NCBI RefSeq assembly: GCF_023702125.1
Contig: NZ_CP098415.1
Location: 2,728,001-2,792,000, forward strand
Direction: 5' to 3'
Length of the DNA: 64,000 nucleotides
From: Halorubrum hochsteinianum
GTDB taxonomy: Archaea; Halobacteriota; Halobacteria; Halobacteriales; Haloferacaceae
Shown: positions 1-64,000 of the stretch, piece by piece
Layout: every line of letters begins with the position of its first letter
Numbering within the stretch: position 1 is the stretch's first letter
The notes under the pieces: generated by a model
What the model was told of the DNA's origin: nothing
Database searches by the model: none
The model's input: only the letters and a program-made list of their open reading frames with translations
Position numbers and translations under genes: made by a program

Positions 1-391
1 CGGGGGAAGCGCCGTTCTGAGCCGGTTACAGTATTCGTGCTTACCCGACAGCGGCGGGGTACTTCAAAATGGTCGTGATTACTATTTTAATCACGAGCAA
101 TTGGGAATTTGCCTGAAGTGCCGATTTCCGGGTATACAAGCCCTGATAGTCCAAATAACCCATCTATAAATTGTATGCTGCTATACTAAAACTGAGTCAG
201 GGGAAGTTGAGACTACACCGGGTTTAGCGGGGCTGTGATGTGTGAATTTGTCCGATTCAGTCAACGAAAACCACCTCAAATCACTCCCCAAGCGGCCATT
301 CCTGTCATACTTCCAATTGTATGGGCGAATTTTCGAGACTCCCAACAGTGTAGCCACTCAGACGGCGCGCTGACCTGGACTGAGTGCCTCT
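1..391. other. AT-rich stretch without a recognisable gene
   Basis: This stretch is much richer in A and T than the rest of the window and has no open frame resembling a known family. It lies beside a transposase tail and an insertion sequence, so it is probably insertion-sequence or mobile-element flank. I could not identify terminal repeats in it. Confidence 0.4.
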
Positions 392-586
392 CTACCCAAT
401 TCCGGTCTCCTTCTTCAGCAGCGTCAATGTGTTATCTGCCGTCACCATCGGCGAGTGCCCGTACTCACTAGTCAACGCAACCTGGACGAGCAAGTCGACG
501 GCTCGCCAGATAGAGTACAGCAGACACGCGAACGCGAAGTAGAAGAATCGCAGCCCGAAATCCTTCGACGTGGTGGCAGCCATGAA
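392..586 (-). pseudogene. C-terminal fragment of an ISH-type DDE transposase
   Basis: About 64 residues remain, reading FMAATTSKDFGLRFFYFAFA near the start and ending in a normal TAG stop. The aromatic segment LRFFYFAFACLLYSIWRAVD is typical of the C-terminal helix of haloarchaeal IS4/ISH-type transposases; this assignment is from memory of the family. The frame enters from the IS5-type element: the Phe codon just before the Met is the last one in register, and the catalytic domain is missing. The IS5-type insertion, or a later deletion at its end, therefore removed the front of this transposase. It is a non-functional remnant. Confidence 0.6.
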
Positions 587-603
587 CGGCTGTGTTGAAT
601 CGC
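584..603. repeat. Left terminal inverted repeat of the IS5-type element
   Basis: The 20 bases are the exact reverse complement of 1512-1531. The match ends on both sides: the next bases in (604 against 1511) and out (583 against 1532) do not pair. Confidence 0.85.
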
Positions 604-619
604 TGTAAGGCGTAGAGAT

Positions 620-1456
620 TCACTGTTTGACGAAGCGCTTGATGTTGTAGACCATACACATCAGAGCGATCTCGCGGAACTCACGGAACCAGGACCGCGC
701 TCGCACGGCGAAGCCGAGCGAGCGCTTCACAGCCGAGTTCACGGTTTCGGTCATAGAGCGCTGATTGTAGCGATTATCGTCGATTCTGGCGTTGTGTGCG
801 TGGTCGTACGGCGCGAAGATGCGGTGCTTGATCAGCGGTCTGATCCCAAGATCGCGTAATCCTTCGCGGAGCGATTTCTTGTCGTAGCCCTTATCGGCCG
901 CAAGAGACCGCAGATCGCCCGCGTTCCGGCGGGCGATCTGCTCAGCGAGATCTGCGTCACTTCCTTCTCGGTTCGTCGAGCAGTGAACGTCAAGGACAGC
1001 TTGCGACGCTGTATCGACGAGTTTCGTGACTTTCAGCTTTTGAACGCGGTAGCTGATTCGCTGGCAGTAGTGGCGGCTGGCTGGTGAGCGGTCGTAGAAT
1101 GTGGCGTCGATCGCGGCGTGTTCGGAGAGATCGTGCAGCTGCGCCGACTGGCGCAGCAGCACTCGACAAACACTCATACTGATCCGGTCGAACGCCTTAC
1201 ACAACGTGGACGGCGCAGGGAGATCGGCCGCGCTAAGGCCGATCTCCCCGGTTATTTGTGGCATCTCTTTGAGCAGGCCGATCGTCATGCGGTACGATGT
1301 ATCGAGGTAAATTCGCAGACAGTGGAGGGAAACGAGTGCGTAGTCGGCGAATCCGCCGCCGCCTTCCGGGGCGGCGGATTCGCCTCCATCGCCAGTAACT
1401 CTTTGAGCAACCGGCACAACCTCCCCGATGAAGCGGGAGATTTGTGTCATAGGCAA
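620..1456 (-). CDS. IS5-family transposase
   Basis: The 278-residue product is a DDE transposase of the IS5 group. The acidic residues appear in AIDATFYDRSP (first Asp), LAADKGYDKKS (second Asp) and MTETVNSAVKR (Glu), followed by a C-terminal RFVKQ. It would cut and rejoin the ends of its own element. The frame is intact and full length for the subgroup, and it lies wholly inside the 20-bp inverted repeats, so the element may still be active. A Gly-rich stretch near residue 30 (APEGGGGFADYAL) is normal for haloarchaeal copies. Confidence 0.88.
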   Translation of the reverse strand: MPMTQISRFIGEVVPVAQRVTGDGGESAAPEGGGGFADYALVSLHCLRIYLDTSYRMTIGLLKEMPQITGEIGLSAADLPAPSTLCKAFDRISMSVCRVLLRQSAQLHDLSEHAAIDATFYDRSPASRHYCQRISYRVQKLKVTKLVDTASQAVLDVHCSTNREGSDADLAEQIARRNAGDLRSLAADKGYDKKSLREGLRDLGIRPLIKHRIFAPYDHAHNARIDDNRYNQRSMTETVNSAVKRSLGFAVRARSWFREFREIALMCMVYNIKRFVKQ

Positions 1457-1511
1457 CCGAATCTTCCCGCTTCAACGCCTTTGATTTAGCGACCTACCCT
1501 GCCGCCGTATG

Positions 1512-1531
1512 GCGATTCAACACAGCCGTTC
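1512..1531. repeat. Right terminal inverted repeat of the IS5-type element
   Basis: Exact reverse complement of 584-603. Its outer bases coincide with the last authentic codon (Glu, 1529-1531) of the interrupted histidine kinase. Confidence 0.85.
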
Positions 1532-4156
1532 GATCGCATTTTGGATCACGTTTCGCAGTGCTTGGTCGACGAGGTCGCTCGTGACCGCATGCTGGGCGGC
1601 CGGCAGATTGACAGCGAACGTCACTTCGCTCCGCTCGGTCCGGAGCGACGCTACCTGTGACCGTGCGCGATCGGCGACGTCAATCACCGTGTTGTAGTCT
1701 TCGCCCTCCTCGAACAGTTTCTGGGACTTGCGGACCTTCTTGCTCAACGCGAGGGTCTCTTCGACGACTTGGTAGATCGCTTCGACCTGTGTCTCCACCT
1801 CCGGTTCGTCTGACTGTCGATCGATGAGCTGTGCTGCGAGGAGAGCCTCGTTGAGGTTGTTTCGGAGGTCGTGACGAAGCACGCGCTGTAACACCGAGAG
1901 CCGCTGCTCTCGGCGGTACCGCTCCGTGATGTCGCTGGCGACCCCGACGTATCGCGTTGGACTGCCGCCCTCTCTCCCGTAGACCGGCGAAACGGACAAC
2001 TGGACGGTGTACCGTCGGCCGTCTTTCCGCCGAATGACAAACTCCGACTCCCACGTGTCGCCCGACTGTACCGTGTCCCACATCTCGTCGTGGATCGCCG
2101 CCGACTGCTCCGGCCATAACTCTTCCAGCGTCGACCCGACGGCCTCGTCACGGTCGTAGCCGGTCTGTTGCGCGAACGCTGAGTTGGCGTACTCGATGGT
2201 ACCCTCGTCCGACATCCAGAAGATCGCGTGGCCCGCGTCCTCGACCGCTCGCTCGAACGTCTGCAGCTCCCGCTCCCGGCGCTTTTGTTCCGAGATGTCG
2301 CGGCCGATTCCGACCACGCCGCTATCGGTCCCGTCCGGGCGGGTGAACCGACTGGCGCGGAACTCGTACGGAATCCGTTCCCCGTCGGACGTGACCACCG
2401 TCGCCTCTAATTTCGTGCGTCCCGCATCCTGCACTTCGTCGAACGCCGCTTTGATCGGTTCGCGATCGCTTTCCGCGATTACATCTGTCACGGCGAGCGA
2501 ATCGACCACCTCGTCGGCGTGACCGGTCACTTCGGGCAGTCGTTCGTTCCACCGCAGGAACGTTCCGTCCGCTCCGACCACGTAGAATATATCCTCAAGC
2601 GTGTCGAGCGCCTGCTCGGTGAGCGCACGCTCCCGCTCAAGCTCTTGCTGCTGACGCTTTCGGTCCGTGATATCGCTGGCGACGCCGATGATCCGTTCGA
2701 GTTCGCCGTCCTGATAGATTCCGCTCGATCGGTCCCGAACCCACCTGATGTCACCGTCCGGTCCGACGACGCGGTACGTCTCCTCGTACTCGTCCGGGTG
2801 TTCTGACTGTTCTTCCAGCGCCGAAGTCACGCGGTCCCGGTCGTCGCCGTGTATCCCCCGAATAAACGACGCGGGTTCCCGCTTGAGCGACTCGGGAGAC
2901 CGGCCCCAGACCGACTCGTAGGAGTCGCTGACGAACTCCATCTCGTCTTTGTCCGGGTCGCTGATCCAGATCACGTCCGAGACGTTCTGCCTGATCTGTT
3001 CGAGCCGCCTGACGCGACGCTTGTGGTCAGTGATGTCTGTGTACGTCCTGATCACCTCCGTCCCGTCCTCGGTGTCGGCGGCCAGTGCTGACCCGACCAA
3101 GAACGTCCGTTGCTCGCCGTCTGCGGTCTCTCGAACGACTTCCTGAGTGTGGGGATCCGAAGTGGCGTCGCCGGCGGCGACGCCCTCTGGAACGATCCGG
3201 TCCCCGAGCGTTGCGCCGATGAGCTCGGTCTCATCGTATCCGAAGACCTCAATGAACGCGTTGTTAACCCGTTCAATGACGAGTCCACGGTCGTCGCTCC
3301 GGGCCTGAACGAACGGAGAAGGAGCGGCATCGAATGTCGCCGCGAGCCGATCTCGTTCGCGTTTGATCTCCTCCTCGCGTCGCTTACGATCGGAGATATC
3401 GCGAAGCGCGCCGACGGTTCCCTCGAGTAGGTCGCCGGCGCGGATGAGCCCGACGTGATTCTCACAGAGAACTGTCGAACCGTCGGCGGCGATTACTTCC
3501 ATCTCGAAGGTGTTCTTGTCCTCGGCATCGGACTTCAACAGCGACCGTATCACCGACTTTCCGCGTTTGACGTCCTCTTCACCCATGATCGTTGAGACGT
3601 GTCGTCCCTCAAGTGCGGCGGGGTCCCAACCGGTAAGCTCGGCGAGTGCCTCGTTGGCGAACTCAAACCGTCCGTCGTCGTCCAGCACATACACCGGATC
3701 TCCGAAGGCGTTGACGGCCGTTTCGTACTGTTTGAGCTGTCTGCGGCGTTCGAACTCGCCGGTTACGTCCTCGTAGAGCCACATCGTTGCCTCTCCAGAG
3801 TCGTTCATCGGCAGGTAGCTCAGTTCGAACACCCGACCGTCAGGGACTTCCAGTCGCTCGCGGTGCGTCGGCGTCGATTGCTCGGTCAGCGTGGTCATCC
3901 GGCTCCCGATCTGACCGGGGCCGTCAAACGACGACTCAATTTCGTCGGCGACCGCTTCGAGACCCTCTCCGGTGACTGCTGAACGGTCCGAAATGTCGAA
4001 CTGCCGGCAGAAGTGGTCGTTCACGGCATACGCACCGGTTTGCGGTCTCGATAACAACACCCCCACGTCAACGGCACCGAGCGTCGAAAGCACCGCTTCG
4101 TTTCGCTTTTGGTTATTGGCGTGCCGATCTGCCACCGAGCGAATCTGCTCTGCCAC
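1517..4156 (-). pseudogene. Multi-PAS sensor histidine kinase, main fragment (broken at both ends)
   Basis: This fragment of about 879 codons holds at least five and probably six PAS/PAC units, each ending in a DISDRK- or DITDRK-type linker. A HisKA-like segment follows (RVLRHDLRNNLNEAL, phospho-acceptor His near residue 762), then the start of the ATPase domain up to the N-box residues NAIE. The G1 and G2 boxes of the ATPase are gone: after Glu the frame runs into the IS5-type element, adds three foreign residues and stops. The apparent start is a GTG that was originally an internal Val codon. The true N-terminus lies beyond the IS6 element at 4884-5210. Without an ATP site it cannot autophosphorylate. 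Confidence 0.9.
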
Positions 4157-4169
4157 TACCTTTCGGTCG

Positions 4170-4177
4170 GTTTCCGT
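4170..4177. repeat. Left target-site duplication of the IS6 element
   Basis: GTTTCCGT immediately precedes the left terminal repeat and is repeated exactly at 4876-4883. An 8-bp duplication is the hallmark of IS6-family transposition. Confidence 0.95.
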
Positions 4178-4875
4178 GGCGGTGTTCAGATAAGGTTTGA
4201 AAGGTGAGGCGGTGCGTTTTCAAAGTGATCTATGCCCGAAAACGACCGCCTCAGCGGCTGTTTAGACGAGATCAACTTAGAGTTTGTGGAGCGAGAGGCA
4301 ACACCGAAACTGTTGATGAAGCTCAGTATTCAGCTCCATTTGTCTGGACTGTCGCTTTCGAATACTGTTTCATTTCTTGAGGTATTTGGTGTTGATCGAG
4401 TTCGATCCACCGTTCATAACTGGGTACACAAAGCCGATCTACAGCCGGAAGCTGGTCGGAGCCCGAATCACGTTGCGGTTGACGAGACTGTGATTCAGCT
4501 CGATGATGAACAATACTGGCTGTACGCTGCTGTCGATCCTCAGTCAAACGATTTGCTACATACAAAGCTTGAGTCAACAAGAACGAACGTGATCGCAGAT
4601 CAGTTCTTCACGGAACTCCGCGACAAACACGACGTAGATGACGCGATCTTTCTCGTTGATGGTGCGGTTCCACTCCACCGAGCTTGTGACAAACACGGCC
4701 TCGATTTCAGATACGAACGACATGGAAATCGAAACAGCGTCGAACGTGTTTTTCGTGAGATAAAACGCAGAACTACCAGTTTCTCAAACTGTTTTAGCAA
4801 CGCCAAAGCAGAAACAGCAAACGAGTGGCTCAGATCGTTCGCCTTCGCATGGAATCAGCTTATCTGAACACTGCC
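4178..4875. mobile_element. IS6-family insertion sequence (698 bp)
   Basis: Terminal inverted repeats of 17 bp with one mismatch bound the element: GGCGGTGTTCAGATAAG at 4178-4194, and the reverse complement of GGCAGTGTTCAGATAAG at 4859-4875. Perfect 8-bp duplications flank it. It carries a single transposase gene. It sits inside the histidine kinase, and removing the element plus one duplication restores the kinase frame exactly. The exact duplications point to a fairly recent insertion. Confidence 0.95.
4232..4867 (+). CDS. IS6-family transposase
   Basis: The 211-residue product is a short DDE transposase like those of haloarchaeal IS6 elements. An N-terminal helix-turn-helix region precedes the catalytic core, with the first Asp in HVAVDETVI, the second in FLVDGAVPL, and the Glu in NSVERVFREIKRRT. 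The frame is complete and its stop lies within the right terminal repeat, as usual for the family. A+T content is higher than in the neighbours, which fits a mobile gene. IS6 elements normally move replicatively through cointegrates. Confidence 0.93.
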   Translation: MPENDRLSGCLDEINLEFVEREATPKLLMKLSIQLHLSGLSLSNTVSFLEVFGVDRVRSTVHNWVHKADLQPEAGRSPNHVAVDETVIQLDDEQYWLYAAVDPQSNDLLHTKLESTRTNVIADQFFTELRDKHDVDDAIFLVDGAVPLHRACDKHGLDFRYERHGNRNSVERVFREIKRRTTSFSNCFSNAKAETANEWLRSFAFAWNQLI

Positions 4876-4883
4876 GTTTCCGT
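4876..4883. repeat. Right target-site duplication of the IS6 element
   Basis: GTTTCCGT, identical to 4170-4177. Across this site the kinase reads ...ARCLPRPVTET, and on the other side of the element DRKVVAEQIRS. Confidence 0.95.
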
Positions 4884-5210
4884 CACGGGCCGCGGGAGAC
4901 ATCGTGCTGCCCCAGCGTTGAGCGCATCCGTGACCGTCTGCCTCTCCCGGTTCGCCGCGAGGACGATCACGGGAAGGTCCGGACGAGCCTCACGGACTCG
5001 TCGAAGCATACCAATACCGTCCGTCGCCGGCGGGTCGTGTTCGACGACGAAACACATCGCTCGGGTGTCGGAGGGGAGCAGCGAGTCGTCGGACTCGACT
5101 GTGGTGATGTCGATCCCCTCCGCCGCCTGCTCAAGACTGTCAGCACTGCTTCGTCCTCGTCCTCTGTCGGATGCGGCGTAGTGGACGGAGACTGTGTCAA
5201 CTACTCCCAC
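4884..5210 (-). pseudogene. N-terminal receiver-like fragment of the split histidine kinase
   Basis: These roughly 109 codons begin at an ATG and resemble a haloarchaeal receiver-like domain (FVVEHDPPATDGIGMLRRVR, then PVIVLAANRER and NAGAARCLPRP). The frame runs into the IS6 element, reading VTET before the duplication. Joined to the downstream fragment it gives VTET-DRKVVAEQIRS with no frame change, so the ancestral gene was one kinase of about 1000 residues or more. The usual 'D-x-K' receiver geometry looks degenerate, with Arg where Lys is expected after Leu-Pro. It is no longer linked to its output domains. Confidence 0.85.
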
Positions 5211-5321
5211 AATATCGCAACATCAAAATACCAAAGTGAAAAATGTTGCTCTCGTAATATTCCTATTGATATTTTCGATAGGGTAGAGGAAGATCCGTGG
5301 AAGACGTTGGTCACATGGGCG

Positions 5322-5924
5322 CTACAGGTCGCTCCAAGCGCCGAGGAACCGCTGGACCGCGGTGAGGTGCCCGACGACCGCGAACAGCGCGAGCAGGAGG
5401 CCGACGACGTTGAGCCCGGCGACGATCGGCTCCGAGTACGCGGCGGCGACGACGCCGCCGACCCCGATGAGCGCGAGTCGGTCCGCGCGCCCGAGGAGGC
5501 CGCCGTACTCGCGGCCGATGCCGACCGCCTGGATCTGCGTCCCGAGGTACGAGGTGAGGAGGACGCCCGTGACGGCGGCGAAGCCGAGCGCGTACGCCCC
5601 GATCCCGGCCGTGAGGCCTCCGATGACCGCCACGTCGGCGTAGCGGTCGAGGACGTGGTCGAGGAAGTCGCCGCCGTCCGAGGCGATCCCCTGGTGACGC
5701 GCGAGCGCCCCGTCGACGAGGTCCAGCCAGCCGTTGAGCAGGACGAGCAGCGCGCCGGCCGCGTAGAAGGCGGCCGACCCGGCGGCGAACGCGGCGGCGG
5801 CCCCGACCGCGACGAGGAAGGCGATCACGCTCACCTGATCCGGCGAGAGGCCGAGCCTGTCGGCCGCCGACACCCACGGGCCGAGCAGGCGGTCCGCCAC
5901 GAAGCGGTACTGGTCGAGGGTCAT
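5322..5924 (-). CDS. CDP-alcohol phosphatidyltransferase family membrane enzyme
   Basis: This 200-residue polytopic membrane protein transfers a phospho-alcohol head group or accepts a CDP-lipid. The signature D-x2-DG-x2-AR-x8-G-x3-D-x3-D is intact (DLVDGALARHQG, then DFLDHVLDR, near residues 68-95). It has about six hydrophobic helices. In archaea such enzymes make archaetidylglycerol phosphate, archaetidylinositol phosphate or archaetidylserine; the sequence alone does not say which. It follows the adenylate-kinase-like gene and hisC on the same strand with a 26-bp gap, so the three are probably co-transcribed. Confidence 0.88.
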   Translation of the reverse strand: MTLDQYRFVADRLLGPWVSAADRLGLSPDQVSVIAFLVAVGAAAAFAAGSAAFYAAGALLVLLNGWLDLVDGALARHQGIASDGGDFLDHVLDRYADVAVIGGLTAGIGAYALGFAAVTGVLLTSYLGTQIQAVGIGREYGGLLGRADRLALIGVGGVVAAAYSEPIVAGLNVVGLLLALFAVVGHLTAVQRFLGAWSDL

Positions 5925-5950
5925 CTACCGTCTCGACGCTCGCGGCCGGC

Positions 5951-6514
5951 TCATATATAATCGATGAAGTCCACGGTGCCGGCGCTCGGCTCGCGCTCGC
6001 CCTCGACCGCCGCGCGGATCGCGTCGGCGACGGCCTCGGGGTCGCGGTCGGTCGCGTCGACCTCGTAGACGTGCTCCGCGCCGTGTTCGGCGACCGCCTC
6101 CGAGAGGATCACGTCGAGCGCCTCGCTCTCCGCGTTCTCCGCGGCGGTCTCGGACGACTCGCCACGGGCCTCAAGTCGGGACTCGATCGTCTCGGGGCGA
6201 CAGCGCAACACGACCACGCGGTCGACGTCGAACCGGTGCGCGAGGTGCGAGTCGAGGACACCGGACCAGTCGCCGAGGTGTTCGCGGACCGCGTCGAGGT
6301 CGGCGACGAGCGTGTCGCGGTCGGCGTCGCGCTCGGTCCACAGGTCGCCGTCCGACTTGATCCGCTCGTTGAGGTGGATCACGTCGTACTCGCCTTCGAG
6401 CAGCGCCGTCGCCGTGGTCTTGCCCGTTCCCGGAGTCCCCGTAACGGCGACGCGGTCGGCGCGGCCGCCGCCGCCGTCGGCCGCGGCCTCCCGCGTCTCG
6501 GGCTCGCCGCTCAC
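5951..6514 (-). CDS. Adenylate kinase-like P-loop NTPase (Fap7/AK6 type)
   Basis: A P-loop (VAVTGTPGTGKTTATALL) near the N-terminus and a short kinase-like body (about 187 residues, IHLNER, DSHLAHRF, VVVLRCRPE) match the archaeal Fap7/AK6 family, which in eukaryotes acts in small-subunit ribosome maturation. The GTG at 6514 is chosen as start because it overlaps the hisC stop as GTGA; the same frame is open far upstream, but that part is antisense-like sequence inside hisC. The C-terminus (GTVDFIDYI) is typical of haloarchaeal copies. Confidence 0.85.
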   Translation of the reverse strand: MSGEPETREAAADGGGGRADRVAVTGTPGTGKTTATALLEGEYDVIHLNERIKSDGDLWTERDADRDTLVADLDAVREHLGDWSGVLDSHLAHRFDVDRVVVLRCRPETIESRLEARGESSETAAENAESEALDVILSEAVAEHGAEHVYEVDATDRDPEAVADAIRAAVEGEREPSAGTVDFIDYI

Positions 6515-7605
6515 GCCCGGACACCGAGTTCGAGGTCCGCGAGCGTCTCGTTGAGCAGCGCGACCGCCTCGCGCGTCTCCCCGCGGGTGCCCGTCGAGAT
6601 CCGGACGTGTTCCGGGAGCCCGAACGAGGTACAGTCTCGGATGATCACGCCGCGCTCCTGCGCCGCCTCGGCGACGCGCTCGCCGTCGCCGACCGCGGCG
6701 AGGACGAAGTTCCCGGCGGAGTCGACCGTCGGCGCGTCGAGTTCGTCGGCGATGTACCCGCGGGCCCAGCGGGAGGTCTCGACCGTCTTCTCGACGTGCT
6801 CGTCGTCGTCGAGCGCGGCCAGCGCCGCCCGGCAGGCCAGTTCGTTCGCCGCGAACGGGGTGTTGACGCGGGCGTACGCCTCGCCCCACGACTCGGGGAC
6901 GACGCTGTACCCGATCCGGAGCCCGGCGAGCCCGTACGCCTTCGAGAAGGTGCGGAGTACCGCCACGTCGTCGCGCTCGTCGACGAGCGGGATCGCGCTG
7001 TCGACGTCGGCGAACTCGCCGTACGCCTCGTCGACGACGACGAGGGTCTCCGGCGCGGTCGCGTCCGCGACCGCCTCGACCTCGTCGAGCGGCATCGTCG
7101 AGCCGGAGGGGTTGTGCGGCGAGGTGACGTAGACGATCCGCTCGCCGCCGTAGGCGGACAGCACCGTCTCCGCGTCCTGCGCGAACCCGTCGGCCGGGGA
7201 GAGGTCGTACTCCGTCACCCCGCCGTGGTGGTACCGTGAGGACATCGCGTAGTAGGCGAAGCCGGGGCTCGGCACCAGCACCTCGTCGCCCGGTTCGAGG
7301 GCCGCGCGCGAGAGGTAGTCGATCGAGCCGTCGGCCCCCGGCGACACCCACACCTGCTCGTCGTCGACGTCCCATAGCTCCGCGATCTTCGCGGTAAGGT
7401 CCGTGTGCGAGGACTTCGGGTACTGGTTCACCCGGTCGGCGTGCTCGCGGATCGCCTCGACGGCCGCCGGACTCGGACCGTGCGGGTTCTCGTTCGACGA
7501 GAGTTTGATGAGGTCGTCGGGGTCGATCCCGCGCTCGCGGGCGACCTCCTCGACGCCCCGCCCGGGCACGTACGGCGAGTGATCGGAGAGATCACGTGGT
7601 TCCAT
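6511..7605 (-). CDS. hisC: Histidinol-phosphate aminotransferase
   Basis: This 364-residue fold-type I PLP enzyme makes histidinol phosphate in histidine synthesis. Visible features are LSSNENPHGPSPAAVEAIRE at the N-terminus, the PLP region YVTSPHNPSGSTM, DEAYGEF, and the Schiff-base Lys in TFSKAYGLAGLRIGY. Length is normal. Start is ATG at 7605. It leads a likely three-gene unit with the AK6-like NTPase and the CDP-alcohol transferase; hisC does not sit with other his genes, which is usual in haloarchaea. Confidence 0.95.
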   Translation of the reverse strand: MEPRDLSDHSPYVPGRGVEEVARERGIDPDDLIKLSSNENPHGPSPAAVEAIREHADRVNQYPKSSHTDLTAKIAELWDVDDEQVWVSPGADGSIDYLSRAALEPGDEVLVPSPGFAYYAMSSRYHHGGVTEYDLSPADGFAQDAETVLSAYGGERIVYVTSPHNPSGSTMPLDEVEAVADATAPETLVVVDEAYGEFADVDSAIPLVDERDDVAVLRTFSKAYGLAGLRIGYSVVPESWGEAYARVNTPFAANELACRAALAALDDDEHVEKTVETSRWARGYIADELDAPTVDSAGNFVLAAVGDGERVAEAAQERGVIIRDCTSFGLPEHVRISTGTRGETREAVALLNETLADLELGVRA

Positions 7606-7656
7606 GTACGGAACTCGGGGAGGGTCGGGCTTAAGCGTGGTCTTGCCGACCGCGGT

Positions 7657-9060
7657 TCACCCGCCCGGACCGCCCCTCGCCAACCGCCGCTCCGCCTCGT
7701 CGACGACCGCGGGCCGCCCCGCGAGTTCGACGGTGACGGCGTCGCCCTCGTAGTCGACGCCCTCGACGACGCCGCGGTCGTACGCCCACGAGAGGGCGGC
7801 CTGCGCGTCGCCGCCGTTCGGGGCCTCGACGGTCGCCGTCGCGGTCGGGAGCGCGTCCGCGACCGCCGCCGCGAGTTCGTCGAGGCCGGCGTCGTCGCGG
7901 GCGCTGACCGGGACCGGCGGGCGGAGCGACGCGACAACCGGCGACTCGTCCGGGTCGAGGTCGGCGACCGCGGCCTCGTACGCCTCGGTCGCCGCCGAGA
8001 GGTCGTCCGCCTCGGTCCCGGCTGCCCCCGCTTCGTCCGCCTTCGACAGCACGGGGATCACCGGGCCGTCGGTCGCCTCGATCGCCGACAGCGACGCCCG
8101 GAGCTTCCGGCGGAGGTCGGCCGGGTCGTCGCTCGCGTCGACGACGAGCAGCGCGCAGTCGGCGCGCCGGATCGCCTCGATGGTCGTCCGGAAGGAGCGC
8201 ACCGCCTCGTGGGGCAGGCCGTCGAGGAACCCGACGGTGTCCGTGACGAGCGTCCGCCGCCCGCCGATCGTCGCCCGCCGCGTCGTCGTCGAGAGCGTCT
8301 CGAACGGACCGTCGTCCACCGAGAGCGTCGCGGCGAGGTCGGCCGGCTCGCCGTCCGGCTCCGAGTCCGACACCTCGTCCGCGAGCCGACGCGCGAGCGT
8401 CGACTTCCCGGCGTTGGCGTAGCCAGCGAGCGCGACGAGGTCGAACCCGGCGTCCCGGCGCTCGGCCCGCCGCGCCGCCCGGTCGTCGGCGATCTCGTCG
8501 AGGGCGCGCTCGGCCGACTCGATCCGCTTTTCCACGTCGAGGACGCGGCTGTCGCCCTCCGGCCGGAGGCGCACGTCCTCCCCGCCGTCGCGGGCGATCG
8601 ACTCCCGGAGCCGGGGGAGCTCGTAGCGCAGCCGCGCCAGCTCCAACTGTCGGTCGGCGGCCCGGGAGTCGGCGGCGTCGGCGAACAGCTCCAACGCGAG
8701 CCGCGGGCGGTCGATCACCGCGGTCCCGGTCGGCAGCAGGTTGCCGAGCGAGAACGTCTGCCCCGGCGACAGCGACCCGTCGTAGATCACCGCCTCGGCG
8801 TCCGCGTCGGCGACCAGCCGCATCAGGTCCTCGGCCTTCCCGCGGCCGAGGTCGTAGGTCGGATCCTCGCGCCGTCGCTGGGTGACCTCGCCGACAACCG
8901 CGTAGCCGGCCGCGGCGGCCAGTTCGCGGATCTCGGTCGTGTCGGGAGGGCCATCGGGGGTCCGCGCGGCGACGACGGCGGGCGTCGCGTCTGTATCAGT
9001 CGGTCTGTCGGGGTCGTTCGATGCGTCGCGTTCGTTCGTCGTGGCGTCGTCTCGTGACAT
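7657..9060 (-). CDS. hflX: HflX-type GTPase
   Basis: The 467-residue product has the HflX layout: an N-terminal nucleotide-binding domain (YDLGRGKAEDL, DGSLSPGQTFSLGN), a coiled-coil linker (ADRQLELARLRYELPRLRE), then a GTPase domain with G1 GYANAGKST, G3 DTVGFL and G4-like SKAD. HflX proteins bind ribosomes and rescue or split stalled ones. The C-terminal tail after the GTPase domain is haloarchaea-like (LARGGPGG). It runs in the direction of hisC with a 51-bp gap. Confidence 0.92.
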   Translation of the reverse strand: MSRDDATTNERDASNDPDRPTDTDATPAVVAARTPDGPPDTTEIRELAAAAGYAVVGEVTQRRREDPTYDLGRGKAEDLMRLVADADAEAVIYDGSLSPGQTFSLGNLLPTGTAVIDRPRLALELFADAADSRAADRQLELARLRYELPRLRESIARDGGEDVRLRPEGDSRVLDVEKRIESAERALDEIADDRAARRAERRDAGFDLVALAGYANAGKSTLARRLADEVSDSEPDGEPADLAATLSVDDGPFETLSTTTRRATIGGRRTLVTDTVGFLDGLPHEAVRSFRTTIEAIRRADCALLVVDASDDPADLRRKLRASLSAIEATDGPVIPVLSKADEAGAAGTEADDLSAATEAYEAAVADLDPDESPVVASLRPPVPVSARDDAGLDELAAAVADALPTATATVEAPNGGDAQAALSWAYDRGVVEGVDYEGDAVTVELAGRPAVVDEAERRLARGGPGG

Positions 9061-9258
9061 TCGGTCGGGCGCTCGCGTCGGCCCGGAGAGGGGAGCGTCT
9101 CGCTCCGCGTGCGGTCGGGGGCGATACCGTCATGGACGGGCGACGAACGAACTGGTCTCCATACGTCCGACTCCGGCGGAGACCACATAAGCGTTCACCG
9201 GAAGCGAGGTGTGGTAGCGAGCGGCGAGACAGACGAGGGATCGGCGTGACCGACCGCG

Positions 9259-10002
9259 TCAGGGCACGCGAACGTCGTGTTCGAGGGTGCCGACGCCCTC
9301 GATCTCCACCTCGACGGTGTCGCCGTCGGCGAGCGCGCCGACGCCCTCCGGCGTGCCCGTCGCGATGACGTCGCCGGGTTCGAGCGTGAGGTACGTCGTG
9401 ATCTCCTCGATCAGCGTCGGCACGTCGAAGATCATGTGTTCGCGGTCGCTGGACTGCTTCGTCTCCCCGTTGACGCGGAGCTCGACGCTCGCGTCGGCGG
9501 GCACCTCGTCCGGCGTCGCGAGGACGGGACCGAGTGGGGCCGCGCCGTCGAACGCCTTCCCGCGCACCCAGTTCTGCTCTCTGTTCTGATCCTCGCGGTT
9601 CGACACGTCGTTCATACAGGTGAACCCGGCGACCACGTCCATCGCGTCGTCGGCGTCGACCGCCTTACACTGCTCGCCGATCACGACCGCGAACTCCGCC
9701 TCCCAGTCGATCCGGTCTTTCCCGGCGGGGACGGTGACGGTGTCGCCGTGGCTCGCCACCGCGTTCGGCGGCTTCAAGAAGAGCAGCGGGCGGTCGGGCA
9801 CGTCGTTGCCCAGTTCCTCGGCGTGGTCGGCGTAGTTGCGTCCGATACAGACGATCTTCGAGGGGTCGGTCGGCGCGAGCACGTCGATGTCGGGGTCATT
9901 GAGCGCGTACTCGTCACCGCCGAAGGCGACCGTGTCGGTCGCCGGGTCGTACTCGCCGTCGCGGATCGATCCGGCCGGGTCGCGGAACCGTGCGCGGTAC
10001 AT
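9259..10002 (-). CDS. Fumarylacetoacetate hydrolase-fold enzyme
   Basis: This 247-residue protein has the FAH fold: IVCIGRNYADHAEELG, FLKPPNAV, the metal-binding acidic pair in DWEAEFAVVIG, and TGTPEGVG near the end. Family members hydrolyse or decarboxylate 2-oxo or acylpyruvate-type acids, often 2-hydroxyhepta-2,4-diene-1,7-dioate or acylpyruvate; the substrate cannot be read from sequence. Start is ATG at 10002. It is monocistronic or weakly linked to its neighbours. Confidence 0.88.
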   Translation of the reverse strand: MYRARFRDPAGSIRDGEYDPATDTVAFGGDEYALNDPDIDVLAPTDPSKIVCIGRNYADHAEELGNDVPDRPLLFLKPPNAVASHGDTVTVPAGKDRIDWEAEFAVVIGEQCKAVDADDAMDVVAGFTCMNDVSNREDQNREQNWVRGKAFDGAAPLGPVLATPDEVPADASVELRVNGETKQSSDREHMIFDVPTLIEEITTYLTLEPGDVIATGTPEGVGALADGDTVEVEIEGVGTLEHDVRVP

Positions 10003-10080
10003 ACGGGAGCGAACGAGCGGCCGCCCGAAAAGCGTTCCCGGAGGGGCAAGCGACGGGCGCGACCGTCCGGCCTCGCCGGC

Positions 10081-11247
10081 TCACTCGGTCGAGTCGGACG
10101 CCTCGCGGACCGACGCGCCCGTCGCCTCTCCCGCGGTCTCACCCGTCGACCCCCCGGCCTGGGTGTCACCGTCGATCGTCTCGTCGCCGGTCGCGTCGGT
10201 TTCGAGCCCCCCGTCGCCCGGGAGTTCGTCGAGCGACAGGTCCCCGAGGTCGTCGCCGCCGAACACCTCCGACCGCGCGCAGTCGGGGCAGTAGTGGTTG
10301 TGACGGACCGAGTGGGTGCGGACCGGAACGCCGGCGACGACTGTCTCGTCGCGCCGCCGGCGCACGAGGCCGCGCTCGAACGCCTCGCCGCAGACGACGC
10401 AGGTGTCGTCGACGGTCTCGGGCGGGCGAACGATCCGGTGGTCCACCGTCTTCTGCCGGCCGAACTTCGTGATCCCGTGGCGGCGGTCCAGCCGACTCCG
10501 AACGGGCGGGGCGATGCCTAAGCCGAGTCCGGCGAACGCGAGCGCGACCAGGACCGCGGGCGGCGAGCCGCTCGTCGATCCGATGAACGCGATGAGGCCG
10601 GCGATCAGCAGGAGTAACGTCGTCATGAGGTACGCGGTGACTTTCTCGACCCGCTCTGCCGACTCGTTGCTGGAGGGGGCGCGAACGGGCGTCTCGTCGC
10701 CGCGAACGAGCCGGAGGCGCTCGGCCAACTTGGAGTAGTGCCACCAGCCGTACAGGAGGTTCCCGATGCCGCTGGTGAAGGCGAACAGGAGGAGGTGGAG
10801 ACCGACGGAGCCGATCCCCCTGTCGACGAGGACGACGCGGTCGCCGTCGTCCCGTTCGATCTCCCACCCGGCGTCGAGGTGGTCTTGAACCCGGCGGCGG
10901 AAGGCGCGCGAGCTCTCTCCCGGGATCGACGCCGGCCCGGCCGGCCCGGCGGAGTCGGCCTCACCCGCACGGCCGGCGTCGGTCCCGGTCGACCGACCCG
11001 AACCGGTGTGCGACCGACTCGATCCGACCGCCGTCGCTCCGCCGCCCGGCCGCGACGCGCCGCAGTTCGAGCAGAACCGGTCTCCGTCGTCGAACGCCTC
11101 GCCGCACTCGGGACAGTACGCGGGGTCGCCGGGGTCGCCGAGGTCGGCACCGCAGTCGGGACAGAAGCTCGCCCCGGCCGGCACCGGGTCCCCGCAGGCG
11201 GGACACGCGGCGGAGGGACCGGCTGGGTCGCTGGTCTCGGAGGGCAT
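10081..11247 (-). CDS. Zinc-ribbon membrane protein of unknown function
   Basis: The 388-residue protein starts with three CxxC zinc-ribbon pairs (CPACGDPVPAG, FCPDCGADLG, YCPECGEAF, FCSNCGAS) within the first 65 residues. A linker, an amphipathic region and two or three membrane helices follow (HLLLFAFTSGIGNLLYG; YLMTTLLLLIAGLIAFIG; VLVALAFAGLGLGIAP). A further zinc finger (CVVCGEAF ... HYCPDCA) comes after them, then an acidic Thr/Gly-rich tail. Zinc ribbons on both sides of a membrane segment suggest a cytoplasmic scaffold tethered to the membrane. I do not recognise a specific family. Confidence 0.75.
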   Translation of the reverse strand: MPSETSDPAGPSAACPACGDPVPAGASFCPDCGADLGDPGDPAYCPECGEAFDDGDRFCSNCGASRPGGGATAVGSSRSHTGSGRSTGTDAGRAGEADSAGPAGPASIPGESSRAFRRRVQDHLDAGWEIERDDGDRVVLVDRGIGSVGLHLLLFAFTSGIGNLLYGWWHYSKLAERLRLVRGDETPVRAPSSNESAERVEKVTAYLMTTLLLLIAGLIAFIGSTSGSPPAVLVALAFAGLGLGIAPPVRSRLDRRHGITKFGRQKTVDHRIVRPPETVDDTCVVCGEAFERGLVRRRRDETVVAGVPVRTHSVRHNHYCPDCARSEVFGGDDLGDLSLDELPGDGGLETDATGDETIDGDTQAGGSTGETAGEATGASVREASDSTE

Positions 11248-11291
11248 CCGTCGGCAGTTGACGGGTCACTAACTAATCGCTTTCGTCGGGG

Positions 11292-12383
11292 TCACCGCCG
11301 CCGGAGGCGGATCCGGACGTCGTTGCCGCCGAGGTCGCTCGCGGCGAACGACAGCTCGCCGCCGAAGATCTCGACGGTCAGTTCCGCCAGTCAGAGCCCC
11401 AATCCGCTTCCGTGTCGAGTCTGGGTGATCTCTGCGTCGTCCCGGATCACGCTCCGTTCGTCCGGCGGGATCCGGGGGCCGTCGTCCTCGACGTGGACGA
11501 CCAACCACTCGCCGGACCGGCCGCCGTCCGACTCGGAACCCGAGTCGCCGTCGCCACGCTCGACGCGAATTCGCACCCGCGGTGTCGAACTCGGGTTGTG
11601 GGCGATCGCGTTATCGACGAGGGCGTCGACCGCGTGCCGAAGCCGGTGGTCGGCGATCACCGGTCCCGACGCCGCGAGGTCGAGTTCGATCTCCGCGGCC
11701 GGAGACCGTCCGCGGTGTTCGTCGGCGACGGACCGAACGACGGACGCGGGATCGGTCTCGGCGCTCCCGTCGAGTCCCCGGTTCAGCACGTGGCGGATGT
11801 GCCCCGCCTCCTCGGCGAGCCGTTCAAGCTCGCGGGCCGCGCGCTCGATCGTCGCGGCCACGTCTGTCGTCGTCGAGTCCTGCCGGTCCAGTTCGTTCAA
11901 CAGCCGCGTCGTGTGGCCCGCGACGACGTTGGCGTTGTTCCGAATGTTGTGTCTGAGGACCCGGTTCAGCACCTTCAGCCGTCGTTCGTTGCGAGCGACC
12001 TCCGTGAGGTCGGTGTAGACGGCGAACCCGCCGCTCGCCGACCCGTCTCCGTCGTACGGAACGCCGCGGTAGAGGAACTCCCTGAGCCCGGTCGCGGTCT
12101 CCCGAGTGACGTTCCGGTAGTTGACCTCGCCGGCGCGAGTGTTCGCGTCCAGTTCTCTGGCCTCTTCGAGCCGCCACTCCGGAACCACCCACTCGTTGAG
12201 CGGCTCGCCGCGTATTTCGTCGGCCCCGTATCCGAACACCTCGACGAACGAATCCTTCACGTCTCTGACGACCGGATCCTCCTCGACTAGTTCGAACTCC
12301 ACGACCGCGTCTTGGACGTGTTCGATCAGGTGGCGGTACCGGTCGTCGTGGTCCGCGGTCTCGCCGCCCTCGTCACGGCTCAT
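11292..12383 (-). pseudogene. PAS-domain sensor histidine kinase with an in-frame TGA stop
   Basis: The gene encodes one PAS/PAC domain (residues about 15-135), a HisKA-like segment RVLRHNIRNNANVV (His145), an N-box DNAIAHN, G1 VEDDGPRIP and G2 GSGLGL. The frame then hits TGA at 11391-11393 exactly where these kinases normally have Trp (GLGLWL). Reading on in the same frame gives LAELTVEIFGG and ends in RIRLRRR at a second stop (11292-11294), the expected C-terminus. A single TGG-to-TGA change therefore removes the last 35 or so residues. All nucleotide-binding boxes except the final strand region remain, so partial activity cannot be excluded. Confidence 0.88.
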
Positions 12384-12630
12384 GTCGGGACTCCGTGATC
12401 ACGGAGACACGAACGCGTCGCCCGGAGGTAAGGGTGTATTCGCGGGACGTTTTTGCCAGAGACAACGGGCTAACTGATCGTTTACGGGTATTGCGGCACC
12501 CCTCGGACGGCCGACGGCGTCACTCGTTCGGCCGAGGGGTTCGAAAGTAAAGATTCGAGCAGAATCCGTGCGTCGGTCCGGCGAGGTTGAGCGGAATCCG
12601 GTCTTGGAAATCGGGGCTGCGGTGTCGAGT

Positions 12631-12637
12631 TTTATTA
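12631..12637 (+). promoter_or_regulatory. TATA-like box of the UPF0173 hydrolase gene
   Basis: TTTATTA lies 29-35 bases before the ATG at 12666, the spacing expected for a leaderless haloarchaeal transcript. Confidence 0.6.
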
Positions 12638-12665
12638 GCGCTCGCCGAGACGTACCGAACGGACC

Positions 12666-13388
12666 ATGGAACTCACCTGGCACGGCCACTCCACGTGGCA
12701 CGTCGTCGTCGGGGACACGGAGCTGCTCATCGACCCGTTCTTCGACAACCCGAAGACCGACGTCGACCCCGAGGAGCTCGACCCCGACTACCTCCTCTTG
12801 ACCCACGGGCACTCCGACCACATCGCCGACGCCGGCGCGTTCCCGGACGCGACCGTGGTCGCCACGCCGGAACTGACCGGCTACGTTCAGGAGAACTTCG
12901 GCCACGAGCACACCCTCCCGGCCGGCGGGATGAACATCGGCGGCACCGTCGAGTGCGGCGACGCGTGGGTGACGATGGTTCGGGCCGATCACACGAACGG
13001 CATCGAAAACGACCCCGACTACTCCGCCGGGATGCCGGCCGGGTTCGTGGTCGGGGACAAGAAGCCGACCCAGGAGTCGGACGCCAACTGCACCACGTTC
13101 TACCACGCCGGCGATACGGGCCTGATGTCCGAGATGGTCGACGTGATCGCGCCGTACCTCGAACCGGACGCGGCCGCCCTGCCCGCCGGAGACCACTTCA
13201 CGATGGGGCCCGCGGGAGCCGGCATCGCCGCCGACTGGGTGGGCGCTGACGTGGTCTTCCCGATGCACTACGACTCGTTCGGCCCGATCGAGATCGAGAC
13301 CCGCGAGTTCGTCAACGAGGTCAAGGCCGCGGGAGCCGCCGCCGAACCCGTCGTCCTCGACGGCGACGAGACGTACACGCTGGAGTAA
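12666..13388 (+). CDS. Metal-dependent hydrolase, UPF0173 (metallo-beta-lactamase superfamily)
   Basis: The 240-residue product opens with [13 protein letters not shown] and contains the metal motif [10 protein letters not shown], further His/Asp ligands ([25 protein letters not shown]) and a C-terminal MHYDSF. This matches the UPF0173 / UlaG-like group of metallo-beta-lactamase fold hydrolases. The substrate is unknown. Start is supported by the TATA-like box just upstream. It appears to be a single-gene unit. Confidence 0.9.
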
Positions 13389-13539
13389 CGCGACCCGCGA
13401 CGCGGAACCGTCCGAGACGACCCCCGCCGGTCCCGTTCCGGCGAGAATTTTCTTCGGCGAAACGCGCTCGACGAGCGGCCGGTCCGCGGATCCGATCCGG
13501 TTCGACGTCAGCGCCGGGGAGCCCCGCCCGGCGTGTCAG

Positions 13540-13685
13540 AATACTATTTGACTCCGAATAAATATTACACCGGGACGGGTAGTTTTTGTACGTCTGAGGT
13601 GGCAGAAATATATTGTATAGATTTAAATTAATAATAAATCAGAAGGCTTCTAAATGAAAGATGGTTAGCGCCGAATTGGCACACC
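13540..13685. promoter_or_regulatory. AT-rich control region ahead of the sugar transporter
   Basis: About 145 bases are sharply AT-rich, with several TATA-like tracts (AATAAATATTA, ATATATTGTATAG, TTTAAATTAATAATAAA) directly before the transporter start. This points to a regulated promoter with possible operator sites. No TrmB-type TACT-N7/8-GAGTA motif was seen. Positions 13389-13539 hold nothing else recognisable. Confidence 0.5.
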
Positions 13686-15083
13686 ATGTCAACCGCTGAT
13701 ATGCGGGCCGTGATCCGCGGAGAGGGCGGACGGTTCGTGTACGTCGTCTCCGCGCTCGCGGCGCTCAACGGCCTCCTGTTCGGGTTCGACACGGGGATCA
13801 TCTCCGGAGCCATCCTCTTCATCGACACCACCTTCGAGCTGAGTCCCCTGGTGGAGGGGATCGTCGTCAGCGGCGCGATGGTCGGGGCGGCCGCCGGGGC
13901 GGCCGTCGGCGGGCAGGTGTCCGACCGGATCGGCCGCAAGCGGTTCATCCTCCTGTCGGCCGGGGTGTTCTTCCTCGGCTCGTTCCTCATGGCGGTCGCG
14001 CCGACCGTCGGGGTGCTCGTCGCGGGGCGGATGATCGACGGGATCGCCATCGGGTTCGCGTCGATCGTCGGCCCGCTGTACATCTCCGAGATCGCGCCGC
14101 CCTCCGTCCGCGGAGGCCTCACGTCGCTGAACCAGCTGATGGTCACCGTGGGGATCCTCTCGTCGTACTTCGTCAACTACGCCTTCTCCGGGTCCGGCTC
14201 GTGGCGGCTCATGCTCGGGGCGGGGATGGTCCCCGCCGTCGTGCTCGCGATCGGGATGATCCGGATGCCCGAGAGCCCGCGGTGGCTCTACGAGCAGGGC
14301 CGGACCGACGAGGCCCGCGCGGTGCTGCGCCGCACCCGCGACGGCGACATCGAGTCCGAGCTGTCGGAGATCGGATCGACCGTCGAGGCGCAGTCCGGGA
14401 ACGGGGTCCGCGACCTGCTCAGCCCGTGGATGCGCCCGGCGCTGATCGTCGGGCTCGGGCTCGCAATCTTCCAGCAGATCACCGGGATCAACGCCGTGAT
14501 GTACTACGCGCCGACGATCCTGGAGTCGACCGCGTTCGGGAGTTCGCAGTCGATCCTCGCGTCGGTCGCCATCGGAAGCGTCAACGTCGCCATGACGGTC
14601 GTCGCGATCCTCCTCGTCGACCGCGTCGGCCGTCGTCCGCTCCTGCTCGTTGGGACCGGCGGGATGATCGGGTCGCTGACCGTCGCGGGGCTCGTCTTCC
14701 AGTTCGCCGATCCGACCGGGGGGATGGGCTGGCTGGCGACGCTCACGCTCGTCTCGTTCGTCGCGTTCTTCGCCATCGGGCTGGGACCGGTATTCTGGCT
14801 CCTCATATCCGAGATCTACCCGCTCGCCGTCCGCGGGAGCGCGATGGGGGTGGTGACGGTCGCCAACTGGCTCGCGAACCTCGCCGTGGCGCTGTCGTTC
14901 CCCGTGCTGCTCGACGGGATCGGCACGCCGCTGACGTTCTGGCTGTTCGGGGCCTGTAGCGTCGTCGCGCTCCTCTTCACCTACCGCACCGTGCCCGAGA
15001 CGAACGGACGGACGCTGGAGGCGATCGAGGCCGACCTCCGGGAGGGGACCGGGGCGGTCGGCGGCGTCCGCGGCGACGACTGA
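13686..15083 (+). CDS. Sugar porter of the major facilitator superfamily
   Basis: The 465-residue protein with about 12 membrane helices has the sugar porter signatures: FGFDTGIISGA in helix 1, DRIGRK in loop 2-3, MPESPRWLYEQG at the end of helix 6, QQITGINAVMYYAPTI in helix 7 and the second DRVGRR. It probably takes up a hexose or pentose by proton or sodium symport. The exact sugar is unclear. The AT-rich upstream region suggests substrate-responsive control. No sugar catabolic genes are adjacent. Confidence 0.9.
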   Translation: MSTADMRAVIRGEGGRFVYVVSALAALNGLLFGFDTGIISGAILFIDTTFELSPLVEGIVVSGAMVGAAAGAAVGGQVSDRIGRKRFILLSAGVFFLGSFLMAVAPTVGVLVAGRMIDGIAIGFASIVGPLYISEIAPPSVRGGLTSLNQLMVTVGILSSYFVNYAFSGSGSWRLMLGAGMVPAVVLAIGMIRMPESPRWLYEQGRTDEARAVLRRTRDGDIESELSEIGSTVEAQSGNGVRDLLSPWMRPALIVGLGLAIFQQITGINAVMYYAPTILESTAFGSSQSILASVAIGSVNVAMTVVAILLVDRVGRRPLLLVGTGGMIGSLTVAGLVFQFADPTGGMGWLATLTLVSFVAFFAIGLGPVFWLLISEIYPLAVRGSAMGVVTVANWLANLAVALSFPVLLDGIGTPLTFWLFGACSVVALLFTYRTVPETNGRTLEAIEADLREGTGAVGGVRGDD

Positions 15084-15124
15084 CGCGCCGCCGACTCGGA
15101 CCTGTCGGGGGCGCTCCGGGATCG

Positions 15125-15157
15125 TTCCGGAACCGCTCCGGAACCGCTCCGGAACGC
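15125..15157. repeat. Three copies of an 11-bp tandem repeat (CCGGAACCGCT)
   Basis: The unit TCCGGAACCGC repeats almost exactly three times behind the sugar transporter and about 95 bp before the next gene. Each unit contains the palindrome TCCGGA, so the transcript could fold in alternative ways. It may be a terminator-like structure or a chance expansion. Confidence 0.5.
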
Positions 15158-15215
15158 CCGGAATCGGCCCGCGTCGCACCGCGTTCCGGCGCGGTCCCGT
15201 GCCGATGCCGATAAC

Positions 15216-15222
15216 CTTTATC
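15216..15222 (+). promoter_or_regulatory. TATA-like box of the OsmC-like gene
   Basis: CTTTATC lies about 30 bases before the ATG at 15250, which fits a leaderless transcript and supports that start over an in-frame upstream ATG at 15199. Confidence 0.55.
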
Positions 15223-15249
15223 CGCGCGCGACCGAACCGACAGTCGACT

Positions 15250-15648
15250 ATGGCAGACATCGAGACGTCCACGGTTTCCGAGGAAGGGTACGCCAGCACC
15301 AGTCAGGTCGGCGAGTTCGACCTTCAGATCGACGCGACCGACGAGACGGGCCCGAACCCGAACGCGACGCTCGTCGCGACGTACGCCTCCTGTTACCTCC
15401 CGGCGTTCCGCGTCGGCGGGAGCCAGCGCGGCGAGGAGGAGCTGGGCAAGATCCAGATCGACGCGAGCGCCGAACTGGACGACGACGACGACCTCGAGTC
15501 GATCGCCTTCGACGTCCACGTCGAGGCCGACCTCGACGATGAGACCGCCGCGGACATCGCCGAGCGCGCCGAGGGCATCTGTCACGTCCACAGCGCGCTC
15601 CGCGAGGGGCTCCACGCCGACGTCAGCGTCTACCCCGGCGCGTTCTGA
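15250..15648 (+). CDS. OsmC-like protein
   Basis: The product has 132 residues. Sequence features (ATLVATYASCYLPAFRVG with one Cys, later EGICHVHSALREG with the second Cys) fit the OsmC/Ohr fold with its two redox Cys residues, which acts on organic hydroperoxides or related thiol chemistry. Start at 15250 is chosen because of the TATA-like box and because residues further upstream look like promoter sequence. Acidic Asp runs (DDDDDL) are a halophilic adaptation. Confidence 0.82.
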   Translation: MADIETSTVSEEGYASTSQVGEFDLQIDATDETGPNPNATLVATYASCYLPAFRVGGSQRGEEELGKIQIDASAELDDDDDLESIAFDVHVEADLDDETAADIAERAEGICHVHSALREGLHADVSVYPGAF

Positions 15649-15760
15649 GCCGGGTCACCGCTCCCGCGAACCGCTCTCTTCGTTTTCGATCGTTCCGACC
15701 GCCGGTACCGGCGACGACGGATTCGCGTTCTCACGCCGTTGAAACGCCGACGGCGATCCC

Positions 15761-15772
15761 CGAACGTGTTCG
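15761..15772. promoter_or_regulatory. Inverted repeat CGAAC-GT-GTTCG upstream of nosZ
   Basis: This perfect 12-base palindrome sits 37 bases upstream of the nosZ TATA-like box and 97 bases upstream of the ATG. Close relatives occur at 22913-22924 and 23778-23789. It is a candidate operator for a redox or nitrogen-oxide regulator of the Bat/NarO type; I recall a CGAAC/GTTCG repeat for NarO, but its spacing there should be checked. Confidence 0.55.
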
Positions 15773-15808
15773 CGCGCTTCCTGCCGCACAGGGAGCCGCT
15801 CGACGAGA

Positions 15809-15814
15809 TTTATA
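15809..15814 (+). promoter_or_regulatory. TATA-like box of the nos operon
   Basis: TTTATA lies 55 bases before the nosZ ATG, implying a leader of about 30 bases, and 37 bases after the candidate operator. Confidence 0.5.
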
Positions 15815-15869
15815 CCGGAGACCGCAACGGCCGACTGTCGCGAGGGAATCGCCGCTCGCGGATTCACCA

Positions 15870-17792
15870 ATGTCGAACGACACACAGCGGTCCACGGACG
15901 CGGAGGGATCGGGCGACCAGACGACCGGCTCGACCGACGGGTTCGACTCGCTGCTGCCCGGCGTCCGTCGCCGCGACTTCATGAAGGCCGGCGCTGCGGT
16001 CGGCGGGATCAGCGGACTTGCGGGCTGTTCCAGCCTGCTGAACGAGGACGACGGCGTCGAGGGGACGGCCTCGGCGAGCGGCGTCGACAACTCCGTCCCG
16101 CCGGGCGAACACGACGAGTACTACGCGCTGCTGTCCGGCGGGCAGGCGGGCGACGTCCGCGTGTACGGGCTCCCGTCGATGCGCGAGCTCATCCGGATCC
16201 CGGTGTTCAACTACGACGCCTCCCGCGGCTACGGCTTCGACGACGAGAGCAAGCAGATGCTGGAAGACGCCGGAGGGTACACGTGGGGCGACACCCACCA
16301 CCCGCGGATCAGCCAGACCGACGGCGACTACGACGGCCGGTTCGCGTACGTCAACGACAAGGCGAACGGCCGGATGGCCCGCATCGACCTGACGTACTTC
16401 GAGACGGACGCCATCGTCGACATCCCGAACCAGCAGGGGACCCACGGCGCGTGCGCCCAGCTGCCCGACACCGACCTCATCTTCGGCGTCGGCGAGTTCC
16501 GGACTCCGGTCCCCAACGACGGGACGGGCGACCTCGAAGATCCGGACTCGTACGGCTCCGTCCTCGCCGCGATCAACCCCGAGACGATGAACGTCGAGTG
16601 GGAGGTCCTCATCGACGGGAACATGGACAACGGCGACGGGAGCAAGGAGGGCCGGTACTTCTTCACGAGCGCCTACAACACCGAGGAGGCGGCGACCGAG
16701 TCGGGGATGACCCGCGCCGACCGCGACGACGTGAAGGCGTTCGACATCCCGCGCATCGAGGCGGCCGTCGAGGCCGGCAACTACGAGACGATAAACGAGG
16801 TGCCGGTCGTCGACGGCCGGAAGGACAGCCCGCTCAATCAGGGCGACGAACCGATCGTCCACTACATCCCGACGCCGAAGAGCCCGCACGGCGTCAGCGT
16901 CACCCCGGACAACGAGTACGTGGTGATCAGCGGGAAGCTCGACCCCACCGCGTCGATCATCGATATCGACAAGATCGACGAGGTCGACGACCCGACCGAC
17001 GCCATCGTCGGCCAGCCGAAGCTCGGGCTCGGCCCGCTCCACACCGCCTACGACGGCCGCGGCCACGCGTACACCACGCTGTTCATCGACTCGCAGGTCG
17101 TCAAGTGGGACATCGAGGAGGCGGTCAACGCCGAGCCGCGCTCCGAGAGCCCCGTCATCGAGAAGATCGACGTCCACTACAACCCCGGCCACCTCATCGC
17201 CGCGGAGTCGTACACGGAGGACCCGGCCGGCGACTGGCTGATCTCGCTGAACAAGCTCTCGAAGGACCGGTTCCTCCCGGTCGGCCCGCAGCACCCGGAG
17301 AACGACCAGCTGATCTACATCGGCGACGACGAGAACGGGATGGAGCTGGTGAAAGACTCGCCGGCGCAGGCCGAGCCGCACGACGCGTCGATCTGCCACA
17401 AGTCGAAGATCGACCCGAAGGCGACGTACGACCCCGAGGACCTCGAACTCAGCCACACGGCGGAAGGGGAGTCGTCGATGGAGCGGGTCGGCGACGACCG
17501 GGTCGAGATCGAGATGTACTCGACCCGGAACCACTACGGGTTCCAGGAGATGGTCGTCCGGGAGGGCGACGAGGTCGAGATGCAGGTGACGAACATCGAG
17601 ACCACGAGCGACATGCTTCACTCGGTGGCGATCCCCGAGCACGACATCCACATGCGGATCGCTCCGCAGGAGACGCGGAAGGCGACGTTCACCGCGGACG
17701 AGCCGGGCGTCTACTGGATCTACTGCGCGCACTTCTGTAGCGCGCTACACTTGGAGATGCGCTCGCGGCTCATCGTCAAACCGGAGGTGTAA
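15870..17792 (+). CDS. nosZ: Nitrous oxide reductase (catalytic, multicopper)
   Basis: This 640-residue enzyme reduces N2O to N2, the last step of denitrification, outside the membrane. Residues 33-39 (RRRDFMK) are a twin-arginine motif, followed by a hydrophobic stretch and a lipobox (LAGC, Cys53), so it is probably a Tat-exported lipoprotein. Histidines of the CuZ site lie in WGDTHHP, GTHGA, SPHGVSV, LGPLHTAYDG, NPGHL and EPHDASICHK. The CuA site is complete near the C-terminus: Cys619, Cys623, His627, Met630 in CAHFCSALHLEM. It leads an operon with the accessory genes behind it, four bases from the next start. Tat export plus a NosB-like neighbour is a noteworthy mixture. Confidence 0.96.
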   Translation: MSNDTQRSTDAEGSGDQTTGSTDGFDSLLPGVRRRDFMKAGAAVGGISGLAGCSSLLNEDDGVEGTASASGVDNSVPPGEHDEYYALLSGGQAGDVRVYGLPSMRELIRIPVFNYDASRGYGFDDESKQMLEDAGGYTWGDTHHPRISQTDGDYDGRFAYVNDKANGRMARIDLTYFETDAIVDIPNQQGTHGACAQLPDTDLIFGVGEFRTPVPNDGTGDLEDPDSYGSVLAAINPETMNVEWEVLIDGNMDNGDGSKEGRYFFTSAYNTEEAATESGMTRADRDDVKAFDIPRIEAAVEAGNYETINEVPVVDGRKDSPLNQGDEPIVHYIPTPKSPHGVSVTPDNEYVVISGKLDPTASIIDIDKIDEVDDPTDAIVGQPKLGLGPLHTAYDGRGHAYTTLFIDSQVVKWDIEEAVNAEPRSESPVIEKIDVHYNPGHLIAAESYTEDPAGDWLISLNKLSKDRFLPVGPQHPENDQLIYIGDDENGMELVKDSPAQAEPHDASICHKSKIDPKATYDPEDLELSHTAEGESSMERVGDDRVEIEMYSTRNHYGFQEMVVREGDEVEMQVTNIETTSDMLHSVAIPEHDIHMRIAPQETRKATFTADEPGVYWIYCAHFCSALHLEMRSRLIVKPEV

Positions 17793-17796
17793 CGCC

Positions 17797-18606
17797 ATGA
17801 GATCGTCGCTCGCGCGGCTGACCGAGATCCGGCGCGCGCTCCCGCTGGCGGCGGCCGTGCTGCTCGTCGGCGCGCTGCTGGTCCCGATGTGGCGGATCAC
17901 GCTCACGGCACCGCAGTACCCCGGTCAGGAGCTGCTCATCGAGCTGTACGCCTACCCGCGTCTGGGCGGCGACTTCGCCGAGGTACAGGGGCTCAACAAG
18001 TACGCGGGGTTCCACTACCCCGACCCGGTGTACGTCGACCCGAACTACGAGGTTGCGGCGTCGGCCATCGACGTCCCCGAGTGGCTGCTCGGCCCGGTCG
18101 TGTTCGTCGACCTCGCGCTCGCGGGGGCGTTCGTCGCGTTCGCGCCGACGGTCCGCAAGCTGAAGGCGGGGCTCACCGCGCAGTTCGTGGGGACGATCAC
18201 CGTCTTCGTCGGCACCTTCGCGTTCATCCAGTACCGGCTCTACCAGGCCGGCCACTCGCTCGACCCGGACGCGCCGCTCCGGGGTATCGAGTCGTTCACG
18301 CCGCCGCTTCTGGGCTCGTACGAGGTTGCCAACATCAGCGGCTTCGCGTGGTTCGGCCCCGGCGGGTACATGACTGTGCTCGCGGTCGCGCTGCTCGCGA
18401 CCGCGTACCTCGCGCGGGACATCGAGGCGACCGTGCGCGACCTCCCGGCGCTGGCGGTCGCGCTCCCCGGCGCTGTCCGCGAGCGCGTCGCGGGTCGCGG
18501 CCGCGACGACCGGGACCGCGACCCCGACCGGGACCGCCACGGCGACGAGTCGGCCCGAAACGCGGACCGAGACCGGAACGTCGGCGGAGGTGACCATGCC
18601 GGATGA
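17797..18606 (+). CDS. Membrane protein of the nos operon (NosB-like)
   Basis: This 269-residue protein has about five membrane helices: a signal-anchor (PLAAAVLLVGALLVPMW), a segment after WLLGPVVFVDLALAG, TAQFVGTITVFVGTFAF, and a C-terminal helix YMTVLAVALLATAYLA. The highly charged tail (DRDRDPDRDRHGDESARNAD) is cytoplasmic. It lies between nosZ and nosD, four bases after nosZ and overlapping nosD by 11 bases. Clade II nos clusters carry a polytopic protein, NosB, in the same place, and the position and topology match; a direct sequence relation is inferred. Its role in maturation or electron supply is unknown. Confidence 0.7.
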   Translation: MRSSLARLTEIRRALPLAAAVLLVGALLVPMWRITLTAPQYPGQELLIELYAYPRLGGDFAEVQGLNKYAGFHYPDPVYVDPNYEVAASAIDVPEWLLGPVVFVDLALAGAFVAFAPTVRKLKAGLTAQFVGTITVFVGTFAFIQYRLYQAGHSLDPDAPLRGIESFTPPLLGSYEVANISGFAWFGPGGYMTVLAVALLATAYLARDIEATVRDLPALAVALPGAVRERVAGRGRDDRDRDPDRDRHGDESARNADRDRNVGGGDHAG

Positions 18607-20107
18607 TCGCCTCGGTGCCGGCTTCCTCGCGGCCGCCTGCGTCGTCGCGGTGATCGCGGCCGCGCTCGCCGTCGCGCTCCCGGTGGCCGGGTCCGGTACC
18701 GCGGACGCGGGCGACGCGAGCGACGCGGCCGCCGCTCCGAACGCGTCGGGCGCTCCCGGCCTCGACGTCGCGACCGGCGTGGCGGCGACGGGCGTGACCG
18801 CGCCCGACCGCGACGGGACCGCGACGCTCGACGGCGAGTCGTTCGCGTCGGCGCAGGCGGCGGTCGACGCCGCCGAGCCGGGCGATACGGTCGTCCTCGA
18901 CGGGCGGTTCGACGAGCGCGTGAACGCGAGCGTCGACGGCCTGCGGCTCGTCGCGAGCGACGCCGGCGCGGTCATCGACGGCGGCGGCGAGGGACGCGTG
19001 CTCACCGTGAGCGGCGAGAACGTCACCGTCTCCGGCGTCTGGCTCCGCGCGTCCGGCAGCGACCTCGACACCGAGGACGCCGGCGTCTTCGTCTCCGGGG
19101 ACAGCGCCCGGATCGAGTCGGTCCGCATTACCGACACCGCGTACGGGATCTGGATCGATTCGGCCGACGAGGCCGTGATCGAGGACGTCCGGATCGACGG
19201 CCGCGGGGAGGTGTTCCCGCGGACCGACCGCGGCAACGGGATCCACCTGTACGAGACGACGGGGACGGTCGTCCGCGACAGCGAGATCGCGGACACCCGC
19301 GACGGGATCTACTTCTCGTGGGCGACGGACGTCCTCGCGGAGAACAACACGATCCGGAACGCGCGGTACGGCGTCCACTACATGTACTCGGACGACAACC
19401 GCCTCGTCGACAACGTCGCGGCCGACAACGGCGTCGGCTACGCGCTGATGGTGAGCGACGGGCTGACGGTGCGGAACAACACCGCCCTGCGCAACGACGA
19501 CAGCAGCGGCCACGGGATCATGGCCAAAGACATCGAAGAGTCGACGATCGCCGGCAACCACTTCGTCGCGAACCGGAACGGCCTGTACCTCTACAACGCG
19601 CAGGGGAACCGGCTCGTCGACAACTTGGTCTACCGCAACGGAGTCGGGATCCACAGCGCCGCCGAGAGCGGGAGCGAGGTCGTCGCGGGCAACAGCTTCG
19701 TCCGTAACGACCGGGCGGTCGAGACCGTGCGGAACTCGCTCGTCGCGTGGAACGGCACCGACCGCGGCAACTACTGGTCGGGCGCTCGCGTCGCCGACCG
19801 CGACGGCGACGGCGTCAGCGAGATCCGACACCGGCCGATAGGGATCGTCGAGAACCTCGTGGCCGACCACCCGCAGGCCGCGGCGTTCGCCAGTAGCCCG
19901 GCGTTCGAGGCGGTCCGGATGGCGGAGGGCTCCTTCCCGGTGATCGAGACGCCGGGCGTCATCGACCGGCACCCGCTCGTCGAGCCGAACCACGACTGGC
20001 GCGCCTACGAGCCGGACGGCGGGACGAACGCCGGCGACGGAGCGAACGCCGGCGACGAGGGGACTCGCGCCGCGAACCGAACCGCGGACACGGAGGACAC
20101 ACCATGA
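18596..20107 (+). CDS. nosD: Copper-site assembly protein NosD
   Basis: The 503-residue protein starts with a signal peptide (FLAAACVVAVIAAALAVALP). It then forms a right-handed beta-helix with many short repeats of the type N-x-hydrophobic-x-x-N (ENNTIRNARYGVHY, DNRLVDNVAADNGVGYALMV, GNHFVANRNGLYLYNAQGN). NosD works with the NosF/NosY ABC transporter to supply sulfur or copper for the CuZ cluster of NosZ. The ATG at 18596 is preferred; a GTG two codons earlier is possible. A transmembrane anchor is not obvious at the C-terminus, which is acidic. Confidence 0.93.
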   Translation: MPDDRLGAGFLAAACVVAVIAAALAVALPVAGSGTADAGDASDAAAAPNASGAPGLDVATGVAATGVTAPDRDGTATLDGESFASAQAAVDAAEPGDTVVLDGRFDERVNASVDGLRLVASDAGAVIDGGGEGRVLTVSGENVTVSGVWLRASGSDLDTEDAGVFVSGDSARIESVRITDTAYGIWIDSADEAVIEDVRIDGRGEVFPRTDRGNGIHLYETTGTVVRDSEIADTRDGIYFSWATDVLAENNTIRNARYGVHYMYSDDNRLVDNVAADNGVGYALMVSDGLTVRNNTALRNDDSSGHGIMAKDIEESTIAGNHFVANRNGLYLYNAQGNRLVDNLVYRNGVGIHSAAESGSEVVAGNSFVRNDRAVETVRNSLVAWNGTDRGNYWSGARVADRDGDGVSEIRHRPIGIVENLVADHPQAAAFASSPAFEAVRMAEGSFPVIETPGVIDRHPLVEPNHDWRAYEPDGGTNAGDGANAGDEGTRAANRTADTEDTP

Positions 20108-20910
20108 GAATCGAGGCGACCGACGTGCGGAAGACGTACGGGGACGTGACCGCGCTCGACGGGCTCTCGCTCTCGATTCCGAGCGGGTCGACGTTCGGGA
20201 TCATCGGCACCAACGGGGCCGGGAAGTCGACGCTGTTCCGGCTGCTCGTCGGCCACGACCGGCCGGACGCCGGGACCGTCAGCGTCGGCGGGGTTGACGT
20301 GACCGAGGACGGGCGGCAGGTTCGCGAGTGCGTCGGCTACCTCCCAGAGCACGTCGGCTTCCCGGACGGGCTCACCGGCCGGGAGGTGCTGGGAGTCCAC
20401 CGGGCGATCCGCGGGCTCCCGAGGGACGGCCGGACGGCCGAGGCGATCGAGCGGGTCGGCCTCACCGCCGCCGAGGCGGACCGCCGCGTCTCGGGCTACT
20501 CGAACGGGATGTGCCGCCGGCTCGGGCTGGCGACGGTGCTTCTGCCCGACCCGGACGTGCTGATCCTCGACGAGCCGACCGCGGGGCTCGACCCCCGCGG
20601 CGTCGACGAGTTCCACGCCATCGTCGAGGGGATCGCGACCGAGACCGACGCGACGGTGGTGTTCTGCTCGCACGTGCTCGGCGAGGTCGAGCGGCTCTGG
20701 GACCGCGCGGCCGTCCTCCATGCCCGTCGCGTGCGCGCCTCGGGTCCCGTCGACGAACTGGCGGCTGCCGAGACCGAAGGAGCCGCCGAACCCGACGGCG
20801 ACGAGGCTGGTGAGACGGGTCGCGACGGCCTCCGAGCCGCGTTCAGAGAAGCCGTCGGCGACGACGCGGCGCGCCGTTCCACGGCCGATCGCGAGGAGGT
20901 GGCACCATGA
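20104..20910 (+). CDS. nosF: ABC transporter ATPase NosF
   Basis: This 268-residue ATP-binding subunit has Walker A GTNGAGKST (residues 35-43), the signature-like SGYSNGMCRRLGLA and Walker B LILDEPTAGLDP with the H-loop CSHVLGEVE. It powers the NosY permease that feeds the NosD maturation step. It starts in an ATGA overlap with nosD and ends in another with nosY, so translation is coupled. The signature motif is SGYSNGM rather than LSGGQ, as in other NosF proteins. Confidence 0.92.
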   Translation: MRIEATDVRKTYGDVTALDGLSLSIPSGSTFGIIGTNGAGKSTLFRLLVGHDRPDAGTVSVGGVDVTEDGRQVRECVGYLPEHVGFPDGLTGREVLGVHRAIRGLPRDGRTAEAIERVGLTAAEADRRVSGYSNGMCRRLGLATVLLPDPDVLILDEPTAGLDPRGVDEFHAIVEGIATETDATVVFCSHVLGEVERLWDRAAVLHARRVRASGPVDELAAAETEGAAEPDGDEAGETGRDGLRAAFREAVGDDAARRSTADREEVAP

Positions 20911-21893
20911 GCGACCCGACCGGCCGGTCCGACGGCGAGTCGGAACGGACTCGACCCGACGGCGGGCACCCGGACGCGGCGGCCGCGGTCGGCGCGCTCG
21001 ACGCCGACACCGACTCGGAGGTCTCGGACCCCGAGCGGAGGGAGACCGTCGAGCCGACCGAAGCGGGGACCGCGGACGGCACCCGAGACGCGCTCCGACA
21101 CGTCTTCGTCGTCGCCGTCACCGAGTACCGGCTGGCGGTCCGGAGCCGGTGGGCGCTCGCGCTGACCGGGCTGTTCGTCGTCTTCGGCGGAGTGATGATG
21201 ACGTTCAGCGGCTCCGCGGTCGGCCCGGCGGGGGCCGAGCGCGTCGTCGCGTCGCTGACGAGCCTCGCCGCCTACCTCGTCCCGCTCGCGGCGCTCGCGT
21301 TGGGCTACGACGCAATCGTCGGCCGCGAGGACGAGGGGTGGCTCGCGGTCGTGTTCTCGCTGCCGGTCCGCCGGAGCGAGGTCGTCGCCGGGACCTACCT
21401 CGGACGAGGTGCCGTGCTGACGGGCGCGACGCTCCTCGGGTTCGCCTTCAGCGGCGCGCTGATCGCCCGCGAGTTCGGGGTCGGCGCGCTGTCCGGGTTC
21501 CTCGGGTTCCTCGGCGGCGCGGTCGCCGTCGGGGCCGCGTTCCTCTCGGTCGCGACCCTGCTGTCGACCGTCGCCCGCGAGAAGACCCACGCGCTCGGCG
21601 CGTCGCTGCTGGTGTGGGTGTGGTTCGTGTTAGCCCACGACCTGCTCGCGCTCGGCGTCGTCGCGGCCGTCGAACTCCCAGACGCCGCGCTGTCGGCGCT
21701 TGTCCTCTCGAACCCGGTGAGCGCGTTCCGCGTGCTCGTATTGAGCGGACTGGGCACGACGGCCGGCGGCGGATTCACCGCCGTCCTCGCCGGCAGCGGC
21801 CTCTCGACGCTCTCGTTGTCGCTCGCGCTCGTCGCGTGGTGCGTCGCCCCGCTCCTCGTCGCGGCGCGGCTGGTCCGGCGGCGACGGCTCTGA
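20907..21893 (+). CDS. nosY: ABC transporter permease NosY
   Basis: The 328-residue product has a long acidic N-terminal region (about 60 residues) followed by six hydrophobic segments, among them WALALTGLFVVFGGVMM, RVVASLTSLAAYLVPLAALA and LVWVWFVLAHDLLALG. The loop EDEGWLAVVFSLPVRRSEVV is typical of ABC-2 type permeases. It is the membrane partner of NosF. No nosL follows in this window, so the copper chaperone must be elsewhere or be replaced. Confidence 0.9.
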   Translation: MSDPTGRSDGESERTRPDGGHPDAAAAVGALDADTDSEVSDPERRETVEPTEAGTADGTRDALRHVFVVAVTEYRLAVRSRWALALTGLFVVFGGVMMTFSGSAVGPAGAERVVASLTSLAAYLVPLAALALGYDAIVGREDEGWLAVVFSLPVRRSEVVAGTYLGRGAVLTGATLLGFAFSGALIAREFGVGALSGFLGFLGGAVAVGAAFLSVATLLSTVAREKTHALGASLLVWVWFVLAHDLLALGVVAAVELPDAALSALVLSNPVSAFRVLVLSGLGTTAGGGFTAVLAGSGLSTLSLSLALVAWCVAPLLVAARLVRRRRL

Positions 21894-21961
21894 GCGCCGT
21901 CGGACGGTCCCGGTTTTCGACTCCGGTGGAACTATCTGACATACGGTCGGAACTGACGGTG

Positions 21962-22192
21962 ATGCCCTCCGAAACGGACGAACTGCTCGAATCGATCCGC
22001 CGTCTCCTCTGGGTCCTCGTGTTCCTGCTCAGCCTCGGCGTCGCGGCGGTCGGCGACGTCGCCGTCGCGGTCCGCGGCTACGAGACGCTAATAGCGACCG
22101 TCGCCCGCGCGACGGGAAGCCTGACGATCCTCGGGATGCTCGTCTTCCTCCTCTCGGAGCTGTTCCGGATCGAACCGGAGGAAGGGAACTGA
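21962..22192 (+). CDS. Small membrane protein behind the nos operon
   Basis: This 76-residue protein has two hydrophobic helices (LLWVLVFLLSLGVAAVGDVA and LTILGMLVFLLSELF) with a short acidic N-terminus (MPSETDELLESIRR). It starts 68 bases after nosY on the same strand, too far for certain co-transcription. I do not recognise it. The similar two-helix organisation could serve as a small regulator or quinone-side subunit, but the sequence gives no sign of cofactor ligands. Confidence 0.65.
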   Translation: MPSETDELLESIRRLLWVLVFLLSLGVAAVGDVAVAVRGYETLIATVARATGSLTILGMLVFLLSELFRIEPEEGN

Positions 22193-22236
22193 ACGGAAGG
22201 AACTCGGAGCCTGACGGAGACGATCTGGAAGGCCGC

Positions 22237-22851
22237 TCACTGAATCCGCTCGATCCCGTCGTCCTCGGGCGACTCGAAGCCGACGGGGCGGCGCGGGAGG
22301 TCGTCGACGAACTCCCGGACGATGGTGCGCTCGACGCGCTGGAGCACCTCGCTGCAGGTCGACTTCGCGATGCCGACGTGGTCGGCGACCTCCGTGAGCG
22401 TGGTCTCCCGGGGCACGTCGTAGTAGCCGCGGTCGACCGCCTCGAAGAGGACCTCGCGCTGGCGCTCCGTGAGCGACCCGCCGGGGTTCACGCGCTTTTG
22501 GACGTACTCGACCTCGAAGTCGGCCCCCACGTCGCGGATCTCGACCGGCATCTCGATGGGAACCCCCGCCCGCTTGGCGACGGTCTGGAGCAGCGGGACG
22601 AGCGCCTCCACCTGAACGGTGATCATCCCGTCGTCCTCGGCCATCACCGAGGAGTGCGTGATCGTGTCGTGGTCCGCGATCGCGTCGAGAATCGGGTCCG
22701 TGTCGTCGGCGGTGACCCGGACCAGCGCGAACCCCGCGCCGTCGTCGGGCGTCGCCGTCAACACCTGGAACCGCGCGTCCGGGAACTCCCGCGAGACGTC
22801 GCCGACCCACGGGCCGTCCGGGATGTCCACGCGGAGGCGTGCCTGTGCCAT
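22237..22851 (-). CDS. Bat-type (HTH_10) transcriptional regulator
   Basis: The 204-residue protein has an N-terminal sensor-like region (to about residue 135) and a C-terminal helix-turn-helix of the HTH_10 type: LTERQREVLFEAVDRGYYDVPRE, then LTEVADHVGIAKSTCSEVLQ. This class controls many respiratory systems in haloarchaea, including NarO and DmsR. Unlike those as I recall them, this protein has no Cys cluster in its N-terminus; the only Cys is in the recognition-helix area. It faces away from the DUF2249 gene, with the shared palindrome at 22913-22924 between them, and points towards the nos operon, which makes it a candidate regulator of both. Confidence 0.88.
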   Translation of the reverse strand: MAQARLRVDIPDGPWVGDVSREFPDARFQVLTATPDDGAGFALVRVTADDTDPILDAIADHDTITHSSVMAEDDGMITVQVEALVPLLQTVAKRAGVPIEMPVEIRDVGADFEVEYVQKRVNPGGSLTERQREVLFEAVDRGYYDVPRETTLTEVADHVGIAKSTCSEVLQRVERTIVREFVDDLPRRPVGFESPEDDGIERIQ

Positions 22852-22912
22852 GCGCGCCCGTTCGGTTCCGGCGTGGAAGTACCTTCGGCTCCGCGGTCGT
22901 CGGAATCGAGCG

Positions 22913-22924
22913 GGAACATGTTCG
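22913..22924. promoter_or_regulatory. Inverted repeat GGAAC-AT-GTTCG between the Bat-type and DUF2249 genes
   Basis: The core GAACATGTTC (22914-22923) is a perfect palindrome 62 bases before the regulator start and about 40 bases before the DUF2249 start. It shares GAAC-N2-GTTCG with the repeat upstream of nosZ. Confidence 0.55.
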
Positions 22925-22962
22925 TCACAAACGACCCGGGGACGGGGCCCGTCCCTTCGAGT

Positions 22963-23346
22963 ATGGCATCCGAGACCGGTGATCCGGCGGCGATCGAACG
23001 GGCGCTGGCCGAGCGGACGGACGCCCCCGCGGGCGGGGAGACGGTCTCCCTCGACGTCCGCGACCTGGGGCCGCCGAAACCGCTCCGCGAGACGCTCGAA
23101 CGCGTCGAGACGCTCGGCGGCGACGACGTGTTGGTCCAGTACAACGACCGAACGCCGCAGTTCCTCTTCCCGAAACTCGACGACCGCGGGTTCGCGTACG
23201 CCCCGGTCGAGACCGACGCGACCGACGCGGTCGTCACGGCGATCTGGCCCGCGGACGGCGAGGGCGGCGTCTCGGCGAGCGACGGGGCGGCGTCGGGCGG
23301 CCCCGGCGCGACGGATCCGTCTCCGGGCAGCGCGTCGAACCCGTAA
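22963..23346 (+). CDS. DUF2249 domain protein
   Basis: This 127-residue protein carries one DUF2249 domain: VSLDVRDLGPPKPLRETLER, LVQYNDRTPQFLFPKL and a final ATP/GTP-free Ala/Gly-rich tail. The fold resembles TusA-like proteins, but no CPxP is present. DUF2249 proteins often accompany denitrification and nitric-oxide genes. The ATG at 22963 is chosen because the frame upstream is promoter sequence. It is divergent from the Bat-type regulator. Confidence 0.8.
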   Translation: MASETGDPAAIERALAERTDAPAGGETVSLDVRDLGPPKPLRETLERVETLGGDDVLVQYNDRTPQFLFPKLDDRGFAYAPVETDATDAVVTAIWPADGEGGVSASDGAASGGPGATDPSPGSASNP

Positions 23347-23832
23347 TACTGAGTTCTTCTTCGGTCGTTTTCCTCAGCTGGTATATCATAATATTGAGGC
23401 CGTACCGGTCGCCAGAGCGCGTCTGCTTATGGATCGCTGATCGACAAGACCGCCACCGAAGCCCCAGCCGCGAGGACTCGCGCGACTCGCTGCGCTCCTC
23501 ACTCGTTCGCGTTGCTCACTCGCTGCGGTGCTTGCGTCGTCGTGCGTCGTCCTCGCGGCTGCCCCTTCGAGCCCCGCCCCGCACAGCCCTCACGCCTCCC
23601 CAACCTCGTCGGCGGCTCCCAACGGTCGCCGCCGACTCCCTCGCGCGTGCTGCTCGGCCGCGAGTGCGGCCTCGCAGGCACGCGCCACCGCACCGGGATC
23701 CATCGTCTCCACTCCCCCTCGATCCAGCGCCTCTGACCTCTGATCCGACCGGCCGATTCCCCCCGACGGGAACCGGGGGAACACGTTCGGGAACGTCCCC
23801 AAACGGATCGGGACCGTAGCCGGGGGTGAGCG
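23347..23832. other. Intergenic stretch with a low-complexity, repeat-like core
   Basis: Positions 23440-23710 have skewed composition with repeated CTCGCTGCG/CACTCGTTCGCG and CGTCGTCGTGCGTCGTC segments, then a CCTCCCC/TCGCGCGTGCTGCTCGG block. No convincing protein frame lies here. It resembles intergenic sequence I associate with dispersed repeats in Halorubrum genomes, but only one copy is in this window. The promoter-proximal end holds the palindrome at 23778-23789. Confidence 0.4.
23778..23789. promoter_or_regulatory. Inverted repeat GGAAC-AC-GTTCG upstream of the radical SAM gene
   Basis: Third copy of the GAAC-N2-GTTCG motif, 43 bases before the ATG at 23833. Confidence 0.5.
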
Positions 23833-24942
23833 ATGTTCGACGACCTCGACACGGACCGGCGGCCGCTGGTCCTCGTCTGGGAGGTCACGCGGGCCTGCGG
23901 GCTGGCGTGCCGCCACTGCCGCGCCGACGCGCAGCCGCGGCGACACCCCGACGAGCTGACGACCGCGGAGGGGAAGCGACTGTTGGAGGACGCCGCCGAG
24001 TTCGGCGACGGACAGCTGGTCGTCCTCTCCGGCGGCGACCCGCTCGCCCGCGACGACCTCACGGAGCTGGTCGCGCACGGCGACGACCTCGGGTTGCGGA
24101 TGACGATCACGCCGAGCGGGACGCGGTCGCTCACCCCCGAGCGCGTCCGCGACCTCGGCGACGCCGGGATCGCGCGGATGGCGCTCAGCCTCGACGGCTC
24201 GACGCGCGAGCGCCACGACGCGTTCCGCGGCGAGGAGAGCTACGCGGACACCGTCGAGGCCGCTCACGCCGCGCGCGACGCCGGCATCCCGCTCCAGGTC
24301 AACACCACCGTCTGCGCGGACACGGTCGACGACCTCCCGGCGATCCGCGACCGCGTCCGCGAACTGGGCGCGGTCCTCTGGAGCGTCTTCTTCCTCGTCC
24401 CGGTCGGTCGCGGCCGCGTCCTCGATCCCGTGTCGCCCGAGCGCGCCGAGGACGTGATGGCGTGGCTCCACGAGGTCTCCGACGAGGAGCGGTTCGGCGT
24501 CAAGACCACCGAGGCCCCCTTCTACCGCCGCGTCGGCATCGACCGGGCGTCGGACGGCGAGCCGGACGGGGCCGCGAAGCGCCGCGGCGGGATCACGGCC
24601 GGGCGCGGGTTCGCGTTCGTCAGCCACACCGGGGAGGTGTACCCGTCCGGGTTCCTGCCCGAGCCGGCCGGCGACGTCCGCGAGCGGTCCGTCGTCGACG
24701 TGTACCGGAACGCGGACCTGTTCGAGTCGCTGCGCGACCCCGACGGGTTCTCGGGGAAGTGCGGTGCCTGCGAGTTCCGGCACGTCTGCGGCGGGAGCCG
24801 GTCGCGGGCGTACGCCGCCACCGGCGACCCGACCGGCAGCGACCCCCTCTGTCCGTACGTCCCGGAGGGGTACGACGGCCCGCTCCCGGAGCGGCAGCGC
24901 GGCGAGACCGCCGACGGCGACCGCCCGGAACCGGCGGACTGA
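23833..24942 (+). CDS. Radical SAM/SPASM protein, heme-maturation-like
   Basis: This 369-residue enzyme has the radical SAM motif CGLACRHC near residues 22-29 and a C-terminal SPASM-type cluster (CGACEFRHVCGGSRSRAY, then a final Cys in LCPYVPEGY). It resembles the AhbC/AhbD/NirJ branch of haloarchaeal heme-synthesis enzymes and related TIGR04053 proteins; the sequence does not tell which. A conserved VFFLVPVGRGRVLDP segment fits that group. The location beside nos, under the same palindrome, suggests a role in a heme or cofactor needed under oxygen limitation. Confidence 0.82.
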   Translation: MFDDLDTDRRPLVLVWEVTRACGLACRHCRADAQPRRHPDELTTAEGKRLLEDAAEFGDGQLVVLSGGDPLARDDLTELVAHGDDLGLRMTITPSGTRSLTPERVRDLGDAGIARMALSLDGSTRERHDAFRGEESYADTVEAAHAARDAGIPLQVNTTVCADTVDDLPAIRDRVRELGAVLWSVFFLVPVGRGRVLDPVSPERAEDVMAWLHEVSDEERFGVKTTEAPFYRRVGIDRASDGEPDGAAKRRGGITAGRGFAFVSHTGEVYPSGFLPEPAGDVRERSVVDVYRNADLFESLRDPDGFSGKCGACEFRHVCGGSRSRAYAATGDPTGSDPLCPYVPEGYDGPLPERQRGETADGDRPEPAD

Positions 24943-24959
24943 ACCCCAAAACGACCGAC

Positions 24960-26348
24960 TCAGGCGTACGCCTCGAACTCCTTGCCGAACGCGAGGAAGT
25001 AACCGGTTCCGGCGACGCCGATGACGGCCGCGACGGTGAACGCCACCTCGGGGCTGACGAAGTCCCACAGGTAGCCGCCGACGGCGGCGCTCGGGATGAC
25101 GACGGTGTTCCGGATCAGGTAGTAGGTCCCGGTGACGCGCCCCCCGGCCCCCCGCTCCGCCGGCCCGACGATCAGCGCCTTGTGCGACGGCAGCCCGGCG
25201 AAGCGCAGCCCGGAGAACGCGAAGACGGCGACCATCACCGCCCACAGCGGCAGGGCCGACCCCGCCAGCGTCGGCGCGTAGATCAGCACGACCGGGAAGA
25301 CGGCGTACACCGCGAAGCCGACCGCGACCACCGGCTTGAGTCCGACCCGCTCCGCGAGCTTCGAGGCCGGGACCATGATCAGCAGCGCGACGAGCATCTC
25401 GACGCCGAGGAGGTAGCCGAAGAACGCCTGCGGCGAGAGGTCCACGCCGTACGAGAACCCGCCGAGCGCGACCGTGGCGTCCAGCCCCACCTCGAAGAAC
25501 TGCGTGACGACCAGCACGAAGAACACGTACACCATCCCGTTGGCGAACCGCACGAGCGTGTCGCCGACGAGCAGCGGGCGGAGCGGCTCCGGCATCTCGC
25601 GGAGGTCCGACCGGATCTGGTCGAGTCCCGAGAACGAGTCGCCGATGGAGTCGTCGCTCGCGTCGTAGCGGAGGTGTTGGACGAGCGTGCCGAGCGCGCC
25701 GAAGACGACCGCGACCGCGAGGACGAACTGGAAGCTCACGGTGAAGTCGGCGCGCAGGCCGATGAGGACGGCCGCCAGCACCGGCCCGACGAGGAACGCC
25801 GTCCGCCGGAACGTCTCCGTGCTGGCGAACCCCGCTGCCAACCTGGAGGGGGCCGTCGCCTGCTTGACCACCGCGAACGTCGCGCCGAGGCCGAACGACT
25901 TCCACGCCTGCGCCAGAACGAGCCCGACGAAGATCCACACCCACGGTTCGACGGTGACGCCGGCGACGGTGACCGCGCCGACGCCCGGCGCGACGAGCCA
26001 GACGAGGAAGCCGACGGTCGACAGCAGACCGAAGAGGGTCAGCGCGTACCGGGAGCCGAGGCGGTCCGAGACCGCGCCGCCGGGGTACGGGTACAGCGCC
26101 GAGATGACGTTCCCGAACGTGCCGAACAGGCCGATGACGAACCCGGACGCCCCCAAGGCGACCATGTACTCGGGGAGGAAGCGGTTCGTCATCTGGAACC
26201 CCAGACTGAACGCGAACATCGCGACCGATAAGACGAGCACGTCGCGCTCCAGCGCGAAGAACTGCCGGAAGCCGTCCAGCGCGTCCGGAGTTCCCCCGTC
26301 GTCAGCGCCGCCGTTCGTCGCGTCAGAACCCTCCTCGCCGTCGGTCAC
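24960..26348 (-). CDS. Major facilitator superfamily transporter
   Basis: The 462-residue product has about 12 hydrophobic segments and an MFS-type loop (PYPGGAVSDRLGSRYA). Its acidic N-terminus (MTDGEEGSDATNGGADDGG) is cytoplasmic. The substrate is not apparent. It is convergent with the radical SAM gene (17-bp gap) and starts at GTG 26348. Such transporters are often drug or metabolite exporters in haloarchaea. Confidence 0.82.
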   Translation of the reverse strand: MTDGEEGSDATNGGADDGGTPDALDGFRQFFALERDVLVLSVAMFAFSLGFQMTNRFLPEYMVALGASGFVIGLFGTFGNVISALYPYPGGAVSDRLGSRYALTLFGLLSTVGFLVWLVAPGVGAVTVAGVTVEPWVWIFVGLVLAQAWKSFGLGATFAVVKQATAPSRLAAGFASTETFRRTAFLVGPVLAAVLIGLRADFTVSFQFVLAVAVVFGALGTLVQHLRYDASDDSIGDSFSGLDQIRSDLREMPEPLRPLLVGDTLVRFANGMVYVFFVLVVTQFFEVGLDATVALGGFSYGVDLSPQAFFGYLLGVEMLVALLIMVPASKLAERVGLKPVVAVGFAVYAVFPVVLIYAPTLAGSALPLWAVMVAVFAFSGLRFAGLPSHKALIVGPAERGAGGRVTGTYYLIRNTVVIPSAAVGGYLWDFVSPEVAFTVAAVIGVAGTGYFLAFGKEFEAYA

Positions 26349-26504
26349 CGAACCCCCTCCGTGGTCGTCGAACGGTCGGACCCGTCGACCCCGCGTCGGC
26401 TGGCCGATTCGGGTGCGAGAACCATACGCGTCGTGCGGTTCGCGCCGGCAAAAAATTACCTCGTCGGACCGGCGGCGGTCGCGTCTCGCCTCTGCGGGCC
26501 CGAC

Positions 26505-29399
26505 TCAGTCCCGCTCCGCCTCGGCGGCTCGGACCAGGTCCCGAAGCTCCGCCACTTCGAGCGGCTCGATCGGTTCGCGGGTCCCGTCTGCCGTGTAGAA
26601 CAGACTCGCCGTGACCTCCTTGTCCGGGAACCACTCGTCGAGCACGTGGTAGTACACGCTGAGCTGTTTCCGGTACTCGGACTGCGCCCGGCGCGTCGCG
26701 TCCGTGTTGTAGTCGACGATTTCGACCAGATCGGCCGTCTCGTGGACGAGGTCCGCGATCCCCGAGACGGTGACCCGGCGTCCGTCGACCTCGATCGGGA
26801 GCGTCACCGGCTCCTCGACGTGGAGTTCGCCCGGCAGCCCGTCGATGAACTCGGCGACCCGCCGCTCGTGGTCGCTCGACGGCGTCGCGTCGTCCGCGTC
26901 GAGCGCGTACGCCTCGGCGAAGTCGTGGACCTTCGAGCCGAAGTCCATCCCGCGCGTCTCCGGTTCCGAGTCGGGTTCGGGACCGGCCTCCGGTCGTTCG
27001 TCCGCCTCCTCGAACACGGTCTCGTCCATCAGCGAGTGCGGGGTGTGACCGACCGGCCCCTCCGGGGTCGTCACCGCGAACGGCAGTTCCGCGTCGGCCG
27101 GCTCGCCGCGGTCGAACGGCTCGACGGCGGGGTCTATCTCCCCGACCCCGACGGGAAGCGCCTCCAGGAACGCGTTCGGCTCCTCGCCGGCCGCGAAGAC
27201 GACGTGGCGCTCCGCGCGCGACACGGCGACGTACAGCAGGCGACGCTCCTCGTCGTACTCGCGGGGCAGACAGCGCCGAATGACGTCGTACCGCCAGTTG
27301 TCGTAGACGTGCGGGTGCGTCCCCGCCTCGGAGTACCGCTTCCGCAGGCGGAGTCCGACCGGGTCCCGGTACTCGACGACGCTCGACCCGCTGGTCCGGG
27401 GCGGGAACCGCCCGTCGTTCATGTTCGCCAGCACGACGATCGGGTACTCCAGCCCCTTCGCCGCGTGGATCGTCTGGACGGTCACCGCGTCGTCGCCCGC
27501 GTTCGCGCTGCGATCGACCGTGGTCCCGGCCTCGATACCGCGCTCGACGAACCGGATCAGCTCGCCGCGGGTGACGGTCGTCGCGTCGTACGTCGACTGG
27601 ACCGTGTGGAGGAGGAGGTCCGCGGTGTCGCCGGTGAAGCCGTAGCGGTCGAGGACGCGGCGCGCGACCGCGCCGACCGACTCCAGTCCGCGGAGCGCGT
27701 CGCGGAACGCGACCGCGTCGTCCGGGTACGACGCCGTCGCTAACGCGTGATCGATCTCGTCGAACGCGTAGCCGGCCCGTTCGAGGACGACCGCCCAGCC
27801 GCGCTCGGCGTCCGATTCGAGGATCCGGAGCCACGCGAGCAGCAGCTTCGCCGGGTCGGTCCGGAACAGCTCGACCCCGCCGTCGTACGCCACCGGGAAG
27901 TCGTACTCGTCGGCGACGTCGAGGAGCTCCCGGCCGTAGTCCCGCGTCCGCGTGAACACCGCGATGTCGCCGTACTCCGGCGGGCGCGGCTCGCCGTCCT
28001 CGCCTTCGACTGCGTAGTCGTCGTCGCCGACGATACGCTGAATCTTCGCGAGGACGGCCTCGTGTTCGTCCTCGTGGGCGATCCCCTCGACCACGGTGTT
28101 GTCGACGGCCGCGTTCGAAGAGAGCTCGACCACGTCGTCGAGGGGGGCGTCCACCGCCTCGCCGCTCGTCGCCGGCGTCTCGATGGCCCGCTCGGAGAGG
28201 TCGATGACGGACGCCGTCGACCGGTAGTTCTCCCGGAGCTCGATCCGGGTGGGGTCGGGCGCGTCGAACGAGACCCGGTCGGCGTCGTCGTTGAGGTCGG
28301 CGGCGAACCGCGCCAGCCGCTCCTCGAAGTCGAGGATGTTCCGCACGTCCGCGTACTGGAACGAGTAGATGCTCTGCTTCCAGTCGCCGACGGCGCAGAA
28401 GTTCTCGGTCCCGGAGAGAAGGAGGGCGAGCTTGAACTGGATCTCGCTGGTGTCCTGGAACTCGTCGACCATCACGTACTCGAACTGCGCTTCCTCCCGG
28501 ACGCGCGGGTCCTCGCGCAGGAGCACGAACGCGAACAGCTGGAGGAAGCCGAAGGTGAGGTAGTTCCGCCGCAGCGCGAACCGGACGTACTCGACGTAGG
28601 CGTCGTGGACGAACGACCTGAGCCCCTCGCGGTCCTCGTCGAACACGCGCCTCGCCACCTCGTCGTCGAGGCGTTTCGTCCCGCGGCCGCCCCGAAGCTC
28701 CGACTTCGAGGGCGCGTCGGGGAGGTACGCCCTGTTCCGTCCGAAGCGACTTAGGTCCTCCCGCAGGGGGGACTGCTTCCGGCCGTCGTTCCGGGGGCGG
28801 TTCGCGGCGTCGAACCGCTCTCTGAACGCGTCGAAGTCGCCGTCGAGGTGCGACTCGCCGTCGCCGTACCAGCCGTCGGTCGTGGGGAACACGCCCTTCG
28901 CGGCGAGTTCCCGGATCAGGTCGAGCAGCTCCTCCGGTTCTGAGAGCACCCGGTAGAAGTCGGCGTGCTCCGGGTGGTCGCCGCGGAAGCCGTCGAAGAA
29001 CTCCCGGAACCGCTCGGCCTCGACCAGTTCGTCGTCGATCACCCGCGTCGACCCCGTGATCCGCTCGTCGAGTCCGAGGTGCGTCGGGGCGGCGTGGCCG
29101 TGTTCCCGGAGGACCTCGTGACAGTGCGAGTGGAACGTCCGGATCGGCGCGTCCGCGAGCTCTCGCAGCCCGTACGCGCTCCGGTCGACGATCCGCTCTT
29201 TCATCTCGGTCGCGGCGCTCCGCGTGAACGTCGCGAGCAGGACGTCGTCGGGCTCGACGCCGGCGCGGTCGACGATCTTCCCGTAGCGTCGGGCGATGGC
29301 GAACGTCTTCCCGGTCCCCGGCCCGGCGTCGACGAGGTACGCGCCCTCCGTGTTCTCGATGAGTCTCCGCTGTGCGTCGTTCGGCGTCGGGTCGCTCAT
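26505..29399 (-). CDS. UvrD/RecB-type helicase with degenerate nuclease domain (AddA-like)
   Basis: This 964-residue superfamily 1 helicase has Walker A AGPGTGKT (residues 25-32), motif II MVDEFQDTS and the later motifs TIHAAKGLEYPIV and RLLYVAVSRAERHVVF. The C-terminus has a PD-(D/E)xK-like block (VSGIADLVHETADLVEIVDY) in which the catalytic Lys position reads Asn (DYNTD). The nuclease site therefore looks inactive. It overlaps the AddB-like gene by four bases (ATGA), which precedes it. The pair probably resects double-strand breaks for recombination. Confidence 0.88.
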   Translation of the reverse strand: MSDPTPNDAQRRLIENTEGAYLVDAGPGTGKTFAIARRYGKIVDRAGVEPDDVLLATFTRSAATEMKERIVDRSAYGLRELADAPIRTFHSHCHEVLREHGHAAPTHLGLDERITGSTRVIDDELVEAERFREFFDGFRGDHPEHADFYRVLSEPEELLDLIRELAAKGVFPTTDGWYGDGESHLDGDFDAFRERFDAANRPRNDGRKQSPLREDLSRFGRNRAYLPDAPSKSELRGGRGTKRLDDEVARRVFDEDREGLRSFVHDAYVEYVRFALRRNYLTFGFLQLFAFVLLREDPRVREEAQFEYVMVDEFQDTSEIQFKLALLLSGTENFCAVGDWKQSIYSFQYADVRNILDFEERLARFAADLNDDADRVSFDAPDPTRIELRENYRSTASVIDLSERAIETPATSGEAVDAPLDDVVELSSNAAVDNTVVEGIAHEDEHEAVLAKIQRIVGDDDYAVEGEDGEPRPPEYGDIAVFTRTRDYGRELLDVADEYDFPVAYDGGVELFRTDPAKLLLAWLRILESDAERGWAVVLERAGYAFDEIDHALATASYPDDAVAFRDALRGLESVGAVARRVLDRYGFTGDTADLLLHTVQSTYDATTVTRGELIRFVERGIEAGTTVDRSANAGDDAVTVQTIHAAKGLEYPIVVLANMNDGRFPPRTSGSSVVEYRDPVGLRLRKRYSEAGTHPHVYDNWRYDVIRRCLPREYDEERRLLYVAVSRAERHVVFAAGEEPNAFLEALPVGVGEIDPAVEPFDRGEPADAELPFAVTTPEGPVGHTPHSLMDETVFEEADERPEAGPEPDSEPETRGMDFGSKVHDFAEAYALDADDATPSSDHERRVAEFIDGLPGELHVEEPVTLPIEVDGRRVTVSGIADLVHETADLVEIVDYNTDATRRAQSEYRKQLSVYYHVLDEWFPDKEVTASLFYTADGTREPIEPLEVAELRDLVRAAEAERD

Positions 29400-31978
29400 C
29401 GGTCCCCCTCCAGAAGCAGGTCGCGGTTGTCCACGCGCCGGTAGTTCGGCTCGCCGCCGAGCCCGTCGACCGGGAACCGCTCCTCGCCGGATCGTCGCCG
29501 GTTCAGTTCCGCCAAGCGCTCGTCGACGAACGACTCGAAGGCGTCGAGGTCGCCGCGGAAGAACGCGCGCTTGCGGACGCCGTTAAGCGCCCGGATCGCC
29601 TGGTCCGCGCCCTTCTCGGCGTCGACGTCGTCTGACGTGCCGGCGTCGACGGCGGCGGTGAACCGCTCGGCGAACGCGGAGTCGCGAAGCTCGCCCTTGT
29701 CCGTCGTCTCGGGGAACGTCAGGTCCGCGACGGCGTCGGCGTAGGCCGCGTAGCCGAGGTCGTCGAACGTCTCCCGGCAGTCGGCGTAGCCGTCGAGCAG
29801 TTCCTCGTAGGCGTCGCGGGAGCCGACGTACTCGTCGAACGCGACCGGGTGGTACGACACCGTCGCGAGCGCGTCGTCGAGGTCGGCGTCGCCCGCGACC
29901 GCGTCGGCCATCGGTTCGAGGAAGTGGAAGAACGTGAACTCCAGCGGCTCGTCGGGCCGCAGTTGACGGTAGTAGGTCAGGTACAGCGCCGCCTGGAAGT
30001 TCGGCGTATCGGCCGGCGGATCGATCGCCGCGCTCTTGACGACCTGCGAGGGGCGCTTCTTGGCCCCGCTCTTGTAGTCGAGCAGGTGCGTCGGCGCTCG
30101 CACGAGGTCGATCTTCCCCTTGACGCCGAGCGCGGCGTCCTCGAACCAGCGCTCGGTGAGCGGGGAGTCGACCGGCTCGTCGAAGTACTCCGCGAAGAAG
30201 TTGTCCCCCCAGCCCGACGTCGGCGTGAGGAACTCGTCGGACTCCGGGGCGTTCTCGTCCAGATACTCCGCGATCAGGTCCAGTCCGATTCGATAGGTCC
30301 GCCGGCGGAGGGGCTCGTCCGCGGCCGAGAAGAACGCCTCGGTCTCGCCGAGCATGGCGTCGACGGGGTCGTCGCGGTCGGCCGCTCGCACGACCTCCGG
30401 GTGGTTCACGTAGAACTCCGCGAAGTCGTGGAAGAGGTTCCCCTCGACGAACCGCTCCCGATCGGGCGAATCGAGGAGCCGCCCGAAGAGGTAGTCGCGC
30501 GGGCTGTTGACGTAGCCGTTGAGGGCGGACTGGCTGACCGTCTCGACCGGCTCGGGGTCGACCCCGAGCGGCCGGCGGTCGAAGCCGTCCCCGGTCCGTC
30601 GCGGTCGCCGCCGGTGCTCGACCGAGTCGAGGTCGCTGAACCGCTCGAACTCCGCGTCGAGCAGGTCGCCGAAGTACAGACAGGGCGTGACCGGCTCGCC
30701 GCCAGCGGCGTCCCGGACGAGGTAGTACTGGCGCTCGCCGCTCTGGAGCAGGCGCTGGAAGTCCCCGACGTAGCGCTCGAACTGCGCCTCGGTGTCCACC
30801 CACGGGCGCTGCGGGGCGGAGTGGGTCCACTCTTCCCCCATCCCGAGGTGGAACACCACGGGTCGGTCCACGTATGCCGAGGACTTCGCGTCGGCGAGGA
30901 GGACCCCCTCGTTGTCCCTGTCGACGGGGACCTCGTAGGTCTGGAGGTAGTAGGCGAGCCGGTCGACCGCGGCCTCGGTCACGGGGTCGTCCGCGAGACC
31001 GAGCTTCCGTAGCTCCTCGTCGAACCGCGCCAGTTCGACGCCGGCCCGGTCCGCGTACGCGTCGAGCGCCGCCGCGAACGTCCGCTCCTCGATCCCGTCG
31101 CGAAACTCCCGCACCCACTCGACGGCGGGACCGCTGACCGCCGCGAGTCGGCGGTCGCGGTCGCGCACCGGGATCTCAGCACCCAACTGCGCGAACAGGG
31201 GAGCGACGTCGCCGACGGTCGTGTCCGGCCCCCGGAACCCGAGCCGGAGCAGTTGAACGAACGCCCTGTGGTGCGGGTCGTCGGCGAACCCGGGTCCGCC
31301 GTAGAAGGGAACGTCCGCCGCTTCGAGGGCGGACTCGACGAGCGAGGAGTACTGCCCGCCGCCGTCGAGGACGACCGCGACGCGGTCGGCGTTGTCCGCC
31401 GAGACCGCGTCGAGGAGCGCGGCGACGATGTCGGTCGCCGACTCGAAGACGTGGAACGGCGGGTGGTCGAAGCCGTCGCCCGTGAACAGCTCGACGCGGT
31501 CGAACGACTCCGGGAGGACGCCGCGCTCCAAGGCGGTCAGCCGGTCGTGGCCGACGACGGCGACCGACCGGTCGTCGTCGATCGAGTACTCCGTGAGCCG
31601 CTTCGACGTGGTCCGGAGGGTCCGCATCGCCTCGACGACCTCGCGGGTCGCGTCGTCGACGTAGGCGTCGTACTCGAAGATCGCGTCGAGCCGGCCCCGA
31701 TGTTCCCAGCACTGGAGGACGTTCCCGACCGCGTACGCGATCGCCTTCCAGTCGCGGTCCGTCTCCGAGGCGAGTTCGAGGAACGCGCGGCGGTCCTCCG
31801 CCTGCTCCCGGCGACCGGCCGCGAGGCGGCGCGGCGTGGTCGCGAACGTCCCGAAGTGCGGGCGGTCGAGGCGGCGGTTGATCGCGCTCGCGAGCGGGGC
31901 GTCGGGAGCGACGACGAGGTCGTACTCGGCGAGTTCCGCGTAGAGTGCGTCGGCAGACTTCGCTTCGCGGATAGGCAC
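29396..31978 (-). CDS. AddB-like nuclease/helicase subunit (PD-(D/E)xK)
   Basis: The 860-residue product has a degenerate helicase-like front and a C-terminal nuclease block GVKGKIDLVRAPTHLLDYKSG with the expected Asp...Asp-x-Lys, followed by AALYLTYYRQL. Unlike bacterial AddB, the four-Cys iron-sulfur cluster around the nuclease is absent; only scattered Cys residues remain. Start is GTG at 31978. It is first in the two-gene unit, the AddA-like gene being second. Active nuclease in this subunit and an apparently dead one in the other would make a one-nuclease complex. Confidence 0.82.
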   Translation of the reverse strand: MPIREAKSADALYAELAEYDLVVAPDAPLASAINRRLDRPHFGTFATTPRRLAAGRREQAEDRRAFLELASETDRDWKAIAYAVGNVLQCWEHRGRLDAIFEYDAYVDDATREVVEAMRTLRTTSKRLTEYSIDDDRSVAVVGHDRLTALERGVLPESFDRVELFTGDGFDHPPFHVFESATDIVAALLDAVSADNADRVAVVLDGGGQYSSLVESALEAADVPFYGGPGFADDPHHRAFVQLLRLGFRGPDTTVGDVAPLFAQLGAEIPVRDRDRRLAAVSGPAVEWVREFRDGIEERTFAAALDAYADRAGVELARFDEELRKLGLADDPVTEAAVDRLAYYLQTYEVPVDRDNEGVLLADAKSSAYVDRPVVFHLGMGEEWTHSAPQRPWVDTEAQFERYVGDFQRLLQSGERQYYLVRDAAGGEPVTPCLYFGDLLDAEFERFSDLDSVEHRRRPRRTGDGFDRRPLGVDPEPVETVSQSALNGYVNSPRDYLFGRLLDSPDRERFVEGNLFHDFAEFYVNHPEVVRAADRDDPVDAMLGETEAFFSAADEPLRRRTYRIGLDLIAEYLDENAPESDEFLTPTSGWGDNFFAEYFDEPVDSPLTERWFEDAALGVKGKIDLVRAPTHLLDYKSGAKKRPSQVVKSAAIDPPADTPNFQAALYLTYYRQLRPDEPLEFTFFHFLEPMADAVAGDADLDDALATVSYHPVAFDEYVGSRDAYEELLDGYADCRETFDDLGYAAYADAVADLTFPETTDKGELRDSAFAERFTAAVDAGTSDDVDAEKGADQAIRALNGVRKRAFFRGDLDAFESFVDERLAELNRRRSGEERFPVDGLGGEPNYRRVDNRDLLLEGDR

Positions 31979-32092
31979 GCCTACCCGAGATACGGACGAG
32001 TCACAAAAAGATAGCGGGGCGGCGCGCTCGGTCGGATCGGCGGACTCACCCCGGCGTCTCCGACACGACCGGTGCTCACCCCCGCCGCGCCG

Positions 32093-33283
32093 TCACCAGT
32101 CGTACTCATCGCGGGGGTCGACCGCGTCGCGCTCGCGGTCGAAGACGTGCTCGCCGTCGACGAAGACGTGTCGCGTCCGGCTGTCGTTCTCGTAGAATAT
32201 CCCGTCCCAGACCGCCACGTCGGCGTCTGTCCCGGCCTCCAGCGTGCCGACGCGGTCGTCGATCCCGAGGATCTCGGCGGGGTAGCGCGTGACCGCCTCC
32301 AGCGCCTCCGACTCCGGGAAGCCCTCGCGGACCGCGAGCCCGACGCAGACGTCGAGGTGCTGTTGGGGGAGCACGGGCGCGTCCGTCTGGATCGCGACCT
32401 TCACCCCGGCCTCGCGGAGGATCGCGGGCGTCTCGAAGGTGATGTTGCGGAGCTCGTACTTCGCGCCCGAGTACAGCGAGGGGCCGACGATGGCGGGCAC
32501 GTCCCGCTCCGCGAACTCCTCGGCGATCAGGTGGCCCTCGGTCGCGTGTTCGATCGAGAGCGACTCGATCCCGAACTCCTCGGCGATCCGGAAGACGGTC
32601 ATGATGTCGTCGCTCCGGTGGGCGTGGACGCGGAGCGGGAGCTCCTCGGTGAGGACGCGCGCGAGGTTCTCCATGCCGAGGTCGCGCTCGAACGGCTCGC
32701 CCTCGTTGCGGGCGTGTTCGCGCCGGTCGACGTAGTCTTCGGCCTCCATCAGCGCCTCGCGGAGCGTGGCCGCGACGCCGGGGCGCGTCGAGGGCTGGCG
32801 GCCCTGCTCCTCGCCGTGGAAGCGCTTCGGGTTCTCGCCCATCGCCGCCTTCATCCCGTCCTCGCGGATCAGCATCTCGTCGGCGGTCAGCCCGTGGGTC
32901 TTCATCGAGCAGATGATCCCGCCGATCACGTTGCCGGACCCCATCCGCGCCGAGACGGCGGTGACGCCGTTCTGGAACGCGTGTTTCAGCTCCTCGTCGC
33001 GGGGGTGGAAGCCGTCGAGCGCGTTGACGTGCGGGGTGACCGCCGACGTGCCCTCGTTGACGTCGCCGTCCTCCGGTTCGCCCCACTCCGCCATGCCGGC
33101 GTGGCTGTGCGCGTCGACGAGCCCCGGCGTGACGTGGTGGCCCGAGACGTCGATCACGGTGGCCTCCTCCGGCGGCTCCTCGTCCTCCACGGAGGCAATC
33201 TCGCCGTCGTCGATGACGACGGTCGCGTCGATCGTTCCCCGCTCCGTTGCCGTGTGGACGGTCCCGCCGACGAGCGCGTACAT
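32093..33283 (-). CDS. Amidohydrolase
   Basis: This 396-residue metal-dependent hydrolase has the family's HSHAGMAEWG metal motif in GLVDAHSHAG, RVHAHRSDDI, SIEHATEGH and a distal Asp in IQTDAPVL. Such enzymes deaminate or open cyclic amides, for example imidazolonepropionase-like or dihydroorotase-like. The substrate is unclear. It starts at ATG 33283 and is 104 bases from the wHTH gene on the same strand. Confidence 0.87.
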   Translation of the reverse strand: MYALVGGTVHTATERGTIDATVVIDDGEIASVEDEEPPEEATVIDVSGHHVTPGLVDAHSHAGMAEWGEPEDGDVNEGTSAVTPHVNALDGFHPRDEELKHAFQNGVTAVSARMGSGNVIGGIICSMKTHGLTADEMLIREDGMKAAMGENPKRFHGEEQGRQPSTRPGVAATLREALMEAEDYVDRREHARNEGEPFERDLGMENLARVLTEELPLRVHAHRSDDIMTVFRIAEEFGIESLSIEHATEGHLIAEEFAERDVPAIVGPSLYSGAKYELRNITFETPAILREAGVKVAIQTDAPVLPQQHLDVCVGLAVREGFPESEALEAVTRYPAEILGIDDRVGTLEAGTDADVAVWDGIFYENDSRTRHVFVDGEHVFDRERDAVDPRDEYDW

Positions 33284-33387
33284 GGAACGGGGTTCAGCGG
33301 GACGGTACTAAACGGTTCAGGCCGCGGATCGTGCCGTCGGAACCGATCCCCGATCCGAGGCCGTCGCGCTCGCCTCAGCGCGGACGA

Positions 33388-33618
33388 CTAACTCCGTTCG
33401 GCTCTCAGGATCAGTTCCGCCTTCTCCGTCAGGGTGTAAACCGTCCTTCGACCGTCCTCTTCGCCCTCGATGTAGTCCGCCGCTTCGAGTTCGGACAGGT
33501 GCTGGTAGATCGTACTTCCCTGTACGTTGAGTTCCTTCGCCAGAACGTAGCCGTGCCTCGGCTCGTCTTCCAACAGAGAGAGGATGCGACGCTTCGAGTC
33601 CGTCAGCGTGAGTCCCAT
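33388..33618 (-). CDS. Small winged-helix transcriptional regulator
   Basis: The 76-residue protein is a compact winged helix-turn-helix (LTDSKRRILSLLEDEPRHGYV, LAKELNVQGSTIYQHLSELE, then the wing EGEEDGRRTVYTLTEK), like PadR or ArsR/MarR-type DNA-binding domains. ATG 33618 is chosen because upstream in-frame sequence is not protein-like and overlaps the divergent promoter. The gene faces away from the methyltransferase cassette across an 82-base gap with AT-rich promoter elements, so it may be the controller of that cassette. Confidence 0.8.
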   Translation of the reverse strand: MGLTLTDSKRRILSLLEDEPRHGYVLAKELNVQGSTIYQHLSELEAADYIEGEEDGRRTVYTLTEKAELILRAERS

Positions 33619-33655
33619 CAGCCGGCTCTTGGCGTAGCCCGGTGAAAAACAATGT

Positions 33656-33664
33656 AAATATAAG
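33656..33664 (+). promoter_or_regulatory. TATA-like box of the modification cassette
   Basis: AAATATAAG lies 37-45 bases before the ATG at 33701. The 82-base divergent gap also has to serve the wHTH gene, so the two promoters must overlap. This arrangement is common for control of restriction genes. Confidence 0.5.
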
Positions 33665-33700
33665 CGCCTATGGGTAGGTAACCACCTGCGTAATATCCGG

Positions 33701-34414
33701 ATGGTGGAGAACTCAAGTAGCCAGCCCGCCCAAGACACTGGTAATCAGATGTATTTAGTCGATCTGCGGGAACAAATTCGGAGTTCGGACTCCCTCGACG
33801 CGGCTCTCCGATCTACAGACGGCGTCTGGGAGGACATCTACGAGGCGATGGAGCCGACGGAGACGCTCTGGGTCATCGCCCCCAACGACTACCGTGACGG
33901 TCGGATGTGGCCGTGTGCGTTGGCATTTGCGGATTACATTCGAGACGGAGCCGCCTTCGATCTCAAGAACACGATCAGCGTACACTCACGCGAAGCCACC
34001 ACCGACGAGCCCGACCTCCGGCCGAGTTACTGCGACATCCTCTTTCTCGTGCGCGACAAGCGAAACTATCAGTTCCACAAGGACCGGATACGGGTCTCAC
34101 ACGTCTACGAGGGGAACGAGTGGGGTGACGACCGAGAGACCGGCCAAAGCGCCTATCACGACACGGAAGTCAGACGGTACAACCCGGAGGGCAAAGACCC
34201 CGGTAACGTCTGGCTGCGCGAAGACCGCACTCAGACGAGCGATCAGTCCGTGGACGAAACCGGCACCCTCTCTCTCTCCGAAGCCGTCCGGCGGTGCGTG
34301 CTAGCGGGGTCGGGCGACGGGGAGACGGTCAACGCGCTGTGGGCCGACGACTTCGAAGACGCGATCACCGCCGAGAACCGAACGATGAACGATATCGAAG
34401 CGGGGACGTTGTGA
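33701..34414 (+). CDS. Degenerate DNA-methyltransferase-like protein (putative partner subunit)
   Basis: This 237-residue protein parallels the core of the next gene, an active methyltransferase. Stretches align in order: ETLWVIAPNDYRDGRMW with GTMWIVVDTVMERG; a YCDILFLVRDKRNYQFHKDR segment with EYVVYLSKNRDHEFDDGDR; DPGNVWLRED with GNLWRHP; then VRRCVLAGSGDGETVN with IVKVSTDEGDTVLDP. The catalytic SPPY motif and the SAM-binding DPFxGSGTT are both missing, so it is probably not catalytic. It overlaps the next gene (TGATG). A dead partner to an active methylase, for DNA recognition or allostery, is the best guess. Confidence 0.68.
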   Translation: MVENSSSQPAQDTGNQMYLVDLREQIRSSDSLDAALRSTDGVWEDIYEAMEPTETLWVIAPNDYRDGRMWPCALAFADYIRDGAAFDLKNTISVHSREATTDEPDLRPSYCDILFLVRDKRNYQFHKDRIRVSHVYEGNEWGDDRETGQSAYHDTEVRRYNPEGKDPGNVWLREDRTQTSDQSVDETGTLSLSEAVRRCVLAGSGDGETVNALWADDFEDAITAENRTMNDIEAGTL

Positions 34415-35196
34415 TGCCGGAACTCGACGACTTCCCCGACCTCGACGTTCACTGGAGTTCCAGCGAGGAGATGGCCGAAGTCGAGGACGGGTCCGTACAG
34501 TCCGTCATCACTTCGCCGCCCTACTGGGATCTGAAAGACTACGGGCACGAAGAGCAGATCGGCACCTCCGACGAGTCCTACGAGCGCTACCACGACCGTC
34601 TGGACCGAGTCTGGAGCGAGTGCTACGACGTCCTCCGCGAGGACGGCACGATGTGGATCGTCGTGGACACGGTCATGGAGAGAGGCGATCTCAAGCTGTT
34701 ACCGTATCACATTGCGGAGCGCGCGGAAGCTGTCGGGTTCGTCCTACAGGACGTGGCGGTCTGGCACAAACCGACCGCCATCGCGGGGATGACCGACAGA
34801 AACGTCGTCAACAAAAAGGAGTACGTGGTCTATCTCTCGAAGAACAGGGACCACGAGTTCGACGACGGGGATCGAGAGCACGGCCTCGAAGACCCCGCGG
34901 TGTCCGAAGGCGATCGACTCGGCAACCTCTGGAGACACCCCGTCAAGCGCGGATCCGTCGGTACCAACGTGCTTCATAAAGCCCCCTATCCCGCGTCCCT
35001 CGTCGACAGGATCGTGAAGGTCTCGACCGACGAGGGCGACACCGTTCTCGACCCGTTCCTCGGCAGTGGCACGACCGCGAAGTCCGCCCTTCGCCTCCAG
35101 AGAAAGTGTATCGGCTACGAACTCAACGAGGACTTTGACGACGTCATCGCCGACCGCCTCTCCGATCTCGCGCAGCAGTCGCTCACCGACTTCTGA
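34414..35196 (+). CDS. Beta-class DNA methyltransferase (amino-methylating)
   Basis: The 260-residue enzyme has motif IV TSPPYW (residues 33-38, TSPPYWDLKDYG) before motif I (DPFLGSGTTAKSALRLQRKC, from residue 213). That order defines the beta class, and SPPY suggests N4-cytosine or N6-adenine methylation. It ends ELNEDFDDVIADRLSDLA like other type II methylases. It is translationally coupled to the degenerate partner (ATG 34414 overlaps its stop), and followed by the probable nuclease. It probably protects the host sequence that the nuclease would cut. Confidence 0.88.
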   Translation: MPELDDFPDLDVHWSSSEEMAEVEDGSVQSVITSPPYWDLKDYGHEEQIGTSDESYERYHDRLDRVWSECYDVLREDGTMWIVVDTVMERGDLKLLPYHIAERAEAVGFVLQDVAVWHKPTAIAGMTDRNVVNKKEYVVYLSKNRDHEFDDGDREHGLEDPAVSEGDRLGNLWRHPVKRGSVGTNVLHKAPYPASLVDRIVKVSTDEGDTVLDPFLGSGTTAKSALRLQRKCIGYELNEDFDDVIADRLSDLAQQSLTDF

Positions 35197-35232
35197 GTCC
35201 GCGACCGCTTCGGTTCACCGTCGCGTAGACAC

Positions 35233-35248
35233 ATAGGAGATCACCTAT
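35233..35248. promoter_or_regulatory. Imperfect palindrome ATAGG-AGATCA-CCTAT before the nuclease gene
   Basis: Arms ATAGG and CCTAT flank a GATC-centred core, 23 bases upstream of the TATA-like box at 35271-35278. The gap between methylase and nuclease is 106 bases, so the nuclease has its own promoter. A C-protein-like site for the wHTH regulator is possible. Confidence 0.4.
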
Positions 35249-35270
35249 ACAACGGCGATCGCGGGCTCAT

Positions 35271-35278
35271 ACTATATG
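35271..35278 (+). promoter_or_regulatory. TATA-like box of the restriction-enzyme-like gene
   Basis: ACTATATG lies 25-32 bases before the GTG start at 35303, the spacing of a leaderless transcript. Confidence 0.5.
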
Positions 35279-35302
35279 CGGTGATGGCGAGCGAATACCG
35301 AC

Positions 35303-36175
35303 GTGTCAGACAGCGACCCTTGGACGGATGTCCTCGGATATACCGATCTGGGAACCGAACGTCGCGAAGTCATCAAAGAGGAGATAAAAGAACTCGTTCA
35401 GAACCTCCCGCAGGACCATCCGGGGATCTTCGAAGACCACGACGTCTCCGCCCGGGACTACTCCCGGAACCTCGACACCGCGATCCACTCGTTGGACGGC
35501 ACGATCAAGGCCAAGAGAGGCAAAGACAACGAGGACGTCGTTCGGGAGGTCTTTCTCGAACCCGGTCGGGAAGCCGGGCTACTCGAGTTCACCGACCAGC
35601 GGGGGAGCGAACGGATCGATTTCAAGGGCACGCTCGCCACGGGCGACACGTTCGCGATGGACGTGAAGGGTGGCGAGGGGCAGTCGATCGGACACCTACT
35701 TGTTCCGTCCAACACCGACGTCCTCTCTCTGTGGAGCGAGCGCAACTCTCGGAACACGAAATCCCCCGCGTCTCGACTGAACGAAGTCATCAACCGAGCG
35801 GTTCGCTGGAGCCTGAATCAGAGCGAAGACCTCTCCGTGATGGTCGTGCGCGACGAGCCCGCGGGGGCGCGGACGGACGAAGGCGAAGTCATCCCCGACG
35901 TTGTCGTGTTCCCCGAGGAGTTCCCGACGCCCGAGAACCCGAACCCCTCGATGCCCGACATCGATGACCTCGAATACGCCAGGATCGTCTTCGAGATACT
36001 CACCGGAAACGGAGACCTCAGCGCCGAGGGGACGCGGAAACACATCTGGTGGCACGAACTCGAGTATCGGCACGACGAGGAGAAGATCGACAAACGGATC
36101 TACAACGACTACGACGACAGCATCACTCTCACTACTCAGTCCATAGAGTTCGAACGCATCTCCGACGTTTCGTGA
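35303..36175 (+). CDS. Probable type II restriction endonuclease, PD-(D/E)xK fold
   Basis: The 290-residue protein has a likely nuclease site at residues 106-122: Asp106 in RIDFKG, then Asp120 and Lys122 in AMDVKGGEG, giving D-x13-D-x-K. The surrounding text (ERIDFKGTLATGDTFAMDVK) fits a PD-(D/E)xK core. I do not recognise a named family. It is next to the methyltransferase pair on the same strand with its own promoter. GTG 35303 is the start; the ATG slightly upstream is out of frame. It could instead be a Mrr- or nicking-type nuclease. Confidence 0.68.
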   Translation: MSDSDPWTDVLGYTDLGTERREVIKEEIKELVQNLPQDHPGIFEDHDVSARDYSRNLDTAIHSLDGTIKAKRGKDNEDVVREVFLEPGREAGLLEFTDQRGSERIDFKGTLATGDTFAMDVKGGEGQSIGHLLVPSNTDVLSLWSERNSRNTKSPASRLNEVINRAVRWSLNQSEDLSVMVVRDEPAGARTDEGEVIPDVVVFPEEFPTPENPNPSMPDIDDLEYARIVFEILTGNGDLSAEGTRKHIWWHELEYRHDEEKIDKRIYNDYDDSITLTTQSIEFERISDVS

Positions 36176-36322
36176 CGAGCGCCGACTGCGTCGGAGTGAC
36201 GAGCGACGCCGCGTAGCGAGCCGACCGCTCCGGACGGATCTGCGCCGGTCCCGGTGAGGGTCCGGACGAGACACGTGGATAACTTATTTACCCGACGCCC
36301 GCGACGCCAGTAACAAGTCCGA

Positions 36323-36330
36323 TTGTAGTA
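36323..36330. promoter_or_regulatory. TTGTAGTA element in the cbiX1 leader
   Basis: TTGTAGTA sits 21 bases before the cbiX1 ATG within a GTCC...GGAC stem (36317-36334). A similar CTGTAGTA lies between cobN and chlID. It may be a shared cobalt or cobalamin operator, but only two close copies are seen. Confidence 0.3.
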
Positions 36331-36350
36331 GGACAATAAAATTTGTACAC

Positions 36351-37100
36351 ATGCCACGGGAAACACTTCTCCTCGTCGGGCGCAGCGAGGTGCGATCGGT
36401 CGCGGAGCGGCACGCCGATCGGTTACGGGACGCCGGTATCGCCGACGCGGTCACTACCGCGACGTACGAGGTAGAGCCGGAATCGGAGCTCAGAGGGGCG
36501 TTATCGGACGTCCGCGGAGACCGCGTCTACGCGGTCCCGATGTGCTTCGCGCACACCCACGAGACCCTGAAAGACGTTCCCAGAGCGTTGAACCGGCTCT
36601 CCGCCGAGGTGCGATACTGCGACCCGGTCGGGAAGCGCCGGGCCGTGACCGAGGCGATCCGGAACCGGGCCGAGGCCGCGAGCGACGCCGACGCGCTCGT
36701 GCTCGTCGCCCTCGGAAACAGCCGCGACGACCACGCGCGAACGGTCGCCGCGTCCCACGCGGCCCGCCTGCGGGCCGAGTTCGACGAGGTCCGCACCGCG
36801 TACCTCCTCCAGAGTCCGGCCGTCGAGTGCGCGCGGTACACGCTCGACGCCGACCGCGCGGTCGCGTGTCCGCTGTTCGTCGGCGACTGCGAGGCGACCC
36901 GAGACCGGATCCCGGAACAACTCGAGTTACATCGCGGCGGGATCGACTACGCCGACCCCTTCGGCGCGGACGACGTCGTCACCGACGCGATCGCCGCCGC
37001 GGTCGAGCGCGCCCGGGAGACCTCGCCGGCCGCCGCGCCGGGCCCCGACCTCGTCGCCGACGCGGAGCCCGTGGCCACGGACGGCAGCGGGCGGGACTGA
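36351..37100 (+). CDS. cbiX1: Sirohydrochlorin cobaltochelatase-like protein (CbiX1)
   Basis: The 249-residue protein belongs to the CbiX/SirB chelatase family: LLLVGRSEVRSVAERHADRL at the front, VPMCFAHTHETLKDVPRAL with a metal-ligand His pair, and LLQSPAVECARY. It would insert cobalt into sirohydrochlorin at the start of the anaerobic branch. The family's usual first His (G-H-G) is Arg-Ser here (VGRSE), so the active site is atypical. It stands alone opposite the cobN-cbiC-cbiE genes. A second CbiX with a ferredoxin extension lies at 53481. Confidence 0.8.
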   Translation: MPRETLLLVGRSEVRSVAERHADRLRDAGIADAVTTATYEVEPESELRGALSDVRGDRVYAVPMCFAHTHETLKDVPRALNRLSAEVRYCDPVGKRRAVTEAIRNRAEAASDADALVLVALGNSRDDHARTVAASHAARLRAEFDEVRTAYLLQSPAVECARYTLDADRAVACPLFVGDCEATRDRIPEQLELHRGGIDYADPFGADDVVTDAIAAAVERARETSPAAAPGPDLVADAEPVATDGSGRD

Positions 37101-37202
37101 CTCGGTTCTTCTCGTCTTCCTCGAAACCGGGCGGGGTCAGTCGCGGGTCGACCCAATTCCGCCGGTCAGGCTCCGCCGATCCGGTTCCATGGGTCCGGTC
37201 CC

Positions 37203-37985
37203 CTACCGTCGAACAACCAATACGGACAGATCGGAGAACGGCGAGTCGCTCGGCTCGTCGCCGCCCGCGTGTCCGGCGAGGTCGCGGAGCGTCGTTCGGG
37301 TGACCCGCTCGTCGTCGTGGGTGAGTCGCTCGCAGACGAGCGCGTCCGCCTCCGGGTCGCCGCCGTGTTCGAGCAGGTCCGCGGCCACGTCGCCGGGCAT
37401 CCAGTCGAAGGGGCGAGGCAGCACGAGCAGGTGACGCTTCCCGACGTCGCGGCGAAGCCGGTCGATGCCCTCCGTGAGGTCGCCGCTCTTGTGGAGCGTG
37501 ACGAACGTCGAATCTTCCATCGGGGTGCGCGCTCGACTGGCCGCGACCTGTAGCGAGGAGATCCCCGGGACGACGCGCACCGCGGCCGACCCGTCGGTCG
37601 CGTCGTCGACCGCGCGTTCGACCTTCCCGACGAACTGGTAGCCGGAGTGGTTCGGGTCGCCCATCAGGACCGCCGTTCCGCGTTCTCCCCGGGCCACGCG
37701 GTCGGCGAACGCGTCGAGCGCGTCCGCCTCGTCGCGATAGCCGCAGGTCAGACAGTCGGCGTCGGTGCGGTCGCGGACGAACTCGACGACCGTCTCGAAC
37801 CCGACGACGACGTCCGCCTCCTGGATCGCGCGCTCGGCCCGCGGGACGAGGTACTCGGGGTTTCCGGGTCCGATGCCGACGGCGTGGACGGTCGCCGTCG
37901 ACTCGCTTCCCCCGCTGTGCTCCGGACGCCCCGCGGCGTACGCCGTCGGGTCCGGCCCCTCGTCGAGGTCGTACTCGTCCGTCAC
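37203..37985 (-). CDS. cbiE: Cobalt-precorrin-7 C5-methyltransferase
   Basis: This 260-residue tetrapyrrole methyltransferase has VHAVGIGPGNPEYLVPRAER at the SAM site, GDPNHSGYQ and VVPGISSLQVAASR. The last motif marks CbiE. It methylates C5 of the corrin ring. It starts at GTG 37985, overlapping the cbiC stop (GTGA), so it is the third gene of the cobN-cbiC-cbiE unit. An N-terminal extension of about 30 residues is acidic and non-conserved. The companion C15 methylase CbiT is encoded separately at 47201. Confidence 0.9.
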   Translation of the reverse strand: MTDEYDLDEGPDPTAYAAGRPEHSGGSESTATVHAVGIGPGNPEYLVPRAERAIQEADVVVGFETVVEFVRDRTDADCLTCGYRDEADALDAFADRVARGERGTAVLMGDPNHSGYQFVGKVERAVDDATDGSAAVRVVPGISSLQVAASRARTPMEDSTFVTLHKSGDLTEGIDRLRRDVGKRHLLVLPRPFDWMPGDVAADLLEHGGDPEADALVCERLTHDDERVTRTTLRDLAGHAGGDEPSDSPFSDLSVLVVRR

Positions 37986-38773
37986 GGGCCCTCACCTCGG
38001 AGTGCTTCGAGCGTCGTGTCGCCGTTTCGCACGTCGCTTGCGGCGTGAACGAGTTCGTTGGTGAGGCCGGCAGCCACCCCGGACCCGCCGCGCCGACCGA
38101 CGTTCGTGACCGCGGCGACGCCGTGCGCCTCGGCGACCTCGCGCACCCGCTTCCGGCTCTCGGCAGCCTTCACGAATCCGACCGGCGTCGCGACGACGAC
38201 CGCCGGCCGGGTCCCCTGCTCGATACAGTCGGCGAGCGCGAGCGCGGCGGTCGGCGCGTTCCCGACGACGGCTATCGCGTCCTCGTAGACGCCGCGCTCG
38301 TCGAGTTCGAGCACGCTCGCCGCGGTGCGGGTCATCCCGGTCTCCGCGGCGAGCTCCGCGCCGTTCCCGATCGCCTTCCTGACCTCGCAGTCGTGGCCGC
38401 GTCCCGTGACGCCCGACTTGACCATCGTGATGTCGGTCACGATCGGTCGCTCGTCGAGCACGGCCGCCGCGCCGGCCGCGACCGGGTCGTTCGCGAACCG
38501 CATCAGGTGCGCGAACTCGGGGTCGCCGGTGGCGTGGACCGCCTTCGCGCGCAGGCGGTCGGTCGGCGTCTCCTGCGGGACGAGCTCGTGGACCCTGTCC
38601 ATGCTCGTCTCGGCGATGGCCATCGCGTCCTCGGTCGTCGCGCCGAGGTCGGCGTACGCGGCGGTCTCCCCGGAGTCGGCCGTCTCGCCGCCGTCGGTCG
38701 CCGCCCCGGAGTCGGCCGTCTCGCCGTCAGTCGCCGCTTCGTCGTCGGTCGCCTCTCCCCCGTCAGTCGTCAT
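37982..38773 (-). CDS. cbiC: Cobalt-precorrin-8 methylmutase
   Basis: The 263-residue protein moves the methyl group from C11 to C12 to give cobyrinic acid. After about 50 residues of acidic Thr/Gly-rich extension, the enzyme starts in TTEDAMAIAETSMDRVHE. It contains VHATGDPEFAH, VKSGVTGRGHDCEV with the catalytic His, and VATPVGFVKAAESR. The ATG at 38773 lies 11 bases inside the end of cobN; cbiE follows in a GTGA overlap. The extension (GGEATDDEAATDGE) is probably disordered. Confidence 0.92.
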   Translation of the reverse strand: MTTDGGEATDDEAATDGETADSGAATDGGETADSGETAAYADLGATTEDAMAIAETSMDRVHELVPQETPTDRLRAKAVHATGDPEFAHLMRFANDPVAAGAAAVLDERPIVTDITMVKSGVTGRGHDCEVRKAIGNGAELAAETGMTRTAASVLELDERGVYEDAIAVVGNAPTAALALADCIEQGTRPAVVVATPVGFVKAAESRKRVREVAEAHGVAAVTNVGRRGGSGVAAGLTNELVHAASDVRNGDTTLEALRGEGP

Positions 38774-41700
38774 CGGCGGTCACCTCCGTCGGGTCGCGAG
38801 AGGCGCGCTCCTCGATGTCGCCGTCGACGCTGAGGTTGCGGTCCCGAAGCTCGCGGACCGTCTCCTCGTCGGCGTCCCAGAGCCCGCGCTCGACGGCTTC
38901 GAGGAGCGTGTCCGTGATCGACTCCAGCGCCCACGGGTTGACGTCCCGCATCCAGTCGGCCTGGTCGTCGTCGAGGGCGTACTTCTCGGCGACGTCCCGC
39001 CAGAGGCGGTCGGAGACGACGCCGGTCGTCGCGTCCCACCCGAGCGCCACGTCGACCGTCTTCGAGAGGTCGCCGGCCCCCTTGTAGCCGTGCTCCTCCA
39101 TCGAGTCGAGCCAGTCGGGGTTGAGGACCCGCGCCCGCATCGCCTTCCGGACCTTCTCCTCGTTCGTGTAGACGTCGACGTTGTCGGGGTCGGAGGAGTC
39201 GCCCACGTACGACGCCGGCTCCTCGCCCGCCACCTCGGTGACGGCGGTGATGAACCCGCCGTGGAACGCGTACCAGTCGGAGGAGTCGAACTCGTCCTGT
39301 TCCATCGTGTCCTCGATCTTCACCGTCGCCTCGACGTTGCCGAGCCGACGCTCGAACGCGTCGTGCGCCGCCGAGGCGGTGCCGCGGGAGCCGAGGGCGT
39401 AGCCGCCCCACTGGACGTACACGTCCGCCAGGTCCGCGGCGTCGTCCCAGTTCCCCTCGTCGACGGCCTTGTTCGTCCCCGCGCCGTAGCCGCCGGGGCG
39501 TGTCGTGAACACGCGGTGTTTCGCGGCCGCCTCGGGGTCGTCGTGCCCTTCGGCCACCAGTTCCTCCGTCTCCTCCTCGACGTGCTTTTTGACGTAGTTC
39601 ATCTCGTGCGGCTCGTCGAGGTCGACCACCGCGTCGACGGCGTCGTGGATCACGCTCGCGGCCTGCGGGAACGCGTCCCTGAACAGGCCGGAGACGCGGG
39701 TCGTGGCGTCGACGCGGGGACGGCCGAGCTCGTCGAGCGGGATCGGCTCCACGTCGTCGATCCGCCCCGCGTCGGTCCAGACCGGTTCGACTCCCATCAT
39801 GGCGAGGACCTGCGCGATCGTCTCGCCGCGGGTCCGGACGGTCGGCGTCCCCCACGCGACGACGCCGATCTCCTCGGGGTACTCGCCCTCCTCGTCGCGG
39901 TGCCGGGCGAGCGTGTCGGCGGCGATCTCGCTGCCGACCTCCCACGCGGCCTTCGCGGGCACCTTCCGCGGGTCGAGGGTGTAGAAGTTCCGCCCGGTCG
40001 GGAGCAGGTCGACGCCGCCGCGGGTGGGCGCGCCGGAGCCCCCCGGCGGGACGTACTCGCCGGCCAGCGCGTCGGCCGTGCGCGGGATCTCCGCCTCCGC
40101 ACCGCGAACCCGGGGCGCGGCCTCCTCGGCGATGAACCGCAGCGCGTCCCGGAGGTCGTCGTGGGCCCCCCCGCGGACGCGGGCGTCGCCGAGCGGGTCG
40201 ATGTCGACGATCAGCAGGTTGATCGTCGTCTCGTCGCCCGCCCCGGCGTCCGACTCCGACTCGGGCACGTCGAAGCCGTGGGCGGCCAGCGCCCGGACGA
40301 GCTCCCTGCTCGTCTCGTACACCTCGTCGGCGGCCTCCCCGTAGGTCATCCCCAGCGTCTCGTCGTACTCGCCCGGCGCGTCGAGCATCCGGTCGTAGTC
40401 GACGCCGAGCACGCCGGCGACCGACTCGCGGAGGCTCGGCCCGCCCGGGTTCTCCAGCCGGGTGAGCGCGACGAGGTACTCGACGAGGCGGTCGTCGACC
40501 GGCGGCTCGCCCATCGTGTGGAGCCCCAACCGGATCTGGGTGTTCTTCACGTCGGTCAGGTACGCGTGGATCCGCTCGACGAGCTCCTCGACGGGGACTT
40601 CGTCGCCCTCGACCGCGCCGTCCGCGAGCGTCGAGCCGGCCTCGTCGGGGCCCCGGACCTCGGCCCGCTCGTCGACCTCGCCGGCGACCCCGAGCTCGAC
40701 GGCGAGGTCGAGGTCGTCGACCGCCTCGCGGATGAGCTCGCCGAGCCGGGCCCCCTCGTCGGTGCGAACTTCGGTGCCGCCCGCCTCGCGGTAGCGGCGG
40801 GCGAGGTCCTCCAGCTCGGCAAGCTCGTCGTAGCTGCCGGCGCGTCGCATCACCGGCGTCAGGTAGTCCACGACGGCGGCGTACGAGCGGCGCTTCGCCT
40901 GCGTCCCCTCGCCCGGGTTGTTGACGATGTACGGGTAGACATTCGGGAGGTCGTCGATCAGGCCGTCCGGGGCCGACCCGGACCCGAGCCCGACCGTCTT
41001 GCCCGGCAGCCACTCCAGCGAGCCGTGCGTGCCGAGGTGGACGACGGCGTCGGCGTCGAACTCGTTTCGGAGCCAGCCGTAGAAGGCGACGTAGTCGTGC
41101 GGCGGCCACAGGTCGGAGTCGTGGTACACCTTCTCCGGGTCCATCCCGAACCCGCGCGGGGGCTGGACGGTGACGAGGACGTTGCCGAACTCGACGCCGG
41201 GGATCGCGAACGAGCGGTCGGGCGGGTCGCCCCACTCGTCGAGGACGCCGTCGCGGAACCGGTCGCTCTTCGCGTCGAACCACTCGGCGTACCGCGACGG
41301 CGACACCGTGTCGACGCTGCGCTCGCGCACGTCGCCGGGCGCGACCCACCGGTCGTCGAGCGTGAGCTGACCGGTGAGAACGTCGATGAGCTCCCCCCCA
41401 TCGACCACCGGGCCGGAGCCTGTCGCGTCGCCGTCGCCCCCCGAGCCGAGGTCGTAGCCGCGACCGTCGAGTTCCTCCAACAGGTTCACCGTCGACTCGG
41501 GCGAGTCGAGGCCGAACGCGGTCCCGATCCCGTCGTCGCTCGGCGGGTAGTTGTGCAACACGACCGCGACGTTCTTCTCGTCGTTCGGCACGTGCCGAAG
41601 CTCCGCCCAGTTGACCGCGAGCCGCGCGGCGTGGTCGACGCGGTCCTCGATCGGGAAGTGCTGCTTGGGGGCGGAGCCGATGCCCGCGGCGTCCTCGGTC

Positions 41701-42701
41701 CGCTCTTTCCCCGAGATCGGGTGCGTGATCACGTTGCCGTCGAACTCGGGGAGCGCGACGGAGAGCGCGAGCTCGAACCCCATCACGCCGGTGTCGCTCG
41801 ACTCGTACCGGGAGCGCGAGCGCATCGTCGTCACCGTCTGTATCACCGGGACGCCGAGGTCGTCGAGGAACACGCCCTCCGCGTCCGCCCCCTCGTCCGC
41901 GGCGTCGCGACCGCGCTCGCTCATCGACAGCGAGAACATGAACGACGAGAGGACGGCGTCGACGACCGGCTCGCCGCGGTCGTCGGTGAAGTAGTGCTCG
42001 GCCGTCCACTTCGCGTCCTCCTGCTCCGCCTCGTCGCTGACGGGGTTACAGAACACGGGGAGCGCGTTCGCCCCGAGCGCCTCCAGCCGGCGGACCTGCG
42101 CGTCGACGTACCGGACGTTCTCGTGGGTCCAGTGCGACTCGTAGAACCAGACGCCGACCGTCGGCGCGTCCGCGTCAAAGTCCGCGATCAGCTCCTCGTA
42201 GTCCGCGCCGGGGTGATCAGGGTGGTAGACGCCCTCCGTCGGGAGTTCGATCGGGTCGTCGATCCCGCCCGCGACCCCGTCTCCGTCGCTCGCGACATCG
42301 CCGTCGCCGTACTCCCGAGCGAGGAACCGGATCCCGTTCGCGATGTTGACCGCCCCGCCGCAGTCGAGGTACTCGCAGACCGTCGCTCGGTCGCCCGTCG
42401 CGACGGTGGTGTCTTCCGGCGCGAACGCGTCGCCCGTCGCTTTCACGACGACCGGCACGCCGGCGTCCCGGAGTTCGTCGACCGCGAACTCGTACGCCGG
42501 CATGCTGTCCTTTCCGCCGTGGAGCCAGAGGACGACCGCGGTCGCGTCCCGGATCTCGTCGACGAACTCCGCCGCGTCGCGCTGCTCGTCGAGGTCGCCG
42601 TCGGACCGAACGACGAGGTCGATCCCCGTCAGCCGTTCCGCGGCCGTCTGGACCGCCCCCAGCTCGTTCTCCGTCGCCGTGTAGAGGCCGATTTTTGTCA
42701 C
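38763..42701 (-). CDS. cobN: Cobaltochelatase large subunit CobN
   Basis: This very large 1312-residue protein belongs to the CobN/BchH family, which binds the corrin (or porphyrin) substrate and accepts cobalt. Recognisable blocks are VLWLHGGKDSMP, GVWFYESHWTHENV, PPRGFGMDPEKVYHD and GTHGSLEWLPGK. In known systems it needs AAA+ partners; the divergent ChlI/ChlD-type gene at 42735 is the obvious one. It begins at GTG 42701 behind a strong Shine-Dalgarno AGGAGG (42713-42718 on the other strand, 11-base spacer), rare in haloarchaea. cbiC and cbiE follow. Confidence 0.95.
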   Translation of the reverse strand: MTKIGLYTATENELGAVQTAAERLTGIDLVVRSDGDLDEQRDAAEFVDEIRDATAVVLWLHGGKDSMPAYEFAVDELRDAGVPVVVKATGDAFAPEDTTVATGDRATVCEYLDCGGAVNIANGIRFLAREYGDGDVASDGDGVAGGIDDPIELPTEGVYHPDHPGADYEELIADFDADAPTVGVWFYESHWTHENVRYVDAQVRRLEALGANALPVFCNPVSDEAEQEDAKWTAEHYFTDDRGEPVVDAVLSSFMFSLSMSERGRDAADEGADAEGVFLDDLGVPVIQTVTTMRSRSRYESSDTGVMGFELALSVALPEFDGNVITHPISGKERTEDAAGIGSAPKQHFPIEDRVDHAARLAVNWAELRHVPNDEKNVAVVLHNYPPSDDGIGTAFGLDSPESTVNLLEELDGRGYDLGSGGDGDATGSGPVVDGGELIDVLTGQLTLDDRWVAPGDVRERSVDTVSPSRYAEWFDAKSDRFRDGVLDEWGDPPDRSFAIPGVEFGNVLVTVQPPRGFGMDPEKVYHDSDLWPPHDYVAFYGWLRNEFDADAVVHLGTHGSLEWLPGKTVGLGSGSAPDGLIDDLPNVYPYIVNNPGEGTQAKRRSYAAVVDYLTPVMRRAGSYDELAELEDLARRYREAGGTEVRTDEGARLGELIREAVDDLDLAVELGVAGEVDERAEVRGPDEAGSTLADGAVEGDEVPVEELVERIHAYLTDVKNTQIRLGLHTMGEPPVDDRLVEYLVALTRLENPGGPSLRESVAGVLGVDYDRMLDAPGEYDETLGMTYGEAADEVYETSRELVRALAAHGFDVPESESDAGAGDETTINLLIVDIDPLGDARVRGGAHDDLRDALRFIAEEAAPRVRGAEAEIPRTADALAGEYVPPGGSGAPTRGGVDLLPTGRNFYTLDPRKVPAKAAWEVGSEIAADTLARHRDEEGEYPEEIGVVAWGTPTVRTRGETIAQVLAMMGVEPVWTDAGRIDDVEPIPLDELGRPRVDATTRVSGLFRDAFPQAASVIHDAVDAVVDLDEPHEMNYVKKHVEEETEELVAEGHDDPEAAAKHRVFTTRPGGYGAGTNKAVDEGNWDDAADLADVYVQWGGYALGSRGTASAAHDAFERRLGNVEATVKIEDTMEQDEFDSSDWYAFHGGFITAVTEVAGEEPASYVGDSSDPDNVDVYTNEEKVRKAMRARVLNPDWLDSMEEHGYKGAGDLSKTVDVALGWDATTGVVSDRLWRDVAEKYALDDDQADWMRDVNPWALESITDTLLEAVERGLWDADEETVRELRDRNLSVDGDIEERASRDPTEVTADDD

Positions 42702-42734
42702 AAGCTATTAAACCTCCTCTGTAGTAACACAAGT
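42702..42734. promoter_or_regulatory. 33-base divergent control region of cobN and the ChlI/ChlD-type gene
   Basis: Only 33 bases separate the two start codons. They hold the cobN Shine-Dalgarno (CCTCCT on the plus strand, 42713-42718) and CTGTAGTA (42719-42726). Both core promoters must reach into the opposing coding regions, so the genes cannot be transcribed independently without interference. Confidence 0.6.
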
Positions 42735-44945
42735 ATGGTTGATTTGGGAACAAAGAAAAAAGTTTCCACCCCCTTGCCGGCGGTCGTCGGGCAGGCGGAT
42801 CTCAAACGGGTGCTCCTGGCGCTGGCGGTCGAACCGAGCCTCAGCGGGGCCCTTCTCAGGGGAGAGAAGGGGACCGCCAAGTCGACGTCCGTCAGGGCGC
42901 TCGCGGACCTGTTGCCCGAACGGGCGGTCGTCGCCGACTGCCCGTACGGCTGTCCGCCGCCGGACGCGACCGGGGGCCCGGACGGCCCTCCCGAGAGCGA
43001 CCGGTGCGCGTCGTGCCGCGACCGAGAGGACCCGCCGGTGGAGACGAGACCGGCCCCGCTCGTGACGCTCCCGCTCGGTGCGACCCGGGACCGGGTGGTC
43101 GGGACGCTCTCCGTCGCCGACGCGCTCGACGGCGACGCCGAGTTCGACCCGGGGCTGCTCGCCCGCGCCAACCGCGGCGTCCTCTACGTCGACGAGGTCA
43201 ATCTGCTTCCGGACCACCTGATCGACGTGCTGCTGGACGCCGCCGCGACGGGGACGAACCGAGTGGAGCGCGACGGCGTCAGCGTCACGCACCCGGCCGA
43301 CTTCACGCTGATCGGGACGATGAACCCGGAGGAGGGAGAGCTTCGACCGCAGCTGCGCGACCGCTTCGACCTCTGCGTCGACGTCGCGGGGAGCGACGAC
43401 ATCGACGAGCGCGTCGAGATCCTGAACCGCGTCGTCGACGACGGCGACGGGCGTGACCTCCGCGAGGAGTACGCGGCGGAGACCGCGGCCCTCCGCGAGC
43501 GCGTTCGCGAGGCGCGGGCCCGCCGCCCCGCGATTCCCGAGGGGTTCAAACGCGACGTCGTCGAGCTCTGCCGCGGCGCGGGCGTCGACGGCCACCGCGC
43601 CGACTTCGCCGTCGCCCGGGCCGCCCGGGCGTTCGCCGCCCTCGACGGGCGACCGAAGGTCATCGAGTCGGACGTGGCGGACGCCGCCGAGTACGCGCTG
43701 AACCATCGGTTACAGAGTCGCCCGTTCGACGAGGCGGCCGATCCGGAGGAAGTGGTCGACGAACACTTCGGGGACGACGCCGCCGAGGGCGACTCCGATC
43801 CGGAGAGCGACCTCGACCCGGAGGGCGACGCCGACCCGCAGGGAGACGGTGACGAGGGGAATACCGGGAGTTCCAATCCGGACGGGAGCGACCCAGACGG
43901 GGAGTCCGGATCCGAGGGAGGATCGATCGGCGGAGAGCGTCGCTCCGACGCGGGCGACGAGGGAGGCTCCGACGAGCCCGATCCCGACGGGTCCGACCGC
44001 GATCCGTCCGGCGGTCGTGGCGGCTCCGACTCGCGGAGCACCGGCGACGCGGAACCGCCGACGGACGACGCGGCGACCGCCGACCGCGCCGAGGGGGGAC
44101 AGGACGACGGTGGCGACACCGACGGCGAGGACGAGGCCGCACCGATCCCCCCCGGCGGCGCTCGCGCGGGAGTCGCCGACGCGACGGCCCCGGAGGTTCC
44201 GGCCCCCGAGAACACCGGTGACGCGGCCGGCGACGGCGACGGCCGACACGCGGCGGCACCCTCTCCCGAGGGTCGGGGACCGATGGTGCGGGCGGATCGC
44301 GCGTCGGGGTCGGGACCCGTGGACCCGGCCGCGACCGTCCGGGCCGCGGTGCGGAACGGCCGGTCGCGACCGACGGAGACGGACCTCCGACGTGCGGTCC
44401 GAGCGGACGACGCGGAGACGCTCACGGTGTTCGTCGCGGACGCCAGCGCCTCGATGGCACCCGCGATGCGCGCCGCCAAGGGGGTGGCCCTGGAGCTGCT
44501 GCGCGACGCGTACACCGAGCGGGACGAGGTGGCGCTGGTCTCGTTCGGCGGCGACGGGGCCGAGGTGCTCCTCCCGCCGACGACGAGCGTCTCGCTGGCC
44601 GCGCGCCAGTTGAAAGAGCTCCCGACGGCGGACCGGACGCCGCTCCCGGACGGGCTCCGCAAGGCCGCGACGCTCGTCGAGCGCGAAGCGCCGGCCGCGG
44701 CGACGGTCGTGCTCGTCTCCGACGGCCGCGCGAACGTCGCGAACGGGAGCCCGACGGCCGCGACCCGACGAGCGGCCCAACGGGTCGCGGAGACGGACGC
44801 GTCCGTTCTCGTCGTCGACGCGGGCGAGTCCAGGGCCGGCGTCCTCGACATCGTGTGCGAGGCGACGGACGCGAGCCGGACCCCGCTCGCCTCGCTGTCG
44901 CCGGAATCGGTGCTCGAAGACCACTCGGGTTTCCGCGGAGCGTAA
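42735..44945 (+). CDS. ChlI/ChlD-type AAA+ and VWA chelatase subunit
   Basis: The 736-residue protein fuses an AAA+ module and a von Willebrand A domain. Visible are LRGEKGTAKSTSVRAL (Walker A), VLYVDEVNLLPDHLIDVLLD (Walker B), LIGTMNPEEGELRPQLRDRF, a long acidic Gly/Asp/Ser-rich linker (residues about 345-500) and the MIDAS motif DASASMAPAMR. This is the layout of the partner subunits of Mg- and Co-chelatases. Beside cobN it probably drives ATP-dependent cobalt insertion into the corrin. The Cys cluster CPYGCPPPD...CASCRDRE in the AAA+ domain is unusual and may bind metal. Confidence 0.9.
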   Translation: MVDLGTKKKVSTPLPAVVGQADLKRVLLALAVEPSLSGALLRGEKGTAKSTSVRALADLLPERAVVADCPYGCPPPDATGGPDGPPESDRCASCRDREDPPVETRPAPLVTLPLGATRDRVVGTLSVADALDGDAEFDPGLLARANRGVLYVDEVNLLPDHLIDVLLDAAATGTNRVERDGVSVTHPADFTLIGTMNPEEGELRPQLRDRFDLCVDVAGSDDIDERVEILNRVVDDGDGRDLREEYAAETAALRERVREARARRPAIPEGFKRDVVELCRGAGVDGHRADFAVARAARAFAALDGRPKVIESDVADAAEYALNHRLQSRPFDEAADPEEVVDEHFGDDAAEGDSDPESDLDPEGDADPQGDGDEGNTGSSNPDGSDPDGESGSEGGSIGGERRSDAGDEGGSDEPDPDGSDRDPSGGRGGSDSRSTGDAEPPTDDAATADRAEGGQDDGGDTDGEDEAAPIPPGGARAGVADATAPEVPAPENTGDAAGDGDGRHAAAPSPEGRGPMVRADRASGSGPVDPAATVRAAVRNGRSRPTETDLRRAVRADDAETLTVFVADASASMAPAMRAAKGVALELLRDAYTERDEVALVSFGGDGAEVLLPPTTSVSLAARQLKELPTADRTPLPDGLRKAATLVEREAPAAATVVLVSDGRANVANGSPTAATRRAAQRVAETDASVLVVDAGESRAGVLDIVCEATDASRTPLASLSPESVLEDHSGFRGA

Positions 44946-44983
44946 GTTTTACAACCTGAGTTTACTTTGTCCAAATCGGATTT

Positions 44984-45172
44984 ATGTCGACGAACACCGA
45001 CACCGTCGCAGACCGGTTCGTCACGGCCGGGGCACAGATCGATCCGCTGACCGCGCTCACCGCGCTGGCGCTCGTCGCGGCGCTGGGCTTCACGCTCCTG
45101 TTCCTCCAGGACCCGCTCGCTCACGACGCGTTACACGACTTCAGACACGGGGCCGGCATCGTCTGCCACTGA
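44984..45172 (+). CDS. cbtB: Predicted cobalt transporter subunit CbtB
   Basis: This 62-residue protein has one membrane helix (LTALALVAALGFTLLFL) and the signature C-terminal His motif HDALHDFRHGAGIVCH that binds the metal. CbtAB systems import cobalt and occur beside cobalamin genes. The stop overlaps the cbtA start (TGATG), so translation is coupled. Confidence 0.9.
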   Translation: MSTNTDTVADRFVTAGAQIDPLTALTALALVAALGFTLLFLQDPLAHDALHDFRHGAGIVCH

Positions 45173-45894
45173 TGATCGACCGACTCCGATCCGGCGTCGC
45201 CGCCGGAGCCCTCGCCGGGCTCGCGTACGGCCTGTTCACGTGGCTGGTCGCCTCGCCGCTCGTTCACCACTTGGAGCACCTCGCGTCCCACGGCGGCGAC
45301 CACGGACACGACGCGGCACCCGCCGTGGGCGAGACCGCGACGGCGGTCGTCAGCGCCGGCGGCGGCGTCCTGTGGGGCATCCTGTTGGGGGCCGCGTTCG
45401 GCGTCGCGTATCACCTGTTCGAGCCGGCGCTCCCCGGCGGAGCGCTGAAACCGTACGTCCTCGCGGGGACCGGATTCCTGACGGTCTCGGTCGCCCCGTG
45501 GACCGTTCTCCCGCCGGCCACGCCGGGCATGGAACCGCTGTACGGGACGTCGCTCCGCGTTCCGCTCTACCTCGGTCTGATTGTTCTCGGCGGTCTCGTC
45601 GCGGCGACGAGCGTCCTCGGGTACGTCCGCGCGAGCCGGGCCCGCGGTCGGGGTGCCGGAATTCTCGTCGCGTCGCTTCCGCTGGCGGCGCTCGGGCTGC
45701 TCTCGGTCGTCGCTCCGCCGACGCTGGCCGGCGGGGGCGCTCCCGCCGAGCTGTCGGCCGCGTTCCGGTGGCTCGTCGGGTTCTCGCAGGCCGGGCTCTG
45801 GACGCTGATCGCCGTCGCCTTCTCGCGTTTCGACCGACGCGTCGGTCGGCGCGTCGCGGGCTCGCCGACCGCGACCGCGAGGGGAGCGGACTGA
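45172..45894 (+). CDS. cbtA: Predicted cobalt transporter subunit CbtA
   Basis: The 240-residue protein has five or six membrane helices. A His-rich loop near residues 30-48 (HHLEHLASHGGDHGHD) fits cobalt binding. Family members are obligate partners of CbtB, directly upstream here. It overlaps the ferredoxin-like gene by one base (TGATG), so the three genes form a unit. Confidence 0.9.
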   Translation: MIDRLRSGVAAGALAGLAYGLFTWLVASPLVHHLEHLASHGGDHGHDAAPAVGETATAVVSAGGGVLWGILLGAAFGVAYHLFEPALPGGALKPYVLAGTGFLTVSVAPWTVLPPATPGMEPLYGTSLRVPLYLGLIVLGGLVAATSVLGYVRASRARGRGAGILVASLPLAALGLLSVVAPPTLAGGGAPAELSAAFRWLVGFSQAGLWTLIAVAFSRFDRRVGRRVAGSPTATARGAD

Positions 45895-46235
45895 TGGAGC
45901 GACGGACGGAGCGGATGCACGAGCGCGGAGTGAGCGCGACCGTCCTCGTCTGTACCAACGAGCGGACCGAGCACGCCGCCTGCGCCGCCGTCGACGGCGG
46001 CGCGGTCGCCGACGCCGTCCGCGACTGGCTCCGCGAGCGCGACCGCTACTGGTCGGAGGTCGCCGTGGCGGAGACGTCCTGCCTCGGGATGTGTAGCGAG
46101 GAGGGCGTCGCCGTCGTCGTCCAACCGCGAGACGAGTGGTTCGCGGCGGTAACGGTGGAGGACGTGCCGACGCTCATGGCCGAGACGGTCGGTACCGCCG
46201 ACGCCGCCGCGGGGGAGTCGGCGACGACCGGCTGA
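45894..46235 (+). CDS. Thioredoxin-fold (2Fe-2S) ferredoxin-like protein
   Basis: This 113-residue protein contains the C-terminal domain of CbiX2 (53481-54698) as a separate gene. LVCTNERTEHAAC ... AETSCLGMCSEEG aligns with AVCTNQTCAAG ... SSCFDQCGDGP. Four Cys, two in each cluster, suggest a 2Fe-2S center like thioredoxin-fold ferredoxins. It might pass electrons to a corrin enzyme or bind cobalt. The start overlaps the cbtA stop (TGATG). Confidence 0.78.
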   Translation: MERRTERMHERGVSATVLVCTNERTEHAACAAVDGGAVADAVRDWLRERDRYWSEVAVAETSCLGMCSEEGVAVVVQPRDEWFAAVTVEDVPTLMAETVGTADAAAGESATTG

Positions 46236-46245
46236 ACGGCCGAGG

Positions 46246-47049
46246 CTAGAACGCGTCCGAGTCGAGCACCCGGTGGGGCACGTTGCTGTCCCGGAGCTTC
46301 GAGGTGTGTCGCGGAATCTCGTCCGTCACCGCGACCAAGAGCACGTCGAGACCGAGCATCCCCGCCTCGGCGACGCCCTCCGCGGTCCCGAACCTGATGT
46401 CCGGGTCGACGCCGCTCCGAGAGACGAGCGCGTACGCCTCCGTCCCGGCGACCGCGACGAGCCCCTCGTCCGGGACGTGGGCCGAGATCACGTCCGGGTC
46501 CGGGCGGTCGTCGTCGGTGACGGTCGGGACGGGCAACACGGAGACGGTTCCGGTGTCGTAGTCGACGACGCCCTCGAAGTCGGCGATGCCGACGGCCTCG
46601 CCCTTCTCCGCGCTCGTGACCGTGACCGCGGTCGCGGTTCCGCCCGCGGGGTTGGCGTGGAGGACGCCGTCCCGCATCACGAGTCCGACCTCTCTCCCCT
46701 CCGCCACGTCGTCCAGCGCGATCGCGGCGTCGACCTCGACGCTCCCGAGGACGTCGGAGTTCACCCGTTCGAGGTAGGTCTCGAGGTCGTCGGTCCGGGA
46801 GATGAGCCAGTCGACCCCCTCCTTGGTGACCTCGTACCGGCCGCGGCCGCCCTTCTCCACGTAGCCGGCCTCGACTAGGTCCCGGACGTAATCGCTGACC
46901 GCCTGCGAGGTCACCCCGATCGTCTCCGCGATCTCACCCTGACTCACCGCCGGCTGGCGGGCCGCGATCTCCACGAGCACCTGATAGCGCGTCGCGCTCC
47001 GCTTGTTTTCGAGGACGTCCGGCGATCCGCCCTCCGCTGCGTCACCCAT
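46246..47049 (-). CDS. MarR-like winged-helix regulator of the cobalamin locus
   Basis: The protein has about 267 residues from ATG 47049. A N-terminal winged helix (VSQGEIAETIGVTSQAVSDY, then GRGRYEVTKEG) is followed by a beta-rich C-terminal domain of the type annotated only in haloarchaea. ATG 47049 is chosen over GTG 47070 because a TATA-like TTTATTT on the minus strand (47071-47077) is properly placed. It is divergent from cbiT and next to cbtBA-ferredoxin, so it may sense cobalt or cobalamin. The C-terminal domain has no recognised ligand pocket. Confidence 0.78.
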   Translation of the reverse strand: MGDAAEGGSPDVLENKRSATRYQVLVEIAARQPAVSQGEIAETIGVTSQAVSDYVRDLVEAGYVEKGGRGRYEVTKEGVDWLISRTDDLETYLERVNSDVLGSVEVDAAIALDDVAEGREVGLVMRDGVLHANPAGGTATAVTVTSAEKGEAVGIADFEGVVDYDTGTVSVLPVPTVTDDDRPDPDVISAHVPDEGLVAVAGTEAYALVSRSGVDPDIRFGTAEGVAEAGMLGLDVLLVAVTDEIPRHTSKLRDSNVPHRVLDSDAF

Positions 47050-47128
47050 TGTCGGTCCTTCAGATGCCACAAATAAAGTCCTGTTGTCTATTTCACGGTC
47101 TAATTGCGCTGAGAGCGGTTTTCAGCCC

Positions 47129-47146
47129 GTCTGTTGTAAAGCAGAC
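47129..47146. promoter_or_regulatory. Inverted repeat GTCTG-TTGTAAAG-CAGAC between the regulator and cbiT
   Basis: Perfect 5-base arms around an 8-base centre lie 80 bases before the regulator ATG and 54 bases before the cbiT ATG. This is a candidate operator for the divergent MarR-like regulator. Confidence 0.45.
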
Positions 47147-47200
47147 TTTTCTTAATACAACCAAAATTGTTTTGTGGCGCGACACGGTTGTACATCTCGA

Positions 47201-47770
47201 ATGCAGGCGACAAAACTCCCGAACGACGCGAAAGCGGGCCCGACCAAGCCGGAGGTCCGCGCGGTGTTGGCGCGGAAGCTCGCGCTCGGACCCGACGACC
47301 ACTTCGTCGAGGTCGGCTCCTGTACCGGCGCGGTGACGGTCGAGGCCGCTCGCCGCGCGGGCCGGGTGACGGCGCTCGAACGGAAGGCGGACCGGCTCGA
47401 AACCACCCGGTCGAACCTCGCCGTGAACGAGTACGACGCCGACGTGCGGCTCGTCAACGCCGAGGCACCGGACCGGCTCCCGGACGACGGTGACGTCGTC
47501 TTCCTCGGCGGGTCGCGGAACTACGAGCGCGTCCTCGACGCCGCCCTCGCGGCCGGCTACGACCGGATCGTCATGAACGTGTCCCGCCTCGAGGTCGCGG
47601 GGGAAGCGGCCCGGGCCTTCCGCGACCGCGACCTCCTCGACGAGGCGCTGTGCCTCCAGATGGCGACCGGCTACGACCTCGCGGGCGCGACGAGCTTCGA
47701 CGCCGACAATCCGGTGTACATGCTCGTCGGCGAGCCGGGGTCGGGCGGCGAATCGGGTGACGGCGAATGA
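47201..47770 (+). CDS. cbiT: Cobalt-precorrin-6B C15-methyltransferase (decarboxylating)
   Basis: This 189-residue class I methyltransferase has a variant SAM motif VEVGSCTGAVTVEAAR (Ser-Cys where Cys-Gly is usual), LERKADRLETTRSNL and a VVFLGGSRNYERVLD segment. It methylates C15 and removes the acetate carboxyl. ATG 47201 is chosen on the basis of the upstream promoter and family start. It opens the long cbi operon; the next gene starts within or just after its end. Confidence 0.9.
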   Translation: MQATKLPNDAKAGPTKPEVRAVLARKLALGPDDHFVEVGSCTGAVTVEAARRAGRVTALERKADRLETTRSNLAVNEYDADVRLVNAEAPDRLPDDGDVVFLGGSRNYERVLDAALAAGYDRIVMNVSRLEVAGEAARAFRDRDLLDEALCLQMATGYDLAGATSFDADNPVYMLVGEPGSGGESGDGE

Positions 47771-47798
47771 CGCGGAGCGTCCGGACCGGGGGCGGCAG

Positions 47799-48557
47799 AT
47801 GACCCTGTACGGCGTGGGGCTCGGTCCCGGCGATCCCGACCTGATCTCCGTCCGCGGGCGGGAGGTCCTCGACGGAGTCGACGTGGTGTACTCCCCGGGT
47901 CGGCTCTCGCGGGCGGTCGCGACCGAACACGTCCCGGAGAGCCGGATCGGGGACCTCGACTTCCCGATGACGAGCGACGAGGAGCGGCTCCGCGAGGCGT
48001 GGAGGGAGGCCGCCGCCGAGATCGCCCCCGAAGCGCGCGCCGGCGACGCCGCGTTCGTCACGCTCGGCGACCCGAACGTCTACTCCACGTTCGGCCACCT
48101 GCGGCGGACGCTCGACGCGTTCCACCCCGATGTCGACGTGGAGATCGTGCCCGGGATCAGCGCGATGACGGCGTTCGCGACCGCGCTCGACGTCGAGGTC
48201 GAGGCCGGCGCGGGACTCGCGCTCCGCGAGGCCGCCGGCGGACGCGCCCCCACCGGGCCCGACAGGATGGTCCTGTTCAAGGTGACCGACGCCCCCGAGA
48301 CGGCGCGGGGACTCGACCGGGCTGGCTACGACGTGCGGTTCGGTCGTCGGCTGTTCATGGAGGCCGGCGAGACGGTCGTCACGGAGGACGCCGACGCGGT
48401 CGCGGACCGCGACTACTACACGCTCGCGTACGCCGAGCGCCGCGGCCTGGAGACGTCGCGCGCGACCGACGAGTTCGCGGCCGAGGCGGACGCGACCGAC
48501 GCGGACGCGAGCGGCGGCGTCTCCGGGGCCCCCGACGCGGAGGTGAGCGATGACTGA
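47799..48557 (+). CDS. cbiL: Cobalt-factor II C20-methyltransferase
   Basis: The 252-residue tetrapyrrole methyltransferase begins MTLYGVGLGPGDPDLISVRG, the diagnostic start of CbiL, and contains LGDPNVYSTFGHL and VPGISAMTAFATALDVE. It adds a methyl at C20. ATG 47799 is preferred to the GTG at 47757 because the latter adds a non-conserved stretch overlapping cbiT. The next gene overlaps by 8 bases. A Gly/Asp-rich tail (DADASGGVSGAPDAE) is non-conserved. Confidence 0.92.
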   Translation: MTLYGVGLGPGDPDLISVRGREVLDGVDVVYSPGRLSRAVATEHVPESRIGDLDFPMTSDEERLREAWREAAAEIAPEARAGDAAFVTLGDPNVYSTFGHLRRTLDAFHPDVDVEIVPGISAMTAFATALDVEVEAGAGLALREAAGGRAPTGPDRMVLFKVTDAPETARGLDRAGYDVRFGRRLFMEAGETVVTEDADAVADRDYYTLAYAERRGLETSRATDEFAAEADATDADASGGVSGAPDAEVSDD

Positions 48558-49506
48558 CGGAGCGACCGGGCCGGGGCCGGACGGCTCGACCGACTCGCGG
48601 GCGGCCGCCGACGGCGTCGGCGACCGGTCGGGAAGCGAACTCGACCCGCGGGTCCGCGAGCACACCGCCGGCGAGGAACAGGACGGGATACCGTTCATCG
48701 GTGCCGGCCCGGGCGATCCCGGGCTCCTCACCGTGCGCGGCAAGGAACTGGTCGACGAGGCGGACCTCGTCGTCCACGCCGGGTCGCTGGTCTCCAGCGC
48801 GCTCTTGGAGGAGCACTGCGCGGACGCGGAGCTGGTGAACTCCGTGGGCAAGGACCTCGAGGAGCTGATTCCGCTGATGCGGGACGCCCACGAGAGCGGC
48901 CGCACCGTCGTCAGGCTCCACAGCGGCGACCCCGCGGTGTACGGTGCCGCCCTCGAACAGATCGACGCGCTCGAACGCGAGGGCGTTCCGGCGTACATCG
49001 TCCCCGGCGTCACGTCGTCGTTCGCGGCGGCGGCGACGCTGCGCACTCAGCTCACCCTGAACGGCGTCGCGAACCACGTCGCGTTCACGCGTCCCCGGGG
49101 GAAGACGCTCGACGCCGAGGACGACCACGTCGCCGAGTTCGTCGAGATGGGCGACGTGACGACCTGTATCTACCTCGGCACCCACGCGGTGAGCGACACG
49201 ATGGACCGGCTGCTCGACCGCGACGGCGTCGACCCCGACACGCCGGTCGCGGTCGTCTACCACGCCTCGTGGGACGACGAGGACGTGATCACCGGAACCG
49301 TCGCCGACATCGGCGAGAAGGTGGAGGCCGCGGGCTACCGCGCCTCCGCGATGGTCCTCATCGGCGAGGCCGCGACGGGCGCGGGGTACGACCGCTCCTA
49401 CCTCTACGGCGACTGGGCGAACGGCGGAACGGCGGACGCGGCGAACGGCGAGTCGAACGACGCGAGAGACGCGGCGGAGCCGACCGAGACGGAGGCCGAC
49501 GACTGA
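48550..49506 (+). CDS. cbiF: Cobalt-precorrin-4 C11-methyltransferase
   Basis: This 318-residue protein has an extended acidic N-terminus followed by PFIGAGPGDPGLLTVRG, VVHAGSLVSS, LHSGDPAVYGA and VPGVTSSFAAAATL, which together mark CbiF. It methylates C11. Its TGA is shared with the ATG of cbiG (TGATG). The C-terminal tail is unusual in length (about 45 residues) and rich in Asp, Asn and Glu, as in other haloarchaeal copies. Confidence 0.93.
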   Translation: MTDGATGPGPDGSTDSRAAADGVGDRSGSELDPRVREHTAGEEQDGIPFIGAGPGDPGLLTVRGKELVDEADLVVHAGSLVSSALLEEHCADAELVNSVGKDLEELIPLMRDAHESGRTVVRLHSGDPAVYGAALEQIDALEREGVPAYIVPGVTSSFAAAATLRTQLTLNGVANHVAFTRPRGKTLDAEDDHVAEFVEMGDVTTCIYLGTHAVSDTMDRLLDRDGVDPDTPVAVVYHASWDDEDVITGTVADIGEKVEAAGYRASAMVLIGEAATGAGYDRSYLYGDWANGGTADAANGESNDARDAAEPTETEADD

Positions 49507-50510
49507 TGAGCACCGACAGCGACGACGGGACGAACGCGAGTGGTACCGACGCGACCGACGACTCCGGCGGCGGACACTGTTCGACGGCGGACTCGGACGG
49601 CGAAGTGGCGGAGGAGATCGCGATAATCAGCTTCGAGCGGAAGATCGACACCGCGAGGGAGGTCGTCGAGGGGATCGGCGACCGCTACGAGTCGATCGAC
49701 GTGATCGAGTACCACGGCGACGTGTTCGCCGAGCACTGGGGCGAGTACGACTGCTTCGTCGGACTGATGGCCTCCGGGATCGCGATGCGGAAGACCGCGC
49801 CGTTGCTCGACGACAAGTGGGACGACCCCGCGATCGTCGTGGTCGACGAGGAACTTACGTGGGCGATCCCGATCACCGGGGGCCACCACGGCGCGAATCA
49901 GGTGGCGGACGACCTCGCGAGCCTGGGCGCGGTCCCGGCGATGACCACCGCCTCGGAGGCGGCGGACAAACAGGGCGTCGAGAAGCGTGCGAAGGCGCTG
50001 TCCGCGCACGTCGTCAACGGCGACTCCACGGTCGCGACGAACCTCGCCGTCCTCGACGACGAGCTCGGCCCCGTCGAACGGCTCGACGGGCCGCGAGCGG
50101 TGCTGGTCGACGACGACGTGACGGTGCTCAAGCGCAACCTCGACGACGGAGTCGTGCTCGGCACGGGCTCGGTCTCCGGCGCGGACGAGGAGCGGTTCCT
50201 CGACGCGTGGGACCGGGCGCTCGCCGAGAGCGACCGCGACTGGGCCGACGTCGAGTTCGTCGCCACCGCGACGCGGAAGGCCGACGAGGAGGGGCTCCTC
50301 GCCGCGGCCGCGACGCGCGACGTCGGGGTCGTCGCGTTCGACAGGGAGACGCTGCTGGAGTTCGAGGGGCCGACGCCCTCGAAGGCGAAGGAGCTCATCG
50401 GCTGGCCGGGCGTCGCCGAGGCGAGCGCCATCGCCGGCGGGGCCGACCACGAACTCGTCGCGGAGAAGACCAGCTACGAGAAGGAAGTGACCGTGGCGGT
50501 GGGGCGATGA
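49506..50510 (+). CDS. cbiG: Cobalt-precorrin-5A hydrolase
   Basis: The 334-residue protein opens the delta-lactone of cobalt-precorrin-5A, releasing acetaldehyde. Identifying blocks are [40 protein letters not shown] and the late [12 protein letters not shown]. The start ATG 49506 overlaps the cbiF stop and the end overlaps cbiH1 (ATGA). CbiG here is the single full-length form rather than split. Confidence 0.93.
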
Positions 50511-51478
50511 CCGGGAACGGCTCGGCTCCCGGCGGCGCGGACGACGCGCCGGACGCCACGGGAACCCTGTACGTCGTCGGCATCGGTCCGGGCCTCCCGC
50601 ACGCGATGACCCAGCGGGCCCGCGACGTGATACGCCACGCCGACTGCGTCATCGCGTCGAACCTCTACCAGGAGTTCCTCCGGCGGGACGGCACCATCCC
50701 GCCCGAGTCGCGGACCGAGGACGCCGCGGCCGCCGACGGGGGTGCCGCGCCGGACGGCGGTGCCGCGGTCGACCCGGCAGCCGAGGGCGTCGACGACGCC
50801 GACTGGACGGCCGGGAACGTCGGCACGCATCCCGACGGCGAGACCGTCGAGATCGTCCGGTCCTCGATGGGACAGCAGATCGAACTCGCCCGCGAGGCGT
50901 TCGAGCGCGTCCGCGCCGGACAGGACGTGGCGCACGTCTCCGGGGGCGACCCCAACGTGTACGGGAAGTCCGACCTCGTCTACCTGATGGCCGACGAGGA
51001 CGACGCCGACGACGTGCCGATCGAGATCGTGCCCGGCGTGACGGCCGCGCTGGGCGGTGCCGCGATGGTCGGCGCGCCGCTCTCGAACGACTTCTGTACG
51101 ATATCGCTGTCGGACAAGTGGCGCGGCTGGGACGAGATCGCGGAGAAGCTCCGCGCCGCGGCGGTCGCGGACTTCTCGATCGTCCTCTACAACTGCTGGC
51201 GGGACTACGAGCGCGCGATCGAGGTGCTCCGCGAACACCGGACCGACGACGCCCCGGTCGCGATCGTCAACGACGCCGGCCGCGGCGAGGCCGGCCGCAA
51301 CCTCGACGACGAGACGTACACGCTGACGACGCTCGGCGAGGCGACGGACCACGACGACGAGGTCGGCGGGATGGGCACGTCCCTGATCGTCGGCACCCAC
51401 GAGACGGAGGTCTGGGAGAACGACTACGACCGGTTCCTCGTCACGCCCCGCGGCGGGCGAGACGTCGACGACTTCTGA
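50507..51478 (+). CDS. cbiH1: Cobalt-factor III C17-methyltransferase family protein (first copy)
   Basis: This 323-residue tetrapyrrole methyltransferase has LYVVGIGPGLPHAMTQRARD at the start, VSGGDPNVYGK and VPGVTAALGGAAMVGAPLSN. It performs ring contraction and C17 methylation, or supports that step together with the second copy. An insertion of about 65 acidic residues after the first beta strand (EDAAAADGGAAPDGGA) is not found in the second copy. Start ATG 50507 is in an ATGA overlap. Confidence 0.9.
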   Translation: MTGNGSAPGGADDAPDATGTLYVVGIGPGLPHAMTQRARDVIRHADCVIASNLYQEFLRRDGTIPPESRTEDAAAADGGAAPDGGAAVDPAAEGVDDADWTAGNVGTHPDGETVEIVRSSMGQQIELAREAFERVRAGQDVAHVSGGDPNVYGKSDLVYLMADEDDADDVPIEIVPGVTAALGGAAMVGAPLSNDFCTISLSDKWRGWDEIAEKLRAAAVADFSIVLYNCWRDYERAIEVLREHRTDDAPVAIVNDAGRGEAGRNLDDETYTLTTLGEATDHDDEVGGMGTSLIVGTHETEVWENDYDRFLVTPRGGRDVDDF

Positions 51479-51480
51479 CA

Positions 51481-52473
51481 ATGAGTGACACAACCTGCGG
51501 AGCGACGGACGGATCGAACTCGAACAGCGACGACAGCGAGACCGAGGCCGCGACCGACGGCGGTGCGGCGGCTGAGGCGGCGAGTGGCTCGTCGTCCGGG
51601 TGCGGCGCGAGCGACGAGTCGAGCGGTTCGTCGTGCGGTGCCTCGAAGTCCGCGGCGACGGACGAGAAGGTCGGATCGACCGCCGACGACTTCGACGCCG
51701 AGCCGGGGCGGCTGGTCGCCGTCGGACTCGGTCCCGGGCAGCCCGAGGGGATGACTCAGCGGGCCCGAGCGACGCTCTTGGAGGCGGACCACATCGTCGG
51801 GTACACGACGTACATCGACCTGATCCCGGAGGAGGTCACCGAGGCCGCCGACGAGCTGTACGACACGCCGATGTGCGGCGAGGTCTCGCGGACCGAGGAG
51901 GCGGTCGACCGGGCGCTCGCCGGCAACGACGTCGCCATCGTCGGCTCCGGCGACCCGAACGTGTACGCGCTCGGCGGGCTCGCCTTGGAGATCGTCGAGT
52001 CGAAGGGGGCGACGGCGTCGGCGCTCGACTTCGAGGTCGTCCCGGGCGTCCCGGCCGCGCAGTCGTGCGCGGCCCGCGTCGGCGCGCCGCTCGTCAACGA
52101 CTCGGTGTCGGTCTCGCTCTCGGACCACCTCACGCCGATGGCGGAGATCGAGTCGCGGCTCCGCGCGGTCGCGGCGGAGGGGTTCACGGTCGCGATATAC
52201 AACCCGTGGAGCCGGAAGCGACGCGAGAACTTCGAGACGGCCTGCGAGATCCTCCTCGAACACCGGCCTGCCGACACGCCCGTCGGAGTCGTCCACGGGG
52301 CCGGCCGCGACGACGAGACCGTCGAGATCGTCGAGCTCGGCGAGCTGAAGTCGCTCGGCGAGACCGACCTCGTCGACATGACGACCACGCTGCTCGTCGG
52401 CAACGAGGAGACGTACGTCTGGGACGGCCGGATGATCACCCCGCGCGGCTACGAGAGCAAGTATGACTACTGA
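51481..52473 (+). CDS. cbiH2: Cobalt-factor III C17-methyltransferase family protein (second copy, Cys-rich N-terminus)
   Basis: This 330-residue paralogue has GRLVAVGLGPGQPEGMTQRA, VGSGDPNVYALGGLALE and VPGVPAAQSCAARVGAPLVN. Its first 75 residues are Ser/Asp-rich with Cys in TTCGAT, SSGCGAS and SSCGAS, spacing that could bind a metal or iron-sulfur cluster. Haloarchaea carry two such enzymes in tandem; one probably does ring contraction with the iron-sulfur partner gene that follows. The ATG lies two bases after the previous stop. Confidence 0.9.
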   Translation: MSDTTCGATDGSNSNSDDSETEAATDGGAAAEAASGSSSGCGASDESSGSSCGASKSAATDEKVGSTADDFDAEPGRLVAVGLGPGQPEGMTQRARATLLEADHIVGYTTYIDLIPEEVTEAADELYDTPMCGEVSRTEEAVDRALAGNDVAIVGSGDPNVYALGGLALEIVESKGATASALDFEVVPGVPAAQSCAARVGAPLVNDSVSVSLSDHLTPMAEIESRLRAVAAEGFTVAIYNPWSRKRRENFETACEILLEHRPADTPVGVVHGAGRDDETVEIVELGELKSLGETDLVDMTTTLLVGNEETYVWDGRMITPRGYESKYDY

Positions 52474-52774
52474 GGAGGTCGCCGACGCGACGACCGCGGC
52501 CGACACCGATGGGGAGTCGACCGCGTACCGCGTCTCAGTCGACCTGAACGCCTGCGACGGCGTGTTCGCCTGCCTCGTCCGCGACGACCGGTTCGTCGAG
52601 GCCGACGGGGGGCTCGTCGGCTTCGACCCCGCGGACGCCGCGGCCCCGATCGAGCGCGACGCCGACGAGGTCGCCGCGACGTTCCGCGACGGGCGCATCG
52701 ACGAGGCGCGGGCGGGCGCGGCGGCCTGTCCGCTGGACGCGATCTCCGTCGAGGAACGCGAGGGGGAGCCATGA
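52463..52774 (+). CDS. Ferredoxin-like protein of the cobalamin operon
   Basis: This 103-residue protein shows NACDGVFACLVRDD and a distal GAAACPLDAISVEE, the CPxDAI ending typical of bacterial ferredoxins. Only three Cys lie in a usual position, so it probably binds one cluster with an extra ligand, or lost one. It overlaps the second cbiH by 11 bases and the next gene by four. Electron supply to CbiH ring contraction is plausible. Confidence 0.8.
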   Translation: MTTEEVADATTAADTDGESTAYRVSVDLNACDGVFACLVRDDRFVEADGGLVGFDPADAAAPIERDADEVAATFRDGRIDEARAGAAACPLDAISVEEREGEP

Positions 52775-53484
52775 GCACGGTCGAGACGACGCCCGACGAC
52801 ATGCTCGCTCGTCACCCGGAGACGGCCTACTTCTGGGGCCACGTCGCCGGCGGCGGCCGCGTGACCGAGCAGGGGGTCGAGATCGTGGTCTCCGACGGGA
52901 ACGCCGCGCGGCGGCTGTCCGCGATCGCCGGCGGCGGGACCGTCGACCACCAGATCGCGGAACGGGAGTTCGCTCACGACACGGCGGTCACCCGTCAGTC
53001 CGACGAGTACACCGTCCAGGTCATCGATCCGACGCTGGCCGCGAACGCCGCCGCGGCGCTCGGACTGCCGGTGGGATCGGACCCCGGCGGGTACCGGTTC
53101 GACGCCCTCCGCGACCACCGCCGAGAGCTCCTTCGCGGGCTGTTGGAGGCGTGCGGCGTCGTCTGCTTCCGCGAGTCGAGCGCCGCGGTCGGCGTCTCCT
53201 TCGTTCACGACGACGCCCGGCTGCTGGAGCGGATCCGGACGGCACTCGACGCCGAAGGGTTCGATGCCGGAGAGCCGCGGCCGGCCTCGTCGGGCGGGCA
53301 CTGGTTCGGCGTCGCCGACGGCGACACGGCCGCGTTCGCCGAGTGGGTGTACGAGGGGGCCGGCGACAGCGGGCTGTTCGCGACGAGCCGCCGGCGAAAG
53401 ACGCTCCGGAGCGTCGAGCGGGCCGCGGGCCTCGACGTCGGGAGCCTCATCGAACCGACCGACGCGGACGGGGGCGAGCCGTGA
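52771..53484 (+). CDS. Degenerate LAGLIDADG-like protein in the cobalamin operon
   Basis: The 237-residue protein has two symmetric motifs resembling LAGLIDADG helices: AYFWGHVAGGGRV (residues 20-31, like G-x-x-x-G-D-G) and LLRGLLEACGVVCF (120-133, like L-x-G-L-F-D-A-D-G). The catalytic acidic residues are replaced by Gly and Cys, so it is unlikely to cut DNA. Its neighbours are all cobalamin genes and it starts in an ATGA overlap. A WhiA-like DNA-binding or structural role is possible, though I cannot confirm this. Confidence 0.65.
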   Translation: MSTVETTPDDMLARHPETAYFWGHVAGGGRVTEQGVEIVVSDGNAARRLSAIAGGGTVDHQIAEREFAHDTAVTRQSDEYTVQVIDPTLAANAAAALGLPVGSDPGGYRFDALRDHRRELLRGLLEACGVVCFRESSAAVGVSFVHDDARLLERIRTALDAEGFDAGEPRPASSGGHWFGVADGDTAAFAEWVYEGAGDSGLFATSRRRKTLRSVERAAGLDVGSLIEPTDADGGEP

Positions 53485-54698
53485 GCCGAGCGGCGGACGC
53501 GGTCGGAATCGGCAGCGAGGAGACCGCGCTGCTCGTCGGCCACGGCTCTCGGCGGGACAAGTCGAACGAGGCGGTGCGCGAACTCGCGGCCGGTCTGGAG
53601 GACCGCCTCGGGGTCTCGACCGACGCCGCGTTCCTCGAACTCGCGGAGCCGTCGATCCCCGACGCGATCGGGGCGCTCGCGCACAGTTCGTCGCGGATAA
53701 CGATGGTGCCGCTGTCGCTTTTCGCGGCCGGGCACGTCAAGAACGACCTCCCGCTCGCCGTGAAGCGAGCGCGGAGCGAACACCCGGGCGTCACCTTCCA
53801 CGCGGGCGCGCACCTCGGCATCCACCCGGCGATACTCGACCTGCTCGACGACCGGGCTCGGGACGTGGAGGCCGAGTTGGGGGTCGACCGCGAGGACGAC
53901 GACGTCGTCGTCGTGGTCTGCGCGCGCGGCTCCTCGGACCCGGACTCGAACGCCGACGTACACAAACTCGCCAGACTCCTGTACGAGGGCCGCTCGTTCG
54001 ACCGGGTCGAGGCCGGGTTCATCGGCGTCACGGAACCGCTCTTGGACGAGGTGCTCCACGACGTCGCCAAGACGCGACCGGACGCGATCGTCGTGCTGCC
54101 GTACATGCTCGGCGACGGCGTCCTGACCGGCCGGATCCGCGACGGTGCCGCGGAGTTCGACGCCGAGTACCCGTACGTGGACGCCGCGGCCGGGGACCCG
54201 CTCGGAACGGACAGCCGCCTGCTGGACGTCCTCTCCGACCGGTGGCAGGAGGCGCGGACCGACTCGGTCGACATGTCGTGTGACACGTGTAAGTACAAGG
54301 TCGAGCTCGACGGGTACGAGGAGGACGAGGGCGGCGCGCGCGCGATGCTCCGCGCGCTGACCCACCAGCAGGCGCACGAGGACCGCGACGACGTCGCCGA
54401 CGAACCGCACGCCCACGACGCGCCCGAGACCCACCTCGCCGTCTGTACGAACCAGACGTGCGCGGCGGGCGGCTCGCCCGCCGTCTTGGAGTCCCTTCGA
54501 CAGGCCGCACGAGACGCGGACGCCGACGTTCACGTCACGCGGTCGTCGTGTTTCGACCAGTGCGGCGACGGTCCGATCGTCGCGCAGTACCCCGACGGCG
54601 TCTGGTACGGGGCCTGTGACGACGAAGACGCCGACCGGATCGTCTCCGCCGTCGAGCGGGACCGAATCGTCAGCGACCTCGTTCACCAAACGCTGTGA
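53481..54698 (+). CDS. cbiX2: Sirohydrochlorin cobaltochelatase with ferredoxin domain (CbiX2)
   Basis: This 405-residue CbiX has two chelatase halves: LLVGHGSRRDKSNEAVRELA with the metal-ligand His, then VVVCARGSSDPDSNADVHK, which aligns as the second repeat. A Cys-pair region DTCKYKVEL, a His-rich linker and a C-terminal ferredoxin-like domain follow (CTNQTCAAGG ... SSCFDQCGDGP). The GTG start shares bases with the previous stop. It inserts cobalt early, into sirohydrochlorin, consistent with the anaerobic pathway. Confidence 0.9.
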   Translation: MSRAADAVGIGSEETALLVGHGSRRDKSNEAVRELAAGLEDRLGVSTDAAFLELAEPSIPDAIGALAHSSSRITMVPLSLFAAGHVKNDLPLAVKRARSEHPGVTFHAGAHLGIHPAILDLLDDRARDVEAELGVDREDDDVVVVVCARGSSDPDSNADVHKLARLLYEGRSFDRVEAGFIGVTEPLLDEVLHDVAKTRPDAIVVLPYMLGDGVLTGRIRDGAAEFDAEYPYVDAAAGDPLGTDSRLLDVLSDRWQEARTDSVDMSCDTCKYKVELDGYEEDEGGARAMLRALTHQQAHEDRDDVADEPHAHDAPETHLAVCTNQTCAAGGSPAVLESLRQAARDADADVHVTRSSCFDQCGDGPIVAQYPDGVWYGACDDEDADRIVSAVERDRIVSDLVHQTL

Positions 54699-54720
54699 GA
54701 CAACCCTACCACGATACACA

Positions 54721-55098
54721 ATGAGCTGTGACGAAATCGAAGCCCTACGACTCGGCCTGATGAACGCGCTCGGAACCAGCGACGACGCCGTCCGACGCCA
54801 CGCGGAGCAGGAGCTCGGCGACGCGCTGGACGGCGACACGCCGATCGCCGCCCTCGCGGCGGCGGAGTCTCTGACCGAACTCCGACGCCACTTGGACGCC
54901 GCGCTCGTCGACTTGGAGGAGGAAGTCGCCGCCCTCGACGCGGACGACCCGGAGTACGGGTACGCCCGCGGGCGTCTCGTCGCGGTCCGCGACGCCGAGC
55001 GGTCGCTGGCTCGGCTCGCCGACGCCGGCGAGTCGCTGCTCGACGACCTCGGCGACGCGCACCACACGCTACACGAGGTGTTCCCCGTCGAGGAGTGA
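54721..55098 (+). CDS. DUF3209 protein
   Basis: This 125-residue, mostly helical, acidic protein starts MSCDEIEALRLGLMNALG and ends HHTLHEVFPVEE. DUF3209 proteins are a haloarchaeal family that stays with cobalamin operons, function unknown. Its His and Cys (SCDE, DAHHTLH) could bind cobalt. It begins 22 bases after cbiX2 and is the last gene of the operon. Confidence 0.8.
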   Translation: MSCDEIEALRLGLMNALGTSDDAVRRHAEQELGDALDGDTPIAALAAAESLTELRRHLDAALVDLEEEVAALDADDPEYGYARGRLVAVRDAERSLARLADAGESLLDDLGDAHHTLHEVFPVEE

Positions 55099-55220
55099 TC
55101 GGAGGACGCACCGCTGCGCGTTAGACGGACGCGGGGTCCGTCGCACGCGCGGTGAAGTCCCCACGCGCTGCGTGCGACCACCGACTTCGGGCGATGCCGA
55201 CCGAGCTCGCGCTTTTCGGG

Positions 55221-55580
55221 TTATCCCGTGTACGACTCGATGAGGGAGCGAAGCTCGTCTTCGCTCTGAAGACCGACGATCTCCTCGACCTGTTCGCCGC
55301 CGGCGAACAGGACGAGCGTCGGGACGCCCCGGACGCCGTAGGCGGTAGCGAGCTGCTGATTAGCGTCGACGTCGACCTTGGCGACGGCCGCGTCGGTATC
55401 CGCGGCCAAGTTCTCGACGACCGGTTCGAGCATCTGGCAGGGGCCACACCAGTCGGCGTAGAAGTCGGTGAGGACGACATCGCTCTCGGCGACGACCTCG
55501 TCGAGTTCCGCTTCGCCGTCGACGTAGAGCGGCTCGTTCGCAGGCACGCTGCCGGCGTCGGCTGTAGTGTCAGTTGCCAT
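55221..55580 (-). CDS. Thioredoxin
   Basis: This 119-residue thioredoxin has the active site WCGPC at residues 44-48 (FYADWCGPCQML) and the cis-Pro in RGVPTLVLF. It reduces protein disulfides in the cytoplasm. It sits at the start of the sulfur island and, given its position beside the TrmB-like regulator, may serve the sulfur enzymes. A TATA-containing palindrome lies 36 bases upstream. Confidence 0.94.
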   Translation of the reverse strand: MATDTTADAGSVPANEPLYVDGEAELDEVVAESDVVLTDFYADWCGPCQMLEPVVENLAADTDAAVAKVDVDANQQLATAYGVRGVPTLVLFAGGEQVEEIVGLQSEDELRSLIESYTG

Positions 55581-55615
55581 CAGCCGTCTCTAGGTTCCGG
55601 CAACGGATAATAGTT

Positions 55616-55632
55616 TTGTGTATAAAACACAA
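55616..55632. promoter_or_regulatory. Palindrome TTGTGT-ATAAA-ACACAA over the thioredoxin promoter
   Basis: Six-base perfect arms flank an ATAAA centre that itself forms the likely TATA element, 36 bases before the thioredoxin ATG. Repressor binding would block transcription. Confidence 0.5.
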
Positions 55633-55732
55633 TATCACGCAATCCAATCTCGGACGCAGTATCCGAGTGCGCGACTGCGCGAGCAGTCGGGAGACCGCCG
55701 CTGTCCCGATCCGTCCGACTGAAGAAGAGAGG

Positions 55733-56137
55733 TTAGCTCTCCGCGGGGGGGGCCGGAGTGTCGGACTGCTCGTACTTGGTTTCGAACTCCTGGATGAGCT
55801 GGCCCATCTTCGCGTACCAGTCGTTGAGCATCCGCTGCATGTCGTCGGTGATCTTCGACGGGTCCGTCGGCGAGTACACGTGGTAGTAGCCGCCCTGGTC
55901 GTAGTTGATCTGCTCCTTCTCGATGAAGCCCGTCTGGAGCAGGCGCTGGACGGCCCGATACGCGGTCGAGCGCTCTCGATCCACGCGCTCCGCGAGTTCG
56001 TCGACGGTCAGCGGTTCCTCCGCCCCGACGAGCGCCCGGAAGCACTCCCTGTCGAGCTCCTTGAGCCCGTGGAAACACTCCAGTAACCCCTCACACTCCA
56101 TGTCTTGACGGAGCTGTTCGGCCATCGAATCTGGCAT
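55733..56137 (-). CDS. TrmB-like winged-helix regulator of the sulfur island
   Basis: The 134-residue protein carries a winged helix (LTVDELAERVDRERSTAYRAV, then LLQTGFIEKEQ) with a short C-terminal helical tail. It lacks the sugar-binding domain of full TrmB. An MEC motif and a Cys in LLECFHGLKELDRECFRAL gives three Cys in the N-terminal 35 residues, which could sense redox or persulfide. The promoter has two TGTACA copies, the same as the rhodanese/MBL gene, so autoregulation and control of the island are likely. Confidence 0.83.
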   Translation of the reverse strand: MPDSMAEQLRQDMECEGLLECFHGLKELDRECFRALVGAEEPLTVDELAERVDRERSTAYRAVQRLLQTGFIEKEQINYDQGGYYHVYSPTDPSKITDDMQRMLNDWYAKMGQLIQEFETKYEQSDTPAPPAES

Positions 56138-56179
56138 TGTAATCGATCGAAGGTAGGTCCGCGGCGGTTAAAAGACTTT

Positions 56180-56194
56180 TGTACAGATTGTACA
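56180..56194. promoter_or_regulatory. Double TGTACA element upstream of the TrmB-like gene
   Basis: TGTACA at 56180-56185 and again at 56189-56194, nine bases apart, in an AT-rich stretch 43-57 bases upstream of the regulator start. The same palindrome recurs at 62347 and 62372. Confidence 0.5.
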
Positions 56195-56311
56195 ATTTTG
56201 TGGCGGGCCGAGTGCGTGCGGAAGAACGGTACGAGGGCGGGTGTTCGGCCCGAGAAACGGTCTCGTAGCGTAAATCGGCGCGGCTCGGGCGTCGGACCGG
56301 CGGTACGGCGA

Positions 56312-57379
56312 TCAGTCTACGGCCGCGGTCGCCTGACGACGGGTCTTACGGAGCGACGCGACGGTCGTGTAGAGGATCGCGAAGGCGACGACGACCGCGG
56401 CCCCGATGACGAGCACCAGCCCGAGCAGTTCGAGCGTCGAGTTCCCGAGGAAGGAACCGACCTCGCCGATACCCACCGCGACGGAACCGATCAACAGCAT
56501 TCCCCCGAAGTAGACCTTGATTCCGTCGGCGTCGACGACGGCGGTCGCGGCGGAACCGACGCGAGCACCGAGCGCGCTCCCGAACAGCAGCGGAGCGACG
56601 ATGCCGAGGTTCACGCCGCCGCCCTGTCCGTAGAGGTAGCTCCCGAGGCCGCCGGAGAAGACGATCTCGAAGAGGTCGGTACCGACGGCGACGGGCACCG
56701 GGACGCCGATCGCGTAGATCATCGCCGGCATCCGGATGAACCCGCCACCGACGCCCAGGAAGCCGGACAGCAGGCCGGTCGCGAAGGCGACGGTCGTGAT
56801 GACCCACGCGGAGACGCGGACGTCGCCGCGGAGCGTCACCATCGGCGGAATCCGGACCGTCCGCTGGATCGTCTTCGCAACTTCGGGAATCTCGTACTCG
56901 CTGAGGTCCTTATCGGCTGCCTCGTGGTCGATGTCGCCACCGCCGTCGCCCCTCAGGGCGTCGCGGGTGACCATCGCGCCGACGCCGCCGAGTAGAACGA
57001 CGTAGGCGACGCTGATGACGCCACCAGCGAGCCCCAGAGACTCGAGGTAGTAGACGCTGGCGCGCCCGACCTCGATACCGATTGTCGTCCCGGTTATCAT
57101 GATGACGCCGAGCTTGTAGTCGACCTGCCCGAGGTCGTGGTGTTTCAGGGTCGCGATGACGGCCGTCCCGAAGACGAACGCCATCCCGCTGCCGACCGCG
57201 ACGGGAGCCGGGTAATCCAGCATCAGCAGGGCGGGGGTGACGAGGAACGACCCGCCCATGCCGAAGAACCCGAACAGGACGCCGACGACGAGGCCGAACC
57301 CGACGAACAGTGCCAGCATCTCGGGGCTCGTCCCCGCGATCCCGAGCCCGTCGGGAAGACTACTGAGCACTCGCTTCAC
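56312..57379 (-). CDS. TauE/SafE-family sulfite or sulfonate exporter
   Basis: This 355-residue membrane protein has two repeats of the TauE fold (GFFGMGGSFLVTPALLMLDY and GFLGVGGGFIRMPAMIYA) and about eight helices. TauE/SafE proteins export sulfite or organic sulfonates. It follows the DUF7512 gene with a 20-base overlap, so the two are coupled. Start is GTG 57379. Confidence 0.88.
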   Translation of the reverse strand: MKRVLSSLPDGLGIAGTSPEMLALFVGFGLVVGVLFGFFGMGGSFLVTPALLMLDYPAPVAVGSGMAFVFGTAVIATLKHHDLGQVDYKLGVIMITGTTIGIEVGRASVYYLESLGLAGGVISVAYVVLLGGVGAMVTRDALRGDGGGDIDHEAADKDLSEYEIPEVAKTIQRTVRIPPMVTLRGDVRVSAWVITTVAFATGLLSGFLGVGGGFIRMPAMIYAIGVPVPVAVGTDLFEIVFSGGLGSYLYGQGGGVNLGIVAPLLFGSALGARVGSAATAVVDADGIKVYFGGMLLIGSVAVGIGEVGSFLGNSTLELLGLVLVIGAAVVVAFAILYTTVASLRKTRRQATAAVD

Positions 57380-57524
57380 CTCCGATCAGGAGTCTCATGA
57401 GATAGGGACCGAAGACCCGTTCGAGACCTCCGTACCCCACGTACAGCGCGATCGCTTCCAGTAGGATCGCGCCGATGAGCAGGGCCGTCTCCGGGTCCCA
57501 CGCAGGGATCTCTAGTCCTGCCAT
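57360..57524 (-). CDS. Small membrane protein (DUF7512-like), TauE partner
   Basis: This 54-residue protein (MAGLEIPAWDPETALLIGAI...) has one hydrophobic helix ending in LYVGYGGLERVFGPYLMRLL. It precedes and overlaps the TauE gene by 20 bases. I recognise it as a DUF7512-type haloarchaeal partner of TauE transporters. ATG 57524 is chosen as start; the frame extends upstream without similarity. Confidence 0.75.
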   Translation of the reverse strand: MAGLEIPAWDPETALLIGAILLEAIALYVGYGGLERVFGPYLMRLLIGGEASAQ

Positions 57525-57781
57525 CGGTTCTCTCTCCCGCTGTCGAACTCGGTAATTCGCTGTTGGCACATTTCTGCTCGATCTCCACTACCTCCCTCGT
57601 GCCTATAACGGTTTTGGGATTATTATACAATACTATATCCCAGTAACCTCGGGCGGAGTACCGATAACTTAGGAGAAACGTATGGTGCTCCACCACCGCC
57701 GGAACCGACCGGAGTCCGAGCGCGAGCGGCACCGCCGCGTTCCCCCAAACCGTGTTATCCGTGCTCAGCGAAGGTGTCGGC

Positions 57782-58627
57782 ATGAGAGCGCTCTGCGCGA
57801 CCGACCTTTCGGCCGCCAGTAAGGCCGCGATCGAGAACGAGGCCTGTCTCCGGTGTCTGCGCCGTGTCGGCGTCGACACGATTCATCTCGTGACAGTCGT
57901 TCCGGCGAACGTCCACTCCGGGATGCCCGGCGTGAACTTCGAGGAGCGACGTCGACGGGGACTAGACCGGTATCGAGCGGTGATCGAGAACGCCGGGTTC
58001 GACGTCGAGGCCCACGTCGTCCGCGGAACCCCGTATCGACGCATCAACGGCATCGCTGAGACCGTTCACGCCGATCTGTCCGTCGTTAGCTCGCGGGGGC
58101 AGAGCCCGTTAGAGAACCGGATCATCGGCTCGACCGCCCGCAACCTCGCCCGGACGACCGTCGTTCCGCTGTTGGTCAACCGCGTCGAGCGGGCGACGGC
58201 CGAGCCCGAGGTCCTCCGGGAACGCCTCTTCCGGCGCGTTCTCTTCGCGACGGACTTCTCGGAGAACGCGGACCGGGCGTTCGACGCGTTCTCGTACCTC
58301 CGTCACGCCACCGAGGAGGCGACGCTCGTTCACGTTCGGTCGCCGAAAGACACTGACGTCGACGCCGGTGCCAGTCCGCGGGAGCGGTTGGCCGAGCACG
58401 CGAACACGCTGGAGAACTGGGGTATCGAGACGCAGCTCGAGGTCCGGCACGGCGACCCCGCCGACGAGGTCCTCGCCGTCGAAGCGGAGGTGACGCCGTC
58501 GACGGTCCTCGTCGGATCGAAGGGGCGAAGCCGTGTTCGACGGCTCCTGTTGGGCAGCGTCTCCGAGGAGATCGTCGCACGGGCGACGGGAAACGTCCTC
58601 TTGGTTCCGCCGCCCCGGGCGGTCTGA
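57782..58627 (+). CDS. Tandem universal stress protein
   Basis: This 281-residue protein has two UspA domains. The second has the ATP motif GSKGRSRVRRLLLGSVS (G-2x-G-9x-G-S), and the first has a matching SSRGQSPLENRIIGSTA. It binds ATP or AMP and responds to stress. The ATG at 57782 lies in front of ALCATDLSAASK. It is divergent from the DUF7512-TauE pair, sharing an AT-rich promoter region at about 57610-57650. Confidence 0.88.
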   Translation: MRALCATDLSAASKAAIENEACLRCLRRVGVDTIHLVTVVPANVHSGMPGVNFEERRRRGLDRYRAVIENAGFDVEAHVVRGTPYRRINGIAETVHADLSVVSSRGQSPLENRIIGSTARNLARTTVVPLLVNRVERATAEPEVLRERLFRRVLFATDFSENADRAFDAFSYLRHATEEATLVHVRSPKDTDVDAGASPRERLAEHANTLENWGIETQLEVRHGDPADEVLAVEAEVTPSTVLVGSKGRSRVRRLLLGSVSEEIVARATGNVLLVPPPRAV

Positions 58628-58935
58628 GAACGTTCGACGGGTGTTCGACGCTCTCCCGGAGACGAGCGTTGTCGTCATCCGAAAGCCACCACACAAGCCG
58701 GCTGGTGGGCCACGAAACGAACCCCGCCCCGGGCCGGTCGTTCGTCCGTGGGTACTGTTCCGGGATCGGATGCCGCGGGCGCAGGGGGTTCGTTGGTACC
58801 GAAATCGGGGATCCCTCCCGCATCTAACCGGACTCTCCCGCACCTGACGCGGACATCAGGCCGGCGGTCACGTGGAACCCGGCCGCCGTATCGTGGTTGT
58901 CGCTCGCGTCCGGAGGCGTCGCGTTCGGTACCGGA
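58628..58935. other. Intergenic stretch without a recognisable gene
   Basis: The 308 bases between the convergent stress-protein and PiT-like genes contain no convincing protein frame, promoter or repeat. Confidence 0.5.
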
Positions 58936-60111
58936 TTACAACAGGACGGCACCCGCGGCGTATGCGAGCGCGAACGAGAGGACGAACGACCCGGTCCACG
59001 CGCCGAGTGTCACGCCGATCTTTCGCGCGTCGACGGCGTCTCGACCGCCGATCGCCGCCCCGCTCCCGATGATCGCGCTGACGACGATCTCGTTGAACGA
59101 GACGGGAACGCCGAGCAGGACGGCAAGCTGTGCGATCAGGAACGACGGGACGAGCGCCGAGATGGCGCGCCGCGGCCCCAGCGACGAGTAGTCCTGCGCG
59201 AGCGACTTGATCATCCGGGGAGCCCCCATCCAAGACCCCGCGAGCATCCCGAGGCCGCCGCCGACCAGCACCGCGACCGTCGACACCGTCTCGATCTCCC
59301 CGAGAAGCGGGATCAGCGGTCCGACCGCGAGGCCGACCTGGCTGCCGCCCGCGGAGAACGCGACGAGCGAACCGAGCGCCAGCAGCACGCGCTGGAGGCC
59401 CCCGCGTCGGTCGCGGCCGACGTCCCACCGGACCACGGCGGCGACCGCCGCGGCCGCACCGACGGTAACGAACACGGCCGACGCGGTCCCGTCGGCGGCC
59501 AGAACTCGCTGTCCGGTTTCTCGGACGGTCCCCGCCGCGCCCCTCCCACCGAGGAAACTGAACTCGATGTTCACGAGGACGGCCGCGACGAGGCCGACGA
59601 GAACGGGCACACTGAACCGTTCGGGAACGTCCGGCCGGGGGAGGACGCTCGCGCTGGCGTACGCGATTCCCCCGCCGACGAACGGCGTCAGCACCCAGAC
59701 GGCCGCGATCTGCCGGTACTTCGACCAGACCGGCGTCCCGCCGAGCGCGAGGCCGACGCCGATGACAGCACCGGTCACGGTGAACGCGGTCGCGATCGGA
59801 TACCCCGTCACGATGCCGACCGCCATCAGCCCCGCGCCCAACACCAGCACGAGGATGACGCCGGCGACGGGCATGCTCATTCCGCCGACGAGTCCGCTTC
59901 CGACGGCCTCCGAGACGTTTCCGCCCTGTGTAACGGCACCGGCGAATCCGAAGATTCCGACCAAGAGGGCGGCTCGCATCGTCCCGATGGCGTTAGCGCC
60001 GACGGCGGGCGCGAACGGAGTCGCACCGCTCGACCCGGCACCGATGACCCACGCCATGAACAGGCTGGCAAGCGCTGCCCCGATGAAGAGGGCGATGAGA
60101 GCGGGGTCCAT
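58936..60111 (-). CDS. PiT-family anion permease (phosphate or sulfate, CysP-like)
   Basis: This 391-residue protein has about 11 helices and the family motif in the N-terminal repeat (APAVGANAIGTMRAALLVG) and C-terminal repeat (GVPVSFNEIVVSAIIGSG). PiT transporters import phosphate with sodium, and the CysP branch takes up sulfate or thiosulfate. In this sulfur operon the latter is favoured by context; sequence cannot decide. It is the fourth gene of the MBL-YeeE-DUF6691-PiT unit, 15 bases after the previous gene. Confidence 0.86.
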   Translation of the reverse strand: MDPALIALFIGAALASLFMAWVIGAGSSGATPFAPAVGANAIGTMRAALLVGIFGFAGAVTQGGNVSEAVGSGLVGGMSMPVAGVILVLVLGAGLMAVGIVTGYPIATAFTVTGAVIGVGLALGGTPVWSKYRQIAAVWVLTPFVGGGIAYASASVLPRPDVPERFSVPVLVGLVAAVLVNIEFSFLGGRGAAGTVRETGQRVLAADGTASAVFVTVGAAAAVAAVVRWDVGRDRRGGLQRVLLALGSLVAFSAGGSQVGLAVGPLIPLLGEIETVSTVAVLVGGGLGMLAGSWMGAPRMIKSLAQDYSSLGPRRAISALVPSFLIAQLAVLLGVPVSFNEIVVSAIIGSGAAIGGRDAVDARKIGVTLGAWTGSFVLSFALAYAAGAVLL

Positions 60112-60126
60112 TGAGAGGGGGAGAAG

Positions 60127-60585
60127 TCAGTCCCCGCTCGCCGGGACGGTGTCGCGTGCCCGACTGTGGCTGCGCCAGTAGCCCTGCGCGTACGCGCCGA
60201 GGAACATCCCGGCGAGCGCCCAGAGGATAGTGATGTTGCCGACGCCGAGGCTCGCGTACGCCGCCCCCGGACAGATGCCGGAGAGCCCCCAGCCGACGCC
60301 GAAGACGGCACCGCCGACGAGGACGTTCCGGTCGAACGGCTTCAGCCGCCGCTCGTAGGGGGTGCCGGTGAGCGGCGCGGCGTCCCGAATCCGGGGGAGC
60401 AGCGCGAACGCCACGCCGGAGACGATCGCGGCACCGAACATCACGAACGGCAGGCCGAGGTCGTCGAACTGGAGGAAGTTCAACACGACCTCCGGGCGAG
60501 CCATGTGGCTGAACCCGAGCCCGAACCCGAATATCAGCCCGCCGACGAATATCAGCGGCTTGAACAGCGGATGTCGGTCCGCCAC
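60127..60585 (-). CDS. YeeE/YedE-family (DUF6691) sulfur transport protein
   Basis: This 152-residue half-size YeeE protein has helices FVGGLIFGFGLGFSHMARPE, FVMFGAAIVSGVAFALLP and NITILWALAGMFLGAYAQG. The transport motif GWGLSGICPGAAYASLG holds the Cys that carries thiosulfate in the TsuA model. GTG 60585 is the start because it shares a base with the stop of the YeeE gene. Paired with the YeeE gene before it to form one transporter. Confidence 0.85.
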   Translation of the reverse strand: MADRHPLFKPLIFVGGLIFGFGLGFSHMARPEVVLNFLQFDDLGLPFVMFGAAIVSGVAFALLPRIRDAAPLTGTPYERRLKPFDRNVLVGGAVFGVGWGLSGICPGAAYASLGVGNITILWALAGMFLGAYAQGYWRSHSRARDTVPASGD

Positions 60586-61142
60586 TACGGGCTCACCCCC
60601 AGCGCGGCGACAACCTGTGCCGTCCCGATCGCCACCGTTAGGAACGTCAGCACGCCGACGAGCGAGGTCTTCGACGCCGAGCCGACCCCGCAGACGCCGT
60701 GACCGGACGTACAGCCCTTGCCGATCCGGGTGCCGATCCCGACGAGGATCCCGCCGGAGAACAGCCGCCACGGCTGGACGTCGGTGGTCCAGAGCGTCAC
60801 GCCGGCGACCTCGTACAGCCGCCCGGTCGTCCCGGGCTCGTACAGCGAGGTCGTCACCGCGCCGGACTGGACCGTCGCCGCGAACGCGAGCGCCCCCAAG
60901 ACGATGCCGGCCGTGAACACGAGCCGCCAGTCCCGCGAGCCGACGTACCGCTGAAACCGGGACTGGCCGGAGACGTACGACAGCGTCGACTCGAGGAACG
61001 TGCTCGCCCCGGCGGGGATACCGGTCCCGACGTAGATGACGACGGTGCCGAGGCCGACGAGTAGCCCACCGACGGCATATCGGCTGATCCCGTTGGGGAA
61101 CAGCTCGGCGACAGCCTGAAGCAGTACTGGGTCAGCGACCAT
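60585..61142 (-). CDS. YeeE/YedE-family thiosulfate-type transporter subunit
   Basis: The 185-residue membrane protein carries the YeeE/YedE Cys motif GTRIGKGCTSGHGVCGVG near residue 140. In bacterial TsuA, these Cys pass thiosulfate through the membrane. It is 8 bases after the rhodanese/MBL gene, and the two YeeE halves would together equal one full-length TsuA. Confidence 0.87.
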   Translation of the reverse strand: MVADPVLLQAVAELFPNGISRYAVGGLLVGLGTVVIYVGTGIPAGASTFLESTLSYVSGQSRFQRYVGSRDWRLVFTAGIVLGALAFAATVQSGAVTTSLYEPGTTGRLYEVAGVTLWTTDVQPWRLFSGGILVGIGTRIGKGCTSGHGVCGVGSASKTSLVGVLTFLTVAIGTAQVVAALGVSP

Positions 61143-61150
61143 TTGCGTCG

Positions 61151-62344
61151 TCAGTCACCCGCGAGCGACTCCTGGCTCGCCGCGCAGTTGTTGGGGCCGA
61201 GTTCGAGGGTGAACGCCTCCTCGTCGTCGACGGCGTTCTGCCCGAGGTTCGTCGCGATGATCTCCTCGTAGTTGGCCGGCCGCGGCGGCATGTCCGAGAG
61301 GATCAGGTCGACGAAGTCGTCCTCGGCCATCGTGAGCGCGTCCATCTCCTCGACCAGCGCTCCGATGGGCGCGGTGTAGGTGCCGTCGGCGGCGGGCTCC
61401 GCGGCGTCGCTGAAGTGCGCGCCGCCGACCAGGGTGTCGTCGGGGAGCGTGAGGATGCGCTCCCGGAGGGACTCGTAGAGCATGCGCGCGGCGTCCGGCG
61501 CGCCGTCGTCGCCCTCCTCCAAGTCGGGGCGGGCGACGCTCTCGACGAACAGCCCGTCGCCGGTCGCGAGCAGGCCGTCGTCGACGAGGTACGAGGTCAT
61601 CCCGGTCGTGTGGCCGGGCGTGTGGACGGCCTCGATGGTGGCGTTTCCGACCCGGAAGGCGTCGCCGTCCGCGGCCGTGGTCAGCTCGTCGGCGTAGGTG
61701 ACGCCGCGGTCGACGGCGGCCTCGGGGATGACGCCCTCGACGCCTTCCGCGTCGAGGTCGCGAACGCCCGAGACGTGGTCGGCGTGGACGTGGGTGTCCA
61801 GCGCGTACCGAAGGTCGACACCGAGGTCGTCGGCGTCCGCGAGGTAGCGGTCGGTGAACGCCCGCAGCGGGTCGATGATCGCGGCCTCGCCGTCGTCGTA
61901 GAGGAGGTAGCCGAGACAGCCCGAGGAGGGGCGCTGGTACTGGAGGAGCGTGCCCGCGCCGTCGTAGTCGGTGACTTCGACGGTCTCGTAGATGCTCGCC
62001 CAGCCGTTCATGCCGTCCTCGAGGTGGTCGACCTCGTACCCGCGTTCCGCGAGCGTGCCCGCGACGTACTCGCTGGCTCCGCCCTTCGCACACAGGACGG
62101 TCACCTCGCGGTCGTCGGGAATCCGGGCGAGGACGTCCCCGTCGATGTCGTCCTCGAGGAACTCGAAGTACGGCACGTTGATCGACGTGACGTTCTCGCC
62201 GTCGATGCGCCACTCCTCGTAGTCCGACGACATGCGTGCGTCGAGGAGGGTGACATCCTCGACGGCGTCGATACGGTCCTTCAGCGTTTCCGGCTCGACC
62301 GACGCGACTTCGACGTCAGGAGTCGGGAAGTCATCAGCGTCCAT
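61151..62344 (-). CDS. Rhodanese / metallo-beta-lactamase fusion, persulfide dioxygenase-like
   Basis: This 397-residue protein has a rhodanese domain first (residues about 15-120, active-site Cys85 in VTVLCAKGGAS) and then a metallo-beta-lactamase domain (THVHADHVSG from 184, TPGHTTGMTSY, GDGLFVES). The order is the reverse of the common bacterial fusion. Family members oxidise glutathione- or protein-bound persulfide and transfer sulfur. ATG 62344 is preferred to the TTG three codons upstream. It leads the four-gene sulfur transport unit. Confidence 0.88.
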   Translation of the reverse strand: MDADDFPTPDVEVASVEPETLKDRIDAVEDVTLLDARMSSDYEEWRIDGENVTSINVPYFEFLEDDIDGDVLARIPDDREVTVLCAKGGASEYVAGTLAERGYEVDHLEDGMNGWASIYETVEVTDYDGAGTLLQYQRPSSGCLGYLLYDDGEAAIIDPLRAFTDRYLADADDLGVDLRYALDTHVHADHVSGVRDLDAEGVEGVIPEAAVDRGVTYADELTTAADGDAFRVGNATIEAVHTPGHTTGMTSYLVDDGLLATGDGLFVESVARPDLEEGDDGAPDAARMLYESLRERILTLPDDTLVGGAHFSDAAEPAADGTYTAPIGALVEEMDALTMAEDDFVDLILSDMPPRPANYEEIIATNLGQNAVDDEEAFTLELGPNNCAASQESLAGD

Positions 62345-62589
62345 GTTGTACAACCACTTCTACCGGCCGGATGTACAAAAGGATTCCCATAGTATTCCCC
62401 CAAACAAACAATACTACTAGATAGAGAATGTACCAGAGACGCCATTTCATGCCGTTTTAATGGTATCAAGAGCGTTGTACGAGGTCTCTATTCCACATAG
62501 GAGTTTGTAGTAAGCACAAGAACCGACAATCTTTTACTCGGTTGGTGGGTATTGTGCGACAGCTCCAATACAGACGGAGCAGACAACCA
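62345..62589. promoter_or_regulatory. Divergent control region with TGTACA boxes and a 7-bp-arm hairpin
   Basis: TGTACA occurs at 62347-62352, touching the rhodanese/MBL start, and at 62372-62377. Arms TAGTATT (62390-62396) and AATACTA (62410-62416) form an inverted repeat with a 13-base centre. The region is AT-rich and serves both the minus-strand operon and the plus-strand TusA/DsrE genes. TGTACA is shared with the TrmB-like gene promoter. Confidence 0.5.
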
Positions 62590-62835
62590 ATGAGTGCTGA
62601 ATACGACATCGCGGAGACGCTCGACGTGAAGGGTGCATCGTGTCCCATGCCTGTGGTGAAGACGAAAGGCGCGGTCGACGACCTCGCCGCCGGTGAGATC
62701 CTCGAGGTGCTGGCGACGGACTCCGGCAGCATGAGCGACATCGACGGCTGGGCGGCCGGTACTGCGGGCGTCGAGCTCGTCGAGCAGGAGGAAGGCGACG
62801 ACGTGTACAGACACTACGTGCGCAAGACGGAGTGA
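62590..62835 (+). CDS. TusA-like sulfur carrier protein
   Basis: This 81-residue protein has the sulfur-transfer motif CPMP with Cys18 (GASCPMPVVKTK) and a typical TusA ending YRHYVRKTE. It carries persulfide sulfur between enzymes. ATG 62590 is chosen by family start and promoter position. It is two bases from the DsrE-like gene, divergent from the rhodanese/MBL operon. Confidence 0.92.
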   Translation: MSAEYDIAETLDVKGASCPMPVVKTKGAVDDLAAGEILEVLATDSGSMSDIDGWAAGTAGVELVEQEEGDDVYRHYVRKTE

Positions 62836-62837
62836 CG

Positions 62838-63407
62838 ATGAGCACGGACACGCCCGACGCGCCGACCGACGACGCTCCCTCGCGTGCGGAGCTGGCCGCC
62901 CGCGTCGACGAGCTGGAGGACGCGCTCGCGGAGGCCACCGGTGACGACGGCAAGAAGATGAGCATCATCGCGACGAAGGGGACGCTGGACATGGCGTATC
63001 CCCCGCTCATCCTCGCCAGCACCGCCGCCGCGTTCGGCTACGAGGTGACCGTCTTCCACACGTTCTGGGGGCTCGACATCCTCCACGAGGAGCGCTCGAA
63101 GAACCTCAAGCTCAGCTCCGTCGGCAACCCCAACATGCCCGTGCCGAACGCCGTCGCGGCGCTCCCGGGCATGGACCGCGTGACGACGAAGATGATGGAA
63201 AAGAAGATCGCGGACAACGACACCGCCTCTATCGAGGAGCTGCTGGAGACGAGCCTCGACATGGGCGTGGAGTTCCAGGCCTGTCAGATGACCATCGACC
63301 TGATGGACTACGACGAGGACGACTTCTACGACGGCGTCACCACGGGCGTCGGCGCGGCGACGGCCCTCCAAGACATGGCCGACGCCGACATCCAGCTCCT
63401 GGTCTGA
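62838..63407 (+). CDS. DsrE2-like sulfur-trafficking protein
   Basis: This 189-residue protein belongs to the DsrE/DsrF-like family. Features are SIIATKGTLDMAYPPLILAS, FHTFWGLDIL, and the likely sulfur-binding Cys in FQACQMTIDLMD. An N-terminal coiled-coil of about 40 residues (RAELAARVDELEDALAEA) precedes the domain. TusA-DsrE pairs pass persulfide sulfur in other organisms. ATG 62838 is preferred over GTG 62832. Confidence 0.86.
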   Translation: MSTDTPDAPTDDAPSRAELAARVDELEDALAEATGDDGKKMSIIATKGTLDMAYPPLILASTAAAFGYEVTVFHTFWGLDILHEERSKNLKLSSVGNPNMPVPNAVAALPGMDRVTTKMMEKKIADNDTASIEELLETSLDMGVEFQACQMTIDLMDYDEDDFYDGVTTGVGAATALQDMADADIQLLV

Positions 63408-63441
63408 CCTCCGTTGAACGGACTCGAGAATCAGATTTTCC

Positions 63442-63545
63442 CGGGTCGTCGAGGCCGTCGCAGAGGCGGGGGAGGTCGAGCCGGTCACGCTCGATCCGCG
63501 CTGGTCGAGGTCGTCGACCCGAATACGGTAGAAACGTCGGTCTAG
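63442..63545 (+). pseudogene. Frameshifted remnant of a HalOD1 domain
   Basis: RVVEAVAEAGEVEPVTLDPR reads in one frame up to about 63500; the continuation LVEVVDPNTVETSV reads in the next frame and ends at TAG. The two together match HalOD1 (VVEAVA...GVDP..LDPPL..VIDPDAL). One indel separates the parts. It is a short, decayed copy between DsrE-like and aminotransferase genes. The rest of 63408-63751 holds nothing else I recognise. Confidence 0.6.
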
Positions 63546-63751
63546 GGTTCGACGGCGTCTGACCCCGAGACTCGAATCGGGTGTCGCGGTCGCGACGTCC
63601 TCGTCGACGACAACAGTCCCGTGTCGTCCGACTGAAGCAGACGAAACGTCCCTCCGGTAGCGGTACCTCAGACGGACCCTCCAGCAGCGGCTTTCGGTTT
63701 CAACGAGTAGGCCGGAGAGACTGTCGTAGGGGGAGAGGAACGGTGATTGCG

Positions 63752-64000
63752 TCAGTTCCACTCCGAGTCGAGTGCGTCCAGCAGCCGCTCGGTCTCTGCG
63801 CGAGTGTTAACGGCGTGGACCGATGCGCGGACGGCGTTCGGCGTCGGCAGGGCCCGAACGACGATCCCCTCCGACGCAAGTCGGTCGACCGTCTCTCCGG
63901 GGTCGTCCACGTCGATGGTCACGAGTCCGGACTCGGGGGCCGCTGGGCTGAGAAGCCGGTCGTCGGGAATTCCGTCGGTCAGCCGGCCGGCCAATTCCCG
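63752..64000 (-). CDS. Class V aminotransferase, C-terminal part (continues beyond the window)
   Basis: About 83 codons are visible, from RELAGRLTDGIPDDRLLSP to DSEWN. The pattern RLASEGIVVRALPTPNAVRA is the end of a class V PLP enzyme such as a cysteine desulfurase or selenocysteine lyase-like protein. The catalytic Lys lies outside the window. A desulfurase would fit the neighbouring sulfur genes, but the family could equally have a different substrate. Confidence 0.7.
   Translation of the reverse strand, partial: RELAGRLTDGIPDDRLLSPAAPESGLVTIDVDDPGETVDRLASEGIVVRALPTPNAVRASVHAVNTRAETERLLDALDSEWN

What the first reader, a model, noticed from the sequence alone, without database searches (positions are those of the whole stretch)
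33388..36175. Unusual modification-restriction cassette: methyltransferase plus a degenerate methyltransferase partner
Two adjacent coupled genes align along their length, but only the second keeps TSPPYW and DPFLGSGTT; the first has lost both. The third has a PD-(D/E)xK site (Asp106, Asp120, Lys122). A divergent winged-helix gene shares their 82-base promoter region. A methylase with a dead partner is reminiscent of METTL3-METTL14 and is not a standard type II arrangement. GC is lower than in the neighbours, suggesting transfer. Cassette architecture is directly visible; function is inferred.
Basis: partly seen in the sequence, partly recalled or inferred. Interest (0 to 1): 0.78.

Follow-up and report, generated by a model that had tools for sequence, protein, structure and literature searches.

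The report
Methylase split into reader and catalyst
In salt-loving archaea, a mobile four-gene restriction cassette seems to have divided its DNA-methylating enzyme into a dead copy that reads the sequence and a live copy that does the chemistry, and it carries its own regulator, which makes it a natural test of how two-part methylases arise.

Summary
In this Halorubrum-type genome, 33388-36175 is a four-gene cassette: winged-helix regulator (-), dead methyltransferase (MTase), active beta-class MTase, and a predicted PD-(D/E)XK nuclease. The same four genes in the same order occur in about a dozen haloarchaeal genera, mostly with unrelated flanks. All 13 close orthologues of the active MTase found sit beside the dead gene. 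One genome keeps only the MTase pair, so the pair is a unit without the nuclease.

(1) The dead protein lost the catalytic and SAM motifs but kept, and most strongly conserves, the target-recognition domain (TRD). The active protein is the mirror image: catalytic motifs intact, recognition segment deleted (TRD profile 31-48 bits against at most 6). This points to division of labour: dead = reader, active = catalyst. (2) A palindrome, CCTATGCATAGG, lies in both the divergent promoter and the nuclease promoter, and is absent where the regulator is absent: the probable operator of a controller circuit.

Shown: homology, motif loss, co-occurrence, purifying selection, palindrome. Inferred: heterodimer, specificity, nuclease activity, regulation. 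METTL3-METTL14 is an analogy; EcoP15I Mod2 is the better mechanistic precedent.

The parts
33388..33618 (-). Winged-helix regulator, 76 aa, PadR/ArsR-like; predicted controller of the cassette
   Evidence: PF03551 7e-10 on the longer 116-aa frame; ATG start supported by orthologues of 78-81 aa; present divergently beside all 13 intact cassettes
33619..33700 (.). 82-bp divergent promoter region
   Evidence: 81-87 bp in all intact cassettes
33667..33678 (.). Palindrome (CCTATGGGTAGG here, consensus CCTATGCATAGG), predicted operator at the regulator and MTase promoters
   Evidence: at most 2 mismatches in 12 of 12 distinct cassettes, never that good elsewhere in the intact loci
33701..34414 (+). 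Dead beta-class MTase, 237 aa; predicted recognition subunit
   Evidence: PF01555 positions 16-151 of 221; no motif IV or I in 13 orthologues; TRD residues 119-176 mean pairwise identity 0.81 against 0.61 and 0.51 elsewhere; dN/dS 0.14
34414..35196 (+). Active beta-class amino-MTase, 260 aa, TSPPYW and DPFLGSGTT; predicted catalytic subunit
   Evidence: PF01555 2.5e-44; PDB 2zie 3e-24; structure match to M.BceJIV, CcrM, M.PvuII, Z about 20-22; TRD-equivalent residues 143-171 the least conserved part of the core
35197..35302 (.). Nuclease promoter region
   Evidence: 103-204 bp in all intact cassettes
35244..35255 (.). Second copy of the palindrome (CCTATACAACGG here, degenerate: 3 mismatches), 47 bp upstream of the nuclease start
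   Evidence: 46-47 bp spacing in all cassettes; 9 of 12 hold a site with at most 2 mismatches, at most 1 of 12 in 2000 shuffles
35303..36175 (+). Predicted PD-(D/E)XK restriction endonuclease, 290 aa, no named family
   Evidence: D106, D120, K122 invariant in 13 orthologues; no Pfam, NCBIfam, PADLOC, PHROGs or PDB sequence match of note; always linked to the MTase pair

Best explanation
This is a mobile type II-like restriction-modification cassette of haloarchaea whose modification enzyme is an obligate heteromer. In a beta-class MTase dimer one subunit can read the site with its TRD while the other methylates. Here the two roles have come to lie on two homologous genes that degenerated in a complementary way. 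The 237-aa product kept the TRD and lost catalysis and SAM binding (reader). The 260-aa product kept catalysis and SAM binding and lost the TRD (catalyst). Together they methylate the cassette's target, probably as m4C, though m6A is not excluded. The PD-(D/E)XK protein cleaves unmethylated copies of the same target. The winged-helix protein binds CCTATGCATAGG in both promoters; the geometry (over the TATA position of a leaderless MTase operon, further upstream of its own gene and of the nuclease gene) suggests that it represses the MTase pair and switches on itself and the nuclease, so that protection comes first. Shown: gene content, homology, motif loss and retention, co-occurrence, purifying selection, shared palindrome. 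Inferred: complex formation, specificity, cleavage, direction of regulation.
For: Intact four-gene cassette in about a dozen genera. The dead gene sits beside 13 of 13 close orthologues of the active MTase. The pair alone, without nuclease or regulator, is kept in one genome (L033), which ties the dead protein to the MTase. The two genes abut or overlap (-8 to 0 nt) in 13 loci. TRD profile made only from intact single-chain MTases: dead 31-48 bits, active at most 6 bits. Conservation is inverted in the two proteins. dN/dS 0.14 for the dead gene; pairwise identities of dead and active correlate at 0.92. Seven distant matches of the dead profile or protein were read and are single-chain MTases with motif IV, motif I or a close variant of it, and a TRD of the same type. 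Palindrome in both promoters with fixed spacing, absent upstream of the pair in L033, which has no regulator. Trans recognition is established for EcoP15I Mod2 (PMC4490356).
Against: No direct evidence of a complex, of methylation or of cleavage. Pairwise similarity of the two MTase-like proteins is low. In the predicted fusion model (pLDDT 60) the TRD is below 50 and the interface was not assessed; the dead half was not matched separately to known folds. The nuclease model failed (pLDDT 46) and its family is unknown. A tree does not resolve whether the two MTase-like proteins came from one gene or two.
Confidence: 0.66

Rival explanations
1. The dead protein is an allosteric or structural partner of the active MTase (as METTL14 is partly described), needed for folding or SAM binding, while sequence recognition is done elsewhere.
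For: Active plus dead MTase pairs of this kind exist (METTL3-METTL14, MTA1-MTA9; PMC9852454); strict co-occurrence fits any obligate partner.
Against: The recognition segment, not a general surface, is the most conserved part of the dead protein, and the active protein has lost its own.
Confidence: 0.17
2. The dead protein acts with the nuclease or the regulator (for example as the specificity subunit of the nuclease, or as an MTase-derived repressor), not with the MTase.
For: Some MTases double as repressors of their own operons (PMC12707154); pairwise identities of dead protein and nuclease also correlate (0.94).
Against: One genome keeps the dead-active pair without nuclease or regulator; the dead gene abuts or overlaps the active MTase gene, not the nuclease gene.
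Confidence: 0.08
3. The dead gene is a decaying leftover of a two-MTase system, without a function.
For: Loss of both catalytic motifs; one genome (L034) holds a decayed cassette.
Against: Intact frame in 14 genomes, dN/dS 0.14, an invariant TRD core and 13 of 13 co-occurrence.
Confidence: 0.03
4. Not classical restriction: the third protein is a modification-dependent or other effector nuclease and the pair makes an epigenetic mark, or the shared palindrome is the MTase's own target, giving control by methylation rather than by the winged-helix protein.
For: Nuclease family unknown; promoter-methylation control is known in other systems (PMC12707154).
Against: The palindrome is absent upstream of the MTase pair in L033, which lacks the regulator; it degenerates by up to 3-4 mismatches in some hosts, this window included, while the TRD stays conserved.
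Confidence: 0.12

Closest known systems
EcoP15I Mod2 (type III beta-class MTase dimer)
   Same: Recognition by the TRD of one subunit and methylation by the other subunit (PMC4490356); same MTase class.
   Different: There the two subunits are identical and both intact; here the two roles are carried by two diverged genes. No type III Res helicase gene in the cassette.
METTL3-METTL14 and MTA1-MTA9
   Same: One MTase with intact catalytic motif plus one MTase-like protein with eroded motif (PMC9852454).
   Different: MT-A70 family with DPPW; eukaryotic; act on RNA, or on DNA with extra DNA-binding subunits; no linked nuclease. The active half here matches them only at Z about 12-13 against about 22 for prokaryotic beta-class MTases.
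Type II restriction-modification systems with two MTases (LlaJI; MhoVII with fused M1 and M2)
   Same: Two MTase genes or domains and a nuclease in one system (PMC12707154; PMC12898733).
   Different: There two MTase activities serve the site (LlaJI full modification of an asymmetric site; MhoVII two complementary activities); here one of the two has no catalytic or SAM motif.
C-protein controlled type II systems (PvuII, Esp1396I)
   Same: Dedicated regulator acting on its own and the nuclease gene, in some cases also repressing the MTase gene (PMC12707154).
   Different: Those are bacterial HTH C proteins; here a PadR/ArsR-like winged-helix protein with archaeal promoters.
M.AquI two-subunit m5C MTase (recalled, not tested)
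   Same: One MTase activity divided over two genes.
   Different: m5C class and a split of one chain, not a pair of complementary homologues.

Membership tests
Beta-class amino-MTase (PF01555), active gene | Motif IV (S/D/N)PP(Y/W) before motif I FxGxG, with the class fold | tested here: met
   TSPPYW then DPFLGSGTT, pattern invariant in 14 orthologues; PF01555 2.5e-44; Z about 22 to beta-class MTases
Beta-class amino-MTase (PF01555), dead gene | Family homology | tested here: met
   PF01555 3e-6, best orthologue 5e-11; profile comparison E 1.8e-7
Beta-class amino-MTase (PF01555), dead gene | Catalytic motif IV and SAM motif I | tested here: not met
   Absent in all 13 aligned orthologues
Type II restriction-modification system | Linked MTase and restriction endonuclease genes | tested here: met
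   MTase pair and PD-(D/E)XK-like gene adjacent in all 13 intact loci
Type II restriction-modification system | Nuclease cleaves the site that the MTase protects | not testable with these tools
   No biochemical data; site unknown
PD-(D/E)XK nuclease | D...(D/E)xK active-site residues | tested here: met
   D106, D120, K122 invariant in 13 orthologues
PD-(D/E)XK nuclease | Restriction-endonuclease fold | tested here: inconclusive
   AlphaFold2 pLDDT 46 with five sequences; no sequence match to solved structures
Type III restriction-modification system | Res helicase-nuclease subunit | tested here: not met
   None in the cassette; the third protein is 290 aa with no family match
METTL3-METTL14 / MT-A70 | DPPW motif and MT-A70 family | tested here: not met
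   Motif is TSPPYW; only PF01555 (and a sub-threshold UPF0020) matched
C-protein regulated system | Repeated operator-like site at regulator and nuclease promoters | tested here: met
   CCTATGCATAGG in both, fixed spacing
C-protein regulated system | Regulator of the HTH C-protein family | tested here: not met
   PadR/ArsR-like winged helix instead
C-protein regulated system | Regulator binds the operator and controls the genes | not testable with these tools
   Needs binding and expression experiments

The most novel reading that the evidence does not exclude
A prokaryotic DNA methyltransferase in which one homologue has become a pure sequence-reading subunit and the other a pure catalyst, so that specificity could in principle be changed by exchanging the dead gene alone, within an archaeal restriction cassette run by a winged-helix controller that represses modification and activates restriction from one operator sequence.
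Probability: 0.45. Interest if true: 0.78.

Novelty: new variant of a known kind. Interest (0 to 1): 0.62.

Why it matters
Active-dead methyltransferase pairs such as METTL3-METTL14 are described mainly in eukaryotes. A compact archaeal pair with complementary loss of recognition and catalysis would show how such pairs arise from symmetric beta-class dimers in which recognition already works in trans. It would also give a two-gene system in which reading and chemistry can be mutated separately, and a nuclease family and an archaeal controller circuit that, as far as the searches here show, have not been described.

Tried and rejected
Viral contigs: no relative of the dead protein; the single hit for the nuclease, L037, is a 27-residue chance match inside an unrelated short ORF of a tailed-virus-like contig. 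Phage and plasmid collections: only a Haloquadratum walsbyi plasmid holds the dead protein or the nuclease; weaker phage hits (Burkholderia phage DC1, mycobacteriophages) are annotated methyltransferases, and the DC1 one, which was read, has motif IV and a TRD. Nuclease fold: model too poor to search. Dead half of the fused model: the list of known folds is filled by the active half, so it was not tested on its own. Clean empty site: in Halorubrum relatives left-flank homology ends at about 33327-33342 and right-flank homology begins near 36251-36274, but the two flanks were not found side by side there, so no empty site could be read. Duplication against independent origin of the two MTase-like genes: tree not resolved. 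Literature: no description of this cassette found in the open library; REBASE and most subscription papers were not available. The haloarchaeal survey PMC6471742 lists family letters that could not be mapped to these genes.

Full report
What is there. The window lies on the larger contig of a 3.06-Mb haloarchaeal genome; a genome of the same genus with the same locus at 96% matches Halorubrum tebenquichense. Between an amidohydrolase-like gene and a cobalamin-type gene cluster (functions read from sequence, not searched) lies a four-gene cassette of lower GC (60% against 71%): a winged-helix regulator on the - strand, then, divergently, a 237-aa protein, a 260-aa MTase and a 290-aa protein. 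The two MTase-like genes share one base (TGATG).

The first gene is a dead MTase. It matches PF01555 only in the middle of the profile (3e-6, positions 16-151 of 221), and its family profile aligns with that of the active MTase over 157 columns (E 1.8e-7). None of 13 aligned orthologues has motif IV or motif I. The secondary structure predicted for it follows the order seen in its partner. It is not a pseudogene: 14 intact frames, dN/dS 0.14 against the nearest relative.

The pair is a unit. Of 292 haloarchaeal genomes, 13 hold a close orthologue of the active MTase (E below 1e-60) and every one of these also holds the dead gene. The genes abut or overlap by up to 8 nt in all 13 intact cassettes. 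All intact loci carry the regulator and the nuclease-like gene in the same order. One further genome (L033) keeps only the MTase pair, beside a ParB-like gene, and one locus (L034) is decayed. Flanks are unrelated between hosts, apart from the window and H. tebenquichense and one further pair, and the distribution is scattered (15 of 391 genomes, 12 of 86 genera), as expected of a mobile cassette. No integrase or transposase was recognised within it.

Complementary loss. Aligned with intact single-chain MTases, the dead protein keeps the segment Y-F-x-D-x-IRV ... NPxGKxPGxVW between motifs VIII and X, which I take to be the target-recognition region (assignment from general knowledge of beta-class MTases), while the active protein has a deletion there. 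A profile built only from the intact MTases gives 31-48 bits for all 13 dead proteins and at most 6.2 bits for the 14 active ones. Conservation is inverted: in the dead protein the recognition segment is the most conserved part (0.81 against 0.61 and 0.51), in the active one the corresponding piece is the least conserved part of the core (0.58 against 0.80 and 0.74). Seven distant matches of the dead protein in archaea and a phage were read and are single-chain MTases with motif IV and motif I or a close variant of it. This is what is expected if one subunit reads and the other methylates. In EcoP15I one Mod subunit recognises DNA and the other methylates, and its authors state that a single subunit cannot do both (PMC4490356).

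The nuclease. The 290-aa protein has D106, D120 and K122 invariant in 13 orthologues, inside ERIDFKG ... FAMDVKGGEGQSIGHL. It has no convincing match in Pfam, NCBIfam, PADLOC, PHROGs or solved structures. In 393 genomes of the phylum it was found only in cassette-bearing haloarchaea. The structure model failed, so the nuclease assignment rests on motif and context.

The regulator and its probable operator. Aligning the two intergenic regions of the cassettes shows a palindrome, CCTATGCATAGG, in both. It is present with at most 2 mismatches upstream of the MTase pair in 12 of 12 distinct cassettes and upstream of the nuclease in 9 of 12, against at most 1 of 12 in 2000 shuffles. No site that good occurs elsewhere in the intact loci, and none upstream of the pair in L033, which lacks the regulator. 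Among the inverted 12-mers tested (those with six or more hits in the first region) it scores best. Spacing is 46-47 bp to the nuclease start, 44-50 bp to the regulator start and 20-28 bp to the MTase start. In the window both copies are degenerate (2 and 3 mismatches). The reading that the protein represses the MTase operon and activates itself and the nuclease is inference from archaeal promoter geometry.

Known and new. Two-MTase restriction systems, dimer division of labour, active-dead MTase pairs in eukaryotes and controller proteins are each known. The combination in one archaeal cassette, with reader and catalyst on separate homologous genes, was not found in the literature available here. 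I file it as a new variant of a type II-like restriction-modification system, not as a member of MT-A70 or of type III.

Noticed in passing
L033 (G185:C40) 4720-6185, with neighbours 3556-4614 and 7843-9024: The dead-active MTase pair without nuclease or regulator, next to a ParB-like gene with a DUF488-like C-terminal part and not far from an ATPase-like gene on the other strand; possibly a provirus- or plasmid-borne orphan modification enzyme.
   Followed up: partly
window 620-1456, 4232-4867, 1517-4156: Low-GC stretch with two transposase-like ORFs on either side of a long PAS-repeat sensor-kinase-like gene.
   Followed up: no
L034 (G362:C116) about 4388-5214: Decayed copy of the cassette: the dead MTase is broken by stops, the active MTase was not detected and only a stretch of the nuclease remains, with the promoter still recognisable.
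   Followed up: partly
L026 142-3285 and L032 1223-4364: The two cassettes share a 3.2-kb flanking segment (66% identity) although other flanks are unrelated; it may be another travelling gene.
   Followed up: no
L023 (Haloquadratum walsbyi C23 plasmid PL100) 70-2196, 7678-10516 and 13449-16711: On this plasmid the cassette lies a few kb from type I-like MTase and specificity genes and a DUF262 gene, so in a defence-rich stretch.
   Followed up: no
window about 33342 and 36251-36274: Both boundaries of the cassette coincide with breaks of homology in Halorubrum relatives, and the two flanks were not found side by side there: the cassette may sit at a rearrangement junction.
   Followed up: partly
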